In this document: one piece after another, positions 1 to 64,000 of the stretch | How the letters are laid out: each line of letters begins with the position of its first letter | Position numbering within the stretch: the first letter of the stretch is position 1 | Assembly: GCF_007483685.1 (NCBI RefSeq) | Contig: NZ_VMKN01000001.1 | Span: 2,344,393 to 2,408,392, forward strand | Length of the DNA: 64,000 nt | DNA from: Litoribacter populi | Lineage (GTDB): Bacteria > Bacteroidota > Bacteroidia > Cytophagales > Cyclobacteriaceae | Reading direction: 5' to 3' | The notes under the pieces: generated by a model | The model's input: the letters and a program-made list of their open reading frames with translations, nothing else | What the model was told of the DNA's origin: nothing | Database searches by the model: none | Translations under genes and position numbers: made by a program

Positions 1-2
1 CC

Positions 3-575
3 TTACTCGAAACACGGATTACATCAGATTTCGGTTTTCGGAGAATCCGGTGGCATCACGGAACAGATTTGAAGCTAAACACCGGAGATCCGATTCACAG
101 CACTTTTGATGGTATCGTTAGGATAAAATCTTATGACAGGAACGGCTATGGGTACTATGTAGTAGTAAGGCATAAAAATGGACTAGAGACGCTCTATGGG
201 CATATGTCCAAGATTTTGGTGGAAGTGGGTCAGGAGGTTCGAGCAGGAGATGTGCTGGGGCTAGGTGGAAGCACTGGAAGAAGCTCTGGGCCACATTTGC
301 ATTACGAGATCCGCTACCAGGGACTATCCATCAACCCAACTGAGATCTTTGATTTTAATATAGGCAGGATAAAAGGCGACTCCTATACTATTACAGCCAA
401 CAGTTTTGACCATGTGATTAAGGCTCAGCAGGCGGTATTTCATAGGGTGAGAAGTGGGGAGAACCTTGGCGTGATCGCCAGAAGATATGGCGTCTCTATA
501 AATCAAATCGCCCGCCTAAACGGAATTTCTACCCGATCAGTTATTAGGGTAGGGCAACGATTGAAAATCAAATAA
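3..575 (+). CDS. M23 family metallopeptidase with C-terminal LysM (5' end outside window)
   Basis: Peptidoglycan endopeptidase of the LytM/M23 type, acting in the periplasm or at the cell wall. The frame is open from base 3, so the gene begins upstream of the window and the visible part is its last ~190 residues. Visible residues 9-23 carry the first zinc motif (GFRR, then HHGTDL, the HxGxD pattern). The second motif, HLH, lies in GPHLHYEI near residue 101. A single LysM domain fills the last ~45 residues (from HRVRSGENLG to the end). The TTG at base 69 is not a credible start, because it would cut off the first zinc motif. The next gene, bshB1, starts 22 bases downstream on the same strand. 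Family assignment is firm; the bond cleaved is unknown. Confidence 0.88.
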   Translation, partial: LLETRITSDFGFRRIRWHHGTDLKLNTGDPIHSTFDGIVRIKSYDRNGYGYYVVVRHKNGLETLYGHMSKILVEVGQEVRAGDVLGLGGSTGRSSGPHLHYEIRYQGLSINPTEIFDFNIGRIKGDSYTITANSFDHVIKAQQAVFHRVRSGENLGVIARRYGVSINQIARLNGISTRSVIRVGQRLKIK

Positions 576-597
576 GCACCTTTTTAATCCTTTAACT

Positions 598-1314
598 ATG
601 AAACTTGATATTTTGGCAATTGCAGCCCATCCAGATGATGCAGAACTTTCCTGCTCAGGGACCTTAGCTGCTCATGTAGCCAAAGGACATAAAGTAGGGA
701 TACTTGATCTCACTCAAGGCGAAATGGGTACCAGAGGTACTCCAACTATCCGTCTTGAGGAAAGCGCAGCAGCAGCCGAAGTTTTGGGGTTAAGCATGCG
801 TGAAAATCTAAAGTTTAGAGATGTTTTTTTCACGGATGATGAAACCCACCATCTTGAAATTGTAAAATACATTAGGAAGTATAAGCCGGAAATTGTTTTA
901 GCTAATGCGATATCTGATCGCCACCCCGATCACGGAAAGGGTGCGCAAGTTGCAACAAAAGCTTGCTTTACCAGCGGCTTAAGAAGAGTAGTAACTGAAA
1001 TGGATGGACTAGAGCAGGAACCTTGGAGACCAAAATATGTCTATCATTACATTCAGAATAATTATATCAAACCTGATTTTGTAATGGATATTTCTGAATT
1101 TTGGGACAAAAAGGTAGACAGTATAAAGGCCTTCAAATCACAGTTTCATGACCCAGACAGCAATGAACCTCAAAGTTTCATCTCCTCACCCGAATTTATG
1201 GATTTCATTGAAGCTAGGGCTAAAGAATTTGGCCACAGCATCAATGTAAAATATGGGGAGGGTTTTACAGTGGAAAGAACCATTGGGACTGATGATCTCT
1301 TTAATATAAAGTAA
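598..1314 (+). CDS. bshB1: bacillithiol biosynthesis deacetylase BshB1
   Basis: Zinc-dependent deacetylase of the PIG-L/LmbE fold. In bacillithiol synthesis BshB removes the acetyl group from GlcNAc-malate before BshC adds cysteine. The protein is 238 aa, normal for BshB1. It has AHPDDAE at residues 10-16 (metal and catalytic residues) and the second metal motif HPDH in DRHPDHGKG near residue 108, with the BshB1-like signature QGEMGTRGT near residue 40. ATG start; no Shine-Dalgarno, as usual in this phylum. Its stop codon lies inside a long hairpin shared with the convergent pdxH. A second, much larger PIG-L protein at 4976-7465 belongs to a different subfamily. Confidence 0.92.
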   Translation: MKLDILAIAAHPDDAELSCSGTLAAHVAKGHKVGILDLTQGEMGTRGTPTIRLEESAAAAEVLGLSMRENLKFRDVFFTDDETHHLEIVKYIRKYKPEIVLANAISDRHPDHGKGAQVATKACFTSGLRRVVTEMDGLEQEPWRPKYVYHYIQNNYIKPDFVMDISEFWDKKVDSIKAFKSQFHDPDSNEPQSFISSPEFMDFIEARAKEFGHSINVKYGEGFTVERTIGTDDLFNIK

Positions 1315-1349
1315 TACAAAGGCCTGGGATATTCCCAGGCCTTTGTATT
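1313..1349. terminator. bidirectional terminator between bshB1 and pdxH
   Basis: Perfect 17-bp inverted repeat with a 3-base TAT loop (1330-1332), core GGCCTGGGA/TCCCAGGCC, flanked by AAA and TTT arms that give U-tracts in both directions. The stop codons of both convergent genes lie within the stem. Confidence 0.85.
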
Positions 1350-1983
1350 ATGGCGCAAGTCGATTGATCTGCCAGCTTCCGGTTTCATCAAGTTGAAACT
1401 CTAAACGGTCATGTAACCTACTGGGTCTTCCTTGCCAAAATTCAATCAAATTGGGAATTAGTCGATAGCCTCCCCAATGCGCAGGCCTTTCGATTTTTTT
1501 ATCCCTGTATGTTTCCTTTAATTCAGAAAGTCTGTTCTGCAGAAACTCCTTATTAGGAATTACTTTGCTTTGGGGGGAAGTGATGGCCCCAATTTGGCTG
1601 CCTACAGGTCGGGAAGAAAAATATTCATCTGACTCTTCCGTAGAAATTTTCTCCAACCTGCCCTCTATTCTCACTTGTCTTTCCAACTCCGGCCAGAAAA
1701 AAGTGAGGGCAGCATGGGGGTTTTTGGAAATTTCCGCCCCCTTTCGGCTTTCATAATTTGTGAAAAACACAAAACCATGATCCACGCCCTTCAAAAGGAC
1801 TACCCTGGCAGAGGGTTTGTTATTATCATTGACAGTAGCGAGGTTCATGGCGTTCGCTTCAACGGCCTTTACTTTCAAAGCTTCTTCAAACCATTCCTTA
1901 AATTGATCCACTGGATTATGGTTGACATGATCCACATCAAGAGTTTTCAGGGAGTATTCATTCCTAAGTGCAGCTATATTCAT
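1348..1983 (-). CDS. pdxH: pyridoxamine 5'-phosphate oxidase
   Basis: FMN-dependent oxidase that converts pyridoxine or pyridoxamine 5'-phosphate to pyridoxal 5'-phosphate in the cytoplasm. The protein is 211 aa, the normal PdxH size, from the ATG at 1983 (MNIAALRNEY). The reading frame stays open upstream to 2226, but that part has no family similarity and crosses the start of the divergent yqgE gene, so I reject the longer version. Recognisable PdxH segments are PSARVVLLKG and FVFFTNYESRKG (FMN binding), the SRPVGSQIGA block, and the C-terminal EFWQGRPSRLHDR with the ending WQINRLAP. Transcribed alone, divergent from yqgE across a 100-base AT-rich gap. Confidence 0.95.
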   Translation of the reverse strand: MNIAALRNEYSLKTLDVDHVNHNPVDQFKEWFEEALKVKAVEANAMNLATVNDNNKPSARVVLLKGVDHGFVFFTNYESRKGAEISKNPHAALTFFWPELERQVRIEGRLEKISTEESDEYFSSRPVGSQIGAITSPQSKVIPNKEFLQNRLSELKETYRDKKIERPAHWGGYRLIPNLIEFWQGRPSRLHDRLEFQLDETGSWQINRLAP

Positions 1984-2083
1984 GTGTAAAAGTTGATAGT
2001 TGGATAATGATATAAAATTACTATACTTATTGCATTTAAAAAATTTTGTATAAATTGACAGAATAATGTAAACGTTATTTTTC

Positions 2084-2653
2084 ATGGGATTAACTTCTAA
2101 TAAAAGTCCAGAAGCAGGCGATCTTTTGATCTCCGAACCTTTTTTGCGAGACGAAAATTTTGTAAGGTCAGTCATTTTGCTCTGTGAGCACAATGAACAA
2201 GGATCTTTTGGGCTTGTGTTGAACAAATTATCAATAGTAAGGCTAGGAGATTTGATTCAAGATTTGGGCAATTATGATACGGCTGTTTATGTAGGAGGGC
2301 CGGTTGAGCAAAATACCCTGCACTTCATTTATCATGGAGATCAAGTGATTACCGGTAGCATTCCGGTTGCGCCGAATATTTGGTGGAGTGGCAATTTTAC
2401 TGAATTGGTAGATAAACTTAAAAGCAATGATTTAGATGTAGATAAGTTTCGGTTTTTTTTGGGTTATAGTGGCTGGTCCGAAGGACAGTTGCAAGAAGAG
2501 ATAGATATAAAGACTTGGATCGTATGTCCATCGGAGCATTCCCAACACATTTTTAATTCTGATCCCGATGAACTTTGGAAAATTATATTAAAGAATATGG
2601 GAGGGGAATATCAACTTCTGGCAAATTATCCAATCGATCCAAGATTGAATTAG
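2084..2653 (+). CDS. yqgE: YqgE/AlgH family protein
   Basis: Member of the UPF0301 (DUF179, YqgE/AlgH) family, a cytoplasmic fold whose biochemical role is not settled. Length 189 aa matches the family. Typical features are the N-terminal GDLLISEPFL followed by RSVILLCEHN, then GSFGLVLNKL, a YVGGPVE loop near residue 71 and FLGYSGWSEGQLQEE near residue 125. It starts at ATG 2084, 100 bases from the divergent pdxH start. A consensus promoter for the next gene begins just before its stop codon, so the DUF349 gene downstream is probably transcribed independently. Confidence 0.92.
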   Translation: MGLTSNKSPEAGDLLISEPFLRDENFVRSVILLCEHNEQGSFGLVLNKLSIVRLGDLIQDLGNYDTAVYVGGPVEQNTLHFIYHGDQVITGSIPVAPNIWWSGNFTELVDKLKSNDLDVDKFRFFLGYSGWSEGQLQEEIDIKTWIVCPSEHSQHIFNSDPDELWKIILKNMGGEYQLLANYPIDPRLN

Positions 2654-2672
2654 CCGAAATTTATTACTTTTG
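2645..2672 (+). promoter_or_regulatory. Bacteroidota-type promoter for the DUF349 gene
   Basis: TTG at 2645-2647, 17-base spacer, TACTTTTG at 2665-2672, which fits the Bacteroidota TTG-N17-23-TAnnTTTG consensus fully. Transcription would begin about seven bases downstream. A TTG start codon at 2670 would fall inside this -7 element, so the ATG at 2712 is the better start of the gene. Confidence 0.65.
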
Positions 2673-2711
2673 TTTATAGCTTTTCAAAAGTTTTATAATA
2701 CCCACGTTTTT

Positions 2712-4553
2712 ATGGACAACGATAAAGAAATGTCAAAGCAAGATCAGGTGACCCCAGAAGTTAATGAAACTCAAGAGGGTATTCAAGCAGCTCAAAATTT
2801 GGAGCATGATTCCGATGATAACCAACATGAGGAAGATGACCATCATGTGGATTATTCTAACCATTCTAAAAAGGATTTGATCAATGCCTTAAAAGGTATA
2901 GTGGCATCAGATCAACTCATTAAGAAGGATTCGGAAGTTCATGAAATTAAAAACCACTTTGATGAATTTTATCATCAAGAAAAAAAGGAAGCTGCAGCCA
3001 AATTTGAGCAGGAGGAAGGCAATCCCGATGACTTTCAATATCGAAATACTGAAGAAGATAAAGAATTTTTTAAGTTTTATAACGAATTCCGAGAAAGAAG
3101 GTCCAACCAGCTTAAAGAGCTGGAAAAAAATAAGGAGAAAAACCTTAGTGCTAAGAACGAGATCCTACAAAAACTGCGTGAACTTGTAGATAGTGAAGAA
3201 ACCACTCACAGCATCAGCACAATTAAAGATATTCAGGGAGATTGGAAGAAGATCGGACCTGTGCCGGCTTCACAAAACAAAAATCTATGGGCTTCTTATA
3301 ATGCCCTGATGGACAGGTTTTATGATAATAGAAGTATTTACTTCGAACTAAAAGAACTTGATCGCAAAAAGAATTTAGAACACAAACTGGAAATCTGCCA
3401 AAGGGCGGAAAACCTTGTGAAATCTGAAGACTTGAAAGAAGCCATTAAATCTCTTAACGACCTTCATGATGAGTTTAAGCATATTGGTCCAGTGCCAAGA
3501 GAAGATCAAGAGCAAGTATGGCAAAGATTTAAAGCTGCTTCTGACGCAGTATATGCTAGAAGAAAAAATTACTACGAAGATCAAGTAGAAGTATTCAAAG
3601 CCAACCAGGTTCAAAAAGAGGCTCTTATCGATAAACTTGATACTTATAAGGAATATAAGGCTGATCGCATCAAGGACTGGAATAATAAGACTAAAGAAAT
3701 TCTCGATATCCAAAAGCAGTGGGAGGCTATCGGTCCAGTTCCACGCGAAAATGGCAAAGAAATCAATAAAAAATTCTGGGGATTGTTCAAGCAATTTTTC
3801 CACAATAAAAACCTGTTTTTCAAAGAGCTGGATGAAATAAGACTTCAAAACAAAGCAAAAGCAGAAGCTCTGATCGAAAAGGCTAATGCTTTCTCTGAAA
3901 GCACAGACTGGCAGGCTGCTGGTAAAGAGTTAATTCAACTTCAGCAGGATTGGAAAAATATCGGGCCAACACCTGAAAAGGTTAGAGATGATCTATATAA
4001 AAGATTTAAAAAGGCTTGTGATTCATTCTTTAATAAAAGGAGACAGGCAAATAAGGAGCTTAACAAAGAATTTGATCAAAACCTTAAGGAGAAAGAAGAA
4101 CTTTGCGAAAAAATCAAGACGGCTTCTGCATCTGGAGACAATCTTTCTCAAGAGGAATTGGAGGGTTACATAGCGCAGTATAACAATATCGGCTTTGTAC
4201 CACGAAAAAATATTAAAGATATTGCCGCTAAGTTTAATGAAGCGGTGGATCAATATGTGGATAAATTGGGAGTAGAAAGTGGGAACAAGGATGAATTCCT
4301 GTTTAGACTTAACCTTACAAAACTTCAAGCTGATCCTCACGGTAGTAGAGAGTTGAACAAAAAAGAGCACGGAATCAGAAAGCAGATTGCTGATTTGGAA
4401 AACAATATTACGCTTTGGAAAAACAACCTTGAGTTTTTTGCTGCTTCAAGAACTGCAGACAAATTGAAGGATCAGTTTGATGAAAAAATTGAGAAAGCGG
4501 AAAAAGAAATTTACAGATTGAAGAAAAAACTTTCCATTATCAGGGAATTTTAA
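2712..4553 (+). CDS. DUF349 repeat protein
   Basis: Acidic, lysine- and glutamate-rich helical protein of 613 aa built from five DUF349 repeats. Each repeat ends in a W-x-x-I-G-P-V-P-like motif: WKKIGPVP, FKHIGPVP, WEAIGPVP, WKNIGPTP and a degenerate YNNIGFVP. The first ~75 residues are very acidic and low complexity; the last ~70 are predicted coiled coil. The family is widespread in Bacteroidota and its function is not established. ATG 2712 is preferred over an upstream in-frame TTG at 2670, which sits inside the promoter. A strong terminator follows directly and the tRNA genes come next. Confidence 0.88.
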   Translation: MDNDKEMSKQDQVTPEVNETQEGIQAAQNLEHDSDDNQHEEDDHHVDYSNHSKKDLINALKGIVASDQLIKKDSEVHEIKNHFDEFYHQEKKEAAAKFEQEEGNPDDFQYRNTEEDKEFFKFYNEFRERRSNQLKELEKNKEKNLSAKNEILQKLRELVDSEETTHSISTIKDIQGDWKKIGPVPASQNKNLWASYNALMDRFYDNRSIYFELKELDRKKNLEHKLEICQRAENLVKSEDLKEAIKSLNDLHDEFKHIGPVPREDQEQVWQRFKAASDAVYARRKNYYEDQVEVFKANQVQKEALIDKLDTYKEYKADRIKDWNNKTKEILDIQKQWEAIGPVPRENGKEINKKFWGLFKQFFHNKNLFFKELDEIRLQNKAKAEALIEKANAFSESTDWQAAGKELIQLQQDWKNIGPTPEKVRDDLYKRFKKACDSFFNKRRQANKELNKEFDQNLKEKEELCEKIKTASASGDNLSQEELEGYIAQYNNIGFVPRKNIKDIAAKFNEAVDQYVDKLGVESGNKDEFLFRLNLTKLQADPHGSRELNKKEHGIRKQIADLENNITLWKNNLEFFAASRTADKLKDQFDEKIEKAEKEIYRLKKKLSIIREF

Positions 4554-4562
4554 GGTCTTCAC

Positions 4563-4600
4563 ATTTAGGGAGATAGTCTAATCTCCCTAAATTTTCTTTC
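4563..4600 (+). terminator. terminator of the DUF349 gene
   Basis: Perfect 12-bp stem ATTTAGGGAGAT/ATCTCCCTAAAT with a 6-base loop (4575-4580), followed by TTTCTTTC. Confidence 0.75.
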
Positions 4601-4606
4601 AAAATA

Positions 4607-4638
4607 TTTGAATAAACTATGCCTTCGGCCTATATTTG
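4607..4638 (+). promoter_or_regulatory. promoter of the tRNA-Thr pair
   Basis: TTTG at 4607-4610, 20-base spacer, then TATATTTG at 4631-4638. This is a full match to the Bacteroidota -33/-7 consensus, about 40 bases upstream of the first tRNA. Confidence 0.7.
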
Positions 4639-4679
4639 CACTCGCAATAAGGGGAAAGGCCCTTATTAAAAATAGAAAA

Positions 4680-4752
<73 letters not shown>

Positions 4753-4765
4753 CTCTTTTTTTTTT

Positions 4766-4838
<73 letters not shown>

Positions 4839-4848
4839 CAAATTTATG

Positions 4849-4876
4849 AAAGCAGTCCTTTTGGACTGCTTTTTTT
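4849..4876 (+). terminator. terminator of the tRNA pair
   Basis: 10-bp stem AAAGCAGTCC/GGACTGCTTT with a TTTT loop, running into a T-tract. Confidence 0.8.
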
Positions 4877-4975
4877 AGTTTATATCCCTTCGGGAATTAC
4901 TTCCCATTTATATAAAATACTTTTAAATATTGGCTTTATTCATTTAGATTTAAATCCAATTAGTATTTGAACCCT

Positions 4976-7465
4976 ATGATAAATTTTATGCGGTCGTTCT
5001 TCCTGGCATTTCTGCTTTGCTTGATCTTATTACCAGAAGCATTTTCTCAACACCGTAATAGGACCTCTTCAGAAATCTACCATGAGCTATTAAAGCTGAA
5101 GGAGACCAAAAGGGTCCTTTATGTGGCAGCCCATCCGGATGATGAAAATACCCGTCTGATCTCTTTTCTAGCCAATGAAAAGCATGCTCAAGTGGCATAT
5201 TTGTCGCTCACCCGAGGAGATGGAGGACAAAACCTTATTGGAAAAGAACTAGGATTGGAGCTTGGGATGATTAGAACACAGGAACTGCTGCAAGCCAGAA
5301 AGGTAGATGGTGGAAGACAGTTTTTCACCAGAGCCATTGATTTCGGATTTAGTAAAAATCCAGATGAAACTTTCAATAACTGGGATAAAGAAACGATTTT
5401 AAGTGATGTGGTGTGGGTAATAAGAAACTACCGCCCGGATATCATCATCACGCGATTCAATACTGATGCTGGGGGGACTCATGGCCACCATACCAGTTCT
5501 GCGATATTAGCCGGAGAAGCATTCAAAATAGCTGGGGACAGTACCAAATTTCCTGAACAGCTGATTCATACTTCCACTTGGCAGCCTAAGCGAATCTTCT
5601 GGAATGCGTACAACTGGGGTGGGGACTACGAACCTGAAGAGAATAGAGTTTATCACACTTATCCTGTAGGTGATTACAACTATCTATTGGGTAGGTCATA
5701 TTCTCAGATTGCAGCTGAGAGTCGTACTATGCACAAATCTCAGGGGTTTGGAGCAACTGCCCAAATAGGCGCAGGAAAAGATCACCTGCAACTTGTGGAT
5801 GGTCCAAAATTTTCAGATGACCCATTTGAAAATGTATCCAGCCGTTGGGATGCTATAAAAGGTGGAAATGAAATTGATTCATTGATTTCTCAGGTTCTGG
5901 AAAAATTTGATTTCTTTAACTTAGATGCTAACCTAAAGGGGCTTTTAGATTTAAAAAGAAAACTGCAATTAGCAGAAGGCAAGGAAAATTGGCTCACCGA
6001 AAAACGTCAAGCACTTGATGAAATCATTTTTGATGTGCTTGGAATTACAGCTGAATTTAATGCAGATGAAGAATTGTCCTTTCCTGGAAAGGAAATTAAA
6101 TCAACCCTGGTGTTCAATTCCCCATCCAAGGCCGGTATAAAATTAGAGTCCTATACCATTTTGGATAAAAAGCTGGACATTTCTGCAAAAGTAAACGAGA
6201 ACAATCCATTTAAGAAAGAAATTAAAATCACACTTCCATTGGAATATCCTGTTAGCCAACCTTATTGGCTAGAAGAGGAAATTTTGGATAACGTATTTTC
6301 GATCAGTAACCAACAGAGCGTAGGACAGCCTTTCAATAAAGCAAGCCTTTCGGGTTTATTGGCCTTTGAACTTGAGGGTCAGAATTTTCAGTACGAATTG
6401 CCTCTAATGTATAAGTTTAATGACCAAGTGGACGGCGAAACTAAGCAGCCTTTTACCATAACCCCAGAAGTGGTCGTTCATGTGAGTACCAAAAATATTT
6501 TTCTCAAAAAAGGGGAGGAAACTAGAATTGAAATCGAAGTAGGATTTTTTGATGAGGTGAAAAACGGAACCTTGACACTGGAAGGCTTAAGACCACAGCA
6601 ATACAAAGTCTTACACAATAGAACCGATGAGGTAAAAAAGAAGAAGATGTTTACCATTGCCATCGGTGAACTAGCTGCAGGTGTCGAAAAACAAGAAGTG
6701 GTTGCCAAATATACCGTAGAAGATGGTAGGTCATTTGATCAAGATATCATTAGAATCAAATACAAGCACATTCCAAACCTCACCTATTTCCCCAAAAGCA
6801 AATTCAACGTTCTTGATTTGAATTTGCAATTAAGCGAACAACACATTGGCTACATCCCTGGTGCAGGAGATGACATACCAGAAGTTCTAGGGCAAATGGG
6901 CTATAGAGTTTCCATGCTGGAAAATGGTAGCCTGACCTCCAATAACTTGAAGCAATACTCGACTATCATCACAGGAATCCGTGCGTTCAACGTCAATGAA
7001 AATCTTGCGAACAACATGGATCAATTGATGGACTATGTAAAAGAGGGGGGGAATATGATTGTACAATATAATACCAGTTCTCCCTTGCTTACCAGCCAGC
7101 TAGGGCCTTTTCCACTCAAGCTTTCTAGAGATCGCGTATCGGTGGAAGAGGCACCCGTGAAATTTGATAACGAAAGTAGAATAATGACCTATCCAAATCG
7201 CATTTCTGAGCATGATTTTGAAAATTGGGTTCAAGAAAGAGGTTTGTACTTTGTGGGGGAATGGGATGCGAAATACAATACTCCATTTACTATGAACGAT
7301 CCGGGAGAAAGCCCTAAAAAAGGTTCATTAATTTATACAGATTACGGACTAGGAACTTTCGCCTATTCTGGCATCAGCTGGTTCAGATTGCTTCCTGCTG
7401 GGGTGCCTGGTGCCATCAAAATCTTCGTAAACCTAATCGAACAAGCTCAGGATGGACAAGATTGA
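4976..7465 (+). CDS. large secreted PIG-L family deacetylase-like protein
   Basis: Exported 829-aa protein with a PIG-L (LmbE-type) zinc deacetylase domain. Residues ~6-25 are a signal peptide ending SFSQ-like (EAFSQ). AHPDDE lies at residues 52-57, and THGHH, the second metal motif, in GGTHGHHTSS. Ordinary PIG-L proteins are about 230 aa; the additional ~550 residues contain beta-rich stretches (about 350-600) and, from about residue 640, a segment resembling class I amidotransferase-like folds (RAFNVNENLANNM, GGNMIVQYN). In Bacteroidota such proteins are annotated only as PIG-L; the substrate, presumably an N-acetylated sugar or glycan, is inferred. ATG 4976 or ATG 4988 are possible starts; an upstream TTG (4967) is unnecessary. 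The 3' end overlaps a 32-codon ORF that leads into a sodium:solute symporter. Confidence 0.85.
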   Translation: MINFMRSFFLAFLLCLILLPEAFSQHRNRTSSEIYHELLKLKETKRVLYVAAHPDDENTRLISFLANEKHAQVAYLSLTRGDGGQNLIGKELGLELGMIRTQELLQARKVDGGRQFFTRAIDFGFSKNPDETFNNWDKETILSDVVWVIRNYRPDIIITRFNTDAGGTHGHHTSSAILAGEAFKIAGDSTKFPEQLIHTSTWQPKRIFWNAYNWGGDYEPEENRVYHTYPVGDYNYLLGRSYSQIAAESRTMHKSQGFGATAQIGAGKDHLQLVDGPKFSDDPFENVSSRWDAIKGGNEIDSLISQVLEKFDFFNLDANLKGLLDLKRKLQLAEGKENWLTEKRQALDEIIFDVLGITAEFNADEELSFPGKEIKSTLVFNSPSKAGIKLESYTILDKKLDISAKVNENNPFKKEIKITLPLEYPVSQPYWLEEEILDNVFSISNQQSVGQPFNKASLSGLLAFELEGQNFQYELPLMYKFNDQVDGETKQPFTITPEVVVHVSTKNIFLKKGEETRIEIEVGFFDEVKNGTLTLEGLRPQQYKVLHNRTDEVKKKKMFTIAIGELAAGVEKQEVVAKYTVEDGRSFDQDIIRIKYKHIPNLTYFPKSKFNVLDLNLQLSEQHIGYIPGAGDDIPEVLGQMGYRVSMLENGSLTSNNLKQYSTIITGIRAFNVNENLANNMDQLMDYVKEGGNMIVQYNTSSPLLTSQLGPFPLKLSRDRVSVEEAPVKFDNESRIMTYPNRISEHDFENWVQERGLYFVGEWDAKYNTPFTMNDPGESPKKGSLIYTDYGLGTFAYSGISWFRLLPAGVPGAIKIFVNLIEQAQDGQD

Positions 7466-7550
7466 CTGGAATAAATATTATGTAGGCCTGGTTGGAGTAT
7501 TGGCTCTTTTGATAATATTGTTTTATTGGATGACCCGATATTACTCATGA
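7452..7550 (+). CDS. 32-aa single-pass membrane microprotein
   Basis: Short ORF starting at ATG 7452, 14 bases inside the end of the PIG-L gene, and ending in TGA 7548-7550, which overlaps the symporter ATG (ATGA). The product begins MDKIDWNKYY, has one hydrophobic stretch at about residues 10-27 (VGLVGVLALLIILFYWM) and ends TRYYS. Without it the gap between the two genes would be 81 bases; with it three consecutive genes overlap, the pattern of translational coupling. A transmembrane accessory subunit for the symporter, or a membrane linker to the PIG-L protein, is inference only. I recognise no family. Confidence 0.6.
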   Translation: MDKIDWNKYYVGLVGVLALLIILFYWMTRYYS

Positions 7551-9247
7551 GCAATATCGATTGGATTATTTTATTCGGTACTTTGATTTCCATTGTTTCC
7601 TATGGTGTTTATAAGACCTATGGTGCCAAGGATATGGAAAGCTACCTGAAAGGTAACAACGACATGAACAGGTGGACAATTGGGCTGTCAATAATGGCCA
7701 CCCAGGCGTCAGCTATCACTTTTTTAAGTACTCCGGGGCAGGCATTTGAGGATGGAATGCGGTTTATTCAGTTCTATTTTGGCTTGCCAGTTGCCATGAT
7801 TATTCTTTCAGTTACTTTCATACCTCTTTATTACAGACTGAAAGTATATACAGCCTATGAGTTTCTGGAAAATAGATTTAACCTAAAAACCAGAACTCTT
7901 GCCGCTCTTTTATTTCTCATTCAGCGAGGATTAGCTGCAGGGATTACCATCTATGCGCCTTCAATTATCCTTTCCACTTTGTTGGGATGGAACCTGACGT
8001 GGACAAATATATTGATAGGGGTGCTTGTAATCATCTACACCGTTTCTGGAGGTACCAAGGCGGTATCCATTACCCAGAAGCAGCAAATGGCTGTGATGAT
8101 GGGCGGGATGATCCTGGCCGGTGGGTTTGTTATTTACTTACTTCCGATCAAATTCACAGAGGCTCTCCATGTCGCTGGAAAAATGGAGAAACTCAATATT
8201 GTCAATTTTGACTTCGACCTCTCCGATAGGTATAATTTCTGGTCAGGATTGACGGGGGCACTATTCCTTTTTCTATCCTATTTCGGTACCGACCAAAGTC
8301 AGGTACAGCGCTACCTAACGGGAAAATCTTTAGCAGAGAGCCGAATGGGACTTATTATGAATGGATTCTTGAAAGTCCCCATGCAGTTTGTAATTCTCTT
8401 TATCGGGGTTATGGTTTTTGTATTCTATCAATTTTATCAACCACCCATTTTCTTCAACAAAGTACAAACTGAAAATATAATTGGGACTCCTTATCAAGAT
8501 GATTTTTTACAGCTTCAGGAGGTTTATGATCAAAAGTTTACTGAAAAAAATCAGGATATTATGTCCATGTTGGAAGCTGTTAAGGCTGACGATGAGGTCA
8601 GAATCAGGAATTATCAGGCTGCTATCCAAAGGACAACTGAGGAACAGGAGGCTATCAGGACTGAGGTGAAGTCTTTGATATTGCAAAACAATCCAGCTGC
8701 CGAGACTCGAGATACAGATTATGTCTTCATGCGTTTTGTGATGGATTACCTACCTACCGGGGTGATAGGCCTATTGTTTGCCGTAATTTTTAGCGCAGCG
8801 ATGTCTTCCACCGCATCTGAACTAAATGCACTTGGCTCTACTACGACTGTGGATGTATATAAACGCTCAATAAACAAGGATAAGAGTTCTGTTCATTACA
8901 TGCTTTCATCAAAATGGTTTACAGCGATATGGGGGATTTTTGCAATCATTTTTGCCACTTATGCTTCATTATTTGAGAACCTAATCCAGGCGGTTAATCT
9001 TTTGGGGTCACTTTTCTATGGCACAATTTTGGGAATTTTTTTAGTGGGCTTTTATATGAAATGGGTAAAGGGTAACGCTGTATTTATTGCTGCGCTTCTT
9101 TCAGAAGCCTTCATTCTTATCATTCACTGGCACAATGGGGGTACACTTTTAGGCGTGCCAATCGATATAGGATTCTTGTGGTACAATGCGATAGGTTGCC
9201 TTTTAGTGATGGGGTTATCCATGCTCATCCAAGGGGTCAAAAAATAA
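7547..9247 (+). CDS. sodium:solute symporter (SSS family)
   Basis: Inner-membrane, Na+-coupled transporter of 566 aa with about 13 transmembrane helices. Characteristic segments are GNNDMNRWTIGLSIMATQ near residue 33, YTVSGGTKAVSITQ near 165, and SYFGTDQSQVQRYLTGKS near 244, followed by a late FSAAMSSTASELNALGSTT block. Between the helices at about residues 300-400 lies a hydrophilic, coiled-coil-like insertion rich in Gln and Glu. ATG 7547 is chosen because it overlaps the preceding ORF stop in ATGA; an upstream in-frame TTG would start inside that ORF. The coupling to a PIG-L enzyme suggests uptake of a sugar-like product of that enzyme, which is inference. Confidence 0.9.
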   Translation: MSNIDWIILFGTLISIVSYGVYKTYGAKDMESYLKGNNDMNRWTIGLSIMATQASAITFLSTPGQAFEDGMRFIQFYFGLPVAMIILSVTFIPLYYRLKVYTAYEFLENRFNLKTRTLAALLFLIQRGLAAGITIYAPSIILSTLLGWNLTWTNILIGVLVIIYTVSGGTKAVSITQKQQMAVMMGGMILAGGFVIYLLPIKFTEALHVAGKMEKLNIVNFDFDLSDRYNFWSGLTGALFLFLSYFGTDQSQVQRYLTGKSLAESRMGLIMNGFLKVPMQFVILFIGVMVFVFYQFYQPPIFFNKVQTENIIGTPYQDDFLQLQEVYDQKFTEKNQDIMSMLEAVKADDEVRIRNYQAAIQRTTEEQEAIRTEVKSLILQNNPAAETRDTDYVFMRFVMDYLPTGVIGLLFAVIFSAAMSSTASELNALGSTTTVDVYKRSINKDKSSVHYMLSSKWFTAIWGIFAIIFATYASLFENLIQAVNLLGSLFYGTILGIFLVGFYMKWVKGNAVFIAALLSEAFILIIHWHNGGTLLGVPIDIGFLWYNAIGCLLVMGLSMLIQGVKK

Positions 9248-9363
9248 ACTTTCTGATTCCAAAATCACTTCCGGAGGCATTCTTGCAAAACTTTCTTTTG
9301 CCTTGCCTGTTCAGTAAGCATCATTCCTAATCCTACTGATAAAGAGTCAAAAAAGTAAAGTTT

Positions 9364-10701
9364 ATGAAAATCCTCAAATTGGTTTTATTACTTTTCATTT
9401 GTACCCTTTTTGACTGTCTGGGGGGAAACACTATGGACAGCTTAAACAGGGCCTCCAAATATAAAGGGATCTTCGATAAGGAATATGGCTTTACCAAAGA
9501 GACTATTGAATTTGGAAACTGGGCCCTAAGGGAAGAAAACAAAGATACCACTTGGCTCAAGGTAGGGGGAGCATTTAGGCTCAATGCAATCTATACTTAT
9601 TTTGAAGGGCAAACTTTTCCGCTGGGAACAGAACTGAGAAATGACTGGACTTGGGATACCTGGAGGCTCAATATAGATTCCTACTCTCAAGGGCTGCAGT
9701 TCTCTTTTGAATACCGATTTTACCCCACTTTCAATACCCACTTCATCAAATATGGCTGGATAGGCTATAGGTTCAATAACGAGTCCAATCTACAATTCGG
9801 CATTACACAAGTTCCGTTTGGGCTTTTGACCTATGCCTCCCATAGTTGGTGGTTCCAGGCACCATATTATGTCGGGTTGGAAGATGATCATCAGATGGGC
9901 TTTAATTACACCCACAGATTAGATATCTGGAGGCTTAATCTGGCCTATTTCCCGCTTTCAGAACCGAGGGGGACCAATGAACCGAGCTTCGGTGAGCTGT
10001 CGTCTGCCCGCTATTCCTATGATGTAATTCCTGTTAAAGGCAACTCCAATATCGAGAGAAACCAGTTTAATGTCCGGGCTGCTTGTGTCATCCCGGCCGG
10101 AGAGTTGGGGCTTTCCTTGCAAAGGCTGCAGATTTACAATCTGGTGACCCGCAATATTGGTAACCAGTTTGCCGTGGCCGGACATTATGAGCAGGATCTA
10201 GGAAGATGGAACCTGAAAACCGAAGCTTTGTACTACAATTACAGCAATGTGAGGGACAATGACGGGAATATGCTTAATGTCGTCCAAATGGGAGCATACG
10301 GTTTCGGCTCATATGACGTGGTCGCGGAAGCCGCCATGTATGTGGCCGGATTGGCCTATAATCTTCCAGTCAGCTGGGGCCCCATCAGCCATATACAGTT
10401 TTACAATGACTACACTTACACTCAAAAGTTCAATACCACCATCATCAGGGGGGAGTCGGTCAGGTTTGCACCCACTCAGCAGAACGTGCTTGGTGCGCTG
10501 GTTACAGCCGGAAAGATTTTCGCATACTTTGATATGGCATCCGGCTACAACCATCCATGGATCACGGATGCCTTTGGGGGCAATGCCTTGGGAACAGGCC
10601 GGGGGTTGGATTTCAGGGAGCCGATCAGTGACCAAAATCCTATTGACAGCAACCCAGGATGGAATATCCGCTTGAATATTAATCTTGGATATTATTTTTA
10701 A
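9364..10701 (+). CDS. outer-membrane porin-like beta-barrel protein
   Basis: Predicted outer-membrane barrel of 445 aa. It has an N-terminal hydrophobic export signal (residues 1-20), then repeated alternating aromatic strands such as LQFSFEYRFYPTF and WNIRLNINLGYYF, with a terminal phenylalanine, the usual barrel end. The layout resembles phosphate-selective porin O/P-like or DcaP-like proteins, but the specificity is unknown. It is 12 bases upstream of a BCCT transporter gene, so the pair probably serves outer- and inner-membrane steps of one solute route. Hand-counted lines inside it look more GC-rich than neighbours. Confidence 0.75.
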   Translation: MKILKLVLLLFICTLFDCLGGNTMDSLNRASKYKGIFDKEYGFTKETIEFGNWALREENKDTTWLKVGGAFRLNAIYTYFEGQTFPLGTELRNDWTWDTWRLNIDSYSQGLQFSFEYRFYPTFNTHFIKYGWIGYRFNNESNLQFGITQVPFGLLTYASHSWWFQAPYYVGLEDDHQMGFNYTHRLDIWRLNLAYFPLSEPRGTNEPSFGELSSARYSYDVIPVKGNSNIERNQFNVRAACVIPAGELGLSLQRLQIYNLVTRNIGNQFAVAGHYEQDLGRWNLKTEALYYNYSNVRDNDGNMLNVVQMGAYGFGSYDVVAEAAMYVAGLAYNLPVSWGPISHIQFYNDYTYTQKFNTTIIRGESVRFAPTQQNVLGALVTAGKIFAYFDMASGYNHPWITDAFGGNALGTGRGLDFREPISDQNPIDSNPGWNIRLNINLGYYF

Positions 10702-10713
10702 AACCAATGGCTC

Positions 10714-12309
10714 ATGATCAAGAAGAAATACTTCGATATACATAAACCTGTTTTTTGGCCGGCCACTGTACTGATAGTGATTTTCATCACCATTACTTTA
10801 GTAGTGGGCCAACCCATGGAGGATGTTTTTCAGGGTATCAAAGCCTTCATTACAGAAAAAACAGGCTGGGCATTTATCATAGGAGTGAATGTCTTTATTA
10901 TTTTCTGCTTTTACATAGGGTTCAGCAAGTATGGAAAAATCAAATTGGGAGGTAAACAGGCCGAAACTGAATTCTCAACTCTGGCCTGGTTTTCCATGTT
11001 GTTCAGTGCAGGAATGGGGATAGGTTTATTGTTTTGGGGGGTGGCTGAGCCGGTTTCCCATTATGCAAATCCACCTTCCGGGGAAAGCTTTTCCATACCT
11101 TCTGCCACTCGGGCCATGAATCTGTCATTTCTTCATTGGGGTTTCCACGCTTGGGCAATATATGCCGTGGTCGCTTTGTCTTTGGCTTTCTTTAGTTACA
11201 ACAAAAAACTTCCTCTGACCATCCGCTCTGTTTTCCACCCTGTATTGGGAGATAAGATTTACGGCTGGATGGGAGACACCATAGATGTGTTTGCCGTTTT
11301 GGCCACTCTGTTTGGACTGGCTACTTCATTAGGGCTTGGCGTCAAACAGATTAGCGGTGGGCTGTTCTTCCTGTTCGGATTGCCAAACACTGCTGGTGTA
11401 CAGATCATGCTTTTAATTGGAATTACCTTGGTTGCCACAATTTCTGTCTTTTCCGGGATTGAAAAAGGGGTGAAGTTTCTCAGTGAATGGAACGTCAGGA
11501 TTGCCGGCATTCTTCTGTTGTTTGTGCTGATTGTTGGCCCTACATTGTTCATTTTTAAGTCTTTTATCCAAAACTTCGGAAACTATATTGACAACATCAT
11601 TTCGGTCTCCACATGGGCTGAGGCTTACCAAGAGGAGGGCTGGCAAGGAGACTGGACATTGTTTTACTGGGCCTGGTGGATTTCATGGTCACCTTTCGTA
11701 GGCATGTTCATCGCCCGGGTTTCCAAAGGTAGAACCATCAGGGAATTCATTTTCGGGGTACTTTTGGTACCTACGATTTTAACCTTCTTTTGGCTTACTA
11801 CTCTTGGAGGATCGGCCATTTACCTGGATATGCAGCAGGAAGGGCACCAACTTGCAGAAACTATAGTGGCAGATGAATCCACTGCCTTGTTTGTTTTCTT
11901 GAACGAATTTCCCTTTTCCACCTTGGGCAGCTTAATAGGTATCCTTTTGGTCACCAGTTTCTTCGTTACCTCTTCCGATTCAGGGTCACTGGTAATTGAC
12001 ACTATTACGGCTGGCGGAAAAACGGATGCCCCGGTGGGCCAAAGGATCTTCTGGGCCCTTTCCCAAGGAGCGGTTGCTGCAGTGCTGATCTTCGGCGGTG
12101 GGCTGGTGGCATTACAGACTGCTGCCATTTCCACTGGTCTGCCATTTCTGTTTGTGTTGCTCTTCATGGTATATTCCCTTTACAAGGGACTGAAAATTGA
12201 ATACGCAAGAACCGTCGTGATCGGGAAAGAACATGACAGGAAAAATTATGAGAAGCGGCTTTCAGATGTCATATTAAAGAACCTTGCAAAAAAGAAAAAG
12301 AATGAATAA
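10714..12309 (+). CDS. BCCT family betaine/choline/carnitine transporter
   Basis: Inner-membrane secondary transporter of 531 aa with 12 predicted helices, taking up quaternary-ammonium compatible solutes such as glycine betaine. The family signature is present: FSAGMGIGLLFWGVAEP near residue 95, LHWGFHAWAIYAVV near 139 and, in the substrate-binding helix, WAWWISWSPFVGMFIARVS near 317, with its Trp residues. FVTSSDSGS lies near residue 418. The 3' end overlaps the universal stress protein start by eight bases (ATGAATAA). The exact substrate is not decidable from sequence alone. Confidence 0.93.
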   Translation: MIKKKYFDIHKPVFWPATVLIVIFITITLVVGQPMEDVFQGIKAFITEKTGWAFIIGVNVFIIFCFYIGFSKYGKIKLGGKQAETEFSTLAWFSMLFSAGMGIGLLFWGVAEPVSHYANPPSGESFSIPSATRAMNLSFLHWGFHAWAIYAVVALSLAFFSYNKKLPLTIRSVFHPVLGDKIYGWMGDTIDVFAVLATLFGLATSLGLGVKQISGGLFFLFGLPNTAGVQIMLLIGITLVATISVFSGIEKGVKFLSEWNVRIAGILLLFVLIVGPTLFIFKSFIQNFGNYIDNIISVSTWAEAYQEEGWQGDWTLFYWAWWISWSPFVGMFIARVSKGRTIREFIFGVLLVPTILTFFWLTTLGGSAIYLDMQQEGHQLAETIVADESTALFVFLNEFPFSTLGSLIGILLVTSFFVTSSDSGSLVIDTITAGGKTDAPVGQRIFWALSQGAVAAVLIFGGGLVALQTAAISTGLPFLFVLLFMVYSLYKGLKIEYARTVVIGKEHDRKNYEKRLSDVILKNLAKKKKNE

Positions 12310-13162
12310 GCTGAAGAAAATTGCCCTCTTTGTGGATCTCTCAGAGATGGATTCGCTAATGCTGGACTATATCAAAAGTCTGGATGATTTTTTTGACTTT
12401 CAGGAGCTGTACCTGATCCACTTTATCCAGATGGAAGGGGTTTCCAAAGAAATCCTGGATTTATTGCCTTCTTTGGGCAAACCTCTCACGGCCTTGATAG
12501 AGGAAGAGGTAAGAGAATCTGCGGTGGAGTTCTTTGGTAGGAAAAATGAAAACATCAAAGTGTACATCCAGCCGGAAAACGACCTTGAGGCCCTCATTGA
12601 ATGGTTTGAAAAGGAAAAGTTTGACCTTGCCATCCTGGGCCTGAAAGCCAGCCACAATGGTTCGGGGATTTTCAGCAGGAAAATAATCCGGCTGAACAAC
12701 TGCACCACTTTGTTCCTCCCGGAAACTGTAAAGCCTAAGTTTGACAGGATTGTTGTCCCAGTGGACTTTTCCACCTATTCGGATAAAGTAATCCAAATGG
12801 CTCAGAGTATCGCCAGCCAGGCCAAAGGTGAAATTTATCCAGTTCATGCATTGAAAGTGGGTATCCAATATTTCCCATTTATCCAAAACACCGATGAAAT
12901 CAAGTCCACATTGGAAAAGGAAGCCAGAGCGAATTTCAAGAAATATCAGTCTAAATATCCCTTTTTGAAGGACATGGCCATTCTGGGGAATCAAGAAGAA
13001 AAGATCAGCATACAACTTTACAAATATATAGAGGAGATTGACTCCGACCTGATTATAATCGGCCAAAAGGGGAGAACCGGAGACAGCGAATTGCTAATCG
13101 GCAGTGTGGCCGAAAAACTCATTTCCAATGACAAGGATTATCCCATCATGGTGGTAAAATAA
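12302..13162 (+). CDS. tandem-domain universal stress protein
   Basis: Cytoplasmic protein of 286 aa made of two Usp domains. The C-terminal domain begins FDRIVVPVDFS and carries an ATP-binding-like motif GQKGRTGDSELLIGS (G-2x-G-9x-G-S). The first domain is degenerate. ATG 12302 overlaps the transporter stop, so translational coupling is likely; a TTG at 12284 is unnecessary. In Halomonas the Usp protein TeaD regulates an ectoine transporter encoded beside it, so a regulatory role for this protein on the BCCT transporter is a reasonable inference. Confidence 0.88.
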   Translation: MNKLKKIALFVDLSEMDSLMLDYIKSLDDFFDFQELYLIHFIQMEGVSKEILDLLPSLGKPLTALIEEEVRESAVEFFGRKNENIKVYIQPENDLEALIEWFEKEKFDLAILGLKASHNGSGIFSRKIIRLNNCTTLFLPETVKPKFDRIVVPVDFSTYSDKVIQMAQSIASQAKGEIYPVHALKVGIQYFPFIQNTDEIKSTLEKEARANFKKYQSKYPFLKDMAILGNQEEKISIQLYKYIEEIDSDLIIIGQKGRTGDSELLIGSVAEKLISNDKDYPIMVVK

Positions 13163-13189
13163 AAGAGGGAGCCTCGGAGCTCCCTCTTT
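13162..13189 (+). terminator. terminator of the porin-BCCT-Usp operon
   Basis: 11-bp stem AAAGAGGGAGC/GCTCCCTCTTT with a 6-base loop (13173-13178), starting at the last base of the stop codon. The following bases are TTTAAT-like, a weak T-tract. Confidence 0.65.
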
Positions 13190-13291
13190 AATAAGTAAGT
13201 GGTAAAAGGTCAGAAAAAGGGGGCGTTCTCTGCAGTGCCCCACTTCTTACCGTTTACTTTTTACTATAAATCCATCTAGTAAGAAGTAAGT
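13190..13291. other. intergenic region with short inverted repeats
   Basis: About 100 non-coding bases made largely of variations on GTAAAAGG/GTAAGAAGT and their complements. One exact 9-base inverted pair is ACTTCTTAC at 13242-13250 and GTAAGAAGT at 13279-13287. The element is AT-rich and contains no ORF. It could be a remnant of a dispersed mini-repeat; that needs other copies in the genome, which I cannot see. Confidence 0.3.
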
Positions 13292-14143
13292 TTACCTGAT
13301 CGATTTGATCAATCTCTCATTCAATCCCACATAATCCAGGTTTTTAGCTTCCCTTGCCATGGCCATTGAGCGCTGAGCCGTTTCTCTGGCCTCTTTTTTC
13401 ATACCCAATTCGTTTTCGATTTTCGCTTTAAGGTGAAGCGTCCAGTATTTAGGATCGTCATCTACTGACTTGTTGATCCATTCTAACGCCTGGTTCATAT
13501 TCTTCTTATTGGTATAATAGTAATTGGCAGCTTGGTAATATAATCCGGGATTTTCTGGGTCTTGATCTATTACCATTTCCTGTATCTGCTTCATCACAAT
13601 GGGATCGACCTCAGTCTCGATTCTAAATTTAAAAGAAGTTCTTTCCCACTTCATAGCTAAAGAAGCCCCGGTGTCTGACATATCCACAAAGTTAAACTCT
13701 AGGGTTTCATAATTATTGGCAGTTCGAGAAGGCTTAACCCTGAATCTTGCAACATCATCAACTTCGTCATAACCTATTGAGCCCCAAAGTTTCGTATTTT
13801 CAGAAAGTATGATAATCCAGTCGTCTTTTTGAGGAATAGAGTAAATGGCATAGCTGCCTTTTTTCACATCCTTACCTTCCACTTTTACATCTGTTGAAAA
13901 AGTGATAATCGTTGCAGCATTGGCGCCAGTCCGCCAAACTTGTCCAAAAGGAACAAGCTCCCCAAAAATCCTTCTACCCTTCATGCTAGGGCGGCTGTAT
14001 TCAATTTTAACATCAGTTAGGCCAACTTTTTGACTTAAAGTTGCTGCCGGGCTGGCTTGTGGCATTTGGATTTGTTGTGCGTTTACAGATGTGAATCCTA
14101 TCATAGTCAACAGGATAACAAACAGGATAGAATTTCTCTTCAT
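13292..14143 (-). CDS. DUF2911 protein with C-terminal TPR-like region
   Basis: Exported 283-aa protein with an N-terminal signal peptide ending VNAQ (cleavage near residue 22). A DUF2911 domain spans about residues 35-170, with the typical segments KIEYSRPSMKGRRIFG, VPFGQVWRTGANAAT and KLWGSIGYDE. The last ~80 residues form TPR-like helices (LYYQAANYYYTNKK, ALEWINKSVDDDPKYW). The function of DUF2911 is unknown. A shorter paralogue lies at 42234. Divergent from the glycosylase gene across 91 AT-rich bases. Confidence 0.85.
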   Translation of the reverse strand: MKRNSILFVILLTMIGFTSVNAQQIQMPQASPAATLSQKVGLTDVKIEYSRPSMKGRRIFGELVPFGQVWRTGANAATIITFSTDVKVEGKDVKKGSYAIYSIPQKDDWIIILSENTKLWGSIGYDEVDDVARFRVKPSRTANNYETLEFNFVDMSDTGASLAMKWERTSFKFRIETEVDPIVMKQIQEMVIDQDPENPGLYYQAANYYYTNKKNMNQALEWINKSVDDDPKYWTLHLKAKIENELGMKKEARETAQRSMAMAREAKNLDYVGLNERLIKSIR

Positions 14144-14234
14144 AAAATTTTATTATTAATTAATAATATGACTTATATTGTGGTAAAATTATTGCTTATA
14201 ATTCAATTTATTCTTAAATTAAGCTAGTTTTTCT

Positions 14235-14846
14235 ATGGTCGAAAGTCTAACTGTCTTGCCTAAAACATTCTTTTTGGAAAATGAGGTTACCCATATTTCC
14301 AAAATGCTGCTTGGCAAAGTAATGGTTTCTCAAATTGGAGACGCCATTACCGCAGGAAGAATTGTGGAAACCGAAGCTTATGACGGTAATAAAGATAAAG
14401 CATGTCACGCATATCTCAATCGAAATACGAAAAGAACTGAAGTAATGTTCAAAGAGGGAGGCCGTAGTTATGTATACCTTTGTTATGGAATCCATCATCT
14501 TTTTAATATTGTGACCCACTTGCATAATCAGGCCAATGCGGTGCTTATTAGGGCACTTGAACCCTTAGAGGGTGTCGAAGTCATGAAAGTTAGAAGGGGA
14601 ATGCAGAAAATTAAAATGCTTTGCAATGGTCCCGGTAAGTTGGCCAAAGCGATGGGGATTCATAAACATTACAATGATACACTTCTTTATAATACAGAGT
14701 CTCCAATTTGGATAGGCAAATTAGAATCGGAACCTGAGTTTGAAATTGTAGAAACCACAAGAATTGGAGTGGATTACGCCGAGGAAGATGCCGCCTTACC
14801 TTGGAGATATTATATTAAAGATAACCAGTTTATCAGCAAAAAATGA
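14235..14846 (+). CDS. DNA-3-methyladenine glycosylase (AAG/MPG family)
   Basis: Base-excision-repair enzyme that removes alkylated purines such as 3-methyladenine and hypoxanthine. The 203-aa length is typical of bacterial AAG-family proteins. The conserved block RIVETEAYDG near residue 43 includes the catalytic-position glutamate, and RSYVYLCYGIHHLFNIV near residue 77 forms the DNA-intercalating and base-pocket region; LCNGPGKLAKAMGI near residue 133 is also typical. The stop overlaps the following dehydrogenase start by four bases (ATGA), so the two are probably coupled. Confidence 0.93.
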   Translation: MVESLTVLPKTFFLENEVTHISKMLLGKVMVSQIGDAITAGRIVETEAYDGNKDKACHAYLNRNTKRTEVMFKEGGRSYVYLCYGIHHLFNIVTHLHNQANAVLIRALEPLEGVEVMKVRRGMQKIKMLCNGPGKLAKAMGIHKHYNDTLLYNTESPIWIGKLESEPEFEIVETTRIGVDYAEEDAALPWRYYIKDNQFISKK

Positions 14847-15766
14847 ATGTAGCTATTATAGCGCCGGGCAGAGATGTCGCGGCTTGGAAAGAAACAATAG
14901 AAAGGGAAGCCGATGGGGTCAATATTCAGGTTTATCCTGAAATAGACTCCCCAGAGAGTATAGATATGGTGATGCTTTGGCAACATCCAAAAGGAATATT
15001 GAAAAAATTTCCAAATCTGAAATTTATCAGCTCCATGGGGGCGGGAGTGGACCATATATTAAATGACCCACATTTACCCAAAGACGTGCCGGTAACTAGG
15101 ATCAAGGATGAGAAGCTGACTTTCTCCATGACCAATTATGTAATCATGGGGGTGCTTAATTTTCATCGCAGGTTAGATCATTTTCGAACTAACCAAAAGA
15201 AAAAGAGATGGGACATGAAAAATCCCGAGACGGAAGTGAAGATTGGTGTAATGGGCGTAGGCGCCTTGGGCGGAGATGTCCTGGACAAGTTGTCATATTT
15301 GGGATTTGAGGTGTTTGGCTATGGCAACAGTCCAAAAGAAGATTTTCCTTACCCATATTTACATGGAAAGGAGGGGTTGCAACCCTTTTTAGAGAGTGTG
15401 AATGTAGTTGCCTGCCTGTTACCCTTGACAGAGGAGACGGAAGGGTTTTTGGATATAGAGTTTTTTCAAAAATGTAAAAAGGGAACATACTTAGTTAATG
15501 TGGCGCGAGGCAAACATTTGGTAGAAGAGGATTTGATTGAGGCCTTAAATAAAGGACAGATTTCCGGTGCTTTGCTGGATGTCTATAGCAAGGAGCCGCT
15601 TCCAAAAGACCATCCTTTCTGGGAAAATGAAAAAATCACCATGACGCCTCATATTGCTAGTGTGACCAACCCACAGGCGGCCGCGCCAAAGATCGCCGAA
15701 AATTGCAGACGTTGGCTGAAAGGTGAACCATTAACTAACGTAGTTAATAAGGAAAGAGGCTATTAA
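14843..15766 (+). CDS. D-2-hydroxyacid dehydrogenase, GhrA-like glyoxylate/hydroxypyruvate reductase
   Basis: NAD(P)H-dependent oxidoreductase of 307 aa. The nucleotide-binding Rossmann motif is GVMGVGALGGDVLD near residue 136. The catalytic positions follow the family: Arg in VNVARGKHLVEEDL, Glu in YSKEPLP and His in TPHIAS near residue 271. The early segment FISSMGAGVDHIL is typical of GhrA. Glyoxylate or hydroxypyruvate as substrate is by family analogy. The gene overlaps the upstream glycosylase in ATGA and is followed 15 bases later by a Usp gene. Confidence 0.9.
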   Translation: MNVAIIAPGRDVAAWKETIEREADGVNIQVYPEIDSPESIDMVMLWQHPKGILKKFPNLKFISSMGAGVDHILNDPHLPKDVPVTRIKDEKLTFSMTNYVIMGVLNFHRRLDHFRTNQKKKRWDMKNPETEVKIGVMGVGALGGDVLDKLSYLGFEVFGYGNSPKEDFPYPYLHGKEGLQPFLESVNVVACLLPLTEETEGFLDIEFFQKCKKGTYLVNVARGKHLVEEDLIEALNKGQISGALLDVYSKEPLPKDHPFWENEKITMTPHIASVTNPQAAAPKIAENCRRWLKGEPLTNVVNKERGY

Positions 15767-15781
15767 ACTGAACGAGCATTT

Positions 15782-16621
15782 ATGACTACTTTTAAAATTT
15801 TATGTCCGACCGATTTTTCTGAATGCTCACTTAATGCAATTGAGTATGCGGCAAAATTAGGCGAAAAATATAAAGCTGAACTGATTCTCTTCCATGTGCC
15901 GAATACGGATGATTATCAAAAACTGCTTTCGAAAGACCCCAAGGTATATGACCTTCTCAATTTCGCAGAGAAAAAGATTGAAAGCCTAGTGGCTGAAGTG
16001 GAAAAGGAAAGCATTCCGAATGGATTGGTTTCAGTTACCAGTCACATACGTGAAGGCAAAACCAGCTCTACCATTCTGGAGTTTGCTGACGAACAAAAAG
16101 TTGATATGATCATCATGGGCACTGAAGGCATTAATGATTTTAAGGCCAATTACATAGGCACACGGACTTCTAAAGTGGTGGCCAAATCCGATCATGATGT
16201 TTTCGTGGTTCCGCGAAAAGTATTTTTCAAGCGCCCTCGCAAGTTTGTTTATGCCACCGACTACATGGAAGAAGATAAGCTGGCCATCCAAAAAGTGGTG
16301 GAGCTGGCTAGCTTTTATGACAGCGAGATCGACATTGTTCACGTGGGCACCAAAAAGAAACAAATTGACAAGGCGCTTCACCAGACCATGATGGCAGAAT
16401 TAGAGCCATTCATTCGCTACGAGAAAGTCAATTATGTATTGAAAAGCTATCGTGATGAGCCTGGACTTGGATTGGAAAATTATCTAATCACAGCGAAAGG
16501 CGATGTACTGGTCACTTTAAGCAAAAAAAAGAGCTGGTTTGACCAACTCTTTACTGAAAACTTGTCTAAGAAAATGTCCTATTTTATCAATAAGCCCTTG
16601 TGGGTTATCAAATCAGTTTAA
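15782..16621 (+). CDS. universal stress protein (tandem Usp domains)
   Basis: 279-aa cytoplasmic protein. The first Usp domain (residues 1-140) starts with the usual ILCPTDFSECSLNAIEYAA and ends IIMGTEGINDFKANYIGT...KVVAKSDHDVFVVP. The second half (145-279) keeps the fold length but has lost the glycine-rich nucleotide motif. It is the second Usp in the window and is not closely similar to the BCCT-linked one. The 3' end overlaps the convergent TPR gene by four bases. Confidence 0.88.
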   Translation: MTTFKILCPTDFSECSLNAIEYAAKLGEKYKAELILFHVPNTDDYQKLLSKDPKVYDLLNFAEKKIESLVAEVEKESIPNGLVSVTSHIREGKTSSTILEFADEQKVDMIIMGTEGINDFKANYIGTRTSKVVAKSDHDVFVVPRKVFFKRPRKFVYATDYMEEDKLAIQKVVELASFYDSEIDIVHVGTKKKQIDKALHQTMMAELEPFIRYEKVNYVLKSYRDEPGLGLENYLITAKGDVLVTLSKKKSWFDQLFTENLSKKMSYFINKPLWVIKSV

Positions 16622-17304
16622 TTCTTTTTCCTAAATAAGAAATCGAAAAACTCCTTTCGGGTATTAGCATCAGTGAATACATCCTTAACGGTAGAAAGGT
16701 AATTCTTGAGATTGATCTTTGCCTCCTGAGAATCTTCTTTGCCACCAATGGTTGGAAGGTCCTCAGGGTTTTTTTGTGGTATTTCGGTTTCTTTCGGTTT
16801 GTAGCCAACCAGCTCATCTGCTCTGTTGAAACTTTTCTTGGCCCTCTGTTGATAACCGAGCTTTTCTTCTACCAAGCCTTTATTATTGTAGGAAACAGCA
16901 TCCTCTGGATCCATTTGTATGGCTTTTTCATAATCATCGATAGAACCCTGCAGATCTCCGATTCTATCCTTGAAGTAGGCTCGGCTTGAGTATCTGTATG
17001 GATTTTGCGGATCCAAGTTCAACGCTTTATTGAAAGCTGCCAAAGCCTCCTCATTACGTTTCATGAGGTGCAGGACCACAGCCTTGTCGCTTATAAAATC
17101 TGTGTTGTGGGGTTCCATCCCGGTGATCGTTTCAAAATCATTCAGAGCTCTATCTAATTCTCCTAAACGGGATAAAATGCGGCCTCTAAACAGCATGTAT
17201 TCAGTATTTTTAGGATCCTCGCTCACCAATTCATTGAAATGAACAAGTGCTTCCTCAAACTTCCCTATTTTATATAGTCCTACTGCTATTTCTAGTTTTT
17301 TCAC
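16618..17304 (-). CDS. TPR repeat protein
   Basis: 228-aa protein with four to five tetratricopeptide repeats over residues ~1-150 (AVGLYKIGKFEEALVHFNEL, ALAAFNKALNLDPQNP, SIDDYEKAIQMDPEDAVSYNNKG), then a charged tail. No signal peptide, so probably cytoplasmic. GTG 17304 is preferred. The alternative TTG at 17334 is part of TAAATTTG, a match to the Bacteroidota -7 element on this strand. Divergent from holA. Its partner is unknown. Confidence 0.78.
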   Translation of the reverse strand: MKKLEIAVGLYKIGKFEEALVHFNELVSEDPKNTEYMLFRGRILSRLGELDRALNDFETITGMEPHNTDFISDKAVVLHLMKRNEEALAAFNKALNLDPQNPYRYSSRAYFKDRIGDLQGSIDDYEKAIQMDPEDAVSYNNKGLVEEKLGYQQRAKKSFNRADELVGYKPKETEIPQKNPEDLPTIGGKEDSQEAKINLKNYLSTVKDVFTDANTRKEFFDFLFRKKN

Positions 17305-17331
17305 AATTATTGGTTTGGTTTGATAAGAATA

Positions 17332-17339
17332 CAAATTTA
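17332..17339 (-). promoter_or_regulatory. candidate -7 element of the TPR gene
   Basis: TAAATTTG on the minus strand fits TAnnTTTG; no clear -33 TTG was found at the right distance. Confidence 0.35.
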
Positions 17340-17405
17340 ACAGGAATTAAGTTTAATCGGCAGTTATAGCCGTTCAATATCCCTTTTAAAAAGGCTAATA
17401 ATTTA

Positions 17406-17413
17406 TATATTTG
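17406..17413 (+). promoter_or_regulatory. candidate -7 element of holA
   Basis: TATATTTG ends 16 bases upstream of the holA ATG and fits TAnnTTTG exactly; the -33 element is not evident. Confidence 0.4.
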
Positions 17414-17429
17414 AGTCAAATTCCGACTT

Positions 17430-18452
17430 ATGCCCGCAAAACCAGAAGAAGTCCTCAAGAACTTAAAGGCAGGTAAGTATGCACCTGTTTACTTTTTGCA
17501 AGGAGAGGAGCCCTATTTTATAGATCAGATTGTCAACTTTATTGAAAAAAATGCTATCCCTGAACATGAAAAGGGATTCAATCAGGTCATGATGTATGGC
17601 AAGGATGCCAGCATGAGCACCGTGATTACCAACGCCAAGCGATTCCCGATGATGGCTGAGAGACAATTGGTAATCGTCAAAGAGGCTCAGACAATTTCCG
17701 ACCTTGGGAAGGAAGCTGGGGACAGTTTATTGCTGTCTTACCTTCAAAATCCACTTCCAAGCACCATTTTGGTTTTTTCCCATAAATATAAAACCCTTGA
17801 TGGCAGAAAACCATTAGCAAAAGAGTTGGATAAAAAAGCCATTTTGGTTAAGTCGGATAAGGTGCCGGAATATAAACTGGCCCCATGGGTAAATGATTAT
17901 TTCAAAACCAAAGGCTTCACTATCGATGTGAAGGCCGCCCAGATTTTGGCAGAATCTATAGGCAACAACCTAGAAGTGTTGACCAATGAAGTGGATAAAA
18001 TGCTTATCAACTTTTCGGAGCCGGTTGAGATCAATAGCCAGCATATCCAGCAATTTATTGGCATCAATAAGGAGTACAACAATTTTGAACTAACCAAGGC
18101 TTTGAGCTACAGAGATGTGATAAAAGCAAACAAGATTATTTCGTATTTTGCCCAAAATACCAAAAATAATCCCTTGATTCCGATCATTGCTTTGCTGTAC
18201 TTACATTTCACAAGAATTTTATTGGTGCACGGTAACAAGGATAAGCCAGATTCAGCGTTAGCATCCATGTTGAAGGTAAATCCGTATTTCGTGAAAGAAT
18301 ATACCCTAGCGGCTAAAAACTACGCCTTAGGCAAGGTTATTGATAATATGGCCTATTTGAAAGAGGCCGATTTAAGGTCCAAAGGTGTAGATTCCGCCGG
18401 ACTGGACGATGCACAGATTCTCAAGGAGTTGGTGTTTAAACTCACCCATTAA
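17430..18452 (+). CDS. holA: DNA polymerase III subunit delta
   Basis: The clamp-loader delta subunit, which opens the beta sliding clamp during replication. 340 aa, typical size. The N-terminal segment APVYFLQGEEPYFIDQIVNFIE near residue 17, MMAERQLVIVKEAQ near 74 and the domain II helix SIGNNLEVLTNEVDKML near residue 170 are characteristic; delta has an AAA-like fold without a working ATPase site. The 3' end is followed after 28 bases by the TPR gene, whose frame is open back into holA but begins with a good signal peptide at 18481. Confidence 0.93.
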   Translation: MPAKPEEVLKNLKAGKYAPVYFLQGEEPYFIDQIVNFIEKNAIPEHEKGFNQVMMYGKDASMSTVITNAKRFPMMAERQLVIVKEAQTISDLGKEAGDSLLLSYLQNPLPSTILVFSHKYKTLDGRKPLAKELDKKAILVKSDKVPEYKLAPWVNDYFKTKGFTIDVKAAQILAESIGNNLEVLTNEVDKMLINFSEPVEINSQHIQQFIGINKEYNNFELTKALSYRDVIKANKIISYFAQNTKNNPLIPIIALLYLHFTRILLVHGNKDKPDSALASMLKVNPYFVKEYTLAAKNYALGKVIDNMAYLKEADLRSKGVDSAGLDDAQILKELVFKLTH

Positions 18453-18480
18453 GCTTATTATTTTCCGTTTTGACCCAAGA

Positions 18481-21465
18481 ATGAAGAAGTCTTCCTTATT
18501 ACTCATTGCGTGTGGCCTTTATTTGCAAACCAACGCGCAGTCCACTTTATACCAGACCAGCACACTCAAACAGTTTGACGATGCCTATGAGCTTTTTCAC
18601 AAAGAGCATCTCACTGCCGCAAAATTCAGCTTTGACCATCTGAGAAACCGAATTCTTTCCGAAAACAGAGAAGCGGCATCAGAGTATTTTCATGCTGTGT
18701 CGGCCCTTAAGATTGATAACCCAGACGGCCCAAGTAGGCTGATGGAGTTTACGGAAACAAACCCTGACCATCCTAAAGCAAATGAGGCACTTTGGGTATT
18801 GGGAAATTTCCATTTTGAAAAAAGAGACTACAGGGCTGCAATAGCTAGTTTCCAAAAGGTCAATGAAATTGCTTTGAGGGATGAGGATGGTGAGCAGGTT
18901 CCATTTAAGTTGGGGTATTCATTTTTCCAGCTGAAGGATTACCGTAATGCCCAGACTTATTTTGAAAGAGTTAAAAGGTCCAGAACTAATCTAGTTCCGG
19001 ATGCATATTACTACTCTGGCTATATAGCCATGGAACAGGGTAATTTTGACAAGGCGATTTCTGATTTTAAAGAAGCGGATAAAAGCAGGACCTATTCTGA
19101 TAAGGTTCCATACATGCTTTCGGCCATGTATTACCGTCAAGGCTACTATAACGAGCTAATCCAATACGCGGAACCCATTATTAACAGCAGAAATAATTTG
19201 GACCGAAAGGAGGAAATTTATCTATTAATGGCTGAGGCTTATTTTGAGCGCAGAGACTTCCCAAATGCAGCTAGATTTTACGACGCTTTTGTTGCAGCTA
19301 AAAGAAGACCAATGTCCCGAGATCAAAAATACAAGGCGGGTGTAGCTCAATTTGAAACCAAAAATCACGAACAGGCAACAAGCTATTTTAAGGAAGTAGC
19401 CTTAGAAAATGACAAGCTAGGTCAAGTAAGCAGCTATTATTTAGGTCATTCTTATTTAAAGCTCAACAATCCGCAATTTGCCGTTAATAGCTTCAGCGCG
19501 GCTTACAAAAGCAACCATGATAGCCGAATCACCGAAGAAGCCTTGTACAATTATGCTAAAGTGAGTCTTGAAAGAGGAGTGTTTCAAGATGCTATTTTGG
19601 CCCTTGATAGCTATCTGGAAAGTTATCCATCCGGTACCCATGTGCAGGAAGTGGGAGAGATGCTAAGTGATGCATTGGTAAACACCAACAATTACCTAAA
19701 AGCCATTGAGCATATTGAACGACTGCCACGTAAATCGGACCGAATCAAGGGTGCCTATCAAAAAGTGGCGTTTTATCAGGGAATCACCTATTTCAACGAT
19801 TCCAAGTTTAAGCAGGCCATAAGCTATTTTGATAAAAGCCAGACTTACCCCTTGGACAGAGACTTGGTCAATCAATCCAATTTTTGGAAAGGGGAGGCTT
19901 ATTCAGGTTTGGAAGAATTACCTGCCGCAATCAGGGCGTATGAGGCTGTTATCAATTCCAATGTTAGGGGAAAAGAGCCAATCCTAGTGAGTACACATTA
20001 CGGATTGGGTTATGCTTATTTCAATAATGAAAATTACAGCAGAGCTGAAGAACAATTCAAGCAGTTTACCGATAAAGTAAACCCTAATGTGGAGCGGGAA
20101 AACTATGAGGATGCGATGATGCGCTTGGGAGACGCTCAATATGTTCAGAAGAAATTTGGACAGGCAGAAGCCACTTTTAACAGGGCCATCAATGAAGGTA
20201 ATCGAAACAGCGATTATGCTTACTTCAGGAATGGTGTCGTTTTGAATTTTCAGAACAGAAACACGGATGCCATTCGATCATTGGGGCAAGTGACGGATAA
20301 TTATCCAAATAGCCGTTACCTTGAGGATGCCATTTTCCAAAAGGCTCAGATTAACATGGAAGAAACCAGATACAGTGAGGCTGTGGATGGTTTCACCCGC
20401 TTAATTAACTCGAGACCAAACAGCCCGTTTGTGCCATTTGCACTTGAGAGTAGGGCTGTAGCCAATTATTCCCTGAAAAGGTACGACCAAACCATAAGCG
20501 ATTACAAAAGGATCTTGGACAACTTCCCGCATTCTTCCAATGCCAATGCAGCTTTGGTTGGTCTACAGGAAGCCTTATCATTGCAAGGCAGGTCAGGAGA
20601 GTTTTCTAATTACTTGGCTACCTATAGAAATGCAAACCCCGGAAATGAAAGTCTTCAAGGCGTTGAGTTTGAGTCCGCTAAAAATCTTTTCTTCAATCAA
20701 TCTTACAAAGAAGCAATTGGCGCATTCGAGGGGTATTTGAGAAATTATCCCCAAAGTGGGCAGCAGCATGAAGCCAATTACTTTATCGGTGATGCTTATT
20801 ACCGAATGGGGGATAAAAACAAAGCCTTGGAATACTTCTATAATCTTCAAAAAGGTCCGGAATCCGCCCAAGCAATGCGGGCAACAACCAAAATTGGAGA
20901 AATAGAATACGAGGCAGAAAATTATAAAAAAGCCATACCGTTTTTGAGAACATCTTCCAAAAATGCCAGAAATAAAATTGAGGAATTTGAGGCCAACCGT
21001 AGGCTGATGCAGTCTTATTATCAATTGGATAAATATGACTCTGCCATCTATTTTTCTGACCAGGTAATCGCTCTCGGGAACGTAACTGCAGATGCCGAAA
21101 GCCAGGCGATGCTGCTTAAGGCGAAAGCTTATAAAAAGCAGAAAAAAGATTCACAGGCTGAAGAGGTGCTATCCAATTTAGTGAAGGCTTCACCAAGTGA
21201 ACAGGGGGCCGAAGCGCTTTTCCTTCTGGCCAAAAGCCATCATGATAGTGGTCGTTTCAATAAATCTAATGAAACAATTTTCGACCTGTCCGGACCTTAT
21301 GGTGCTTACGATTATTGGTATGGAAGAAGCTTCCTGCTTCTTGCCGAAAACTATATCGAACTAGGGGAGACCTTCCAGGCGAAAGCTACTTTGGAGTCCA
21401 TCGTCGAGCGGTCCAACAATGAAAAAGTAAAAGAAGAGGCCAAGAAGAAATTGGAAAACCTTTAA
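18481..21465 (+). CDS. large exported TPR protein
   Basis: 994-aa protein with a signal peptide (MKKSSLLLIACGLYLQTNAQ) and then about 20 TPR-type helical pairs over nearly the whole length, for example ALWVLGNFHFEKRDYRAAI, AYYYSGYIAMEQGNFDKAI and ANYFIGDAYYRMGDKNKAL. It probably resides in the periplasm or at the inner face of the outer membrane. I chose ATG 18481; the frame runs back to 18409 inside holA, but that would hide the signal peptide. In order it is followed by an outer-membrane barrel, a SPOR protein and an ExbB-ExbD-TonB-like set. CpoB/YbgF, the TPR protein of Tol-Pal clusters, is a loose analogue. Confidence 0.85.
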   Translation: MKKSSLLLIACGLYLQTNAQSTLYQTSTLKQFDDAYELFHKEHLTAAKFSFDHLRNRILSENREAASEYFHAVSALKIDNPDGPSRLMEFTETNPDHPKANEALWVLGNFHFEKRDYRAAIASFQKVNEIALRDEDGEQVPFKLGYSFFQLKDYRNAQTYFERVKRSRTNLVPDAYYYSGYIAMEQGNFDKAISDFKEADKSRTYSDKVPYMLSAMYYRQGYYNELIQYAEPIINSRNNLDRKEEIYLLMAEAYFERRDFPNAARFYDAFVAAKRRPMSRDQKYKAGVAQFETKNHEQATSYFKEVALENDKLGQVSSYYLGHSYLKLNNPQFAVNSFSAAYKSNHDSRITEEALYNYAKVSLERGVFQDAILALDSYLESYPSGTHVQEVGEMLSDALVNTNNYLKAIEHIERLPRKSDRIKGAYQKVAFYQGITYFNDSKFKQAISYFDKSQTYPLDRDLVNQSNFWKGEAYSGLEELPAAIRAYEAVINSNVRGKEPILVSTHYGLGYAYFNNENYSRAEEQFKQFTDKVNPNVERENYEDAMMRLGDAQYVQKKFGQAEATFNRAINEGNRNSDYAYFRNGVVLNFQNRNTDAIRSLGQVTDNYPNSRYLEDAIFQKAQINMEETRYSEAVDGFTRLINSRPNSPFVPFALESRAVANYSLKRYDQTISDYKRILDNFPHSSNANAALVGLQEALSLQGRSGEFSNYLATYRNANPGNESLQGVEFESAKNLFFNQSYKEAIGAFEGYLRNYPQSGQQHEANYFIGDAYYRMGDKNKALEYFYNLQKGPESAQAMRATTKIGEIEYEAENYKKAIPFLRTSSKNARNKIEEFEANRRLMQSYYQLDKYDSAIYFSDQVIALGNVTADAESQAMLLKAKAYKKQKKDSQAEEVLSNLVKASPSEQGAEALFLLAKSHHDSGRFNKSNETIFDLSGPYGAYDYWYGRSFLLLAENYIELGETFQAKATLESIVERSNNEKVKEEAKKKLENL

Positions 21466-21495
21466 ACCTATCCTTGAAGTTATATTTTGAAAACA

Positions 21496-23148
21496 ATGAA
21501 TAAGCCATTAATATTCTTTACTTTATGTTTGGGTTTGATAGCACAAACGGCAATTGGGCAGGACACGAGAGGGGAGGTAAAGGACCAAGAGTTTGTAATT
21601 CGCAAAGACAGGGTTTTGACCTTGCCTACCATGCCGCGCAATTTTCAGCGAACCCCAAATTTGCCTTCAGCCCAGGGTATAGGAAATCTAAGGTATGATG
21701 TGCATAACTTCTTTTTGACACTTCCGCCTGTAGAGACCAATATTCAAGCCTATCAAAAAAGATTTGAAAGCCACAAGCCAGAGCTTTTCAACAGCTATAC
21801 GAAGCTGGGTTTTGGTAATTACATGTCTCCACTTGCCGAAATCCATTTGAACAGCAAGGAAAGTGATTACATGAATTTTGGAGCTTTTATCAAGCACCAA
21901 GGTTTTTATCAAGGACCTGTAGATGGGGAAAACTCTGCTGAGGACCACACCACGGTAAGGTTGGACGGTAGTTATTATTTGGAAACAGCTGAGGTTTATG
22001 GCCATGTAGGCTATAATAGAGACAAATATCATTTCTACGGATATACGCCAGGATTGGAAGTCAATGCTGAGGATATTGCACAGGTTATGCATACGGCCTA
22101 TGGTGATGTAGGAATCCGCAACATCAATCAGCAGCAATCATTTAACTATGATGCGGCATTTTCATCAAGGATCTTCAGGGATTCTTACCTGGCCAGAGAG
22201 GCTGAACTTGGGCTTAAGGCATATATGAGTTTCAGAGCCAATGAGAATTTAAGAGCTTATGTTAATACAGATGCTTTCTTTACAACTCCTCAGGACCAAT
22301 TTTATGATAATATCAACAGAAATTTCCTTCGAGTGACTCCGAAGGTTACGTACATCAGGGATGGGTTAAAAATCAAAGCTGGGGCCAACTTTGTAGTAGA
22401 AAATGATGTGGTATCTAATAAGAATTCTGACTTCCATATTTTCCCGACCGTATATGCAAGCTATAAGTTTACCGAAGAAATTGGAATTTTCGCAGGATTG
22501 GAAGGAGATGTTATCAGAAACACCTATTATGATTTTGTGATGGAAAATCCATTTTTGGGTCCCAGCCAGGGTCTGTTAAATACCATTCAAAACTTTCAGA
22601 TAAGTGCGGGCATCAATGGAGACATTTACGACGAAGTTACTTACACTCTCGGAGCCAAATATGGCAGGTTTAGCAATATGCATTTCTACGGAAACAACAG
22701 CAACGACAGTACTAGATTTGAGCTCATGTACGATGATCAATCCGATGTGCTAAATATCAATGCTGGGATGGGTTGGCATTATGAGGATTGGTATCAATTG
22801 GAAGCTACGGCGGATTATTACCAATATAACCTAAGTGACTTGACAGGAGCCTGGCACCGGCCAGAGTGGGAATTGAAAGTTAACAACAACATCACTCCTA
22901 ACGAAAAATTGCTTATCAATGCATCTGCAATGGCAATGGGTGGAATCAGAGTTATTAATTTGGAATCGGGACGGCAGGATAAGCTAGGTCCAATTTTCGA
23001 CTTAAGTGCAAGAGTTGATTATGCCTTTACCAAACAATTCTCGGCTTTTGCAATGGGAAACAATTTGTTGAATCAAAATTATCAGCGATTCTGGAATTAC
23101 AGAGTGCGAGGGATTCAGGGAATTGGGGGGATTACTTTCAAGTTTTAG
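21496..23148 (+). CDS. outer-membrane beta-barrel protein, TonB-dependent-receptor-like barrel without a plug
   Basis: 550-aa exported protein with a signal peptide ending AIGQ. After ~90 residues the sequence is a series of alternating amphipathic strands (YTKLGFGNYMSPLAEIHL, GSYYLETAEVYGHVGYN, VTYTLGAKYGRFSNMHFYG) and it ends IGGITFKF, a classic barrel C-terminus with terminal Phe. There is no N-terminal plug or CarboxypepD_reg domain, so substrate transport is not implied. ATG 21496 is preferred over TTG 21487. It lies between the giant TPR protein and the SPOR/ExbBD genes. Confidence 0.78.
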   Translation: MNKPLIFFTLCLGLIAQTAIGQDTRGEVKDQEFVIRKDRVLTLPTMPRNFQRTPNLPSAQGIGNLRYDVHNFFLTLPPVETNIQAYQKRFESHKPELFNSYTKLGFGNYMSPLAEIHLNSKESDYMNFGAFIKHQGFYQGPVDGENSAEDHTTVRLDGSYYLETAEVYGHVGYNRDKYHFYGYTPGLEVNAEDIAQVMHTAYGDVGIRNINQQQSFNYDAAFSSRIFRDSYLAREAELGLKAYMSFRANENLRAYVNTDAFFTTPQDQFYDNINRNFLRVTPKVTYIRDGLKIKAGANFVVENDVVSNKNSDFHIFPTVYASYKFTEEIGIFAGLEGDVIRNTYYDFVMENPFLGPSQGLLNTIQNFQISAGINGDIYDEVTYTLGAKYGRFSNMHFYGNNSNDSTRFELMYDDQSDVLNINAGMGWHYEDWYQLEATADYYQYNLSDLTGAWHRPEWELKVNNNITPNEKLLINASAMAMGGIRVINLESGRQDKLGPIFDLSARVDYAFTKQFSAFAMGNNLLNQNYQRFWNYRVRGIQGIGGITFKF

Positions 23149-23246
23149 TCTAATCCAGGCCATTTATAAATATTGTAGGCAATATTGGCTAATTAAAGCT
23201 TTTGTCTTAGCTTAGTAGATTAATTGTCACCATATAATTTTTAAAA

Positions 23247-24017
23247 ATGGCTGAAAAAGATAACCAAAATACTCCGTCAAATGACGATGCAGACAAGGAT
23301 TTTGGACTTCCTAAGGTGAAGATTACACCTTTGCAATCTTCAGACAGCAAGGAGGAAAAACCTTCAGAACCGCCTGTTGCCCCGGTAAGCAAACCGGAGC
23401 AAAATGAACCGTCAGCCGAGGAATCTAAAAAGCCTGAACCTGAAAAGCAGGAGAAGCAAAGTACTCCAGTTGCCGCAGCTCCAAAAGTTGAGGATAAAGC
23501 TGAAAACAAAGACAAAACCTCAACTTTTGCTTCTACTTCCAAAAAAGAGGAATCTAAGAAGGAAGAGAAGAGCCGCAAAAAAGGATGGGTGTGGGCAGCA
23601 TTGATTCTTTTGTTCCTAGGCTTTGCAGCAGTACTATTTTGGTATGTGCAAACTGAGGAACAGGAGCCAGAGCCCCAAGTAGCTGAGCAACCTGCCCCAA
23701 CTCCGCCACCTGTAATAGAAGAAGAACCTGTAGTAGAAGAGGAGCCTGAAACATTTACCTTGACCCAAATAAAATCAAGAGTGGATGCTCCACGTTATTT
23801 CTTAGTAGTTGGCAGCTTTATTGATGAAGACATGGCGCTGGATTACTCTGAGCGCTTAAATGAAAATGAGAAAAATACTTATTTGATTTATCCATATGGA
23901 CAGATAGCTTATTACAGGTTAGCCGTCGGGGAGTTTGAAAACGTCGCCTCGGCATTAGAAGAACTCAATAGAGTTCAAGCAGATTATCAAGAAAATTTAT
24001 GGGTATTGAAATATTAA
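23247..24017 (+). CDS. SPOR-domain inner-membrane protein
   Basis: 256-aa bitopic protein. Residues 1-112 are a cytoplasmic, very charged and Pro/Lys/Glu-rich linker, residues 113-133 are one transmembrane helix, and residues ~182-256 are a periplasmic SPOR domain (RYFLVVGSFIDEDMALDYSERL). SPOR domains bind glycan strands stripped of stem peptides, typically at division sites. It directly precedes an ExbB-like gene with one intervening base, which indicates an operon. Confidence 0.9.
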   Translation: MAEKDNQNTPSNDDADKDFGLPKVKITPLQSSDSKEEKPSEPPVAPVSKPEQNEPSAEESKKPEPEKQEKQSTPVAAAPKVEDKAENKDKTSTFASTSKKEESKKEEKSRKKGWVWAALILLFLGFAAVLFWYVQTEEQEPEPQVAEQPAPTPPPVIEEEPVVEEEPETFTLTQIKSRVDAPRYFLVVGSFIDEDMALDYSERLNENEKNTYLIYPYGQIAYYRLAVGEFENVASALEELNRVQADYQENLWVLKY

Positions 24018-24018
24018 C

Positions 24019-24711
24019 ATGATCTTATTACAAACAATCTCAACCGACAACCAAGTAGTTGCCGACACCTTAACCAACTTAGATTCCGCGAGTTCAAACA
24101 TTGGCCTACTAGATCTGATGATCAAAGGTGGCTATATGATGATTCCCCTCTATTTGTTGTTTATTCTAGCTATTTTCATCTTCGTTGAAAGGGTCATCAC
24201 GATTCGCAAGGCAGCCAAAACTCCAAAAGGCCTTGTAGACCAGGTAAAAATGATGGTGCAGGGTGGTGACATCCAACGTGCCAAAATGGTATGCCATGGC
24301 GAAAATACTCCTGTAGCAAACATGATCGCAAAAGGTCTTGACCGTATCGGGAGTCCTTTGAAAAACATTGAAGTGGCCATTGAAAACGTGGGCAAGATTG
24401 AAATCTACAAGTTGGAAAAAAATCTGGGCCTTTTGGCAACCGTATCTGGTGCGGCACCTATGATCGGATTCCTTGGTACTGTAGCCGGTATGATCCGTGC
24501 ATTTATCGGTGTGGCTCAAGAGGAGGGTATGGTATCTCCAAAGCTTCTTTCTACGGGTATCTATGAGGCCATGATCACCACTGCTACTGGTTTGGTGGTT
24601 GGTATCGTTGCATACTTGGGATACAACTACTTAGTGGGACAAGTCTCCAAGCTGATCCACAGTATGGAATACACCACAGTAGAGTTTATTGACCTTTTAC
24701 AGGAGAAATAA
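24019..24711 (+). CDS. MotA/TolQ/ExbB proton channel family protein
   Basis: Proton-channel subunit of 230 aa that powers outer-membrane or envelope processes with the proton motive force. Three transmembrane segments: about residues 34-57, 133-158 and 180-205. The channel core LLATVSGAAPMIGFLGTVAGM near residue 137 and GIYEAMITTATGLVVGIVAY near residue 173 are diagnostic. Whether it is closer to ExbB or TolQ cannot be told by eye. It begins one base after the SPOR stop and is followed by the ExbD gene with a 3-base gap. Confidence 0.93.
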   Translation: MILLQTISTDNQVVADTLTNLDSASSNIGLLDLMIKGGYMMIPLYLLFILAIFIFVERVITIRKAAKTPKGLVDQVKMMVQGGDIQRAKMVCHGENTPVANMIAKGLDRIGSPLKNIEVAIENVGKIEIYKLEKNLGLLATVSGAAPMIGFLGTVAGMIRAFIGVAQEEGMVSPKLLSTGIYEAMITTATGLVVGIVAYLGYNYLVGQVSKLIHSMEYTTVEFIDLLQEK

Positions 24712-24714
24712 TAT

Positions 24715-25107
24715 ATGGCATTGCAATCCAAAAACAAGATCGAAGCGGCATTTTCCATGTCCTCCATGACGGACATCATATTTCTGTTGCTGATCTTTTT
24801 TATGTTGACCTCTTCCTTTATCACGCCATCCGGTTTGCCGGTCAACCTGCCCAGCAGTGAGACCTCGGATATCGTGATGCAGGAAGTGACAGTCACTGTA
24901 ACCAAGGACTTGAAATTTTCAGTCAATGACAGAACAGTTAATCGTGATGAAATTAAAAATGAGTTAACTGCGTTGTTGAAGGAACACAAAGGAACAGTGG
25001 TGTTGCATATTGATAAGGAGGTTCCTGTTGAATACCTTGTTGAAATCGGGGGCATAGCGGCCACTTTGGAGGCAAATGTGTCCATCGCCACTAAACCATA
25101 TAAATAA
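24715..25107 (+). CDS. ExbD/TolR family biopolymer transport protein
   Basis: 130-aa protein with a single N-terminal transmembrane helix. The helix includes the aspartate typical of the family within SMTDIIFLLLIFFML near residues 17-32; that Asp takes part in proton transfer. The remainder is a periplasmic domain. Partner of the ExbB-like protein immediately upstream and the TonB/TolA-like protein immediately downstream (9-base gap). Confidence 0.93.
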   Translation: MALQSKNKIEAAFSMSSMTDIIFLLLIFFMLTSSFITPSGLPVNLPSSETSDIVMQEVTVTVTKDLKFSVNDRTVNRDEIKNELTALLKEHKGTVVLHIDKEVPVEYLVEIGGIAATLEANVSIATKPYK

Positions 25108-25116
25108 TTATTTACA

Positions 25117-26070
25117 ATGGCTTACTGGGAATTAAGTAAAGATGAAGCTGACAGCAATAAAAAGGCGTGGATAATTACCATTATTGTCAACGTCCTAATA
25201 TTGGTGGCCATCTATTTCATAGTGGTTTGGAAACCGCCTGTGCCACCTATCCCTCAATTTGGACTTGAATTGAGCCTCGGCTTTACTGATTTAGGTAGCG
25301 GGACCACTCAAACCACCGCACCCCCTTCAGAAAGTGAAGTGGTGAGACCTGAATCTCCGGCCCCGGGCGAGGTAACTCAGCAGCCGAGCGAACCAGCAAC
25401 GCCTGCTCCTCAACCTGAAACCAAAACTGCAAAACCGGCTCCTAGTCAATCGCAAACTACCTTTGAAACCCAGTCTAAAGTTGCTAGTCCTCTAAAAGGC
25501 GGCGAAACCGCAACTGAGGCAACCAAGGAAAGTACAGCGAAAGCCAAATCTGACCAACCTGTCACCCAGCCTCAAAAAGCTGAGGACGAAAAGACAGTAA
25601 AGCAGGCTGAAGAGACTCCGAAAATTGACCAAAGAGCCATTTTTGGAGCTGGCGGTTCTACAGGAAGTAGCCCACAACAATCAGCTGGCAGTAATCAAGG
25701 CACATCAAATCAACGTGGCGATGAGGGCAACCCCACTGGTTCCGTTGATGGAAGAGCGCTGATGCAATCTGGAGCTGGAAGTGCTGGCAGTGGTGCAGGT
25801 TATAACCTGGAACTTGCTGGATGGGATTTTGCATCAAAACCAAACATTAAAGACCAGGTTTCTTCTCGAAACGGAAGAATCGTATTTAGGATCACTATTG
25901 ATGACAGCGGGAAGATTGTACAGGCGATCCCATTGGAATACAATGTTTCCAATGATGTGTTGGCTTACTACAGAACTGTTGTTAATCAATTGACCTTTAA
26001 GAGGCAAAGCGGAAACCCTTCAGCCGAGTATTCCACCGGAAAAATCACGTTTGTCATCCAAGTAGATTAA
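25117..26070 (+). CDS. TonB/TolA-like energy transducer
   Basis: 317-aa protein with one N-terminal transmembrane helix (about residues 17-38), then a long Pro-, Thr-, Ala- and Gln-rich periplasmic linker (about 40-215). The C-terminal ~90 residues (GYNLELAGWDFASKPN to the end) have the beta-alpha-beta layout of TonB/TolA C-terminal domains. It is the last protein of the SPOR-ExbB-ExbD set and should span the periplasm to an outer-membrane partner, possibly the barrel or the TPR protein encoded upstream. A TonB or TolA identity is not resolved. Confidence 0.8.
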   Translation: MAYWELSKDEADSNKKAWIITIIVNVLILVAIYFIVVWKPPVPPIPQFGLELSLGFTDLGSGTTQTTAPPSESEVVRPESPAPGEVTQQPSEPATPAPQPETKTAKPAPSQSQTTFETQSKVASPLKGGETATEATKESTAKAKSDQPVTQPQKAEDEKTVKQAEETPKIDQRAIFGAGGSTGSSPQQSAGSNQGTSNQRGDEGNPTGSVDGRALMQSGAGSAGSGAGYNLELAGWDFASKPNIKDQVSSRNGRIVFRITIDDSGKIVQAIPLEYNVSNDVLAYYRTVVNQLTFKRQSGNPSAEYSTGKITFVIQVD

Positions 26071-26081
26071 TCAACAACTGC

Positions 26082-27359
26082 ATGACTTATCCAGAAACAT
26101 TGGACTATCTGTTCAATGCTTTACCCATGTACCAGAGAATCGGTGCGGCGGCTTATAAGACAGATCTTACCAATACGATTGCCTTATGCAAACATTTGGG
26201 AGATCCACAGCATAAATTCAAATCCATTCATGTCGCCGGAACCAATGGGAAGGGTAGTACTTCCCATTCACTTGCGGCGATATTACAGGAGGCCGGCTAT
26301 ACAGTCGGCCTTTACACTTCCCCCCATTTGAAATCATTTACCGAAAGGATAAAAATCAATGGAAACGAAATCTCGGAAGAGGCTGTAGTGGAATTTGTAG
26401 AAAAAAACAAAGAGTTCTTGGAGGACCTTCAACCAAGCTTTTTTGAAATGACGGTTGGGATGGCCTTTGATTTCTTTGCTCAGAAAAATGTAGATTATGC
26501 GATAGTGGAAGTTGGGCTAGGCGGCAGATTGGATAGTACCAATGTGATCAAACCTGAATTAAGCATCATTACCAATATAGGGCTAGACCACACCCAGTTT
26601 CTGGGCGATACATTACCCAAAATAGCCGCCGAAAAAGCTGGAATTATCAAGCCTGGAGTTCCAGTTGTTATTTCAGAACTTCAGCCCGCCACGCTAAAAG
26701 TTTTCATCCAAAAAGCGGATGAGAATGATTCCCCAATTTATTTCGCAGAAGAGTTTTACCAAGTCCAATTTTATGATATTGATGAGGAGGGGAGAGCAAT
26801 ATTTCAGGCGAATGGAAAACCAATATTTTTAGACCTTACCGGAAAATACCAAGAGAAGAATCTTGCGGGAATACTGAAGGCAATTGATGTATTGAAAGAG
26901 AAAGGTTTAAAAATTGAGACAAAGCACATAGCTGATGGACTACGAAATGTTGTATCATATACTGGTTTAAAAGGTAGATGGCAAAAGATTAATAATCAGC
27001 CTTTAATGTATTGTGATACTGGGCATAATTTTGAAGGGTTCAAATATGTTTTAAAACAGATAGAAGAGACCAGGCATGAGAAACTATTCATGATTTTAGG
27101 CATGGTCAATGACAAGGATGTGAGTAAGGTACTTGCAATGATGCCTAAAAAAGCTGAGTATATCTTTTGCCAAGCAAACATTCCTCGAGCAATGCAGGCT
27201 TCAGATCTTCATTCAGCTGCTTTTCAAGCAGGGTTGACCGGTTCAATTGTTCCTGATGTGAATCAAGCAATTGAGGAAGTTTTGAAAAAGGCGGGGAAAA
27301 ATGATTTTATTTTTGTCGGAGGAAGTACCTTTGTGGTCGCAGAAATCGAGAATTTATAA
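26082..27359 (+). CDS. folC: dihydrofolate synthase/folylpolyglutamate synthase
   Basis: Mur-ligase-family enzyme that makes dihydrofolate from dihydropteroate and glutamate and extends folates with glutamate. 425 aa, full length. P-loop HVAGTNGKGSTSHSLA near residue 51 binds ATP. The segments YTSPHLKSFTERIKINGNEI near residue 78, EVGLGGRLDSTNVI near 143 and GLDHTQFLGDTLPKIAAEKAGIIK near 167 are diagnostic. It begins 11 bases after the TonB-like gene and is followed by trmB with three intervening bases. Confidence 0.96.
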   Translation: MTYPETLDYLFNALPMYQRIGAAAYKTDLTNTIALCKHLGDPQHKFKSIHVAGTNGKGSTSHSLAAILQEAGYTVGLYTSPHLKSFTERIKINGNEISEEAVVEFVEKNKEFLEDLQPSFFEMTVGMAFDFFAQKNVDYAIVEVGLGGRLDSTNVIKPELSIITNIGLDHTQFLGDTLPKIAAEKAGIIKPGVPVVISELQPATLKVFIQKADENDSPIYFAEEFYQVQFYDIDEEGRAIFQANGKPIFLDLTGKYQEKNLAGILKAIDVLKEKGLKIETKHIADGLRNVVSYTGLKGRWQKINNQPLMYCDTGHNFEGFKYVLKQIEETRHEKLFMILGMVNDKDVSKVLAMMPKKAEYIFCQANIPRAMQASDLHSAAFQAGLTGSIVPDVNQAIEEVLKKAGKNDFIFVGGSTFVVAEIENL

Positions 27360-27362
27360 AAA

Positions 27363-28022
27363 ATGGGTAGAAACAAACTCGTCAGGTTTAAGGAAAACGA
27401 GGAAAATTATAACGTCGTTCAGGAAGGGAAACCTTCATTTGAAACCATAAAGGGAAACTGGAAAGCAGAACATTTTGAAAACCAAAATCCTATCGTCGTG
27501 GAACTCGCCTGTGGTAGGGGAGAATTCACCGTTGGATTGGCCAGAGAAAATTCCGAGCAGAACTTTATCGGGGTAGACATAAAAGGTTCAAGAATATGGA
27601 AAGGCAGCAAGACAGCCATTGCTGAAAAAATGGAAAATGTCGCCTTTTTGAGAACGCAGATAGAACAATTAGATAAGTTTTTTGACCAAAATGAAATCCA
27701 CGAGCTTTGGATAACGTTTCCGGATCCAAGACCAAGAGACGGTGATGAAAAGAAGCGCCTGACATCACCAAGATTTTTGGAAATGTACAAATCTATGCTT
27801 GATGAGGGGGGAATCGTTCATCTGAAAACAGACAATACAGGCTTGTTTGAATATACCTTGGATCTATTAAACTCAAGAGTGGATATAGAAAAACTGGAAC
27901 ATACCTTTGATTTTTACCAATCTCCATATCAAAAAGAGCATTTTGGCATAAAAACCAGGTATGAGAAAATCTTCAGCGACATGGGTGAAAAGATCAAATA
28001 TTTGAGATTTTCTTTCAAGTAA
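27363..28022 (+). CDS. trmB: tRNA (guanine46-N7)-methyltransferase
   Basis: S-adenosylmethionine-dependent methyltransferase that forms m7G46 in the variable loop of tRNA. 219 aa. The SAM-binding segment VELACGRGEFTVGLA lies near residue 46, NFIGVDIKGSRIWKG near 69 and the TrmB signature WITFPDPRPRDGDEKKRLTSPRFL near residue 116. Last gene of the run from holA; a strong terminator follows. Confidence 0.96.
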   Translation: MGRNKLVRFKENEENYNVVQEGKPSFETIKGNWKAEHFENQNPIVVELACGRGEFTVGLARENSEQNFIGVDIKGSRIWKGSKTAIAEKMENVAFLRTQIEQLDKFFDQNEIHELWITFPDPRPRDGDEKKRLTSPRFLEMYKSMLDEGGIVHLKTDNTGLFEYTLDLLNSRVDIEKLEHTFDFYQSPYQKEHFGIKTRYEKIFSDMGEKIKYLRFSFK

Positions 28023-28026
28023 AAAT

Positions 28027-28065
28027 TAAAAAGCTCTCGCCATATTCTAGCGAGAGCTTTTTAAT
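28027..28065. terminator. bidirectional terminator between trmB and the TrpF-like gene
   Basis: Perfect 15-bp stem with core AAAAAGCTCTCGC/GCGAGAGCTTTTT and a 9-base loop (28042-28050), between two convergent genes. Confidence 0.85.
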
Positions 28066-28078
28066 GAAGAAATATAAA

Positions 28079-28702
28079 TTATTCCTCTATTTCCAGCGCT
28101 TCCAAAATGTCAGCCAATTCATCAAAGTCCTTAATACCAGGTTTGATTTCATGACCTCCCTTTAAAGCTATTCCTTTGATCTGTGTGTTCTCCACAATGC
28201 CTTTCACATTTTCAGCATTTATATCAAAACCAACCAAAACATCACATTTGGCGCTCAGCTCATTGATTTTTTCTTTCGCCACCTCATCCATTTCAATATC
28301 TCCCTCAAGTAATACGACAATTCCACCGTCTTTGAGAGATTCAGCAAGGATTAGGATTTCATCCAAACGATCCACACTTTCAAGCTCGACCTTCCAAATC
28401 AACCCATAATTAGTATTTAAGAGCATTTGTAGATGCGCCTCCTCTTCAATCTGGATAAAGGAGAAGCCTTCATAGTTTTGCAGAGTCGAAAGAATATTTT
28501 CCGGATGGGAATGTTTGAATTCTGCCACAAACTCGACACCTGAAACCCAGTCGGACAATTCCTTGAATTTTTGTGGTGATATATAATTTGAGTCGTTTTC
28601 TTCCAAAGCAAAGCCCATCACATTGACATACATGCCAGCACAATAGCGTGCATCACTTAGATTGTTTACGCTGCTGATTTTAACAAAGGTTTTTAAAGCC
28701 AT
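28079..28702 (-). CDS. TrpF-like (phosphoribosylanthranilate isomerase-like) protein, probably not catalytic
   Basis: 207-aa TIM-barrel-type protein that aligns with TrpF along its whole length: FVKISSVNNLSDA matches VKICGITNLEDA, YISPQKF matches YISPEDA and KPGIKDFDELADILEAL matches the TrpF C-terminus. The catalytic Cys of KICG is Ser here, and the strand that should supply the catalytic Asp reads GGIVVLLEGD, which lacks the usual LLD-T pattern. No trp gene lies nearby. It is therefore probably a diverged paralogue with another role. Divergent from a lipoprotein gene. Confidence 0.72.
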   Translation of the reverse strand: MALKTFVKISSVNNLSDARYCAGMYVNVMGFALEENDSNYISPQKFKELSDWVSGVEFVAEFKHSHPENILSTLQNYEGFSFIQIEEEAHLQMLLNTNYGLIWKVELESVDRLDEILILAESLKDGGIVVLLEGDIEMDEVAKEKINELSAKCDVLVGFDINAENVKGIVENTQIKGIALKGGHEIKPGIKDFDELADILEALEIEE

Positions 28703-28728
28703 TAGTTGTTCGTTTTTCCTGTAAAATT

Positions 28729-28736
28729 CAAAGATA
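28729..28736 (-). promoter_or_regulatory. candidate -7 element of the TrpF-like gene
   Basis: TATCTTTG on the minus strand fits TAnnTTTG and ends 26 bases before the start codon; no good -33 TTG was seen. Confidence 0.35.
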
Positions 28737-28786
28737 CACAGAATTTATTTTCTTCCTTTTGCCTGACCACTTTCAAAAGAAAGATG

Positions 28787-28794
28787 TATTTTTG
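28787..28794 (+). promoter_or_regulatory. candidate -7 element of the lipoprotein gene
   Basis: TATTTTTG fits TAnnTTTG 26 bases upstream of ATG 28821. A TTTTG lies 25 bases upstream, slightly beyond the usual spacing. Confidence 0.35.
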
Positions 28795-28820
28795 GAACAA
28801 ACTGGAATCTATCCCAATTC

Positions 28821-29495
28821 ATGAAAGCTCTCTATTTAGTCTTTCTCTTCTTTGTATTTTTCTCCTGTCAGAAATCCGAGGACATGCCTTTGGACCATGG
28901 GTATGATTATCAGCCACTTCAGCAAGGATTTAGATGGACTTATGAGTTGGCAGAGACCATTTGTTTTGGTGAAAATGACTGTGAATCGGATAGTTTTTTT
29001 CTAAGAGACTCCGTAGCACAAAGCTACAAATCCGAAAACAAGTTGGATATCTTTGTAATTGTCAGGAAAAAATCCACAGATAGAAGAATTTGGGAAATTG
29101 ATAGTCAATATACCCTGCACGTAGATCAAGGTAAACTTTTGAGAAGAATGGAAAATGAATTTATCGTTCCATTAATATTTCCGCCTAATGAGAATCGACG
29201 GTGGGACGGAAACCTTTATAGTACTTCTCAAGAGGAAATCTTCGAAATTTTGAAAGAGAAAAATTATAGGGTGGGACAGCTTAACTTTTCAGAGGTGTTA
29301 AAGGTTTTACATGAGGATTTCGATGACAAAATTACTTCACGGGACATTCGCTTTGAGGTGTTTGCCAAAAACATTGGAATGGTGGAAAGTTTCCATGAGA
29401 GATTTAGCTACTGTTCACGAAATGATTGCCTTGGGGAACAAAGGATAGAATCGGGCCGTTTAACGCATATAAAGTTGCTTTCATATGATCAATAG
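28821..29495 (+). CDS. hypothetical lipoprotein
   Basis: 224-aa protein with a lipoprotein signal peptide: hydrophobic residues 4-15, then FFSC with the modified Cys at 16 followed by polar and acidic residues, a context seen in Bacteroidota surface lipoproteins. The rest is hydrophilic, with several Cys (CFGENDCESD, CSRNDC) that may form disulphides. I recognise no family. The stop overlaps the subtilase start by 11 bases, so the two are likely co-translated; it could serve as an accessory or inhibitor of the protease, which is inference. Confidence 0.7.
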   Translation: MKALYLVFLFFVFFSCQKSEDMPLDHGYDYQPLQQGFRWTYELAETICFGENDCESDSFFLRDSVAQSYKSENKLDIFVIVRKKSTDRRIWEIDSQYTLHVDQGKLLRRMENEFIVPLIFPPNENRRWDGNLYSTSQEEIFEILKEKNYRVGQLNFSEVLKVLHEDFDDKITSRDIRFEVFAKNIGMVESFHERFSYCSRNDCLGEQRIESGRLTHIKLLSYDQ

Positions 29496-31122
29496 TAAAA
29501 TAGCCTTTCTTGGGATTACTTTTTGCCTACTGAGTCTTACCTTGATGGCTCAGGATAGGTTTGCCATACAGTACAAGTACAAGCCTCAAACTTCTTTCCA
29601 ACTTGATTCTCCACTAGATTTTGTAACAGAGGAGACTTTGAAAAGAAGAGTTAGGGAGCAGGTTAGTTTAGATAGTTTAGACCTTCCTGTTTCGGAAAAG
29701 TACATTGAAATTATTGAACCCCTAGTGGACAAAATTCAGTACCATACCAAATGGTTGAATTCATCTATTGTGGTGGCCTCTGAAGCACAAATAGAAGAGA
29801 TAAAAACATTGCCTTTTGTCGAAAATGTCGAACTGGTAGGACGGGGATTTTATGATTATGGCCAATCCGCTAGAAAAGAAGCTTTTAAAATCCCAATTAA
29901 GATTAGGTTAAAATCAAAAAATGATAAAGCCTACATATTCCAGAATGAATTACTGGGCATACCGGAAATGCACGAGGAAGGCTTTACCGGAGAAGGTGTC
30001 ACCATTGCTGTTTTTGATGGGGGATTCCAAAATGCGGATAGGATTGATGCTTTGAAGCATCTTTTCGATAATGACCGGATCATTGCCACTCAAGATTTTG
30101 TTATTCCAGGATCTGATGAGGTTTACCGTACTGACACACATGGAACGGGTTCTTTGTCACTAATAGCAGCATTTGACCCAAATTCATTGGTGGCAGGCGC
30201 CTATAATGCCAATTACATTCTTTGCATTACTGAGGACATCAGTTCAGAATATAGAATTGAAGAATATAACTGGGTCAGAGCAGCAGAATTTGCCGATAGC
30301 CTGGGCGTGGATATTATCAACAGCTCTTTAGGTTATAATATATTTAATGAGTCCTCAATGAATTATACGAAAGAGGAACTAGATGGCAAAACTGCGGTGA
30401 TCACCCGAGGGGCGAATATTGCTGCTGAAAAGGGAATAATGGTTGTGTCAAGTGCTGGAAATGAAGGAAACGGTTCTTGGAAAAGCATAACAGCTCCTGC
30501 TGATGCGTATGGAATACTCTCTGTGGGCTCAGTGACCAATAGCCTGCAGAAATCAAATTTTAGCAGTATAGGACCAACCTCAGATGGTCGGATAAAACCA
30601 GAGGTCTCCGCACTTGGAAGCAGTGTTACCCTTTGGAGAAATAATTCTGCCATCGGAACAGCGAGTGGAACATCTTTCTCTGCTCCTCAAGTGGCAGCAT
30701 TGGCAGCTGGTTTGTGGGAAGCGAAACCAGAATTGACCAAAAACGAACTTTTAGATCTCATTCTTACCACCTCTAGCCAGGCTGAAGAGCCAGACAATGA
30801 TTTGGGTTATGGCATACCTAACTTTACCAGGGCTTATTTTGGGATAGTAACAGAAGTGGAAAGAGAGATTGAAGAGGCAAAATTGAATATTTTCCCAAAC
30901 CCATCAGACGGGAATGAGCTATATATCAATTACGGTCGCTTAAATGAATGTGAGTTTAGCCTTTATGATATAAACGGTAAACTACTTTCCACTGCTAGCC
31001 TCAACCGAAACTCTTACGACCAGCCCTATTCGGTTTCAGTTGGAGATCTGCGGGCAGGTATGTATATCATCCAAGTTAGGGAATCAAATCGCCCGCAACG
31101 AATTAAGTTTGTAAAAAAATAG
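29485..31122 (+). CDS. S8 subtilisin-like peptidase with T9SS sorting domain
   Basis: 545-aa secreted serine protease. Signal peptide residues 1-22; a prodomain-like region to about 160; the S8 catalytic triad is Asp178 (IAVFDGG), His219 (THGTGS) and Ser397 (GTSFSAPQ), with oxyanion-hole Asn326 (SSAGNEG). Residues ~463-545 form a type A type IX sorting domain (LNIFPNPSDGNEL, LYDINGKLL, GMYIIQV, final KFVKK). This implies a type IX system elsewhere in the genome. The start overlaps the lipoprotein gene. Confidence 0.93.
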   Translation: MINSKIAFLGITFCLLSLTLMAQDRFAIQYKYKPQTSFQLDSPLDFVTEETLKRRVREQVSLDSLDLPVSEKYIEIIEPLVDKIQYHTKWLNSSIVVASEAQIEEIKTLPFVENVELVGRGFYDYGQSARKEAFKIPIKIRLKSKNDKAYIFQNELLGIPEMHEEGFTGEGVTIAVFDGGFQNADRIDALKHLFDNDRIIATQDFVIPGSDEVYRTDTHGTGSLSLIAAFDPNSLVAGAYNANYILCITEDISSEYRIEEYNWVRAAEFADSLGVDIINSSLGYNIFNESSMNYTKEELDGKTAVITRGANIAAEKGIMVVSSAGNEGNGSWKSITAPADAYGILSVGSVTNSLQKSNFSSIGPTSDGRIKPEVSALGSSVTLWRNNSAIGTASGTSFSAPQVAALAAGLWEAKPELTKNELLDLILTTSSQAEEPDNDLGYGIPNFTRAYFGIVTEVEREIEEAKLNIFPNPSDGNELYINYGRLNECEFSLYDINGKLLSTASLNRNSYDQPYSVSVGDLRAGMYIIQVRESNRPQRIKFVKK

Positions 31123-31151
31123 TTTAATCAATTACATATAACCCCCAAGTA

Positions 31152-31805
31152 ATGAGTGTATTAATTGCGCCATCAGTTCTGGCGTCTGACTTTGCCAATC
31201 TCCAAAGCGAGGTTGAAATGCTAAACGATTCCCAAGCAGACTACATCCACGTTGATATCATGGACGGGGTGTTTGTCCCCAATATTTCATTTGGTATCCC
31301 AGTAACTGAGGCAATTAAAAAACATGCTAAAAAGCCTTTAGATGTCCATTTGATGATAGTCAATCCAGATCAATATTTGGAAGCTTTCAAAAATGCCGGT
31401 GCGGAAATAATTTCAGTACACGTAGAGGCCTGCAACCATTTGCATAGAACCCTTCAAGCAATAAAGGATCTTGGTTGCAAGGCCGGGGTAGCAGTTAACC
31501 CTCATACATCGGTTGACCTGCTGGAAGATGTTATCCAAGATATTGACCTTGTTTGTTTAATGTCTGTTAATCCTGGTTTCGGAGGGCAAAAGTTTATTGA
31601 AAACACCTATAAGAAGGTTCGAAAGCTCAAAGAAATGATCAAAAAGGCAGGGTCATCTACTCTAATTGAGATAGATGGGGGAGTAAACCAGGAGAATGCA
31701 CCTAAGTTATTTGAAGCAGGTGCAGATGTATTGGTAGCAGGAAGTTTTGTTTTCAGCGCCAGTGATCCAAAAGCAACTATTGCCCAATTGAAGAATATTA
31801 GATAA
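31152..31805 (+). CDS. rpe: ribulose-phosphate 3-epimerase
   Basis: Interconverts ribulose 5-phosphate and xylulose 5-phosphate in the pentose phosphate pathway. 217-aa TIM barrel. Diagnostic segments are IAPSVLASDFANL at residue 5, YIHVDIMDGVFVPNISFG near 31, LDVHLMI near 63, LMSVNPGFGGQKFI near 138 and EIDGGVNQEN near 174, which carry the metal-binding His and Asp residues. Spaced 29 bases from the subtilase. Confidence 0.96.
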   Translation: MSVLIAPSVLASDFANLQSEVEMLNDSQADYIHVDIMDGVFVPNISFGIPVTEAIKKHAKKPLDVHLMIVNPDQYLEAFKNAGAEIISVHVEACNHLHRTLQAIKDLGCKAGVAVNPHTSVDLLEDVIQDIDLVCLMSVNPGFGGQKFIENTYKKVRKLKEMIKKAGSSTLIEIDGGVNQENAPKLFEAGADVLVAGSFVFSASDPKATIAQLKNIR

Positions 31806-31951
31806 GTACAATAAAAAATGTGTTTATTTTGATTTAAGAAGCTTTAACTAACGAAATGGCGCATTTTTTGAAATATTTCTTGTTATCTTAACCGGAATCA
31901 ATTTAATTGAAACCTTGAATTACGAAAATTAACCTAAACTAAATAAATACG

Positions 31952-32473
31952 ATGAAGCGATTATTTGTATTAGCTATTTTACTTGCCGGCCTGATGAATG
32001 TTAATGCCTATGCGCAGACTGAAGCCAATTCCGATGAGATTACTGAGGAAGAGCTTGAGAAATTTGCCGCCATGGAAGATTCTGTAATGGCCTTCTATGA
32101 AAGTAAGAACGAAGAGCTTGTTGACATGATCAAAAACAACGAGACTATCGAAGGTGCAGGAAGATACAATGAGATCAAAGCTGCTTGGGGTGATGAGGAG
32201 AAAATGGAAGCTGCAAATGTAACTGATGAGGAAAAAGAGGCTTACCAAGAAATCCTTGACTTCATGGAGGAACTAGCCAAAGAAGTGAGAGAGTTGAAAA
32301 CGAACATCATCATGGACAAAGATCAATTAGGGGCGGCAACCTATAACAAGATCAACAAAGCTATGAAGGAAGATCCTGAGATGAAAGAAAAGGTAGACAC
32401 TAAAATTGCTGAGAAAAAAGAGGAGAGAGAAGCCAGAGCAGGTGAGGAGTCAGATGCAACTGATGCTGAGTAA
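31952..32473 (+). CDS. exported acidic coiled-coil protein
   Basis: 173-aa protein with a signal peptide ending AYAQ (residue ~22), then a highly charged, helix-forming sequence rich in Glu, Lys and Met (EEEKEAYQEILDFMEEL-like) and a terminal EEREARAG region. No recognised domain. It stands alone: 146 bases after rpe and just before a strong terminator. It may be a small periplasmic chaperone-like protein, which is speculation from composition only. Confidence 0.7.
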   Translation: MKRLFVLAILLAGLMNVNAYAQTEANSDEITEEELEKFAAMEDSVMAFYESKNEELVDMIKNNETIEGAGRYNEIKAAWGDEEKMEAANVTDEEKEAYQEILDFMEELAKEVRELKTNIIMDKDQLGAATYNKINKAMKEDPEMKEKVDTKIAEKKEEREARAGEESDATDAE

Positions 32474-32497
32474 TACAAATCAGTAAAATAAACTTAT

Positions 32498-32530
32498 AAA
32501 AAAGCCTTCTGTCACACAGAAGGCTTTTTT
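32498..32530 (+). terminator. terminator after the coiled-coil protein gene
   Basis: Perfect 15-bp stem with core AAAAAAGCCTTCTGT/ACAGAAGGCTTTTTT, 3-base loop CAC, T-tract. Confidence 0.85.
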
Positions 32531-32582
32531 ATTTCCATTATTGAGCGATTAGCCGTAATTTAGAAATTCAGTTTGACCGATA

Positions 32583-33566
32583 ATGATGAAAGTTACAACA
32601 AAGCTACCTGGATTATTAATTGTCCTATTTTCCTTTTTGGCCATTACGGCAGAGGCTCAGGAGGACTATTTTGGGATTGACACCAAAGCACGGAAACCAA
32701 AGAGCCATACTGGTTTTGGAAATGCAGCTCGGAATGTGCTTAGTAGCATCAGTTTGGATGTAGCTGGCGGCTATGGATACCATTTTCATAAATTAGATTT
32801 TATTTCAACCGATTACTTGGCTTATCCTATTTCCTATTTAGGTGAAGAAAGCGCCCCAGGTATAGGAATGGGGGAGGAAGTAAGCTTCAGAGGATCAAAC
32901 ATTGCCCTTCCTGTCAATGCAGCTGTCAAAATCGACCTTTTCGGCATAGCAACCATTGGAGGAGGGGTCGCCCGAGAATGGGGAAGAATGAATGCTCCCA
33001 CATTTGGGGATTATGCATTTAACTATGCCACGCACGCTTATGTATTTGATAAGCTGTATGGTTCTGTGGGAATTATCATATACGATGCTAGAAAAAGGGC
33101 TTCGTTTCTTAATTGGCGCTATAGAAAGTATTCAGGAAGCAACACCTATATGCAAGCTGAACGGAAACTTAGATTGAGGCAGCATTACCCTTGGAGGTTC
33201 ATTTTGGAAGGGGAGGCCGGACAGATCATGATACGGGAATCTTTTGACCCCAACTTGGTGTCCGTTGATCCATTTTATGGTGTCGGTGTAAGAATAGAAC
33301 GAGACCTTTCTGATTACGTGAAAGTGTATGCCAAGCCGAACTTTGAAGTTAGAAGAATGGAATTACAACATCCAACACTCGAAGAAAGTCAAATTTTCTC
33401 CCAACAGCTTTTCACCTTAAATGCTGGAATCTCATTGCGGTTGCCGGGCACAAAAAGGTGTAAGGTCAGTGGCTGTGGGGTGAAAATGAAGCACATACAT
33501 GACGGCGTAGAATATCGCGGTAGTTCTATATTCAACATGCAAAACCGAAAGATAGGCCAGTGGTAG
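32583..33566 (+). CDS. hypothetical outer-membrane beta-barrel protein
   Basis: 327-aa exported protein with a signal peptide ending AEAQ near residue 25. The middle contains alternating beta-strands typical of a barrel (LDVAGGYGYHFHKLDFIS, GVGVRIERDLSDYVKVYAKPNFEVRR, FTLNAGISLRLPG). A basic C-terminal tail follows the last strand, with KRCKVSGCGVKMKHIHDG and a final IGQW, which is unusual for a barrel. Start at ATG 32583 or ATG 32586. I recognise no named family. Confidence 0.62.
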   Translation: MMKVTTKLPGLLIVLFSFLAITAEAQEDYFGIDTKARKPKSHTGFGNAARNVLSSISLDVAGGYGYHFHKLDFISTDYLAYPISYLGEESAPGIGMGEEVSFRGSNIALPVNAAVKIDLFGIATIGGGVAREWGRMNAPTFGDYAFNYATHAYVFDKLYGSVGIIIYDARKRASFLNWRYRKYSGSNTYMQAERKLRLRQHYPWRFILEGEAGQIMIRESFDPNLVSVDPFYGVGVRIERDLSDYVKVYAKPNFEVRRMELQHPTLEESQIFSQQLFTLNAGISLRLPGTKRCKVSGCGVKMKHIHDGVEYRGSSIFNMQNRKIGQW

Positions 33567-33662
33567 AATGAAATCCTTATTTTTGGTTAAATCACGCTTA
33601 TTTACAGTTTTAAAACCTTATTCTTTTTATTATCTTGCAAACTAATATTGAGAAATTTACTT

Positions 33663-36203
33663 ATGGCTCAAGGACAAAACGAGAACATTATACCAATTAA
33701 TATAGAAGAGGAAATGCGCGGAGCGTACATCGATTATTCGATGTCAGTTATCGTCTCTAGAGCATTGCCTGATGTTAGGGATGGCCTAAAACCTGTTCAC
33801 AGAAGAATTCTTTACGGAATGCAGGAATTGGGTGTTTCCCATAACAAACCTTATAAAAAATCAGCAAGAATAGTCGGTGAAGTACTCGGTAAATATCACC
33901 CTCATGGTGATTCAGCCGTGTATGAGACCATGGTTAGGATGGCCCAGCATTGGTCCTTGAGATACCCTTTGGTCGATCCACAGGGTAACTTTGGTTCCGT
34001 AGATGGGGATTCCCCTGCAGCCATGCGTTACACTGAGGCAAGATTGAAAAGGATCGCTGAGGAGTTATTGGTGGATATCAATAAGGAAACAGTTGATTTT
34101 CAATTGAACTTCGATGATTCCTTAAAGGAGCCTGTAGTTTTACCTGCTAAGATTCCTAACCTTTTGCTTAACGGTGCCAGTGGTATTGCGGTAGGTATGG
34201 CTACCAACATGGCTCCCCACAACCTGGGTGAGGTCGTGGATGGTATTACTGCCTATATCGACAACCGTGATATTACCATTGCGGAGCTGATGGAATTTAT
34301 TATCGCCCCAGATTTTCCAACTGGGGGTATCATCTACGGTTACAATGGGGTAAAATCCGCCTTTGAAACTGGAAGAGGCCGCGTAGTCATGCGAGGTAAA
34401 GCTACCGTGGAAACCAAGGACAACGGTAAGGAAATGATCGTGATCCACGAGATCCCATATCTGGTCAACAAGGCCAATATGATCGAGAAAACGGCTCAAT
34501 TAATAAATGAGAAGAAACTAGAAGGAATTTCCGCCATCCGTGACGAATCAGACCGTCAGGGTATGCGTATCGTTTATGAGTTGAAGAAGGATGCAATTTC
34601 AAATGTCATTCTTAATAACCTTTATAAGCACACAGGTCTTCAGACATCATTCAGTGTCAATAATGTAGCCTTAGTAAAAGGCCGCCCACATACATTAAAC
34701 CTCAAAGATCTTATCGTCCATTATGTAAACCACCGTCATGAGGTAGTGGTCAGAAGGACTGAGTACGAACTTAGGGAAGCTGAAAAGAGAGCCCACATCC
34801 TTCAAGGTTACTTGATAGCCTTGGATCATTTGGATGAGGTGATTTCTCTAATCAGAAGTTCAAAGGATCCTGAAACAGCTAGAACTAGCTTGATGGAAAG
34901 ATTTGAGCTTAGCGAAATTCAGGCGAGAGCCATACTGGACATGAGGCTTCAGAGGCTTACGGGCATGGAGCGTGAGAAAATCCAGAATGAGTATGATGAA
35001 ATCATGAAACTTATTGAAGAGCTAAAAGAAATTTTGGCCGATGAAGGTAAGAGAATGCAGATTATCAAGGATGAGCTTCAGGAAATGAAAGACCGTTATG
35101 CCGATCCTAGACGTACGGAAATTGAGCATAACGCGGAAGATTTCTCATATGAGGATATGATTCCAAATGAAGAGGTGATAATCACTGTATCTCATCATGG
35201 TTATGTTAAAAGGACTCCTCTTACCGAATATAGAACTCAAAGTAGAGGTGGCGTTGGGTCCAAAGGCGTTTCTACCAAAGTAGACGACTTTACGGAGTAC
35301 ATGTTTACTGCTTCCACCCACAATTACCTTTTGATCTTTACTGATAAAGGGAAATTGTTCTGGTTGAAAACCTATGCTATTCCTGAGGGCAGCAAAACTT
35401 CCAAAGGCCGTCCAATCCAGAACTTGATGAACATCGAAAGCGATGACAAGATCCGCTCGATCATTCAAGTGACCGATCTCAACGATCAGGATTACATCAA
35501 TAATAATTTCTTGGTGATGGTGACCAAAAATGGTATCATCAAGAAGACAACCCTAGAGCAATATTCCCGTCCTAGAACCAATGGAATCATTGCATTGAAT
35601 ATCCGCGAGGACGATCAATTGCTCAATGTGGAAATGACCCATGGCGATGCACACATCATCATAGCAGCTAAATCCGGTAGGGCGATTCACTTCCATGAAT
35701 CCACAGTAAGACCGATGGGTAGGACCGCTACAGGGGTAAAAGCCATCTCTTTAAAGGACGAAAATGACTATGTCGTTGGCATGGTTTGTGCCTTACGCGA
35801 AGACGCGACCCTTTTGGTTGTTTCAGAAAAAGGCTATGGAAAACGTTCACCTTTGGATGAATATAGAATCACCAATAGGGGAGGAAAAGGTGTGAAAGCC
35901 ATGAACGTAACCGAAAAAACTGGTAGTCTAGTTGCAATTAAAGAAGTGGTAGATACGGATGATTTAATGATAATTAACAAATCAGGCATCACAATCCGAA
36001 CTCCAGTGGCCGATTTGAGGGTTATGGGAAGGGCAACTCAAGGTGTTAGGTTGATCAAACTAAACGAAAATGATGAAATTTCGTCTATAGAGAAAATTGA
36101 GCGAATTGAAGAAATAGTGGACGCTACCATTGATGAGGCTAACGACCAGACCGACAATGACGCTGAAGACAACAATACAGAAAAACCAAACAATATAGAA
36201 TAA
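33663..36203 (+). CDS. gyrA: DNA gyrase subunit A
   Basis: Type II topoisomerase subunit that cuts and rejoins DNA during negative supercoiling. 846 aa from ATG 33663. Active-site Tyr123 lies in [10 protein letters not shown]. The quinolone-region residues are Ser84 and Glu88 in [10 protein letters not shown]. The C-terminal wheel has GyrA-box-like motifs such as [10 protein letters not shown] and [11 protein letters not shown], and an acidic tail follows. A TTG at 33648 extends the frame by five codons but is not needed. A TPR gene follows after 11 bases. Confidence 0.96.
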
Positions 36204-36214
36204 ACATACGACAA

Positions 36215-37423
36215 ATGAGAAAATTAATTCTATCGTTAATCTTAGTGGCCTTTGCCACGGTAGCCTTCGCGCAAAAGAAGGTGGTTCGTTCTGCAGAACG
36301 AAATTTTAAAAAAGGGCAATATGAAGAGGCATTGACTGATATCGAAGCAGCCCTTCAAAGTGAAGACACAGGTGATGATCCAAATACCCACATGGTTAAA
36401 GGAAAAATCAAAACCATGATGTTTGAGCAGGACGAAAACAATAATCAAGAAACTGTTACTACAGGTAGAAATGCTTATGAGTCTTTTGAGAAAGCAATGG
36501 AACTTGATGGAAATGATCAGTCAAGCAAAATTGGTAAAGAAATCTATAAGGATGTATTGCCAGGTATGCCTGAAAACCTGCAAGGTGAAGGCATCATGAG
36601 ATTGAAGGCAGCTTCCCTTGAGAAAGCTATCGAAAGATATGAAGAGGATGATATGGAGTTAGCACATGAGTTTTTTGCCATAGCTGCTGATATTGATCCT
36701 GCTGATACTTCTATGGTTTTCAATGCTGGCTACACTGCCAATATGATCGAAAAATACGAGCCTGCTAAAAAATACTTCACTCAATTACTTGATGATGAAG
36801 AATACAACAAGCTTAATGCTTATTACTTCCTTATCCAGATTGCTACTTCTGTAGACGATGATCAGGAAGAGGCTTATAGACTAGTATCTGAAGCAAGAGA
36901 AGAATATCCTACAGATAAAGGGCTTCAAGAATTTGAGATCCAATTGTTGTTACAATTAGATAAAATGGATGAAGCAATGGCTTCTATTGAAAAGGCATTG
37001 GAAGATGATCCAAATGACACGGCTATCCGTTTGAGATATGGTTATTTGAAAGAGCAATCTGGTGATCTTGAAGGGGCACTTGAAGAATATAAAAAATCTG
37101 TAGAAGCTGATCCTGATTTCTTTGAAGGTAATTTTTACGCAGGTGCAATCTATCTTGATAAAGCAAGAGGTATTATCTCTGATGTAAACAACCTTCCTGA
37201 TGATGAGTGGGAAGCTAAATCTGATGATATGTTGAAAGAGGCAGACGACTTATATGAAAGTTCTGTACCTTATTTTACTAAGGCTTCAGAATTACAACCA
37301 GAGAACACAGAGGTTTTGGAAATTCTTTTCCAAATTCATACTAGGTTGAAAAACACTGAGAAAGCTGAAGAATACGACCAAAAGCTGCAGGAACTTCTTG
37401 GTCCTGACTGGATGGAAGGATAA
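36215..37423 (+). CDS. exported TPR protein
   Basis: 402-aa protein with a signal peptide ending AFAQ (residues 1-19) and tetratricopeptide repeats in two blocks: AERNFKKGQYEEALTDIEAAL near residue 27 and, in the C-terminal half, AMASIEKALEDDPNDTAIRLRYGYL and ALEEYKKSVEADPDFFEGNFYAG. Acidic overall. Probably periplasmic or envelope-associated. It lies 11 bases downstream of gyrA and likely shares its transcript, then ends at a clear terminator. The partner is unknown. Confidence 0.82.
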   Translation: MRKLILSLILVAFATVAFAQKKVVRSAERNFKKGQYEEALTDIEAALQSEDTGDDPNTHMVKGKIKTMMFEQDENNNQETVTTGRNAYESFEKAMELDGNDQSSKIGKEIYKDVLPGMPENLQGEGIMRLKAASLEKAIERYEEDDMELAHEFFAIAADIDPADTSMVFNAGYTANMIEKYEPAKKYFTQLLDDEEYNKLNAYYFLIQIATSVDDDQEEAYRLVSEAREEYPTDKGLQEFEIQLLLQLDKMDEAMASIEKALEDDPNDTAIRLRYGYLKEQSGDLEGALEEYKKSVEADPDFFEGNFYAGAIYLDKARGIISDVNNLPDDEWEAKSDDMLKEADDLYESSVPYFTKASELQPENTEVLEILFQIHTRLKNTEKAEEYDQKLQELLGPDWMEG

Positions 37424-37435
37424 TTCAAAAAATAG

Positions 37436-37463
37436 AAGGCCACTAATTAGTGGCCTTTTTTAT
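37436..37463 (+). terminator. terminator of the gyrA-TPR operon
   Basis: 22-base palindrome AAGGCCACTA/TAGTGGCCTT (two unpaired bases in the centre) followed by a T-tract. Confidence 0.85.
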
Positions 37464-37511
37464 TTCCTATTTTTTAAAATTAGCCTTTATTTGTAGAATA
37501 AAGAGATATTT

Positions 37512-38765
37512 ATGTTAACTATTCAATTGCGACTTCTTTCGGTATTCTTTCTTGTTACTTTAACTTTAACTAATGCTTTTGCCCAAAACAAGCAACCTCA
37601 TGTAATCCTCATCAGTCTTGATGGATTCCGTCATGATTATATCGAAAGATTTCAGCCGAAAAACTTAACTGAATTTGTCAATGGGGGAGTGGCTGCTGAA
37701 TCGTTGATTCCTTCCTTTCCTAGTAAGACATTTCCCAATCACTATACCATTGCCACAGGACTTAAGCCAGAAAATCATGGTTTGGTGGACAATACATTTT
37801 ATGATCCAAAAAAAGATCAAATCTATTCCATAGGCAACAGAGAAGTCGTACAAGACAAATACTGGTATGGCGGAACGCCGATTTGGGTTTTGGCAGAACG
37901 GCAAGGGATTACTTCTGCAAGTTATTTCTTCGTTGGCTCTGAAGCACCTGTCCAGGATACATACCCAACATATTTTCATCAGTATGATGGGGAAATTCCA
38001 AATCTTCAAAGAATTAGTAAAGTTTTCGAATGGCTAAATATGCCGGATGAGGAGAGGCCACGAATGATAACTTTATACTTTTCCGACATGGATGATGTGG
38101 GTCATATCTACGGACCAAATAATGATGAGAAGTTAGAAGCAAAACTCACCACATTGGATGCTCAATTAGGAGCGTTGTTTGAGGGAGTTAAAAGCTTTGA
38201 CTTGGATGTAAACATTATTTTGGTATCAGATCATGGAATGACGGATGTGACTAAAGATAGATTAATTGCGCTGGATGAAATTGTAAAAGACTTGCCAGTT
38301 GAAGTGTATAACAACGGCGCTTTAGCACATATTCATCTTAAAAATTCAAAGGATAAAAAGAAAGTTTCAAGGGCCTTAAATAAGAATAAAGGAAATTTTA
38401 CGGTAGCTGATATTGAAGACAAAGAATACTACAAGAATATAGACAAATACAGAGACCTGTTGGGAGATTTTCTGATTCTTCCAGATTTAGGTTATTACCT
38501 GGCTTTTCCCAGAGACATGATGCGTTATCAACAGAAGGCGAGTATGTTTGACACAGAGGCTTTTGGGGAACATGGTTATGATCCATCACATAAGGATATG
38601 CATGGAATCTTTTATGCAAATGGACCTGCTTTTCGGAGTGGGATTGAGATAGAATCCGTGGAGAACACAGATGTATATCCGTTGATAGCTAAAATTCTTG
38701 AATTGAAAATATCAGAAGAGATTGATGGCAAATTAGAGAGGATTGAGAAAGCATTAAAACCATAA
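37512..38765 (+). CDS. ENPP-type nucleotide pyrophosphatase/phosphodiesterase (alkaline phosphatase superfamily)
   Basis: Exported 417-aa two-metal hydrolase. Signal peptide ending AFAQ near residue 25. Metal-binding Asp37 in LISLDGFRHD, catalytic Thr73 in PSFPSKTFPNHYT, a second metal motif in YFSDMDDVGHIYG, a third in ILVSDHGMTD and the His in HGYDPSHKDMHG. This order is that of ENPP-family enzymes, which hydrolyse nucleotide or phospholipid phosphodiesters in the periplasm or outside the cell. The substrate is not determined. The last codons run into an 18-bp terminator stem. Confidence 0.9.
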   Translation: MLTIQLRLLSVFFLVTLTLTNAFAQNKQPHVILISLDGFRHDYIERFQPKNLTEFVNGGVAAESLIPSFPSKTFPNHYTIATGLKPENHGLVDNTFYDPKKDQIYSIGNREVVQDKYWYGGTPIWVLAERQGITSASYFFVGSEAPVQDTYPTYFHQYDGEIPNLQRISKVFEWLNMPDEERPRMITLYFSDMDDVGHIYGPNNDEKLEAKLTTLDAQLGALFEGVKSFDLDVNIILVSDHGMTDVTKDRLIALDEIVKDLPVEVYNNGALAHIHLKNSKDKKKVSRALNKNKGNFTVADIEDKEYYKNIDKYRDLLGDFLILPDLGYYLAFPRDMMRYQQKASMFDTEAFGEHGYDPSHKDMHGIFYANGPAFRSGIEIESVENTDVYPLIAKILELKISEEIDGKLERIEKALKP

Positions 38766-38793
38766 GCCCCAAAGTGGGGCTTATGGTTTTAAT
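38753..38793 (+). terminator. terminator overlapping the ENPP stop codon
   Basis: Perfect 18-bp stem with core ACCATAAGCCCC/GGGGCTTATGGT, 5-base loop AAAGT, T-rich 3' flank. The TAA stop at 38763-38765 lies in the left arm. Confidence 0.85.
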
Positions 38794-38865
38794 CATAATT
38801 TAACATAATATAAATTATACAACAAATTAGGTAAACATTTGATTTCAGGCTGCGGTTGATATACT

Positions 38866-39357
38866 ATGGAGATTTTATACAATTATAGAACGGTAACTCA
38901 ACTCATCACTCATATTCTGGGAGGACATGCCTACAAGAAATTGGAAGACATTCTGGATGAGATTCCATTTGAGTTGATTCAGATAAATGTCCCAGGTGTT
39001 CCTTATACATTTTATGATATCCTAGAGCACATGCGAATTGCACAAAAAGATATTCTAGATTATTGCTGCAGCGATAATTATCAGGAATTAAGATGGCCGG
39101 ATGATTATTGGCCCAAATCCAATGAAACGATTACAGAAGAAAAATGGGAATCTATAAAGGATAGTTTCTATCAAGATCGCTCAAAATTCAATAAATGGTT
39201 AAGCAATCATAACCAACAACTTTTCACGCCTATCCAAAGGAATGAAAACCATAATCTTTTACGGGAAGCACTGATCTTGATAGAGCACAACTCCTATCAT
39301 ACTGGCCAGTTAATGTTATTTACCCGTATACTAAAATTTGACAAGGAGAAAATTTAA
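38866..39357 (+). CDS. DinB-like (DinB_2 type) protein
   Basis: 163-aa four-helix-bundle protein of the DinB/YfiT family, which commonly binds a divalent metal. Family-type histidines are visible in LEHMRIAQKDIL near residue 49 and EHNSYHTGQLMLFTR near residue 140. Enzymatic role unknown; related proteins include thiol S-transferases that use bacillithiol, and a bacillithiol gene (bshB1) is in this window, so a bacillithiol link is possible but only inference. Convergent with iorB-like. Confidence 0.82.
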   Translation: MEILYNYRTVTQLITHILGGHAYKKLEDILDEIPFELIQINVPGVPYTFYDILEHMRIAQKDILDYCCSDNYQELRWPDDYWPKSNETITEEKWESIKDSFYQDRSKFNKWLSNHNQQLFTPIQRNENHNLLREALILIEHNSYHTGQLMLFTRILKFDKEKI

Positions 39358-39408
39358 ATACGCTCCTCTCCTTGCCTTTTAAACTAATAATTTAAAATAT
39401 AGCTGAGC

Positions 39409-41568
39409 TTACACTCTTTCCATTTTTATCTCCATATCGGAAAACTCCTTTTGCTCAATAAACGGTTGACTTCTCAAACGCCTACCTGTAGCATTATAAA
39501 TTGCATTCGCAATGGCACCTCCAGTTGGCGGCAATGCGGGCTCACCCAATCCAGTTGGGTCAATACCATTATCAATGTAATGAACATCGATTTCAGGCAC
39601 TTCCTTCATTCGGATAAGCCTGTAGGTATCGAAATTCTTCTGTTTTGGACTGCCGTTTTGAAAGGTCAAATTCCCAAACATGGCATGCCCCATACCATCC
39701 ACAATACCACCTCTAACCTGATGGTTGGCTCCTGTAGGATTGACGACAATCCCGCAATCGGTAGCTGCGATGATTTTTTTCAGCACCGGCTGGTTATTTT
39801 CCATTACCACATTAGCCACTTGAGCTACATACGATCGGTGAGAAAAATAAACGCTGAAGCCCTGTTTTACTAAAGAGTCTCTCCCCCATTCTGATTTTTC
39901 AGCAGCCAACTCAATAACCCCTTTCATCCGGTCTATGTCATAATGAATTTCACCTACAGGTTCTGTTTTTGCTCTGGCCAATAGATCAAGCCTAAACTTA
40001 ACAGGATCTTTTTTTGCTACCTCAGCCACCTCATCCAAAAAGGATTGCTCGGCATAGGCTAAGAAATTGGTGATCGGTGCTCTCCAGGCGTTGGTTGTCA
40101 CATGGGACTTGTGCTCTACAGACTCAATCAATAAATTATCAACTGCTCCTGATGGAAAGTTGTCCTGACGAGTGGTGTTACCGGCATTTATACCGGCTCC
40201 CCGCAATTTATAACCGATCATATTTCCTGAAGCATCCAATGCAGCTTGAAATCTATATCTTACAGCTGGACGGTAAGCCCCACCTGTCATATCATCTTCC
40301 CGGCTCCACGTTACTTTCACTGGTTTATTAAGAATTCTAGAGAGTTCTACAGCTTCCACAACGAAATCGGCTCTCAGCCTTCTTCCAAATCCACCTCCTA
40401 ATCGGGTAATCTCTACTGATACATTCTCAGGCTCAATTCCAAGCAGTTTTGCCGCTTCATTTCTCGCTCTTTCAGGGGTCTGAGTTGGTCCCACCAATTC
40501 CACTTTGTCACCTTTTACATGGGCAAAGAAATTCATGGGTTCCATAGGAGAATGTGATAGGAAAGGACATTGATATTCACTGGTTACTATCTGGGCGGCA
40601 CCTTGAAACGCACGATCAACATTTCCGTCTTGGCGCATGATCTCTGCCTGATCACCATCCAGTAAGTCACGGAAAATTCTATCGTGATTTACGGTACTTT
40701 CTTCTTCAGAAATTGGTTCATACGCTATATTTAAAGCCTTTTTGGCTTTCATCAATGGCCATGTGGAAGTACCTACCACCGCTACATTTTCACCAAATTG
40801 GATGACATCCGACACTCCTTTAATATTTCTGGCCTCTGAATCATCAAAAGACTTTACCTTCATCCCAAACGGGGGCCTTTGGATCATGGCATGTACCATT
40901 CCCTCTCGGTAGAAATCAAGACCAAATAAAGCCTGACCTGTAAACATGGCCTTGTTGTCCACATTCTTGACAGGAGTCCCGATAATTTTAAAATCTTTTG
41001 GATCTTTTAACCTTACATCTTCCGGTGCCTCCAATTGTGAAGCGGCATTCACCAACTCGCCATAATTGATTTTTCGGCCTGAAGCAGCATGCACAACCTG
41101 GCCCTTTTCAGTAGACAAGGAATCGTAGGAAACATCCCATTGATCAGCAGCCGCGCTCACAAGTAGATATTTGGCTGTAGCACCCGCTCTCCGCAACCTT
41201 TCCCAAGAATGGGGCATGGCTCCACTGCCACCTGTAACTTGTCGTTCAAAATTATCGAGATCAAGATTGGCTTGAACTACACGAACCCTCTCCCAGTCAG
41301 CATCCAATTCTTCAGCCACCACCATGGGGAATGAAGTTTTAATATTTTGTCCTAATTCAGGATTTGGAGAGTAAATGACTACATCACCTTCCGGGGTAAT
41401 GCTGAGGAATGCGTTAAATTGCTTAGCTGATGCTAGAATTTCTTCATTGCTCAGCACCTTCATTTTCGGAGAATCACAACTGAACCATTGAAATCCGATG
41501 AACAAACCACCGCCTGCTGTTGCGGCCATTTTTAAAAAGTCTCTTCTGTTAGTTTTAAAACTAGCCAT
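39409..41568 (-). CDS. molybdenum hydroxylase large subunit (isoquinoline 1-oxidoreductase beta-like)
   Basis: 719-aa molybdopterin-binding subunit of the xanthine-oxidase family. Residues 1-28 are a twin-arginine signal (TNRRDFLKMAATAGGG), so the enzyme is exported folded. GGFGRRLRADFV near residue 393 and the active-site glutamate in GEPALPPTGGAIANAIYN near residue 684 are typical. It oxidises aldehydes or N-heterocycles; the substrate is unknown. Located 5 bases after the iron-sulphur subunit gene. No cytochrome c or XdhC-type maturation gene lies beside it. Confidence 0.92.
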   Translation of the reverse strand: MASFKTNRRDFLKMAATAGGGLFIGFQWFSCDSPKMKVLSNEEILASAKQFNAFLSITPEGDVVIYSPNPELGQNIKTSFPMVVAEELDADWERVRVVQANLDLDNFERQVTGGSGAMPHSWERLRRAGATAKYLLVSAAADQWDVSYDSLSTEKGQVVHAASGRKINYGELVNAASQLEAPEDVRLKDPKDFKIIGTPVKNVDNKAMFTGQALFGLDFYREGMVHAMIQRPPFGMKVKSFDDSEARNIKGVSDVIQFGENVAVVGTSTWPLMKAKKALNIAYEPISEEESTVNHDRIFRDLLDGDQAEIMRQDGNVDRAFQGAAQIVTSEYQCPFLSHSPMEPMNFFAHVKGDKVELVGPTQTPERARNEAAKLLGIEPENVSVEITRLGGGFGRRLRADFVVEAVELSRILNKPVKVTWSREDDMTGGAYRPAVRYRFQAALDASGNMIGYKLRGAGINAGNTTRQDNFPSGAVDNLLIESVEHKSHVTTNAWRAPITNFLAYAEQSFLDEVAEVAKKDPVKFRLDLLARAKTEPVGEIHYDIDRMKGVIELAAEKSEWGRDSLVKQGFSVYFSHRSYVAQVANVVMENNQPVLKKIIAATDCGIVVNPTGANHQVRGGIVDGMGHAMFGNLTFQNGSPKQKNFDTYRLIRMKEVPEIDVHYIDNGIDPTGLGEPALPPTGGAIANAIYNATGRRLRSQPFIEQKEFSDMEIKMERV

Positions 41569-41573
41569 ATCGT

Positions 41574-42035
41574 TTATTTTTTAGCGGCTAATGCCACAGC
41601 TTCTCTAATTTTATGATAAGTGCCACAACGGCAAAGATTTCGGTTCATCGCATCTTCGATTTCCGCCATACTTGGTTGGGAGTTTGATTTCAAAAGTGCC
41701 GCAGCAGTCATAATTTGCCCTGCCTGGCAATAGCCGCACTGGGCCACGTCAACTTCTTCCCAAGCTTGCTGAACAGGGTGCTTACCATCTTCTGAAAGAC
41801 CTTCAATCGTGATAACTTCATCCGATTCCAGACTTGATACTGGGGTGACACAGGAATTCCTGGCTTCTCCATTTATGTGGACTGTGCAGGCACCACATTG
41901 AGCAATTCCACACGAATATTTGGTGCCTACCAGCCCTAGATGGTCTCGCAGGACCCACAGAAGTGGAGTATCCTCCTCTACATCAACCTGAAACTGCCTA
42001 CCGTTGATTTTAAGATTAAAATTAGCCATGTTCAT
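41574..42035 (-). CDS. molybdenum hydroxylase 2Fe-2S subunit (isoquinoline 1-oxidoreductase alpha-like)
   Basis: 153-aa small subunit carrying two [2Fe-2S] clusters. The ferredoxin-type cluster has [21 protein letters not shown] near residues 42-62, and the C-terminal helical cluster has CGYCQAGQ near 100 and [10 protein letters not shown] near 134. It passes electrons from the molybdenum centre of the large subunit to an acceptor. ATG 42035 or ATG 42029 (MANFNL, the usual family start) are both possible. First gene of the pair on this strand. Confidence 0.93.
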
Positions 42036-42233
42036 CTTATTGGTGAATGAAGCTATAATTTAAACAAAATCCTTAAGTAGACGCTTATCTTGGCCAAGAT
42101 TTTCCTGAGCATTTACACCAAACCTATAACTCCTTCTCTCAACGGTAAGAATATTTCAAAACCTTTTGTAGGCTTTTGGGATTTATGCAGTAGATTTTAT
42201 TTAAATTAGTACAGAACTTTAAAACCTTAAATT

Positions 42234-42758
42234 ATGAAAAGCAAAACTTTTATGAAATCCCTTACTCTGATTTGCGCCTTTTTAGTAGTTTCTCATCTAG
42301 CCATAGGTCAGGATCAGGAAAAGGCGAGCCCTGCCCGTACTGCTCAGGGTACTGTTGATGGTGCAAATATAGAAATCGGATATGGTAGCCCTGCAGTCAA
42401 TGACAGGAATATTTGGGGCGGGCTGGTTCCATATGATCAAGTGTGGCGCTCAGGAGCAAATGAAGCCACTACTTTTACAACTGATCAAGCCATCAAAGTA
42501 GAAGGTAAGGAATTGGACGCTGGTCGATATGCACTCTTTACCATTCCTGGACAAAATGAATGGACAATTATATTTAACAAAGAAGCTTCCCAATGGGGAT
42601 CAATGAAATACCAAGAAGCTGAGGATGCTCTAAGAGTAAAGGTTACTCCAAAAGAGTCCGCCGAAATGAATGAAAGACTAACCTACGATGTCACTTCAGA
42701 TGGATTTGTCTTGAAATGGGAAAGACTTGAAGTTCCTGTTAAAATAACCAAAAAATAA
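42234..42758 (+). CDS. DUF2911 protein
   Basis: 174-aa exported protein with a signal peptide ending AIGQ (near residue 25) and one DUF2911 domain: GTVDGANIEIGYGSPAVNDRNIWG, VPYDQVWRSGANEAT and QWGSMKYQEAEDALRV. It lacks the TPR tail of the 13292-14143 paralogue. Function unknown. Divergent from the hydroxylase genes; has its own terminator. Confidence 0.88.
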   Translation: MKSKTFMKSLTLICAFLVVSHLAIGQDQEKASPARTAQGTVDGANIEIGYGSPAVNDRNIWGGLVPYDQVWRSGANEATTFTTDQAIKVEGKELDAGRYALFTIPGQNEWTIIFNKEASQWGSMKYQEAEDALRVKVTPKESAEMNERLTYDVTSDGFVLKWERLEVPVKITKK

Positions 42759-42767
42759 AGTGAAAGG

Positions 42768-42793
42768 GGCTATCAAATTTGATAGCCTTTTTT
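42768..42793 (+). terminator. terminator of the second DUF2911 gene
   Basis: Perfect palindrome GGCTATCAAA/TTTGATAGCC (42768-42787) followed by TTTTTT. Confidence 0.85.
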
Positions 42794-42810
42794 CTTTTAA
42801 GCCATTCCGC

Positions 42811-42818
42811 TAAATTTG
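42811..42818 (+). promoter_or_regulatory. candidate -7 element of hrpB
   Basis: TAAATTTG fits TAnnTTTG; no TTG is visible at -33. Transcription would start near 42825, after the out-of-frame ATG at 42820, and the TTG start at 42842 would follow. Confidence 0.35.
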
Positions 42819-42841
42819 CATGCTAATCAATCCCAGTTTCC

Positions 42842-45322
42842 TTGACATTCGATCCGTTTTCAATTGACCTCCCTATTACAGACATTATTCCTTCTGTCAA
42901 AAATATTTTGGCAGAAGAGAATACCTTAATTGTAAAAGCTCCTCCTGGAGCGGGTAAAAGTACGTTACTGCCTCTAGCTCTGGTTAATGAGCCTTGGTTG
43001 AAAGGGAAAAAGATCCTCATGTTGGAGCCTCGGCGTTTGGCTGCCAAATCCATCGCTATGCGAATGGCGGATCTTCAATCAGGGAAAATTGGAGATCAGA
43101 CCGGTTATATGATCAGATTTGAAAACCGCACCTCTCCAAGCACTCGAATTGACGTGTTGACAGAAGGTATTTTGACTAGGCTAATCCAACAGGACAATAG
43201 CCTGGAAAATGTCGGGATGGTAATTTTTGATGAATTTCATGAAAGAAACATTCATGCCGATATAGCCATGGTGCTTTGCCGGGAAGTTCAGCAGGTATTG
43301 AGGCCAGATCTGCGGATTATGATCATGTCCGCTACCATTGATCTCACTCAATTGGCTAAAATGCTTTCAGCCAAAGAGGTCGAAAGTAAGGGGCGACAGT
43401 TTCCCGTAGAAGTAAAATATTGGGGTGATACAGATGAATGGACCATAGTGGAGACCGTTAATAATGTTGTCTTAAAAGCAGTGAACGAGTTTGAAGGTGA
43501 TATTTTAGTTTTCTTACCTGGTCAGGCGCAAATTATGCAATGCCATGATTTTTTGAAAAGTACTCTTCCCCATTTTGCCATACATCCGTTGTTTGGACTA
43601 TTGCCCTTCCATAAGCAGCAGTCGGCCATTTTGCCCAATCCAAATAAGCGTAAGATTGTGCTATCCACAAGTATCGCCGAAACCAGCCTTACCATAGAAG
43701 GAATCACATTAGTTATTGATAGTGGCTTTGGTAAAACATCAAAATTTGACCCTAGGTCAGGGTTGTCTAGATTGAAAACTATCAAAATAACTAAAGATGC
43801 CGCCGATCAAAGGGCTGGTCGAGCTGGACGTTTGGGCCCCGGTAATTGTATTAGGTTATGGAGCAAAGCCACCCATGAAAGGCTAGAGCTTTTCAGAACA
43901 CCTGAAATTTTGGAAGCAGATCTGGCAAGCTTGGTCCTCGATCTTTACTCTTGGGGCATTGAGGGTTATCGGCATATGGCCTGGCTCACGCCGCCTCCTC
44001 AAGGAGCTTTTGAGCAAGCAGTGGAACTTTTGGAAAGCCTTGAAGCCGTCCGCTACGGCAAGCTTACCGATCACGGCAAAAAGATGCAACGTCTCCCCTG
44101 CCATCCAAGAATCGCTCACATGCTGGTCAAGTCAGAGGAAATCGGACAGCAGTCTCTTGCTAGTGATTTGGCCGCAATTATTGAGGAAAAAGACCCACTT
44201 GGTAAAGATGCAGGCACAGATATCAATCACCGGATTGAAAAACTGAGGAGGCTTAGAAAAGAAAACAACGTTGATGGAGCTTTCCGGAAGGTGGAAACTG
44301 TTGCTCAACATTATAGAAGGATGCTGGGTATTGAGGCCTCAAATGATTTTTATGACATCTTTGAAACGGGAATTCTATTGGCCTACGCCTACCCTGACAG
44401 GATTGCCTGTGCCCGGCCAGGCAACAATGCTCAATTCCAACTCTCCAATGGAAGATTAGCCATGATCGGCCATCGGGATGATTTGGCACATGAGCCTTGG
44501 TTGGCTGTTGCGAATATGGACGCCAAAGATGGAATGGGGAAAATTTTTCTAGCCTCTCCGATCAATCCCAAGGATTTGATGCCTTTAGTCGAAGATAAGG
44601 AAATCATTGATTGGGACTTTAAGCAAGGTAAGTTGGTGGCCGAGAAAGTGATGCGGATTGGAAATATTGTGCTGAAATCACAGCCGTTGAAGCAAATTGA
44701 TCCGGTAAAGGCTGAAAAGGCTATTCTCGAAGCAGTGAAAAATGAAGGTAGAAAACTGTTAAACTTTACCGAAGAAGTTATCCAATTGCAAAACAGGGTT
44801 ATGAGCTTAAGGGCTTGGAACGGCATAGAAGTTTTTGAGGATTTTTCCACAGATTCGATATTAAAAAGAGCTTCTGAGTGGCTCTCTCCTTATATTTCCC
44901 AAATACGACGTGAGGAGGATCTTTTCAGGTTAAACTTAAAAGAGATCTTAACAAATTCAATGGCTTGGGATAAGCAACAGTTGGTGGCTGAGTTAGCTCC
45001 AGATAGGATTGAAGTCCCCAGTGGTTCATTCATCAAACTGCAATATCTCCATAACGGGGAATCACCCATATTGGCTGTTCGTCTTCAAGAACTTTTTGGG
45101 ATGCTGGAGACACCGGTAATTAATGGTGGGAAACAGGCAGTTTTGATCCATTTGCTTTCCCCAGGGTATAAACCAGTGCAAGTAACAGCCGATTTAAAAA
45201 GTTTTTGGCAAAACACCTACTTTGAAGTAAAAAAGGAACTGAAAATGCGGTATCCAAAACATTTTTGGCCAGAAGACCCTAAAGAGGCGGAGGCTGTTCG
45301 GGGTGTAAAAAGGAAGCATTGA
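42842..45322 (+). CDS. hrpB: ATP-dependent helicase HrpB
   Basis: DEAH-family RNA helicase of 826 aa. Walker A is APPGAGKST near residue 34, with the DEAH-type motif IFDEFHER near residue 124, MIMSATID near 160 and VLSTSIAETSLTIEG plus DQRAGRAGRLGPG for the helicase C domain; the HrpB C-terminal region follows to the end. TTG 42842 is the only likely start: the next upstream in-frame codon is a stop at 42824, and the nearby ATG 42820 is out of frame. The protein then starts MTFDPFSIDLPI, the expected HrpB N-terminus. Cellular role unclear. Confidence 0.92.
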   Translation: MTFDPFSIDLPITDIIPSVKNILAEENTLIVKAPPGAGKSTLLPLALVNEPWLKGKKILMLEPRRLAAKSIAMRMADLQSGKIGDQTGYMIRFENRTSPSTRIDVLTEGILTRLIQQDNSLENVGMVIFDEFHERNIHADIAMVLCREVQQVLRPDLRIMIMSATIDLTQLAKMLSAKEVESKGRQFPVEVKYWGDTDEWTIVETVNNVVLKAVNEFEGDILVFLPGQAQIMQCHDFLKSTLPHFAIHPLFGLLPFHKQQSAILPNPNKRKIVLSTSIAETSLTIEGITLVIDSGFGKTSKFDPRSGLSRLKTIKITKDAADQRAGRAGRLGPGNCIRLWSKATHERLELFRTPEILEADLASLVLDLYSWGIEGYRHMAWLTPPPQGAFEQAVELLESLEAVRYGKLTDHGKKMQRLPCHPRIAHMLVKSEEIGQQSLASDLAAIIEEKDPLGKDAGTDINHRIEKLRRLRKENNVDGAFRKVETVAQHYRRMLGIEASNDFYDIFETGILLAYAYPDRIACARPGNNAQFQLSNGRLAMIGHRDDLAHEPWLAVANMDAKDGMGKIFLASPINPKDLMPLVEDKEIIDWDFKQGKLVAEKVMRIGNIVLKSQPLKQIDPVKAEKAILEAVKNEGRKLLNFTEEVIQLQNRVMSLRAWNGIEVFEDFSTDSILKRASEWLSPYISQIRREEDLFRLNLKEILTNSMAWDKQQLVAELAPDRIEVPSGSFIKLQYLHNGESPILAVRLQELFGMLETPVINGGKQAVLIHLLSPGYKPVQVTADLKSFWQNTYFEVKKELKMRYPKHFWPEDPKEAEAVRGVKRKH

Positions 45323-45543
45323 GCACTTAAAGAATAATTATGGGCTACAATTAGCTAAAGTCAAGTATATTCAAGACCTTTGTACCTCATTAAGAAATAT
45401 TCCAAAACATACAATTTATCTGTACAGGACTATACTTTTCAATTTATCATGCTCGATGCTTTACACCTTCGCTCAGAATAAATAGGTTCCTTCCAGGATG
45501 TTGTTTTTGGGGTGTTTCTATTTTACAACCCTAAAAAACACTT
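45323..45543. other. 221-base intergenic region upstream of the small charged protein
   Basis: AT-rich, no ORF of note and no terminator hairpin recognised after hrpB. The last ~45 bases include TTG at 45501 and TATTTTAC at 45519, a poor match to a promoter with a 15-base spacer. Probably carries the promoter and a long leader of the following gene. Confidence 0.4.
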
Positions 45544-45771
45544 ATGGGAAGATCGAACAACAGTTTTATCAAAAAATTAAAAGCAGATAAAAAGGCGAAG
45601 AAGCGTAAAGAAAAACTCGTTAACCGCCTAGAGAAAAAAGAACAGCCTAGCAGTGGTAAACTCGAGGACATGATTGCTTATGTCGATGAATTCGGCAATA
45701 TTTCCGACACTCCGCCTGAGCCACCTGTCGAGGAAAAAGACAAAAAGAATAAAAAGAGAACCGAAGAATAG
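45544..45771 (+). CDS. small charged protein, cold-shock-associated Bacteroidota type
   Basis: 75-aa protein with a lysine-rich N-terminal half (SFIKKLKADKKAKKRKEK) and an acidic second half containing LEDMIAYVDEFGNISDTPP. The motif with DMxAYVDExGNIxxTPP is one I recall from small Bacteroidota proteins often annotated near or as cold-shock proteins; the cold-shock beta-barrel itself is absent. Likely nucleic-acid binding; function unknown. It meets a convergent gene two bases after its stop. Confidence 0.72.
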   Translation: MGRSNNSFIKKLKADKKAKKRKEKLVNRLEKKEQPSSGKLEDMIAYVDEFGNISDTPPEPPVEEKDKKNKKRTEE

Positions 45772-45773
45772 CT

Positions 45774-46244
45774 TTAAAGCTCTTCCATCATCCCTTTGAA
45801 GTCAAACTGTAGATCTTCATGCAGTTTGCTAATAGCCTTTTCAATAGATTTTATTTGATTGTTATACAGGTTTTGCAAAACCGTAGAGCTTGAAAATCTA
45901 ATTGAAGAGGTTTTCATTTTTTTACAGAAATAGATGAGTAATTCTACCTCAGTTTCTTTCTTTCCCGAGTATTTTATCTGCTTTTTCAGATTTCTTAATA
46001 TCTTGCGGAGTCCTTTTTTCGCATAATAAATACCTGGGTTTAGGGAATCAAACTCCGAATCCAATTCCCTTTTTATGCCTTCTATATAATGGAACTCGTT
46101 CTCAGCTTCAAATAAAAGGTAACTCAACAACTCTTTATTATCCTTTTTCAGCTTTGCCAATCTTATTATTAAATTAAAAAGATCCTCCTCACAGAGAAAT
46201 TTCAATTCTTTTTTTATTTGGACCAATGAGGCTGTTGTTGTCAT
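45774..46244 (-). CDS. hypothetical helical protein
   Basis: 156-aa, lysine- and glutamate-rich, predicted almost entirely alpha-helical; no signal peptide. I recognise no named family. Its ATG overlaps the VF530 stop codon by one base (TAATG), so the two are probably made from one message. The convergent neighbour ends two bases away. Confidence 0.65.
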   Translation of the reverse strand: MTTTASLVQIKKELKFLCEEDLFNLIIRLAKLKKDNKELLSYLLFEAENEFHYIEGIKRELDSEFDSLNPGIYYAKKGLRKILRNLKKQIKYSGKKETEVELLIYFCKKMKTSSIRFSSSTVLQNLYNNQIKSIEKAISKLHEDLQFDFKGMMEEL

Positions 46245-46471
46245 TATGAATTTACTATAAACCGGATGTAAAGGTTTTCAACTTTTTCCCGAGCCCAAGG
46301 GGTTTTTCTTAAAAATGTAAGGCTACTTTTGATGCTAGGATTATGGGTAAAGCACCTGATATTTATTCTCTGCCCTAAAGACTCCCATCCAAAATAATCT
46401 ACCAAAGCACTTAAAATTGCTTCGAGAGTTTTGCCATGAAGAGGGTTGTTTAGTTGAGTTTTATCATTCAT
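46244..46471 (-). CDS. VF530 family protein (DUF2132)
   Basis: 75-aa small protein of the VF530/DUF2132 family. Conserved features: [21 protein letters not shown] near residue 10, [30 protein letters not shown] in the second half. A structure for the Vibrio homologue exists and DNA binding was suggested for it, but the function is unsettled. The stop TAA overlaps the next start (TAATG). Confidence 0.88.
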
Positions 46472-46707
46472 GTCACAAAAGTAACATTATTCCACCAATT
46501 TTATATGCCTAACTGTACATGGATCTAAAACAAGTATGCAAACTCGCGAATAAAATAAATTAGCTATTTTAACAAAATATCAGGAATTTGTTTGCTAAAT
46601 TTCATACAGATTCAATATATTCCCTTAAAGTACGGAGGATTATCCAAACCTACTTTATGATGTATAGAGAACTTTAAGTTCTATAAATCCAAAAAAATTT
46701 AAGCATC

Positions 46708-46824
46708 ATGTCAAAAGAGAAAAGTATCAAAAAAGAGGGCGGGAAAAAAGAGCCTGCTAAAAACTTAAAGGAAAAAAGAGTGGCCAAGAAAGCCAAGCAA
46801 GAGGAGAAAAAGAAATCAGCTTGA
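46708..46824 (+). CDS. 38-aa lysine-rich small protein
   Basis: Very small ORF: ATG 46708 to TGA 46822. The product MSKEKSIKKE...KKKSA is about 40% lysine with glutamate and alanine, and may bind nucleic acid. Support for it being real: it sits in a 390-base gap where no other ORF fits, its stop is followed after 6 bases by a strong hairpin terminator, and the sequence is strongly biased. I recall similar short Lys-rich proteins in Bacteroidota but cannot confirm a family. Confidence 0.55.
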   Translation: MSKEKSIKKEGGKKEPAKNLKEKRVAKKAKQEEKKKSA

Positions 46825-46830
46825 TAAGGT

Positions 46831-46860
46831 AAAGAGGTGCATTTGAGCACCTCTTTTTTA
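46831..46860. terminator. terminator between the 38-aa gene and the TAG-interrupted gene
   Basis: 10-bp stem AAAGAGGTGC/GCACCTCTTT with a 6-base loop, T-tract on the plus strand; the minus-strand broken gene ends at 46861, so it likely works in both directions. Confidence 0.8.
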
Positions 46861-47457
46861 TTATTCCTTATCCCTTGGAGGAGGAGTGATCATAATATGT
46901 GCTCTGTGCGTTCCCGGATCCATTATCCAAGGCATCCCTGGAGCCTGAGGTTTCAAAGGCAAACCTGTACTCTCCACAGTAGCAAACGGAATATACACCA
47001 CCTATCGAAAATTAGTGTTTCGCACCTCCCCTTTCTCCGGGTCATAATCCTCCTTATCAGCAGAGAGTACAAACAAGGTTACACCATCTTTAGGCATTTC
47101 TAATTTACCGTCTTTTACTTCTTTTTCTCGGATATCAAAGATTTCCTGAAATGCCTTACCCTCTTTACTTAATTCTCGTCCACGTTCCATGAATGGTTCC
47201 AAGTCCTTGTGATAGCAGGATGCACTAAAGCCTTCCCGTTTTGGATCACTGGCAATACACACCATCTCATTTGAACCCTCTCTTAAAACCGTCCATTCAC
47301 CGTTGGAATCGTAGCCATAGACTTTGGCTCCTTCCCGAAACTCCTCGGGAGCAGCCAAAACAGCTGTTTTGATCTGCGAATCAGCTGATGGAACATTTTG
47401 AGCCCAAAGAGTCGGACTCATCAAAAGCAATAATGAAAAAAGAGATATGGCTTTCAT
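46861..47457 (-). pseudogene. exported protein gene interrupted by an in-frame TAG
   Basis: The gene opens with a signal peptide (MKAISLFSLLLLMSPTLWAQ) and runs 151 codons to TAG at 47002-47004. The same frame then continues without further stop for 46 codons to TAA at 46861-46863. That part (VVYIPFATVESTG, PGMPWIMDPGTHRAHIM) looks fully protein-like, which random read-through would not. I infer a nonsense mutation in a ~198-residue gene, for example TGG or CAG to TAG. The product is likely truncated; read-through or a start at GTG 47001 could restore part. I recognise no named family. Confidence 0.72.
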
Positions 47458-47531
47458 AAAATATTAAGTTTATGGTTAAAATCTGCTTATTAAATCTACC
47501 ATTCTTTCCCCTCAAATGCTAGCTTTAGGCC

Positions 47532-48059
47532 CTATTCTTCCTCAAACATGCCTTTCATTTCTGAAAGCATTTCCTCTACTTCTGCTTTTTTCAACTCAAA
47601 TGCCTCATCCAACTTGCTGTTGTTAGTGAAATGATTCCAATGCTTTTCAGCCTTCTTGATTACCCTGGGCGTGATGTCAAATTCTGTATAATCAAGGTAA
47701 TACTTGGCAATAGCTGAGGCTTTGAAATTGCCAAACAAGTAGATTCTTAAAACATCCACAAATTTTTCGCTGATATCAAATCCCTCCAATGCCTGTACAA
47801 AGGCCCCATTTTGATTTTTATTTTCCTTATCATGGATTGCCTCTAAAAGAGGTTCTAAAGCAGATTGGTTGTTTTCCATTTTGGAAAGTGCCCTAGCGGC
47901 CAAAAATGCACACTCCTTATCTGCCCCCTGTATCAGTTCAACTAATTTAATTATGGTCTCTTCTCCTCCAACTTCAGCCAATTCATCGGCATATTTATAC
48001 GCCTCCTCTTCCTGAGGATTACACATTTTTTCCAGTAAACTATCTATATTTATTTCCAT
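47532..48059 (-). CDS. HEAT-repeat protein
   Basis: 175-aa acidic helical protein with HEAT/Armadillo-like repeats: DELAEVGGEETIIKLVELIQGADKECAFLAARALSKME near residues 25-63 and SALEPLLEAIHDKENKNQNGAFVQALEGF next. No signal peptide. Probably an adaptor for protein interaction. TATATTTG on this strand at 48083-48090 is a good -7 element for it. Confidence 0.8.
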   Translation of the reverse strand: MEINIDSLLEKMCNPQEEEAYKYADELAEVGGEETIIKLVELIQGADKECAFLAARALSKMENNQSALEPLLEAIHDKENKNQNGAFVQALEGFDISEKFVDVLRIYLFGNFKASAIAKYYLDYTEFDITPRVIKKAEKHWNHFTNNSKLDEAFELKKAEVEEMLSEMKGMFEEE

Positions 48060-48082
48060 AAGGTAAATCCAAACTATTTTTA

Positions 48083-48090
48083 CAAATATA
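48083..48090 (-). promoter_or_regulatory. candidate -7 element of the HEAT-repeat gene
   Basis: TATATTTG on the minus strand, 23 bases upstream of ATG 48059, fits TAnnTTTG; no TTG at -33. Confidence 0.4.
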
Positions 48091-48121
48091 AGCCTAAAAA
48101 ACGATTGCCGTAAACCTTGAC

Positions 48122-48832
48122 ATGGATCAAAAATTAATTTCAGCCGCGGAGAGTTCTCATTTATTGGAGATAATTCACCATATTCCTTCTGACAAGGATT
48201 TTAAGGATCATGAGTGGTATTTTTTCCAAGAAAATGAGACCGTCTTGAAATTTCGTCCTCCTATTCATTTCGATTTGGATGAGGAGGGACGGTTGAAGTC
48301 AGAGGATCTCCAGAATTACATCGTGCTTCTAATAAGATCAGGTATCGCGTCTATCGGCTATTTCGAAAATGGGGAAAACATTGACCACAAGGTTTTTAGA
48401 TCATATATGGTCAGAAAAAAACAGGGAAAGAGCCAAATCAAACATCTCAAGACAAAAGGCAAAAGCCGGGCGGGTTCACGGGTCCGTTTGGCTGAAACTT
48501 TGGAGTTTTTTGAAGAGATTAATGAAAGGCTTGACCAATATTTTTCTCAATATTTTGTCGGTAAAATTGCTCTAAGTTGCTCCACCACGCTTATACCCTA
48601 CCTTTTCAATAGCAAGACTCCTACCCCATTTGAAAAAAGCGATTCTCGGATTAAAACTGTTCCCCGTCATATCCAAAACCCTACTTTCGAGGCGTTGATG
48701 GCCACCAATGAATTTCTGAAAAAGGGGGAATTAAGGTATAAGCCGGAAGCCCTGGAGTTGCTAAAAGGCTTAATTTCGAGTGAGTCAAATTTGAGTTCTA
48801 ATCCGGATGAAGAGGAGGATGAAAACTGGTAA
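48122..48832 (+). CDS. bVLRF1-like protein (Vms1/ANKZF1-type release-factor fold)
   Basis: 236-aa protein that I place in the bacterial VLRF1 family, related to the eRF1-like domain of eukaryotic Vms1/ANKZF1, which frees nascent chains from stalled 60S ribosomes. Residues 93-124 hold the core: RSYMVRKKQGKSQ, with the catalytic-type motif GKSQ (G102, Q105; pattern GxxQ), then KTKGKSRAGSRVRLAE, a basic loop like the RSAGASLRR segment of ANKZF1. An acidic tail ends DEEEDENW. Function in bacteria is not established; peptidyl-tRNA hydrolysis is the family inference. Followed 51 bases on by the radical-SAM start I prefer. Confidence 0.78.
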   Translation: MDQKLISAAESSHLLEIIHHIPSDKDFKDHEWYFFQENETVLKFRPPIHFDLDEEGRLKSEDLQNYIVLLIRSGIASIGYFENGENIDHKVFRSYMVRKKQGKSQIKHLKTKGKSRAGSRVRLAETLEFFEEINERLDQYFSQYFVGKIALSCSTTLIPYLFNSKTPTPFEKSDSRIKTVPRHIQNPTFEALMATNEFLKKGELRYKPEALELLKGLISSESNLSSNPDEEEDENW

Positions 48833-48883
48833 TATTTGGTTTCAGAGAAAACCTTGTCGAACTTTGCAGTAAAATCGACCGTC

Positions 48884-51049
48884 GTGCAACAACAAGTACT
48901 CCTCATCACCCCGCCCTTTACCCAATTAAACACGCCATATCCCGCTACGGCCTACCTTAAGGGTTTTCTTAATACGATTGGAGTGTCAGCAAAACAGGCT
49001 GATCTTGGCATTGAGGTGATATTGAGACTTTTTTCTAGAAGTGGACTTGAGGAAATGTTCGCTCAAATCCCAAAGGACCGAAAAGAAACCCTTACCCCGA
49101 ATTCCAACCGTATATTTAAATTGAAGAAGGATTATATTGATACCATTGATCCGGTTATCAGTTTTCTTCAGTTCAAAAATCCAACCTTGGCCTACAATAT
49201 CTGTGATGAGGATTTCCTTCCCCAGGCTTCCAGATTTCAACAATTGGAAGAGCTTGATTGGGCATTTGGGACTATGGGGATTCAAGATAAAGCAAGGCAC
49301 TTGGCGACCCTATATTTGGAAGATTTAAGCGATTTTATCCAAGAGGCAGTGGATCCCAATTTTGGGTTCAGCCGTTATGCAGAGAGGCTCGGGAGATCAG
49401 CTAGCTCCTTCGATCCGTTATATGAAGCGATCCAATCAGCTCCTTCTTTTATCGATAAAATGATTTTTGAACTGTTGGAGCCCAAAATGCAGGGCATAAC
49501 AACTGTTTGTATTTCAGTCCCGTTTCCTGGAAATCTTTTCGGGGCTTTAAGAGCTGGGCAGTTTATTAAAGCCAATTATCCCAAGGTCTCCATAGCCATG
49601 GGAGGCGGATATCCCAACACTGAACTGAGGTCAATTAAAGACCCTAGAATATTTGAATTTGTGGATTTTATCACACTTGACGATGGCGAAAGGCCTCTTG
49701 AGAACCTACTTCAATATTTAAATGGGGAAATCCCACAGGAAAAACTCAAAAGAACATTTTTTAAGAATGGAGAGAAGATCGCCTATTCCATAGGTCAGTC
49801 ATTGGACGTTCCATTCAGCAAAGTAGGAACGCCTGACTACGAAGGTCTACCTTTACAGAATTATCTTTCTGTCATCGAGATTGTCAACCCCATGCACCGA
49901 CTTTGGTCAGATGGAAGATGGAACAAGCTTACCATGGCCCATGGCTGCTATTGGAAGAAATGCAACTTCTGCGATGTTTCTTTGAATTACATTCAACATT
50001 ATGAACCAATTAGCGCACAGTTGATTTGTGACAGGATTGAGGAGTTGATTAAGCAAACTGGTCAGACAGGATTTCACTTTGTCGATGAGGCGGCACCACC
50101 AGCCCTGATGCGGGAATTGGCGATAGAAATTCTCAGGAGAGATTTAAAGATTACCTGGTGGACTAATATTCGCTTTGAGCAAAGGTTTACATTGGACCTT
50201 TGTCGCCTTCTTAAAGCTTCCGGTTGCATAGCTGTATCGGGAGGTCTGGAAGTTGCCTCTGACCGATTGCTGAAACTCATGCAAAAAGGTGTAACGGTCG
50301 AGCAAGTCGCAAAAGTGGCTCATAACTTTACTGAGTCCGGCATTATGGTACACGCCTACCTAATGTACGGATTTCCGACCCAGACTGATCAGGAAACGAT
50401 TGATAGTCTAGAAATGGTTAGACAACTCTTTCAATACAATGTACTTCAATCAGGGTTTTGGCATTTATTTGCCATGACCGCGCACAGTCCTATCGGTCAT
50501 GAACCTGCTAAATTTGGTGTGACGAGGGTCGGTCCTGATTTCGGTGGGTTTGCCGACAATGATCTCATTCATGAAGATCCAACAGGGGCCGAACATGAAT
50601 GGTACAGCGATGGACTTAAAAAGGCCCTATTTAATTATATGCATGGTTTAGGTTTTGATTTTGACTTACAGGAATGGTTCGATTTTGAAATTCCAGAAAC
50701 ATCCGTTCCCAGCAATTTTATCTATAATGCCATTACTGATGAGGCGGCCGAAAAATTGAGCTCAAATTCAAAACTTGTATGGATCGGAAATCAGCCTGAA
50801 CTTAAGATCACGGGTCAAAATAAAGGTATCCTCTTTATTGAAAATAAGACTTCTTCCCTTCAAGTTAGGTTTAAAAAAGATAATGAAGCCATCTTAAAAT
50901 GGCTGTTCGACAATCTTCAAGGACACAACTCCATTGCCTGGTCAGCTCTACAGGAAAATCTGCAAGAAAATCAAAATCCATCTTGGGATAGGCTCCACCA
51001 ATCCAGGGTATGGAACGAGTTAAGGTCGGTTGGACTATTGATTGTTTGA
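48884..51049 (+). CDS. B12-binding-domain radical SAM protein with a CX4CX2C cluster motif
   Basis: 721-aa protein with an N-terminal cobalamin-binding-like region (VLLITPPF, then VSIAMGGGYPNTEL) and a radical SAM core. The [4Fe-4S] ligands are Cys355, Cys360 and Cys363 in HGCYWKKCNFCD, spaced CX4CX2C instead of the usual CX3CX2C. The SAM-domain segment SGGLEVASDRLLKLMQKGVTVEQV is well preserved and a C-terminal region follows. GTG 48884 gives the normal family start (MQQQVLLITPPF); TTG codons at 48836 and 48854 are alternatives. Substrate unknown. Convergent with the amidase, 15-base overlap. Confidence 0.87.
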   Translation: MQQQVLLITPPFTQLNTPYPATAYLKGFLNTIGVSAKQADLGIEVILRLFSRSGLEEMFAQIPKDRKETLTPNSNRIFKLKKDYIDTIDPVISFLQFKNPTLAYNICDEDFLPQASRFQQLEELDWAFGTMGIQDKARHLATLYLEDLSDFIQEAVDPNFGFSRYAERLGRSASSFDPLYEAIQSAPSFIDKMIFELLEPKMQGITTVCISVPFPGNLFGALRAGQFIKANYPKVSIAMGGGYPNTELRSIKDPRIFEFVDFITLDDGERPLENLLQYLNGEIPQEKLKRTFFKNGEKIAYSIGQSLDVPFSKVGTPDYEGLPLQNYLSVIEIVNPMHRLWSDGRWNKLTMAHGCYWKKCNFCDVSLNYIQHYEPISAQLICDRIEELIKQTGQTGFHFVDEAAPPALMRELAIEILRRDLKITWWTNIRFEQRFTLDLCRLLKASGCIAVSGGLEVASDRLLKLMQKGVTVEQVAKVAHNFTESGIMVHAYLMYGFPTQTDQETIDSLEMVRQLFQYNVLQSGFWHLFAMTAHSPIGHEPAKFGVTRVGPDFGGFADNDLIHEDPTGAEHEWYSDGLKKALFNYMHGLGFDFDLQEWFDFEIPETSVPSNFIYNAITDEAAEKLSSNSKLVWIGNQPELKITGQNKGILFIENKTSSLQVRFKKDNEAILKWLFDNLQGHNSIAWSALQENLQENQNPSWDRLHQSRVWNELRSVGLLIV

Positions 51050-51727
51050 TGATTCCAATTCCGTTACTCCTGCCAAATTCATATCTGCTATCCTTTTCCG
51101 GACTGCTTTCATAAACTTATCCCCAGGGTCAGTTTTGACGGTAAGGTACCCCGGATCGGTTTCTTTCCAATAAGGATGCTCTTTGAATAATTGGTATTCA
51201 TGGTGACCAATCACATGCGTGATGTCATATTTACTTTTCAGATAGCGAATGATCTGTTCATTGGCTTTTTCTTGAGCCTTTGTTAGGGGCATCTCGTCAC
51301 TACCTATATTTTCAATCCCTACGGCACAGTGGTTCAAGCCAATGGTATGTCTAGCGAAATGATTTTCCGGCATCAACTTAAAAATGGTCCCATCTTGGTC
51401 TACAAGGTATTGGCTAGAAACGTTTAAGGCACTAGCTCCCTGCAAACCATCTCTAGCTGCAGGCAAGACTGATGGGTCAAACACATCGAAAGTCTTTTCA
51501 ATTGTCGGGACCACGGTCCAGTGAAGGACCACCATCTTCGGTTCAATTTCAACAGTCTCTGTTTCAATCCCATGACGATCATTCAAGTATTTTAAACTTA
51601 ATTCAATCCTTTCCTCGTCATAGTTGATAAATTTATCAAAAGTCCTAAAAGTTGCATTAGGTGCGCATGAGAGATTACAGAAAAACGCAAACCAAATCAG
51701 GATGGCAAACAATAATTTATAATTCAT
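51035..51727 (-). CDS. N-acetylmuramoyl-L-alanine amidase (Amidase_2 type)
   Basis: Peptidoglycan amidase of 230 aa that cuts the bond between MurNAc and the stem peptide. N-terminal export signal with a possible lipoprotein Cys at residue 21 (NLSC, not an ideal lipobox). Zinc-domain features: VVLHWTVVP near residue 66, SSQYLVDQDGTIFKLMPENHFARHT, NHCAVGIENIG, HVIGHHEY near 172 and KTDPGDKF, containing the His ligands of the family. Its 3' end overlaps the radical-SAM gene by 15 bases. Confidence 0.92.
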   Translation of the reverse strand: MNYKLLFAILIWFAFFCNLSCAPNATFRTFDKFINYDEERIELSLKYLNDRHGIETETVEIEPKMVVLHWTVVPTIEKTFDVFDPSVLPAARDGLQGASALNVSSQYLVDQDGTIFKLMPENHFARHTIGLNHCAVGIENIGSDEMPLTKAQEKANEQIIRYLKSKYDITHVIGHHEYQLFKEHPYWKETDPGYLTVKTDPGDKFMKAVRKRIADMNLAGVTELESSNNQ

Positions 51728-51783
51728 GTGTCAATATAAAAAAGTCCAAGTAAGAATTAGCACCAATACTATTTGAACGGCAT

Positions 51784-51811
51784 AAAAAAAACCGGACTGA
51801 ATCCGGTTTTT
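51784..51811 (-). terminator. terminator of the aldo/keto reductase gene
   Basis: 10-bp stem (AAAAACCGGA/TCCGGTTTTT read on plus) with a 5-base loop; on the minus strand it ends in a run of T residues just after the reductase stop. Confidence 0.8.
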
Positions 51812-51814
51812 ATT

Positions 51815-52765
51815 TTAATCCCATAAATCTTCCATTTTGTAGGGGGATCCCTCCATTGTCCAAAAAGAGCCATCCACAAATCGATAAGGCCCTTTTAATT
51901 TGGATATTTTTTCCATATCAACCTGATTTAGTTCAACATCCAAACTCTTAAAGTTTTCCCTAATTCTTGACTCATTTACTGATTTAGGAATTACAACAGT
52001 ATCCCTTTCAATTGCCCAAGCAATCAAAACCTGGGCTGGTGAAATATGATGTTTTTGAGCAATACTCTTAATTGTTTCATTATCCAACAAATTGGGCTCA
52101 TCATCTTTCTTCATTGCTGAGGCTCTATCAGTGCTTCCTAGAGGAGAATATGCAGTTACTTGAACTCCATTTTCATGACAAAACTCTATTAACTCATCTT
52201 GAGGAAGCAAAGGATGAAGCTCAATTTGGTTCATCTCCGGCATTACTTCACAATTATCGAGGATTTCAGTTAGGTGTTTCACATTAAAATTTGAAACACC
52301 TACATGATTGGCCAATCCTTCATGAAATGCCTCTTCCATGCCTTCCCAAGTTTCCATTAGTGGTGCTTCATCATAAGATAAAAAATCCCCTGGCTCACTA
52401 ATATTAACCTTATCTTCTTTGTGAGAAACAGGCCAATGAATAAGGTATAAGTCAAGATAATCTAACTTTAAGTCCTTCAATGTTCTTTTCAATGCAGGGA
52501 TAACTTGATCCTTTTTATGTGCGTTGTTCCAAAGTTTTGAAGTGACAAAAACCTCTTCTCGGCTAACTATTCCATCTTTAAAAGCTTTTTGCAGGGCTTT
52601 TCCTACTTCTTTTTCATTTTGATAAATAGGAGCACAGTCAATATGTCTATATCCACACTTCAAGGCATGAAGCACCGCATCATACACCTCTCCTGGCTTG
52701 CTTTTCCATGTACCAAGACCTAATATGGGCATCTCATCCCCATTCTCAAATTTTACTGATTTCAT
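51815..52765 (-). CDS. aldo/keto reductase
   Basis: NADPH-dependent (alpha/beta)8-barrel oxidoreductase of 316 aa. The tetrad is Asp43, Tyr48, Lys77 and His110, in GYRHIDCAPIY, VTSKLW and LIHWP. GVSNFNVKHL near residue 157 and IPKSVNESRIRENF near residue 264 (cofactor binding) are also typical. It reduces aldehydes or ketones; the substrate is unknown. Terminator just downstream. Its upstream neighbour, the flavin oxidase, is on the same strand 84 bases away. Confidence 0.94.
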   Translation of the reverse strand: MKSVKFENGDEMPILGLGTWKSKPGEVYDAVLHALKCGYRHIDCAPIYQNEKEVGKALQKAFKDGIVSREEVFVTSKLWNNAHKKDQVIPALKRTLKDLKLDYLDLYLIHWPVSHKEDKVNISEPGDFLSYDEAPLMETWEGMEEAFHEGLANHVGVSNFNVKHLTEILDNCEVMPEMNQIELHPLLPQDELIEFCHENGVQVTAYSPLGSTDRASAMKKDDEPNLLDNETIKSIAQKHHISPAQVLIAWAIERDTVVIPKSVNESRIRENFKSLDVELNQVDMEKISKLKGPYRFVDGSFWTMEGSPYKMEDLWD

Positions 52766-52849
52766 TGGATAATATTTCTTTAAAAATTAACATGAAGTCT
52801 CCTGCGTTTACTTATCAAAAGTGATACTACAATTTGCAGAGAGAAAATC

Positions 52850-54142
52850 TTATTTTAACTCAGTCTCCATTACAATAGGCTTTAATCCTCCATTTTGCTC
52901 CATATTGTGTTTAAGAATAATGGATTCAGCGGCCCTTCGCCCTGACCTCATTGCAGCATTCAAAGAGGGGTTTAACAGATAATCCCCAGCCAAATGTACA
53001 TTTTCCCCAATCTTACAGTCCACGGCAAGTATATCATGTTTCAAAACAGGAATATCGGGTAATGCTTCTTCAATTTCATAAGTATGGATATGCTCAAAGT
53101 ATTCGGATCGAATACCACTCAATACTTGTAGTTCTTTTGCCACTCTGGCAACAAGATCTTCAACTCCTACAGTATCATTTACTATGCTGACAGAAAGTAA
53201 GGCTTTTTCCGTTGTTGAATACGATGGACTCACATCTGTGTGGAAAACAAGATTATTGATCAAGAAATTTTCTCCTGGTACCAAACCAATAGATGGTTGA
53301 GCTAAGAAGGACCTGGAAATGGCATAATAAATATTAGTTACCTTATGATAATTAAACTCACCTTCCTTCTTGAAATCTTTCAAATAGGTTGGTAATGTTG
53401 TACAAATGATTTCATCAGCAACAATTTCTTCACCGTCTTCTAATGTAATAACGCTACCATCCACAAATTTCACCATGGTGTTAAAGCGGACTGCCGTGTT
53501 TTTCAGCTTTCCGTATAGCTGGTTAGGAATTTCCTGCATACCAAGTTCTGGGATAGCAACTTTTCCTTTATGAAGCATTTTAAATACAAATTCAAACATA
53601 CTTGAAGGGGTTTTCAATTCACCTTCCAAAAAGATTCCTTTAAATAAAGGATTTAAGAAATTGGCTATAATTTCCGGAGAAAAGCCTCGGGCTAAAAAAT
53701 ACTCCCTGGTGGTAAGCACATCGGTTTTGAATATCTGCTCTTCCGATTTTTGCATCAGCCCCGCAGAAATTGTAAAAAGTTTGATCTTATCCTTGGTGTT
53801 ACCCACTTTAGATAAAGCCATAGAGAAAATTCCCGCTGGATTGAGAAAAGGATCTGTCACGTGCATGGAGCCATCTGATCGCAAAATTACCATGTCAGGA
53901 TCAAAATATTTTAGATTGAGGGCATCATAATCCAAATACCGTTTTCCCTCGGGATAACCGGTTAAAAATATCTGAAACCCTCTGTCCAACAAATAACCAT
54001 TTTTCAGATCCGTTCTAACCCTGCCACCAACACTGTCAGAACTCTCTAAAATGACGGGGCGATATCCAACCGCCTCTAGCTCATAAGCAGCCACCAGCCC
54101 GGCCATCCCAGCTCCTATAATGTAAACCTTTTTATCGTTCAT
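52850..54142 (-). CDS. FAD-dependent amine oxidase/protoporphyrinogen oxidase-like protein
   Basis: 430-aa flavoprotein. The dinucleotide-binding motif VYIIGAGMAGLVAAYEL lies at residue 6, followed by ESSDSVGGRVRTD near 33 (the GGR-x-x-T type FAD motif) and a C-terminal FAD segment VHLAGDYLLNPSLNAAMRSGRRAAESI near 387. It resembles phytoene-desaturase/protoporphyrinogen-oxidase family proteins, including many of unknown substrate in Bacteroidota. Divergent from a serine hydrolase gene. Confidence 0.9.
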   Translation of the reverse strand: MNDKKVYIIGAGMAGLVAAYELEAVGYRPVILESSDSVGGRVRTDLKNGYLLDRGFQIFLTGYPEGKRYLDYDALNLKYFDPDMVILRSDGSMHVTDPFLNPAGIFSMALSKVGNTKDKIKLFTISAGLMQKSEEQIFKTDVLTTREYFLARGFSPEIIANFLNPLFKGIFLEGELKTPSSMFEFVFKMLHKGKVAIPELGMQEIPNQLYGKLKNTAVRFNTMVKFVDGSVITLEDGEEIVADEIICTTLPTYLKDFKKEGEFNYHKVTNIYYAISRSFLAQPSIGLVPGENFLINNLVFHTDVSPSYSTTEKALLSVSIVNDTVGVEDLVARVAKELQVLSGIRSEYFEHIHTYEIEEALPDIPVLKHDILAVDCKIGENVHLAGDYLLNPSLNAAMRSGRRAAESIILKHNMEQNGGLKPIVMETELK

Positions 54143-54228
54143 TATATTCTTTGATTTATTTATATTACTGCCTATTCAAAAAAATGTTTCTATGAATTAT
54201 TTCTATCGATAAAACCAACCTATTAAAA

Positions 54229-55455
54229 ATGAAAATCAAACTCTTCATCATAGCAACATGCATTTTGCTTTGTGGAATTACTGAATACGGACTATCCCAG
54301 CAATATTTCCCTGAAAAAAACTACTGGGAAAATAAAAAGCCTGAGGATGTCGGCATGAATGAAAAATTACTGCAAAAAGCCATCCAATATGCGCAACAGA
54401 ACGCCAGTAAAGCAGATAAAAACCTGAAAAAAGCTCATTATCAATCGGCATTTGGACGGGAACCCTTTGGATACCCTATCGGGCCCATGAAGCAACGGGG
54501 CAAGCCTACCGGCCTGGTAATTAAAAATGGTTATATTATTGCCGAGTGGGGAGAACCTGAAAGAGTGGATCTTACTTTTAGCGTTGCGAAAAGCCTGGTG
54601 TCTGCCACAGTGGGGCTAGGTTATGACCAAGGGCTAATAAAGAGTGAAAATGACTTGGTTTACCCATATATGGCTCCTATAATTCCCTACTCCTCCCTTC
54701 AAGCTCAAAGAAACAAGGCTGATAATTTGGAGGAGGAAGATGTTTTCGAGCTTTTCAATACCGAGCACAACCGCAAAATAACTTGGGATCACCTCTTAAG
54801 GCAGACGTCTGACTGGGAAGGAACGCTGTGGGGAAAACCTGACTGGGCCGATAGGCCGGAAAAAGATTCAGAAAATTGGATAGATAGAGAAAGAAATGAG
54901 CCAGGGTCGGTTTACGAATACAACGATACTAGAGTTAACGTTTTGGCGCTAGCCAGCATGAATATCTGGCGAAAAGCCCTGCCTGTGGTGTTAAAAGAAA
55001 ACCTGATGGATAAAATTGGCGCAAGTGACACTTGGAGATGGACTGGGTATGAAAACAGTTTTGTGATAATTGACGGTCAAATTCTTCAAGCGGTGAGTGG
55101 CGGATCCCATTGGGGAGGCGGCATGTTTATTAATGCGTATGATCAGGCTAGGTTTGGGCTTTTGACTTTAAAAAATGGCGCTTGGAATGGAAAGCAGATA
55201 TTATCTGAAGAGTGGATTAAAAAATCATTAACTCCCACATCGGCACAGCCAACATATGGGTTTATGAATTATTTCCTAAACACTGACAAATCATTACTCC
55301 CTGATGCTCCAGAATCAGCATTTTACCATTTAGGAGCGGGTGTGAACATGATCTATGTGGATAAAGAAAACGATCTGGTAGTGGTCACCAGGTGGCTGGA
55401 AGGACCTCATATGAACGGCTTTATAAAAAAAGTTTTGGAGAGTTTAAATAATTAA
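54229..55455 (+). CDS. beta-lactamase-family serine hydrolase
   Basis: 408-aa exported protein with a signal peptide (residues 1-24, ending GLSQ). Nucleophile motif S118-V-A-K121 in LTFSVAKSLVSA, a Tyr-x-Asn motif in GSVYEYNDTRVN, and a later GAGVNMIYVDKENDLVVVTRW segment. It belongs to the class C/DD-peptidase/esterase superfamily; esterase, peptidase or antibiotic activity cannot be separated here, and an antibiotic-resistance role is not supported. Confidence 0.9.
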   Translation: MKIKLFIIATCILLCGITEYGLSQQYFPEKNYWENKKPEDVGMNEKLLQKAIQYAQQNASKADKNLKKAHYQSAFGREPFGYPIGPMKQRGKPTGLVIKNGYIIAEWGEPERVDLTFSVAKSLVSATVGLGYDQGLIKSENDLVYPYMAPIIPYSSLQAQRNKADNLEEEDVFELFNTEHNRKITWDHLLRQTSDWEGTLWGKPDWADRPEKDSENWIDRERNEPGSVYEYNDTRVNVLALASMNIWRKALPVVLKENLMDKIGASDTWRWTGYENSFVIIDGQILQAVSGGSHWGGGMFINAYDQARFGLLTLKNGAWNGKQILSEEWIKKSLTPTSAQPTYGFMNYFLNTDKSLLPDAPESAFYHLGAGVNMIYVDKENDLVVVTRWLEGPHMNGFIKKVLESLNN

Positions 55456-55480
55456 GGGAAGTAAAACTTCCCTTTTTTTA
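55454..55480. terminator. bidirectional terminator between serine hydrolase and RhlE-like helicase
   Basis: 9-bp stem AAGGGAAGT/ACTTCCCTT with a 3-base loop and T-tract, between two convergent genes. Confidence 0.8.
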
Positions 55481-56851
55481 ATCTATTTCTGAATTTACAT
55501 TCTTCCTTTCTCTAAACTTGGGTTTTGAGGAAGATTTTTGGTGGGAGCTACTTTTTGCCTCACCGATATTGTTTTCAGTACTAGGATTTGGAGTACTACC
55601 GCCTTCATTTTTGGCTGGCCTATTTTGTTTCCCTCTTGGCTTTGAAAACTTCTTATTGCCATTTGGTTTCTTCCGATCAAAATTTGCTTTCCTTTGGCCA
55701 CTACCTTGATTATCTAATTTGGGAGCCTCACCCAAATGATCAGGTAAAGGATGCTGTTCTAATTCCAATCCAATCAACTTCTCAATGTTGTTGAATTTAA
55801 ACTTGTCTTTGGAGTTTACAAAAGTAATAGCTTCACCTTGGCTATCAGCCCTGGCTGTTCTACCAACTCGGTGAACATAATCTTCTGGATCAGACGGGGT
55901 GTCATAGTTAATGACCAACTCAATACCTACTACATCAATTCCACGCGAAATAATATCGGTCCCAATCAAAATTTTGATCGCACGATTTTTAAATGCGGAC
56001 ATGATTTTCTCCCTTTCCAGCTGCTCAAGGTCTGAATGGAAAGCCTCAACCTCAAAATCTTTTTTAAGAACCTTATAAAGGGATTTCACCTTATCTTTAG
56101 TAGAAGCAAAGATTATCACAGCTTCAAATGCTTTTTGAGACAATATATGTTTCACTAAGCCCTCCTTTTGATTATCATGCACATGATAAACACTTTGGGT
56201 GATACCTTTGGCTGTTTTGCCCAATGCAATACTAATGGAAATTGGGTCCTTCAAAATCTTAGAAGAGAATTGTCTAATCTTTTGAGGCATAGTTGCTGAG
56301 AAAAGCACAGTTTGCCTTTCCTTAGGAAGATAAGTGACTATCTTAAGAAGATCTTCGGAAAATCCCATGTCCATCATCCTGTCAGCTTCATCGAGGATTA
56401 GGTGTTGCAAATTTTCGAACTTGATTTTGCCACTAGCCAAAAGTGCAATTAATCTACCTGGGGTTGCTACCACTATTTCAGCACCAGTTTCCAAAGCCCT
56501 TTTCTGCTGTTCCCACACAACACCATCACCACCACCATAGACGGCAATCGAACTAATACCAAGAAAATAGGCAAAGCCTTGGATTTGTTGGTCGATTTGA
56601 ATAGCCAGCTCCCGGGTTGGCGCCAAAATTAAAGTATTAATGTCTGAAGAACCACTCTTGGCAATCTTGTGCAAAATTGGAAGAATAAAAGCTGCTGTCT
56701 TACCGGTTCCGGTTTGGGCTGTGGCGATAAGATCTTTACCTTCCATAATAGCGGGAATGGCCTCTTGTTGTATGGGGGTAGGTTTGTCAAAACCCATTGC
56801 ATCGAGACCTTCTTGTAATGAGTCTACGAAATTAAATTTATCAAAAGTCAA
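55478..56851 (-). CDS. DEAD-box RNA helicase (RhlE-like)
   Basis: 457-aa ATP-dependent RNA helicase. Q motif FDKPTPIQQEAIP near residue 21, Walker A AQTGTGKT, DEAD in LILDEADRMMDMGF, SAT in VLFSATMP, and helicase-C motifs IIFAST, IGTDIISRGID and HRVGRTARA. The basic C-terminal tail (residues ~375-457, rich in Lys, Asn, Ser) is RNA-binding and typical of cold-adapted or ribosome-biogenesis helicases. No ATG is present: TTG 56851 gives MTFDKFNF, the usual start of this family; TTG 56857 is the alternative. Confidence 0.93.
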   Translation of the reverse strand: MTFDKFNFVDSLQEGLDAMGFDKPTPIQQEAIPAIMEGKDLIATAQTGTGKTAAFILPILHKIAKSGSSDINTLILAPTRELAIQIDQQIQGFAYFLGISSIAVYGGGDGVVWEQQKRALETGAEIVVATPGRLIALLASGKIKFENLQHLILDEADRMMDMGFSEDLLKIVTYLPKERQTVLFSATMPQKIRQFSSKILKDPISISIALGKTAKGITQSVYHVHDNQKEGLVKHILSQKAFEAVIIFASTKDKVKSLYKVLKKDFEVEAFHSDLEQLEREKIMSAFKNRAIKILIGTDIISRGIDVVGIELVINYDTPSDPEDYVHRVGRTARADSQGEAITFVNSKDKFKFNNIEKLIGLELEQHPLPDHLGEAPKLDNQGSGQRKANFDRKKPNGNKKFSKPRGKQNRPAKNEGGSTPNPSTENNIGEAKSSSHQKSSSKPKFRERKNVNSEID

Positions 56852-57023
56852 AATCAATAATTGTTAATGGTGAATAAGTCAAAGAAATATAAGAGAATCC
56901 TTCATATTTCTAGTCCTAACAATAGAAGGATAAAAATCATTCAATTCAATATTTATAAAAAAATGAATGATCCTCAGCCTAAAGATAAAAATTTAAGCCA
57001 AGGATCAAGATCAAATGATTGTA

Positions 57024-58691
57024 TTACTTCATTATTTTTTCCAAAATTTTATAAGTTATCAAGTAAGTCGGCCTGACGCCTTCCACTCCCAAGGCTCCTG
57101 ATGCCAATGTACTTCCTGTTTCTAATGGGTTATCCGAGGCATAATAAGCATACAACACTTTTACATTTTTCCGGATGCTGTGCCTAATTTGACTAGCAGC
57201 TTGGATGGCTTTTTGATAATGAGCGCCTTCCATTTCTAGACCGGCAGCTTTCCAGCTAGACTCCATGAAGTAGGTAAGAACATCTCTGTTTTGAAGCGAA
57301 GTGCCCAATACAGTGATCATCGGACCTTCATATACTCCTAAACCAAACCCTTGAAAGTCTTTCACAGATAATTCATTCTTCAGTGGATAATTATCTGCAG
57401 TGCCTTCAAAAACATGGCTATCAGGAATCATAATATCACCTTTATTCCCTTTGAGAATCCCGGCCTTGCCCATAATTGACACAGAAACCACGTCCAAGGA
57501 TATTTTATCCTCACCAGATTCATATGGCTTTAGCAGTTCATCCATGCATTCATAGGCTTGCTCTCCAAAAGCATAATCCATAACTACGAATACGGGTTTT
57601 TTCTTTTTGTCTGAAGGTATTTTAACACCCGGAATCAAGGTGTCTTTCTTCATTTTGGCTGTATCAAAAACCTGCACGCCAATATTGGTTCCCGATAGAT
57701 CAGGAAGGTCATAAAAGCCATGTGATTTGGCATAAGAAGCAATTTCCTTCGACTTATTAGTTTTAGACATTACAGATATGTCCATCGCACTGGTTTCCAA
57801 TTCTTCGTAAGTGTCTAGCCCCAAAGCCTGGTGTCCATACACGAGATTTAATACGCTGTGAAGATTTGCAGAGATAATATGAATAGGTCTATCTATAAGC
57901 TTTTCCTCCTCAAGGAAAGCCTTAATTCGATTCGCCCATAACTCACCGTAGACATGATGACCTACTCTTTCTCTTAAGGTTGCAGAAAAACTTATTTCCC
58001 GATCATTAGCATTGACAGCTTCGTCAATGGAGAGCTTGCCTAAGTAGTAAATAATAGAAAAAAGACTGTTGCTATTAGAAGAATCATCAAATTTGCGAAC
58101 CGCTTGAATCGTCTCCTCATAAGTTCTGCCCGTGATATGGCTCAGATAAGAACATGCCGCCTCTCGGTCAAACTCCTCCCCTCTTTTTTCCTTATCCACA
58201 ATTTCGGCAAGTTTCTGCCAATTCAGATTTTCCTTGCCTTTATGGTCAGTGCTGTTGTGGCGAATTATTTCCGCCTCGATATAAAGAAAAGTCAAATGGG
58301 TTAAAATATCATAGATATCACTTTTTCCCCTTGTCATCTCTACATACATCTGGCTTTTATCCACTCTGTAGCAATTACGTTTTCTTCGTGGTGGAACCAG
58401 TGTCGGGAAATCACTGTGTTCATATCCCTCACGGCTAATTAATCTTACAAAACGGCATTCCTCAATACCTTTAGGCAGCCTTTCCATAATATATAGAAGG
58501 CCATCAAGTTCTATTTTTTCCTTATCAGTAATAAGACCATATATCTCTGGACTTAACACTAAAAGTGAACTAATCAAGGATTCCCCTGAAACCCCCATTG
58601 GTTTATAAGTTCCTCTGGTAAACAAATGCCGCATGGTAATATAAAGTTTCTCAATGGCTGCCCGGGATTCTTGTGCTCTAGTTCTTTTCAT
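57024..58691 (-). CDS. DUF6909-like conserved protein with nucleosidase-like C-terminus
   Basis: 555-aa cytoplasmic protein that I believe belongs to a Bacteroidota family annotated DUF6909; I am not fully sure. The N-terminal ~330 residues are helical and charged with no recognised motif. The C-terminal ~200 residues contain VVSVSIMGKAGILKGNKGDIMIP and GLEMEGAHYQKAIQAA, whose LEMEG pattern resembles the active-site region of purine-nucleoside-phosphorylase-like enzymes. A possible nucleosidase role is inference. A promoter (58719-58747) precedes it. Confidence 0.65.
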   Translation of the reverse strand: MKRTRAQESRAAIEKLYITMRHLFTRGTYKPMGVSGESLISSLLVLSPEIYGLITDKEKIELDGLLYIMERLPKGIEECRFVRLISREGYEHSDFPTLVPPRRKRNCYRVDKSQMYVEMTRGKSDIYDILTHLTFLYIEAEIIRHNSTDHKGKENLNWQKLAEIVDKEKRGEEFDREAACSYLSHITGRTYEETIQAVRKFDDSSNSNSLFSIIYYLGKLSIDEAVNANDREISFSATLRERVGHHVYGELWANRIKAFLEEEKLIDRPIHIISANLHSVLNLVYGHQALGLDTYEELETSAMDISVMSKTNKSKEIASYAKSHGFYDLPDLSGTNIGVQVFDTAKMKKDTLIPGVKIPSDKKKKPVFVVMDYAFGEQAYECMDELLKPYESGEDKISLDVVSVSIMGKAGILKGNKGDIMIPDSHVFEGTADNYPLKNELSVKDFQGFGLGVYEGPMITVLGTSLQNRDVLTYFMESSWKAAGLEMEGAHYQKAIQAASQIRHSIRKNVKVLYAYYASDNPLETGSTLASGALGVEGVRPTYLITYKILEKIMK

Positions 58692-58718
58692 AGCAAATAA
58701 TATAAGATTAAAATTCTA

Positions 58719-58747
58719 CAAAGTTAAATAAAAAAGTTTACCCAAAA
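58719..58747 (-). promoter_or_regulatory. candidate promoter of the DUF6909-like gene
   Basis: On the minus strand TTTTG (58743-58747), 16-base spacer, TAACTTTG (58719-58726), ending about 27 bases before the start codon. The spacer is one base short of the usual range. Confidence 0.5.
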
Positions 58748-58914
58748 CTTTAATAGTTCAGGTATTGGACTTTAGCGCTTCTTTATCAGCCAAATAATTA
58801 GAGAAATAGGTGAAATAGGCCATTGAAACCAAAATACTGGTTCTAACGTTAAACTTTCAGCAATAATAGTATTACTTTCACGAATGAAAGGAGTTATTCC
58901 TATAATTAAACCAC

Positions 58915-59340
58915 ATGCCTAAGTTCAGCAATATCATTATTACAGCCGGAGTCATCATAGTTAGTGTGGCTGTTTCCCTTGGCTTTGTTTCTAACAATCC
59001 TGAAAATATCATCATCGGGGATTGGGAAGAAGCTGCTTGGACTTATGAAAAGGCCAACGAACCCTCTATGTTTTATTATGATCTCACTACTGTAAGAAAA
59101 CACGAGGCTGAAAATTGGATTTTTGGAGATGATAATACCATCATATTTATGAAAAATGATGAAGTCGTAGGAAAAGGTAAATGGATATTAAAAGGTCGTG
59201 GGCATATTTTGAAATTGACCCATGAAGATGGTCATGTGGAGCGATATGATATTAAAGAATTGAATGACAATGAATTGATCTTGAATTTTGATATTGGTAT
59301 GGAGTCACGAGGTATAGCAAAATTAACTTTTAAAAAATAA
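58915..59340 (+). CDS. small exported lipocalin-like protein
   Basis: 141-aa protein with an N-terminal hydrophobic segment (residues 5-24) and a compact beta-rich region. The pattern GDWEEAAWTYEK, VVGKGKWILKGRGHILKLTHEDGHVERYDI, with GxW near the start, suggests a lipocalin-like domain. Ligand unknown. It is 11 bases upstream of the DUF1275 gene. Confidence 0.6.
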   Translation: MPKFSNIIITAGVIIVSVAVSLGFVSNNPENIIIGDWEEAAWTYEKANEPSMFYYDLTTVRKHEAENWIFGDDNTIIFMKNDEVVGKGKWILKGRGHILKLTHEDGHVERYDIKELNDNELILNFDIGMESRGIAKLTFKK

Positions 59341-59351
59341 TACATCCCAGA

Positions 59352-60107
59352 ATGTTAAGAAACGATCAGAAAAAAAGATCAACCAAGGACAACCTTATGC
59401 TTGCCGGCTCTACTGCTACCGCAGCTGGTATGGTCAATGTAGCAAGTGTGGTAGCCTTTTTTGCTTTTACTTCAAATGTTACCGGTCATGTGGCAATTTT
59501 GGCCGAAGAAATAGTGAAAGGCCATTGGCATCAAGTGTATATCGTCTTGATTTGGTTATTACTTTTTCTCTTTGGAGCTTTTTTAGCGAATTACCTAATC
59601 TATTCAGTAGTTAGAAAAGGAACTTACGTTGCTCACTCTGTTCCAGTTATTATAGAAATTATCGTTTTGCTGGGTGTTGCTTTCTATGGGCATAATTATT
59701 ATTCAGAAACCTTAAGAGAAACAGAATGGCTCGTGGGGGCTCTACTTTTTTGCATGGGACTTCAAAATAGCCTTGTATCCACTATAACTGGAGGAGTTGT
59801 CAAAACTACGCACGTTACCGGCCTTTTTACTGACCTTGGAGCTGAATTGTCCCAGTGGTTTCATCCTAAAACGGAAAGCACCAAGATTTTGAAGGACAGA
59901 CTTACTCTGAGATTTACTATATTGTCATTCTATATTTTCGGAGGACTGGTAGGCGGATGGTTCTTTTTAAGATTTGACTTTCACGTATTTTATCTAGTTG
60001 CAGCTATTATGCTATTTGTGGCCTATTATGACATGACCATGCTAGTAACCAAAAAGACCATCATGAAAATTAAACGTCCGGCCCACGAAATACAGGAACA
60101 GAATTAA
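59352..60107 (+). CDS. DUF1275/YoaK family membrane protein
   Basis: 251-aa inner-membrane protein with about six transmembrane helices. Family-type segments: GMVNVASVVAFFAFTSNVTGHVAILAEE near residue 25 and CMGLQNSLVSTITGGVVKTTHVTGLFTDLG near residue 133. The function is unknown; a transporter-like role is suspected for the family. The following TetR gene, 14 bases on, may regulate the set. Confidence 0.9.
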   Translation: MLRNDQKKRSTKDNLMLAGSTATAAGMVNVASVVAFFAFTSNVTGHVAILAEEIVKGHWHQVYIVLIWLLLFLFGAFLANYLIYSVVRKGTYVAHSVPVIIEIIVLLGVAFYGHNYYSETLRETEWLVGALLFCMGLQNSLVSTITGGVVKTTHVTGLFTDLGAELSQWFHPKTESTKILKDRLTLRFTILSFYIFGGLVGGWFFLRFDFHVFYLVAAIMLFVAYYDMTMLVTKKTIMKIKRPAHEIQEQN

Positions 60108-60121
60108 GCTTCAATTATCGT

Positions 60122-60808
60122 ATGGAAATAGATATTCATTTACCAAAAAATGAGAATTTGTACCTCATTAATCCGGAAAATTCGGCTTTGGGCAAAAAAA
60201 TCATCGTTTCAAGTATTGGTATGATCAGAGAATTGGGAATTGAGGATTTCACTTTCAAAAAATTGGCGCGAGAGATCAAGTCTAATGAAGCATCAATTTA
60301 CCGCTATTTCACTAATAAGCATAACTTGCTGGTATATCTGATTTCTGTTTATTGGGAAGTGTTGAATATGAAAATTGAGTTTTCTACAGAATTCACCGTC
60401 ACACCGAAAGACAAACTTGACAGGGTAATTGATATTTTAGTAAATATTGAATCGGCCTCACCTTCCATCAAAAACATGGATATCAGAAGTCTTCACGAAA
60501 TTGTTCTTTCAGAATCCGCAAAAGCTTACTTGACAAAAAAAGTAGACCTTGAAGATCAACAAGGTTATTTCAAAAGCTATGAAAAGCTGGTTGATACAAT
60601 TTCAAAAATCTTTATTGAGGTAAATGATGAATATGAATTTCCACGTGCATTAGCCTGCAACCTTATTGAAACAACTTACGAGCAGTTTTATTTCTCACAG
60701 CATTTTCAAACCCTTACTGAATTTCAAAATTCAGACAGTAAACCGAAAGTAAAGAGATTTCTAGAAACTTTGATGTTTTCAGTATTGACAAAAGGGACCC
60801 TAAATTAG
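60122..60808 (+). CDS. TetR family transcriptional regulator
   Basis: 228-aa DNA-binding protein. Helix-turn-helix region about residues 30-70: GMIRELGIEDFTFKKLAREI followed by NEASIYRYFTNKHNLLVYLI, the usual TetR arrangement in which Y-R-Y-F is typical. The C-terminal region is helical and variable. It probably controls the lipocalin-like and DUF1275 genes directly upstream, which is inference from position. Its stop codon falls in the terminator hairpin. Confidence 0.88.
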   Translation: MEIDIHLPKNENLYLINPENSALGKKIIVSSIGMIRELGIEDFTFKKLAREIKSNEASIYRYFTNKHNLLVYLISVYWEVLNMKIEFSTEFTVTPKDKLDRVIDILVNIESASPSIKNMDIRSLHEIVLSESAKAYLTKKVDLEDQQGYFKSYEKLVDTISKIFIEVNDEYEFPRALACNLIETTYEQFYFSQHFQTLTEFQNSDSKPKVKRFLETLMFSVLTKGTLN

Positions 60809-60822
60809 GGTCCCTTTTTTTA
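60791..60822. terminator. bidirectional terminator between the TetR gene and msrA
   Basis: 12-bp stem AAAGGGACCCTA/TAGGGTCCCTTT with a 3-base loop AAT and T-tract; the TetR stop lies in the stem and the msrA stop at its end. Confidence 0.85.
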
Positions 60823-61476
60823 TTTTAGTTTATCAGCAAAAACCTTTTTGAATTTTTCAACCTTTGGTCTTATTACATATTGACAATAGGCCTGCCCTGC
60901 ATTCAATTTATAGTAATTCTGGTGGTATTCTTCTGCCAGGTAGAAGTTTGAGAAAGGGGTAATCTCTGTTACAATCGGCTTTTCAAAAACCTTTTCTTCA
61001 TTCAATTTACTCTTGAAGTGATCCGCTTGTTTACGCTGTTCTTCAGTGTGATAAAACACTGCGCTTCTATATTGAGGACCTACATCATTACCTTGTCGAT
61101 TTAAAGTAGTAGGATCATGAGTTGACCAAAAAATCTCCAATATATCACTATAGGAAATGACTTTAGGATCAAAATAAAATTGTATAACTTCAGCATGACC
61201 AGAAGTTCCGGAGATTACTTTTTGATATGCTGGATTGGCTATATGTCCACCGCTATACCCGGACTTTACCTCTTCTACACCCTCAAGGTCTTGATAGATG
61301 GCTTCAATGCACCAGAAACAACCGCTGCCCAAAGTGGCCACTTCGTATCCATCGGGAATATTCACTTCTGTTTTGGGTAAATCATTCATGGGTTTGTTGG
61401 ACTTGTTGGATGACTTTTGTCCGCAGGCGGAAAAAGCCATAAGAAATGCGAAAATAAATACAGTTAATCTTTCCAT
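60820..61476 (-). CDS. msrA: peptide-methionine (S)-S-oxide reductase
   Basis: Repairs oxidised methionine S-sulfoxide. 218 aa with an export signal and lipoprotein-type Cys18 (FSACGQ), so a periplasmic or membrane-anchored form. Catalytic Cys53 in GSGCFWCIEA; GYSGGHIANPAYQKVISGTSGHAEV near 73, STHDPTTLNRQGNDVGPQYRS near 112 and AEEYHQNYY near 180 are typical. No MsrB domain is fused. Third gene of a run on this strand after PA0069-type and DUF3253 genes. Confidence 0.95.
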   Translation of the reverse strand: MERLTVFIFAFLMAFSACGQKSSNKSNKPMNDLPKTEVNIPDGYEVATLGSGCFWCIEAIYQDLEGVEEVKSGYSGGHIANPAYQKVISGTSGHAEVIQFYFDPKVISYSDILEIFWSTHDPTTLNRQGNDVGPQYRSAVFYHTEEQRKQADHFKSKLNEEKVFEKPIVTEITPFSNFYLAEEYHQNYYKLNAGQAYCQYVIRPKVEKFKKVFADKLK

Positions 61477-61496
61477 TGATATTTCTCAATTGGTAA

Positions 61497-61805
61497 TTAG
61501 GGTTTAGGAACCTTTATCCTAACTGGGCCAGTGGGCATTTGGTTTTTATGAACCTCAATTCCTTTTTGCATAACGGAGATTTTCCCATCCCGATAAAGTC
61601 TCATCATTTCCTGCTGGACATCTGACATGAATTCACGCCAGGCCTGGGGAAATATCCATCTTGCAATTTCGGAGGGGCAAAAAGTGTTATCCCCCCTTTG
61701 CCTTCCCATTTCCATAATGGCTGATTCTAAAACAGAGGAAATTTTCCCCTCTTCCGTTAGGGTTTCTGAAGAGTTATATTTTTTGCTTGAATTCAATTTT
61801 TGCAT
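61497..61805 (-). CDS. DUF3253 protein
   Basis: 102-aa cytoplasmic protein. The DUF3253 region (SSVLESAIMEMGRQRGDNTFCPSEIARWIFPQAWREF, then MRLYRDGKISVMQKG and GPVRIKVP) resembles a winged-helix-type fold; function unknown. The start is one base after the end of the PA0069-type gene and msrA begins 20 bases downstream, so the three are likely co-transcribed. Confidence 0.86.
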   Translation of the reverse strand: MQKLNSSKKYNSSETLTEEGKISSVLESAIMEMGRQRGDNTFCPSEIARWIFPQAWREFMSDVQQEMMRLYRDGKISVMQKGIEVHKNQMPTGPVRIKVPKP

Positions 61806-61806
61806 A

Positions 61807-62862
61807 TCAGAATAATCTCAACTGTTTTCTGGGATTGAAAAGTGAAAGATCATAATCAGGCATTTTCCTTTCTGCCATATACTTTTTCACCCCTTGGTCA
61901 AATATTCTTTTGATAACTTCTGCAATAGGTCCATCTCCTTTGATCCTTCGGCCCCATTCATTGTCTTTTAAACTCCCTCCATGCAAACTTTTGATTTGGT
62001 GGAGAACTTTATGCTTTCTATCCGGAAACTCCCTTTCCAGCCATTCTGTAAAAATTTCTTCGAGTTGCCCATTAAGCCTTACCACTGTATAGCCTGCACA
62101 TAGTGCTCCAGCCCTTGAAGCCAGGCGTAAGATTTCAAGAATATCGTTATTATTAATCCCTGGTATAATCGGAGCAATCATTATTCCCACAGGAATATGA
62201 TTTAAAGTGAATTTTTCAATCAACTTGATTTTCTTTTCCGCTGTGGCCGTTCTAGGCTCGAGAACTTGCTTTAATGCTGGATCAAGATGATTAATGCTAA
62301 AATATACATGAACTAACCGCAGCTTTGCCAATTCAATAAGGATATCCATATCTCTTTCAATCAGAGAATTTTTGGTTATCAAACTCACTGGATGCTTATT
62401 ATCCAAACAAATTTGAAGAATCTTACGTGTAAGCTGAAATTTTTTCTCTGCTGGTTGATAACAATCAGTATTCCCTGAAAGCATTATTGGGGAAGGCTGA
62501 TACCCCTTCCTTTCAAAGGTTTCTTTCAGCTTTTCGGCAATGTTGTGCTTGACCACGATATTAGTCTCAAAACCAAGTCCGGCATCGAAACCCCAGTAGG
62601 TATGGCTATTCCGGGCATAACAATAAATACAGCCATGTTCGCAACCCTGATAAGGATTAATGGAAAATGTCAATGGCAGATCGGGACTATCATTCTTACT
62701 CAAGGGATTTTTCACCGATTCCGAAAAGTACTTGGTAATGGGTTTGTCCTCATATTTGGGCACATCCAGACCTTCAGAGAATTGAGTTACCTCTCTTCTT
62801 TTCAAAAACCTGTTTTCTGGATGTATGTGGGATCCCCTACCCTTGAATTTGTCCGACTCCAT
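61807..62862 (-). CDS. PA0069 family radical SAM protein
   Basis: 351-aa radical SAM enzyme in the SplB-like PA0069/Rv2578c group. Cluster ligands sit in CEHGCIYCYAR (CX3CX2C), with the family phrases FSINPYQGCEHGC before it and GLGFETNIVVKHN after it. SLITKNSLIERDMDIL and FSINHLDPALKQVLEPRTATAEKK mark the mid-region. The substrate is not known; spore-photoproduct lyase is a relative, so nucleic acid is possible. Coupled to the DUF3253 gene. Confidence 0.92.
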   Translation of the reverse strand: MESDKFKGRGSHIHPENRFLKRREVTQFSEGLDVPKYEDKPITKYFSESVKNPLSKNDSPDLPLTFSINPYQGCEHGCIYCYARNSHTYWGFDAGLGFETNIVVKHNIAEKLKETFERKGYQPSPIMLSGNTDCYQPAEKKFQLTRKILQICLDNKHPVSLITKNSLIERDMDILIELAKLRLVHVYFSINHLDPALKQVLEPRTATAEKKIKLIEKFTLNHIPVGIMIAPIIPGINNNDILEILRLASRAGALCAGYTVVRLNGQLEEIFTEWLEREFPDRKHKVLHQIKSLHGGSLKDNEWGRRIKGDGPIAEVIKRIFDQGVKKYMAERKMPDYDLSLFNPRKQLRLF

Positions 62863-62926
62863 TCTAATCTAAAATGCCTTAATTAATGACTTCAATCATT
62901 ACTTATAGAAGGCAATTTGGCTGGAA

Positions 62927-63469
62927 TTAGTTGCAAACCATAATGAAGGCTGGCGGGAAATTTTTCATTGTCCAGCTCGCTTTCACATTACTGAAATGTT
63001 TGGCAAATTGAAACTTCAGAAGATAGGAATAACATATCTGTATGAAGGGCCCTTTTCCATTTAGCTTTTGGGAGCTTACCGCATAGATTTTCTCTCTTTC
63101 TTCTTTGGGTATAAGGCTAAAAGGAAGGGAAGAAAATATTACATTAGGCTGACTACCATTGATATGGTTTTCAAAATTTGAAGCTGAATCACAGATAATG
63201 TGGATGTTTTTCTGAGGAAATTCCTTTTTCAAGGAATCGCAGAATTTTTCACTAATCTCAAAGACATACAAATTGGCATCATTATCCATTTTTTCAACAA
63301 TGCCTCGGGTAATACTGCCATCTCCACCACCAAGTTCGACGATAGTCTTTGCTCCTTTCAATTCTGCGTAGGAGAGCATTTTATTGACAAGAGCCTTGGA
63401 ACTAAATGTAATGGCTCCTGTAGTTTTAATATTGGAGAATAATTCTTTATGAAGAAGGCTTTTATCCAT
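62927..63469 (-). CDS. SAM-dependent methyltransferase (phospholipid/rRNA-adenine methyltransferase-like)
   Basis: 180-aa class I methyltransferase. Motif I is VELGGGDGSITRGI near residue 40, with LYVFEISEKFCDSLKK next. SSLPFSLIPKEEREKIY resembles PmtA/KsgA-like enzymes. The short size and context fit phospholipid N-methyltransferase-like proteins; the substrate is uncertain. 64 bases upstream of the PA0069-type gene on the same strand. Confidence 0.82.
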   Translation of the reverse strand: MDKSLLHKELFSNIKTTGAITFSSKALVNKMLSYAELKGAKTIVELGGGDGSITRGIVEKMDNDANLYVFEISEKFCDSLKKEFPQKNIHIICDSASNFENHINGSQPNVIFSSLPFSLIPKEEREKIYAVSSQKLNGKGPFIQICYSYLLKFQFAKHFSNVKASWTMKNFPPAFIMVCN

Positions 63470-63520
63470 TGATTATAAAATTTTCAGATGATTACAATGA
63501 ATAAATTTACTAAATTTTCT

Positions 63521-63880
63521 TCATTTAATTAGCCTTTTAACCCTTAAAGCAAGTTCATTTAGGTTGAACGGTTTAGATATGAAATCATTGGCACCCACAT
63601 TAAACGTATCCACCACCGTTTTTTCTTCCTCTCCTAATGCTGAAAAAACTATCACAGGGACATTAGGGAAATGCTTTTTCACATAATAGGTGATTTCTAA
63701 CCCAGATTTATAGGGCATCATGAGATCTGTGATCACCAAGTCAGGTTTTAAAGTATGAAGTTTTTCGATACCGTCCTTACCGTCCTTGCTGATGTAAACC
63801 TGGTAACCTTCTTTCTTAAGCTTATTCTCTGTAATCTTGAGGGTCAAAGGGTCATCCTCAACTATTAAAATTCTCTTCAT
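63521..63880 (-). CDS. stand-alone response regulator (receiver domain)
   Basis: 119-aa CheY-like protein with no output domain. Acidic pocket Asp9 and Asp10 in LIVEDDPLT, phosphorylation site Asp52 in LVITDLMMPYKSG, Ser/Thr position in IVFSALG and Lys in FISKPFNLNEL. No histidine kinase is adjacent, so it works with a kinase elsewhere or by protein contact. Confidence 0.94.
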   Translation of the reverse strand: MKRILIVEDDPLTLKITENKLKKEGYQVYISKDGKDGIEKLHTLKPDLVITDLMMPYKSGLEITYYVKKHFPNVPVIVFSALGEEEKTVVDTFNVGANDFISKPFNLNELALRVKRLIK

Positions 63881-63900
63881 TTTCTAAAATTTACTTTAAA

Positions 63901-63935
63901 CAAAAATAGAGAAAAATTTCTAAATTAATATCAAA
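63901..63935 (-). promoter_or_regulatory. candidate promoter of the response regulator
   Basis: On the minus strand TTTG (63932-63935), 23-base spacer, TATTTTTG (63901-63908), about 20 bases before the start codon. The spacer is at the long end. Confidence 0.4.
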
Positions 63936-63981
63936 GTACATTTTTATAAATATAAACCACAGATTTTATAAAACAAAAGCC

Positions 63982-64000
63982 TTGCATATTTTATATGCAA
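63982..64000. repeat. short inverted repeat at window end
   Basis: TTGCATAT, three T bases, ATATGCAA: an 8-bp perfect stem that reaches the last base of the window. AT-rich; its role, possibly part of a terminator of the next gene, cannot be judged. Confidence 0.3.

Follow-up and report, generated by a model that had tools for sequence, protein, structure and literature searches.

A Bacteroidota bVLRF1 protein with the active-site residues of yeast Vms1 is a candidate nascent-chain release factor in Litoribacter

We report that the open reading frame at 48122..48832 of a 64,000-nucleotide stretch of Litoribacter populi DNA (the window) encodes a member of the bVLRF1 family which, judged by alignment, keeps every active-site residue that is essential in yeast Vms1. 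By analogy with the yeast protein, the product probably does the same job as Vms1 in Litoribacter, and release of nascent chains on the ribosome is its likely activity. The bVLRF1 family, its motif and its proposed release-factor role date from 2019 (Burroughs and Aravind, PMC6514570); the gene described here is a further member of a family already described, the release-factor idea is not new, and this earlier description limits the novelty of the Litoribacter instance. The present analysis adds that genes for an RqcH-like NFACT protein, tmRNA, ArfB and Pth are present in the same genome, and that a HEAT-repeat gene is a conserved neighbour.

Results

Assignment of the Litoribacter protein to the bVLRF1 family

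The open reading frame is intact, begins with ATG and encodes 236 aa. The gene and its parts are as follows.

48122..48832, + strand: bVLRF1-family gene for a predicted RNase H-fold release-factor-like protein (PF18826, 109.7 bits; matches to yeast Vms1 structures; single copy)
48122..48316, + strand: N-terminal extension, aa 1-65, mainly beta in the model (pLDDT about 94; structural alignment with Vms1)
48320..48724, + strand: predicted bVLRF1 catalytic domain, aa 67-201 (region of the PF18826 match)
48386..48436, + strand: putative active-site segment H89-K-x4-Y95-x2-R98-x3-G102-K-S-Q105, aa 89-105, running into the catalytic loop (ungapped Vms1 alignment; invariant residues)
48455..48487, + strand: basic loop and start of a helix, KGKSRAGSRVR, aa 112-122 (seven residues invariant in 66/66 homologues)

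The first-pass annotation had likened this protein to the VLRF1 domain on the strength of a G102-K-S-Q105 motif and a basic loop. Both were found at the places given, G102-K-S-Q105 inside HKVFRSYMVRKKQGKSQ and the basic loop downstream of it as KGKSRAGSRVR (residues 112-122). The bare GxxQ motif alone has no meaning, because it was present in 25 of the 53 open reading frames of at least 150 aa in the window. The narrower pattern G-x-[SA]-Q was present in 8 of these 53, and 48122-48832 was the sole carrier of the extended signature H[KR]x4Yx2Rx3Gx[SA]Q.

When the protein was searched against Pfam, it matched PF18826 (bVLRF1, 'Bacteroidetes VLRF1 release factor') at 1.6e-31 and 109.7 bits, with a cut-off of 27, and the same family was matched by all 53 aligned homologues. 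The profile of acVLRF1 (PF18859), which belongs to the same VLRF1 clade, scored 13.9 bits, under its cut-off of 27.1, and no baeRF family was among the Pfam matches of the 236-aa protein at E up to 1; baeRF_family10 was touched weakly by 8 of the 53 homologues (best E 4e-4), alongside their bVLRF1 match. Only bVLRF1 passed its cut-off within the 236 aa, and profile searches detected no Rei1-type zinc finger, ankyrin repeats, treble-clef or Cdc48-binding domain (the last being a short motif that was covered by profiles only). Given that no accessory domain of Vms1 was detected, the protein falls outside eVLRF1, although its mode of action may be similar; it is also bacterial and much shorter than Vms1/ANKZF1. 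By its sequence, it is an ordinary member of PF18826 that differs in nothing of substance from the described bVLRF1 proteins (PMC6514570), which it resembles in sequence and domain, in its GxuQ motif and N-terminal extension, and in having a Bacteroidota host. bVLRF1 has been regarded as the family nearest to eukaryotic VLRF1 (PMC6514570).

Active-site residues compared with yeast Vms1

In a single-sequence phmmer search, yeast Vms1 was the only PDB match at E values up to 10 (best E 0.004). When the PDB was searched with a profile of 53 homologues, Vms1 was recovered at about 9e-12, and the sole other row was an unrelated chain at 0.49. The phmmer alignment to Vms1, HKTFHRYTTRRKQGGSQ, was ungapped and placed H89, Y95, R98, G102 and Q105 on yeast H279, Y285, R288, G292 and Q295, respectively. 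Mutants of yeast Vms1 at R288, G292 and Q295 lose both function and release activity, Y285A shows a partial defect, and H279A has a wild-type appearance (PMC5989216). All five aligned residues were invariant in the 66 distinct homologues (66/66). The GxuQ motif (u, a tiny residue) is present as GKSQ at 102-105; its G and Q were found in 66/66 homologues and its third position was S or A in 64/66. Downstream, G113, K114, S115, G118, S119, R120 and R122 were likewise invariant (66/66). The basic residues expected of a bVLRF1 in the helix that follows the first strands are also present, with K114, R120 and R122 lying in or at the start of a helix modelled at 114-143.

Predicted structure

An AlphaFold2 model was built from the 53 homologues and gave a mean pLDDT of 87.8 (~88) and a pTM of 0.83. 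The catalytic loop, roughly residues 95-120, was the poorly ordered, flexible part of the core of the model. The top Foldseek matches were Vms1-60S complexes, followed by eRF1; TM-scores by query length were modest (0.43-0.49 for Vms1) and came from long, gapped alignments. VIA-align superposed the model on Vms1 with a Z of 11.2 at 4.3 A over 168 residues, the N-terminal part included, and on eRF1 with a Z of 11.0 at 3.3 A over 129 residues; Balon structures were also among its matches, at Z of about 9-10. The Vms1 alignments (6r86, 6r84 and 5whg) began at model residue 2-6 and ended at 207, whereas those to eRF1 spanned only about 61-201, starting at 61-64. By these starting points, the model has the N-terminal extension that is common to bVLRF1 and eVLRF1 (PMC6514570).

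In its predicted fold, the Litoribacter protein therefore shares both the catalytic domain and the N-terminal region of the eVLRF1 proteins Vms1/ANKZF1 (5whg, 6r84, 6r86, 6r87), together with their H/Y/R/G/Q active-site residues. With the middle domain of eRF1/aRF1 it has in common an RNase H fold that carries a catalytic loop (129 residues superposed at Z about 11), but the match is limited to that domain and GKSQ replaces GGQ. Sequence, profile, Foldseek and VIA-align results thus all point to a VLRF1 domain with the fold and active-site residues of Vms1/ANKZF1. The VLRF1 assignment of the first-pass annotation was borne out by the curated HMM, the yeast sequence match, the predicted fold and the invariant residues, and the sequence and structure checks it had proposed came out in its favour: profile searches recovered VLRF1 similarity, the model superposed on Vms1 and also on eRF1, and Q105 was conserved throughout and aligned with the active-site residue Q295 of yeast. 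Its description of the protein as a candidate ribosome-rescue or peptidyl-tRNA-hydrolase factor is a reasonable inference.

Rescue and quality-control genes in the same genome

Rescue factors were sought in the Litoribacter genome family by family, the set covering NFACT, tmRNA, ArfB and Pth. The following gene, outside the window, was identified by its profile and RqcH matches.

L067:1419-2987 (G000:C1): RqcH-like NFACT gene

The encoded protein is 522 aa long and scored 78.6 bits for NFACT_N and 60.9 bits for NFACT-R_1; B. subtilis RqcH matched it at E 4e-21 over residues 265-516. Its N-terminal domain was poorly conserved. The genome also contained tmRNA, an ArfB gene above cut-off, and a Pth (PF01195) gene. 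ArfB was found in 44/59 genomes of the bacterial family with bVLRF1 and in 24/59 of those without it; given this positive co-occurrence, the idea that bVLRF1 replaces ArfB was rejected.

Distribution of bVLRF1 and its co-occurrence with NFACT

bVLRF1 was present as a single copy in its own genome, in 59 of the 118 genomes of the bacterial family and in 67 of the 241 genomes of the order, across eight families. In the phylum-wide sample it was found in 5/296 genomes, all five from the window's own family. The nearest named relative was a protein of Litoribacter ruber (72% identity). Searches of phage and plasmid collections returned no bVLRF1 match and PADLOC assigned no family; with these sources all lacking a match, the possibility that the gene is mobile, phage or plasmid cargo was rejected.

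NFACT was found in 199/241 genomes of the order, namely in 61 of the 67 genomes with bVLRF1 and in 138 of the 174 without it (Fisher p 0.04, relatedness ignored). Within the bacterial family, NFACT was present in 57/59 genomes with and 56/59 genomes without bVLRF1; because NFACT is near-universal there either way, co-occurrence at this level is uninformative and was rejected as a functional test. Elsewhere in the phylum, many genomes had NFACT but lacked bVLRF1. Among genomes of the class Bacteroidia outside the window's order, the phylum sample yielded four weak NFACT matches (best E 2.7e-5) and no bVLRF1. Conversely, four species of genus g54 (G053, G555, G614 and G619, all 99% complete) had bVLRF1 without detectable NFACT, while their congeners G106 and G602 had both; two draft genomes, one of them 86% complete, also had bVLRF1 without NFACT. 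Because some genomes keep bVLRF1 without NFACT, a strict dependence of bVLRF1 on RqcH is unlikely.

Discussion

Proposed function

Vms1/ANKZF1 works on 60S subunits carrying peptidyl-tRNA and frees the chain, a reaction that was reported as ester hydrolysis (PMC5989216) and alternatively as removal of the CCA end of the tRNA (PMC11317155, PMC12868832). A literature search that covered few subscription papers found no publication on the biochemistry of a bacterial VLRF1. By analogy with the eukaryotic proteins, the bVLRF1 protein would bind in the A site of split 50S subunits on which peptidyl-tRNA remains, and its flexible GKSQ loop would enter the peptidyl-transferase centre. The stalled chain would then be freed by Gln-dependent ester hydrolysis, or by removal of the tRNA 3' CCA as reported for ANKZF1. 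A stop codon should be dispensable for this protein, because no stop-codon domain was detected. Since a gene for an RqcH-like NFACT protein is present in the genome too, the cellular role that fits best would be to end RqcH-type ribosome-associated quality control (RQC), with Pth and ArfB working in parallel; this is the least certain step of the proposal, and we put it forward as a close call that leans slightly to the doubtful side. The poorly conserved N-terminal domain of the RqcH-like protein, the undetected Vms1 accessory domains and the use of Pth for RQC release in B. subtilis (PMC11317155) weigh against the proposal.

The end of bacterial RQC was its least understood stage as of 2024, with Pth, which acts as an RQC release factor in B. 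subtilis, the sole releaser reported and no dedicated factor identified (PMC11317155). The proposed output of the Litoribacter protein is the same as that of Pth, a chain freed from RQC particles, but Pth belongs to a separate family (PF01195) and has its own gene in the Litoribacter genome. With a Vms1 homologue that retains the essential residues and occurs together with an RqcH-like gene, the termination of bacterial RQC becomes directly testable. It is possible, though somewhat less likely than not, that bVLRF1 is a dedicated RQC terminator in this Bacteroidota order, with RqcH adding tails and bVLRF1 releasing the chain, and that it represents a prototype of eukaryotic Vms1; a dedicated bacterial terminator, if true, would be the point of real interest. 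bVLRF1 also bears on the proposed Bacteroidetes origin of eukaryotic Vms1 (PMC6514570).

Alternative explanations

Several bVLRF1-containing genomes had no NFACT, and prokaryotic VLRFs have been regarded as standalone (PMC6514570). Both points would suit a general ribosome-rescue factor whose releasing activity, on 70S or 50S complexes, does without RqcH and backs up tmRNA and ArfB. This reading deserves consideration but is rather doubtful: the closest characterised homologue works on split large subunits (PMC5989216), and the frequent presence of ArfB in bVLRF1-containing genomes of the family suggests that ArfB is not being replaced. A second question concerns the chemistry, and its answer is compatible with a role in RQC. 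The protein might be an ANKZF1-type nuclease that cuts the 3' CCA off the P-site tRNA and leaves the ester bond unhydrolysed, as has been reported for Vms1/ANKZF1 (PMC11317155, PMC12868832), whose active-site residues are identical in the bVLRF1 protein. The chemistry is disputed (PMC6514570), however, and the Litoribacter sequence favours neither nuclease nor hydrolysis; we regard the nuclease as possible, somewhat short of an even chance. A tRNA mimic without catalytic activity, blocking the A site like the hibernation-type Balon/baeRF1, would have the same overall fold, in keeping with the Balon superpositions. The catalytic Gln is absent from most baeRF1-type families (PMC6514570), whereas Gln, Gly and Arg are invariant here and the Pfam assignment is to bVLRF1, and such a mimic is very improbable.

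The remaining alternative concerns the genes that flank bVLRF1 in the window.

47532..48059, - strand: HEAT-repeat protein gene, 175 aa, divergent from bVLRF1 (PF13646, just over cut-off)
48836..51049, + strand: radical-SAM gene (PF04055), 737 aa when read from the listed TTG, although translation may begin further downstream

The radical-SAM gene lies next to bVLRF1 on the same strand, and bVLRF1 was present in 39 of the 48 family genomes that carry the radical-SAM orthologue (48/118 genomes, mostly 53-82% identical), which could suggest a two-gene operon for modification of the ribosome or of a release factor, or for peptide maturation. However, the orthologue adjoined bVLRF1 only in G000, G071, G042 and G018 and lay apart elsewhere, and the genes downstream of bVLRF1 varied among loci; a radical-SAM operon partner was therefore rejected as a general feature. 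Moreover, the HEAT-repeat gene co-occurred with bVLRF1 equally strongly, as shared ancestry would predict. The radical-SAM gene is probably not a functional partner of bVLRF1, and we consider the operon reading exceedingly unlikely. As a separate observation, the radical-SAM protein was B12-binding-like; the NCBIfam models nearest to it, for RiPP C-methyltransferases and PhpK-type proteins, all scored well short of their cut-offs.

The conserved neighbour of bVLRF1 is the HEAT-repeat gene rather than the radical-SAM gene. The two share a 62-bp divergent intergenic region in the window, and their matches lay less than 1 kb apart in 24 of the 35 family genomes that have both. When bVLRF1 loci of the order's other families were compared, no common neighbour stood out, and the pairing may be simple synteny. 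In G062, the HEAT-repeat and bVLRF1 genes adjoin but run in the same direction.
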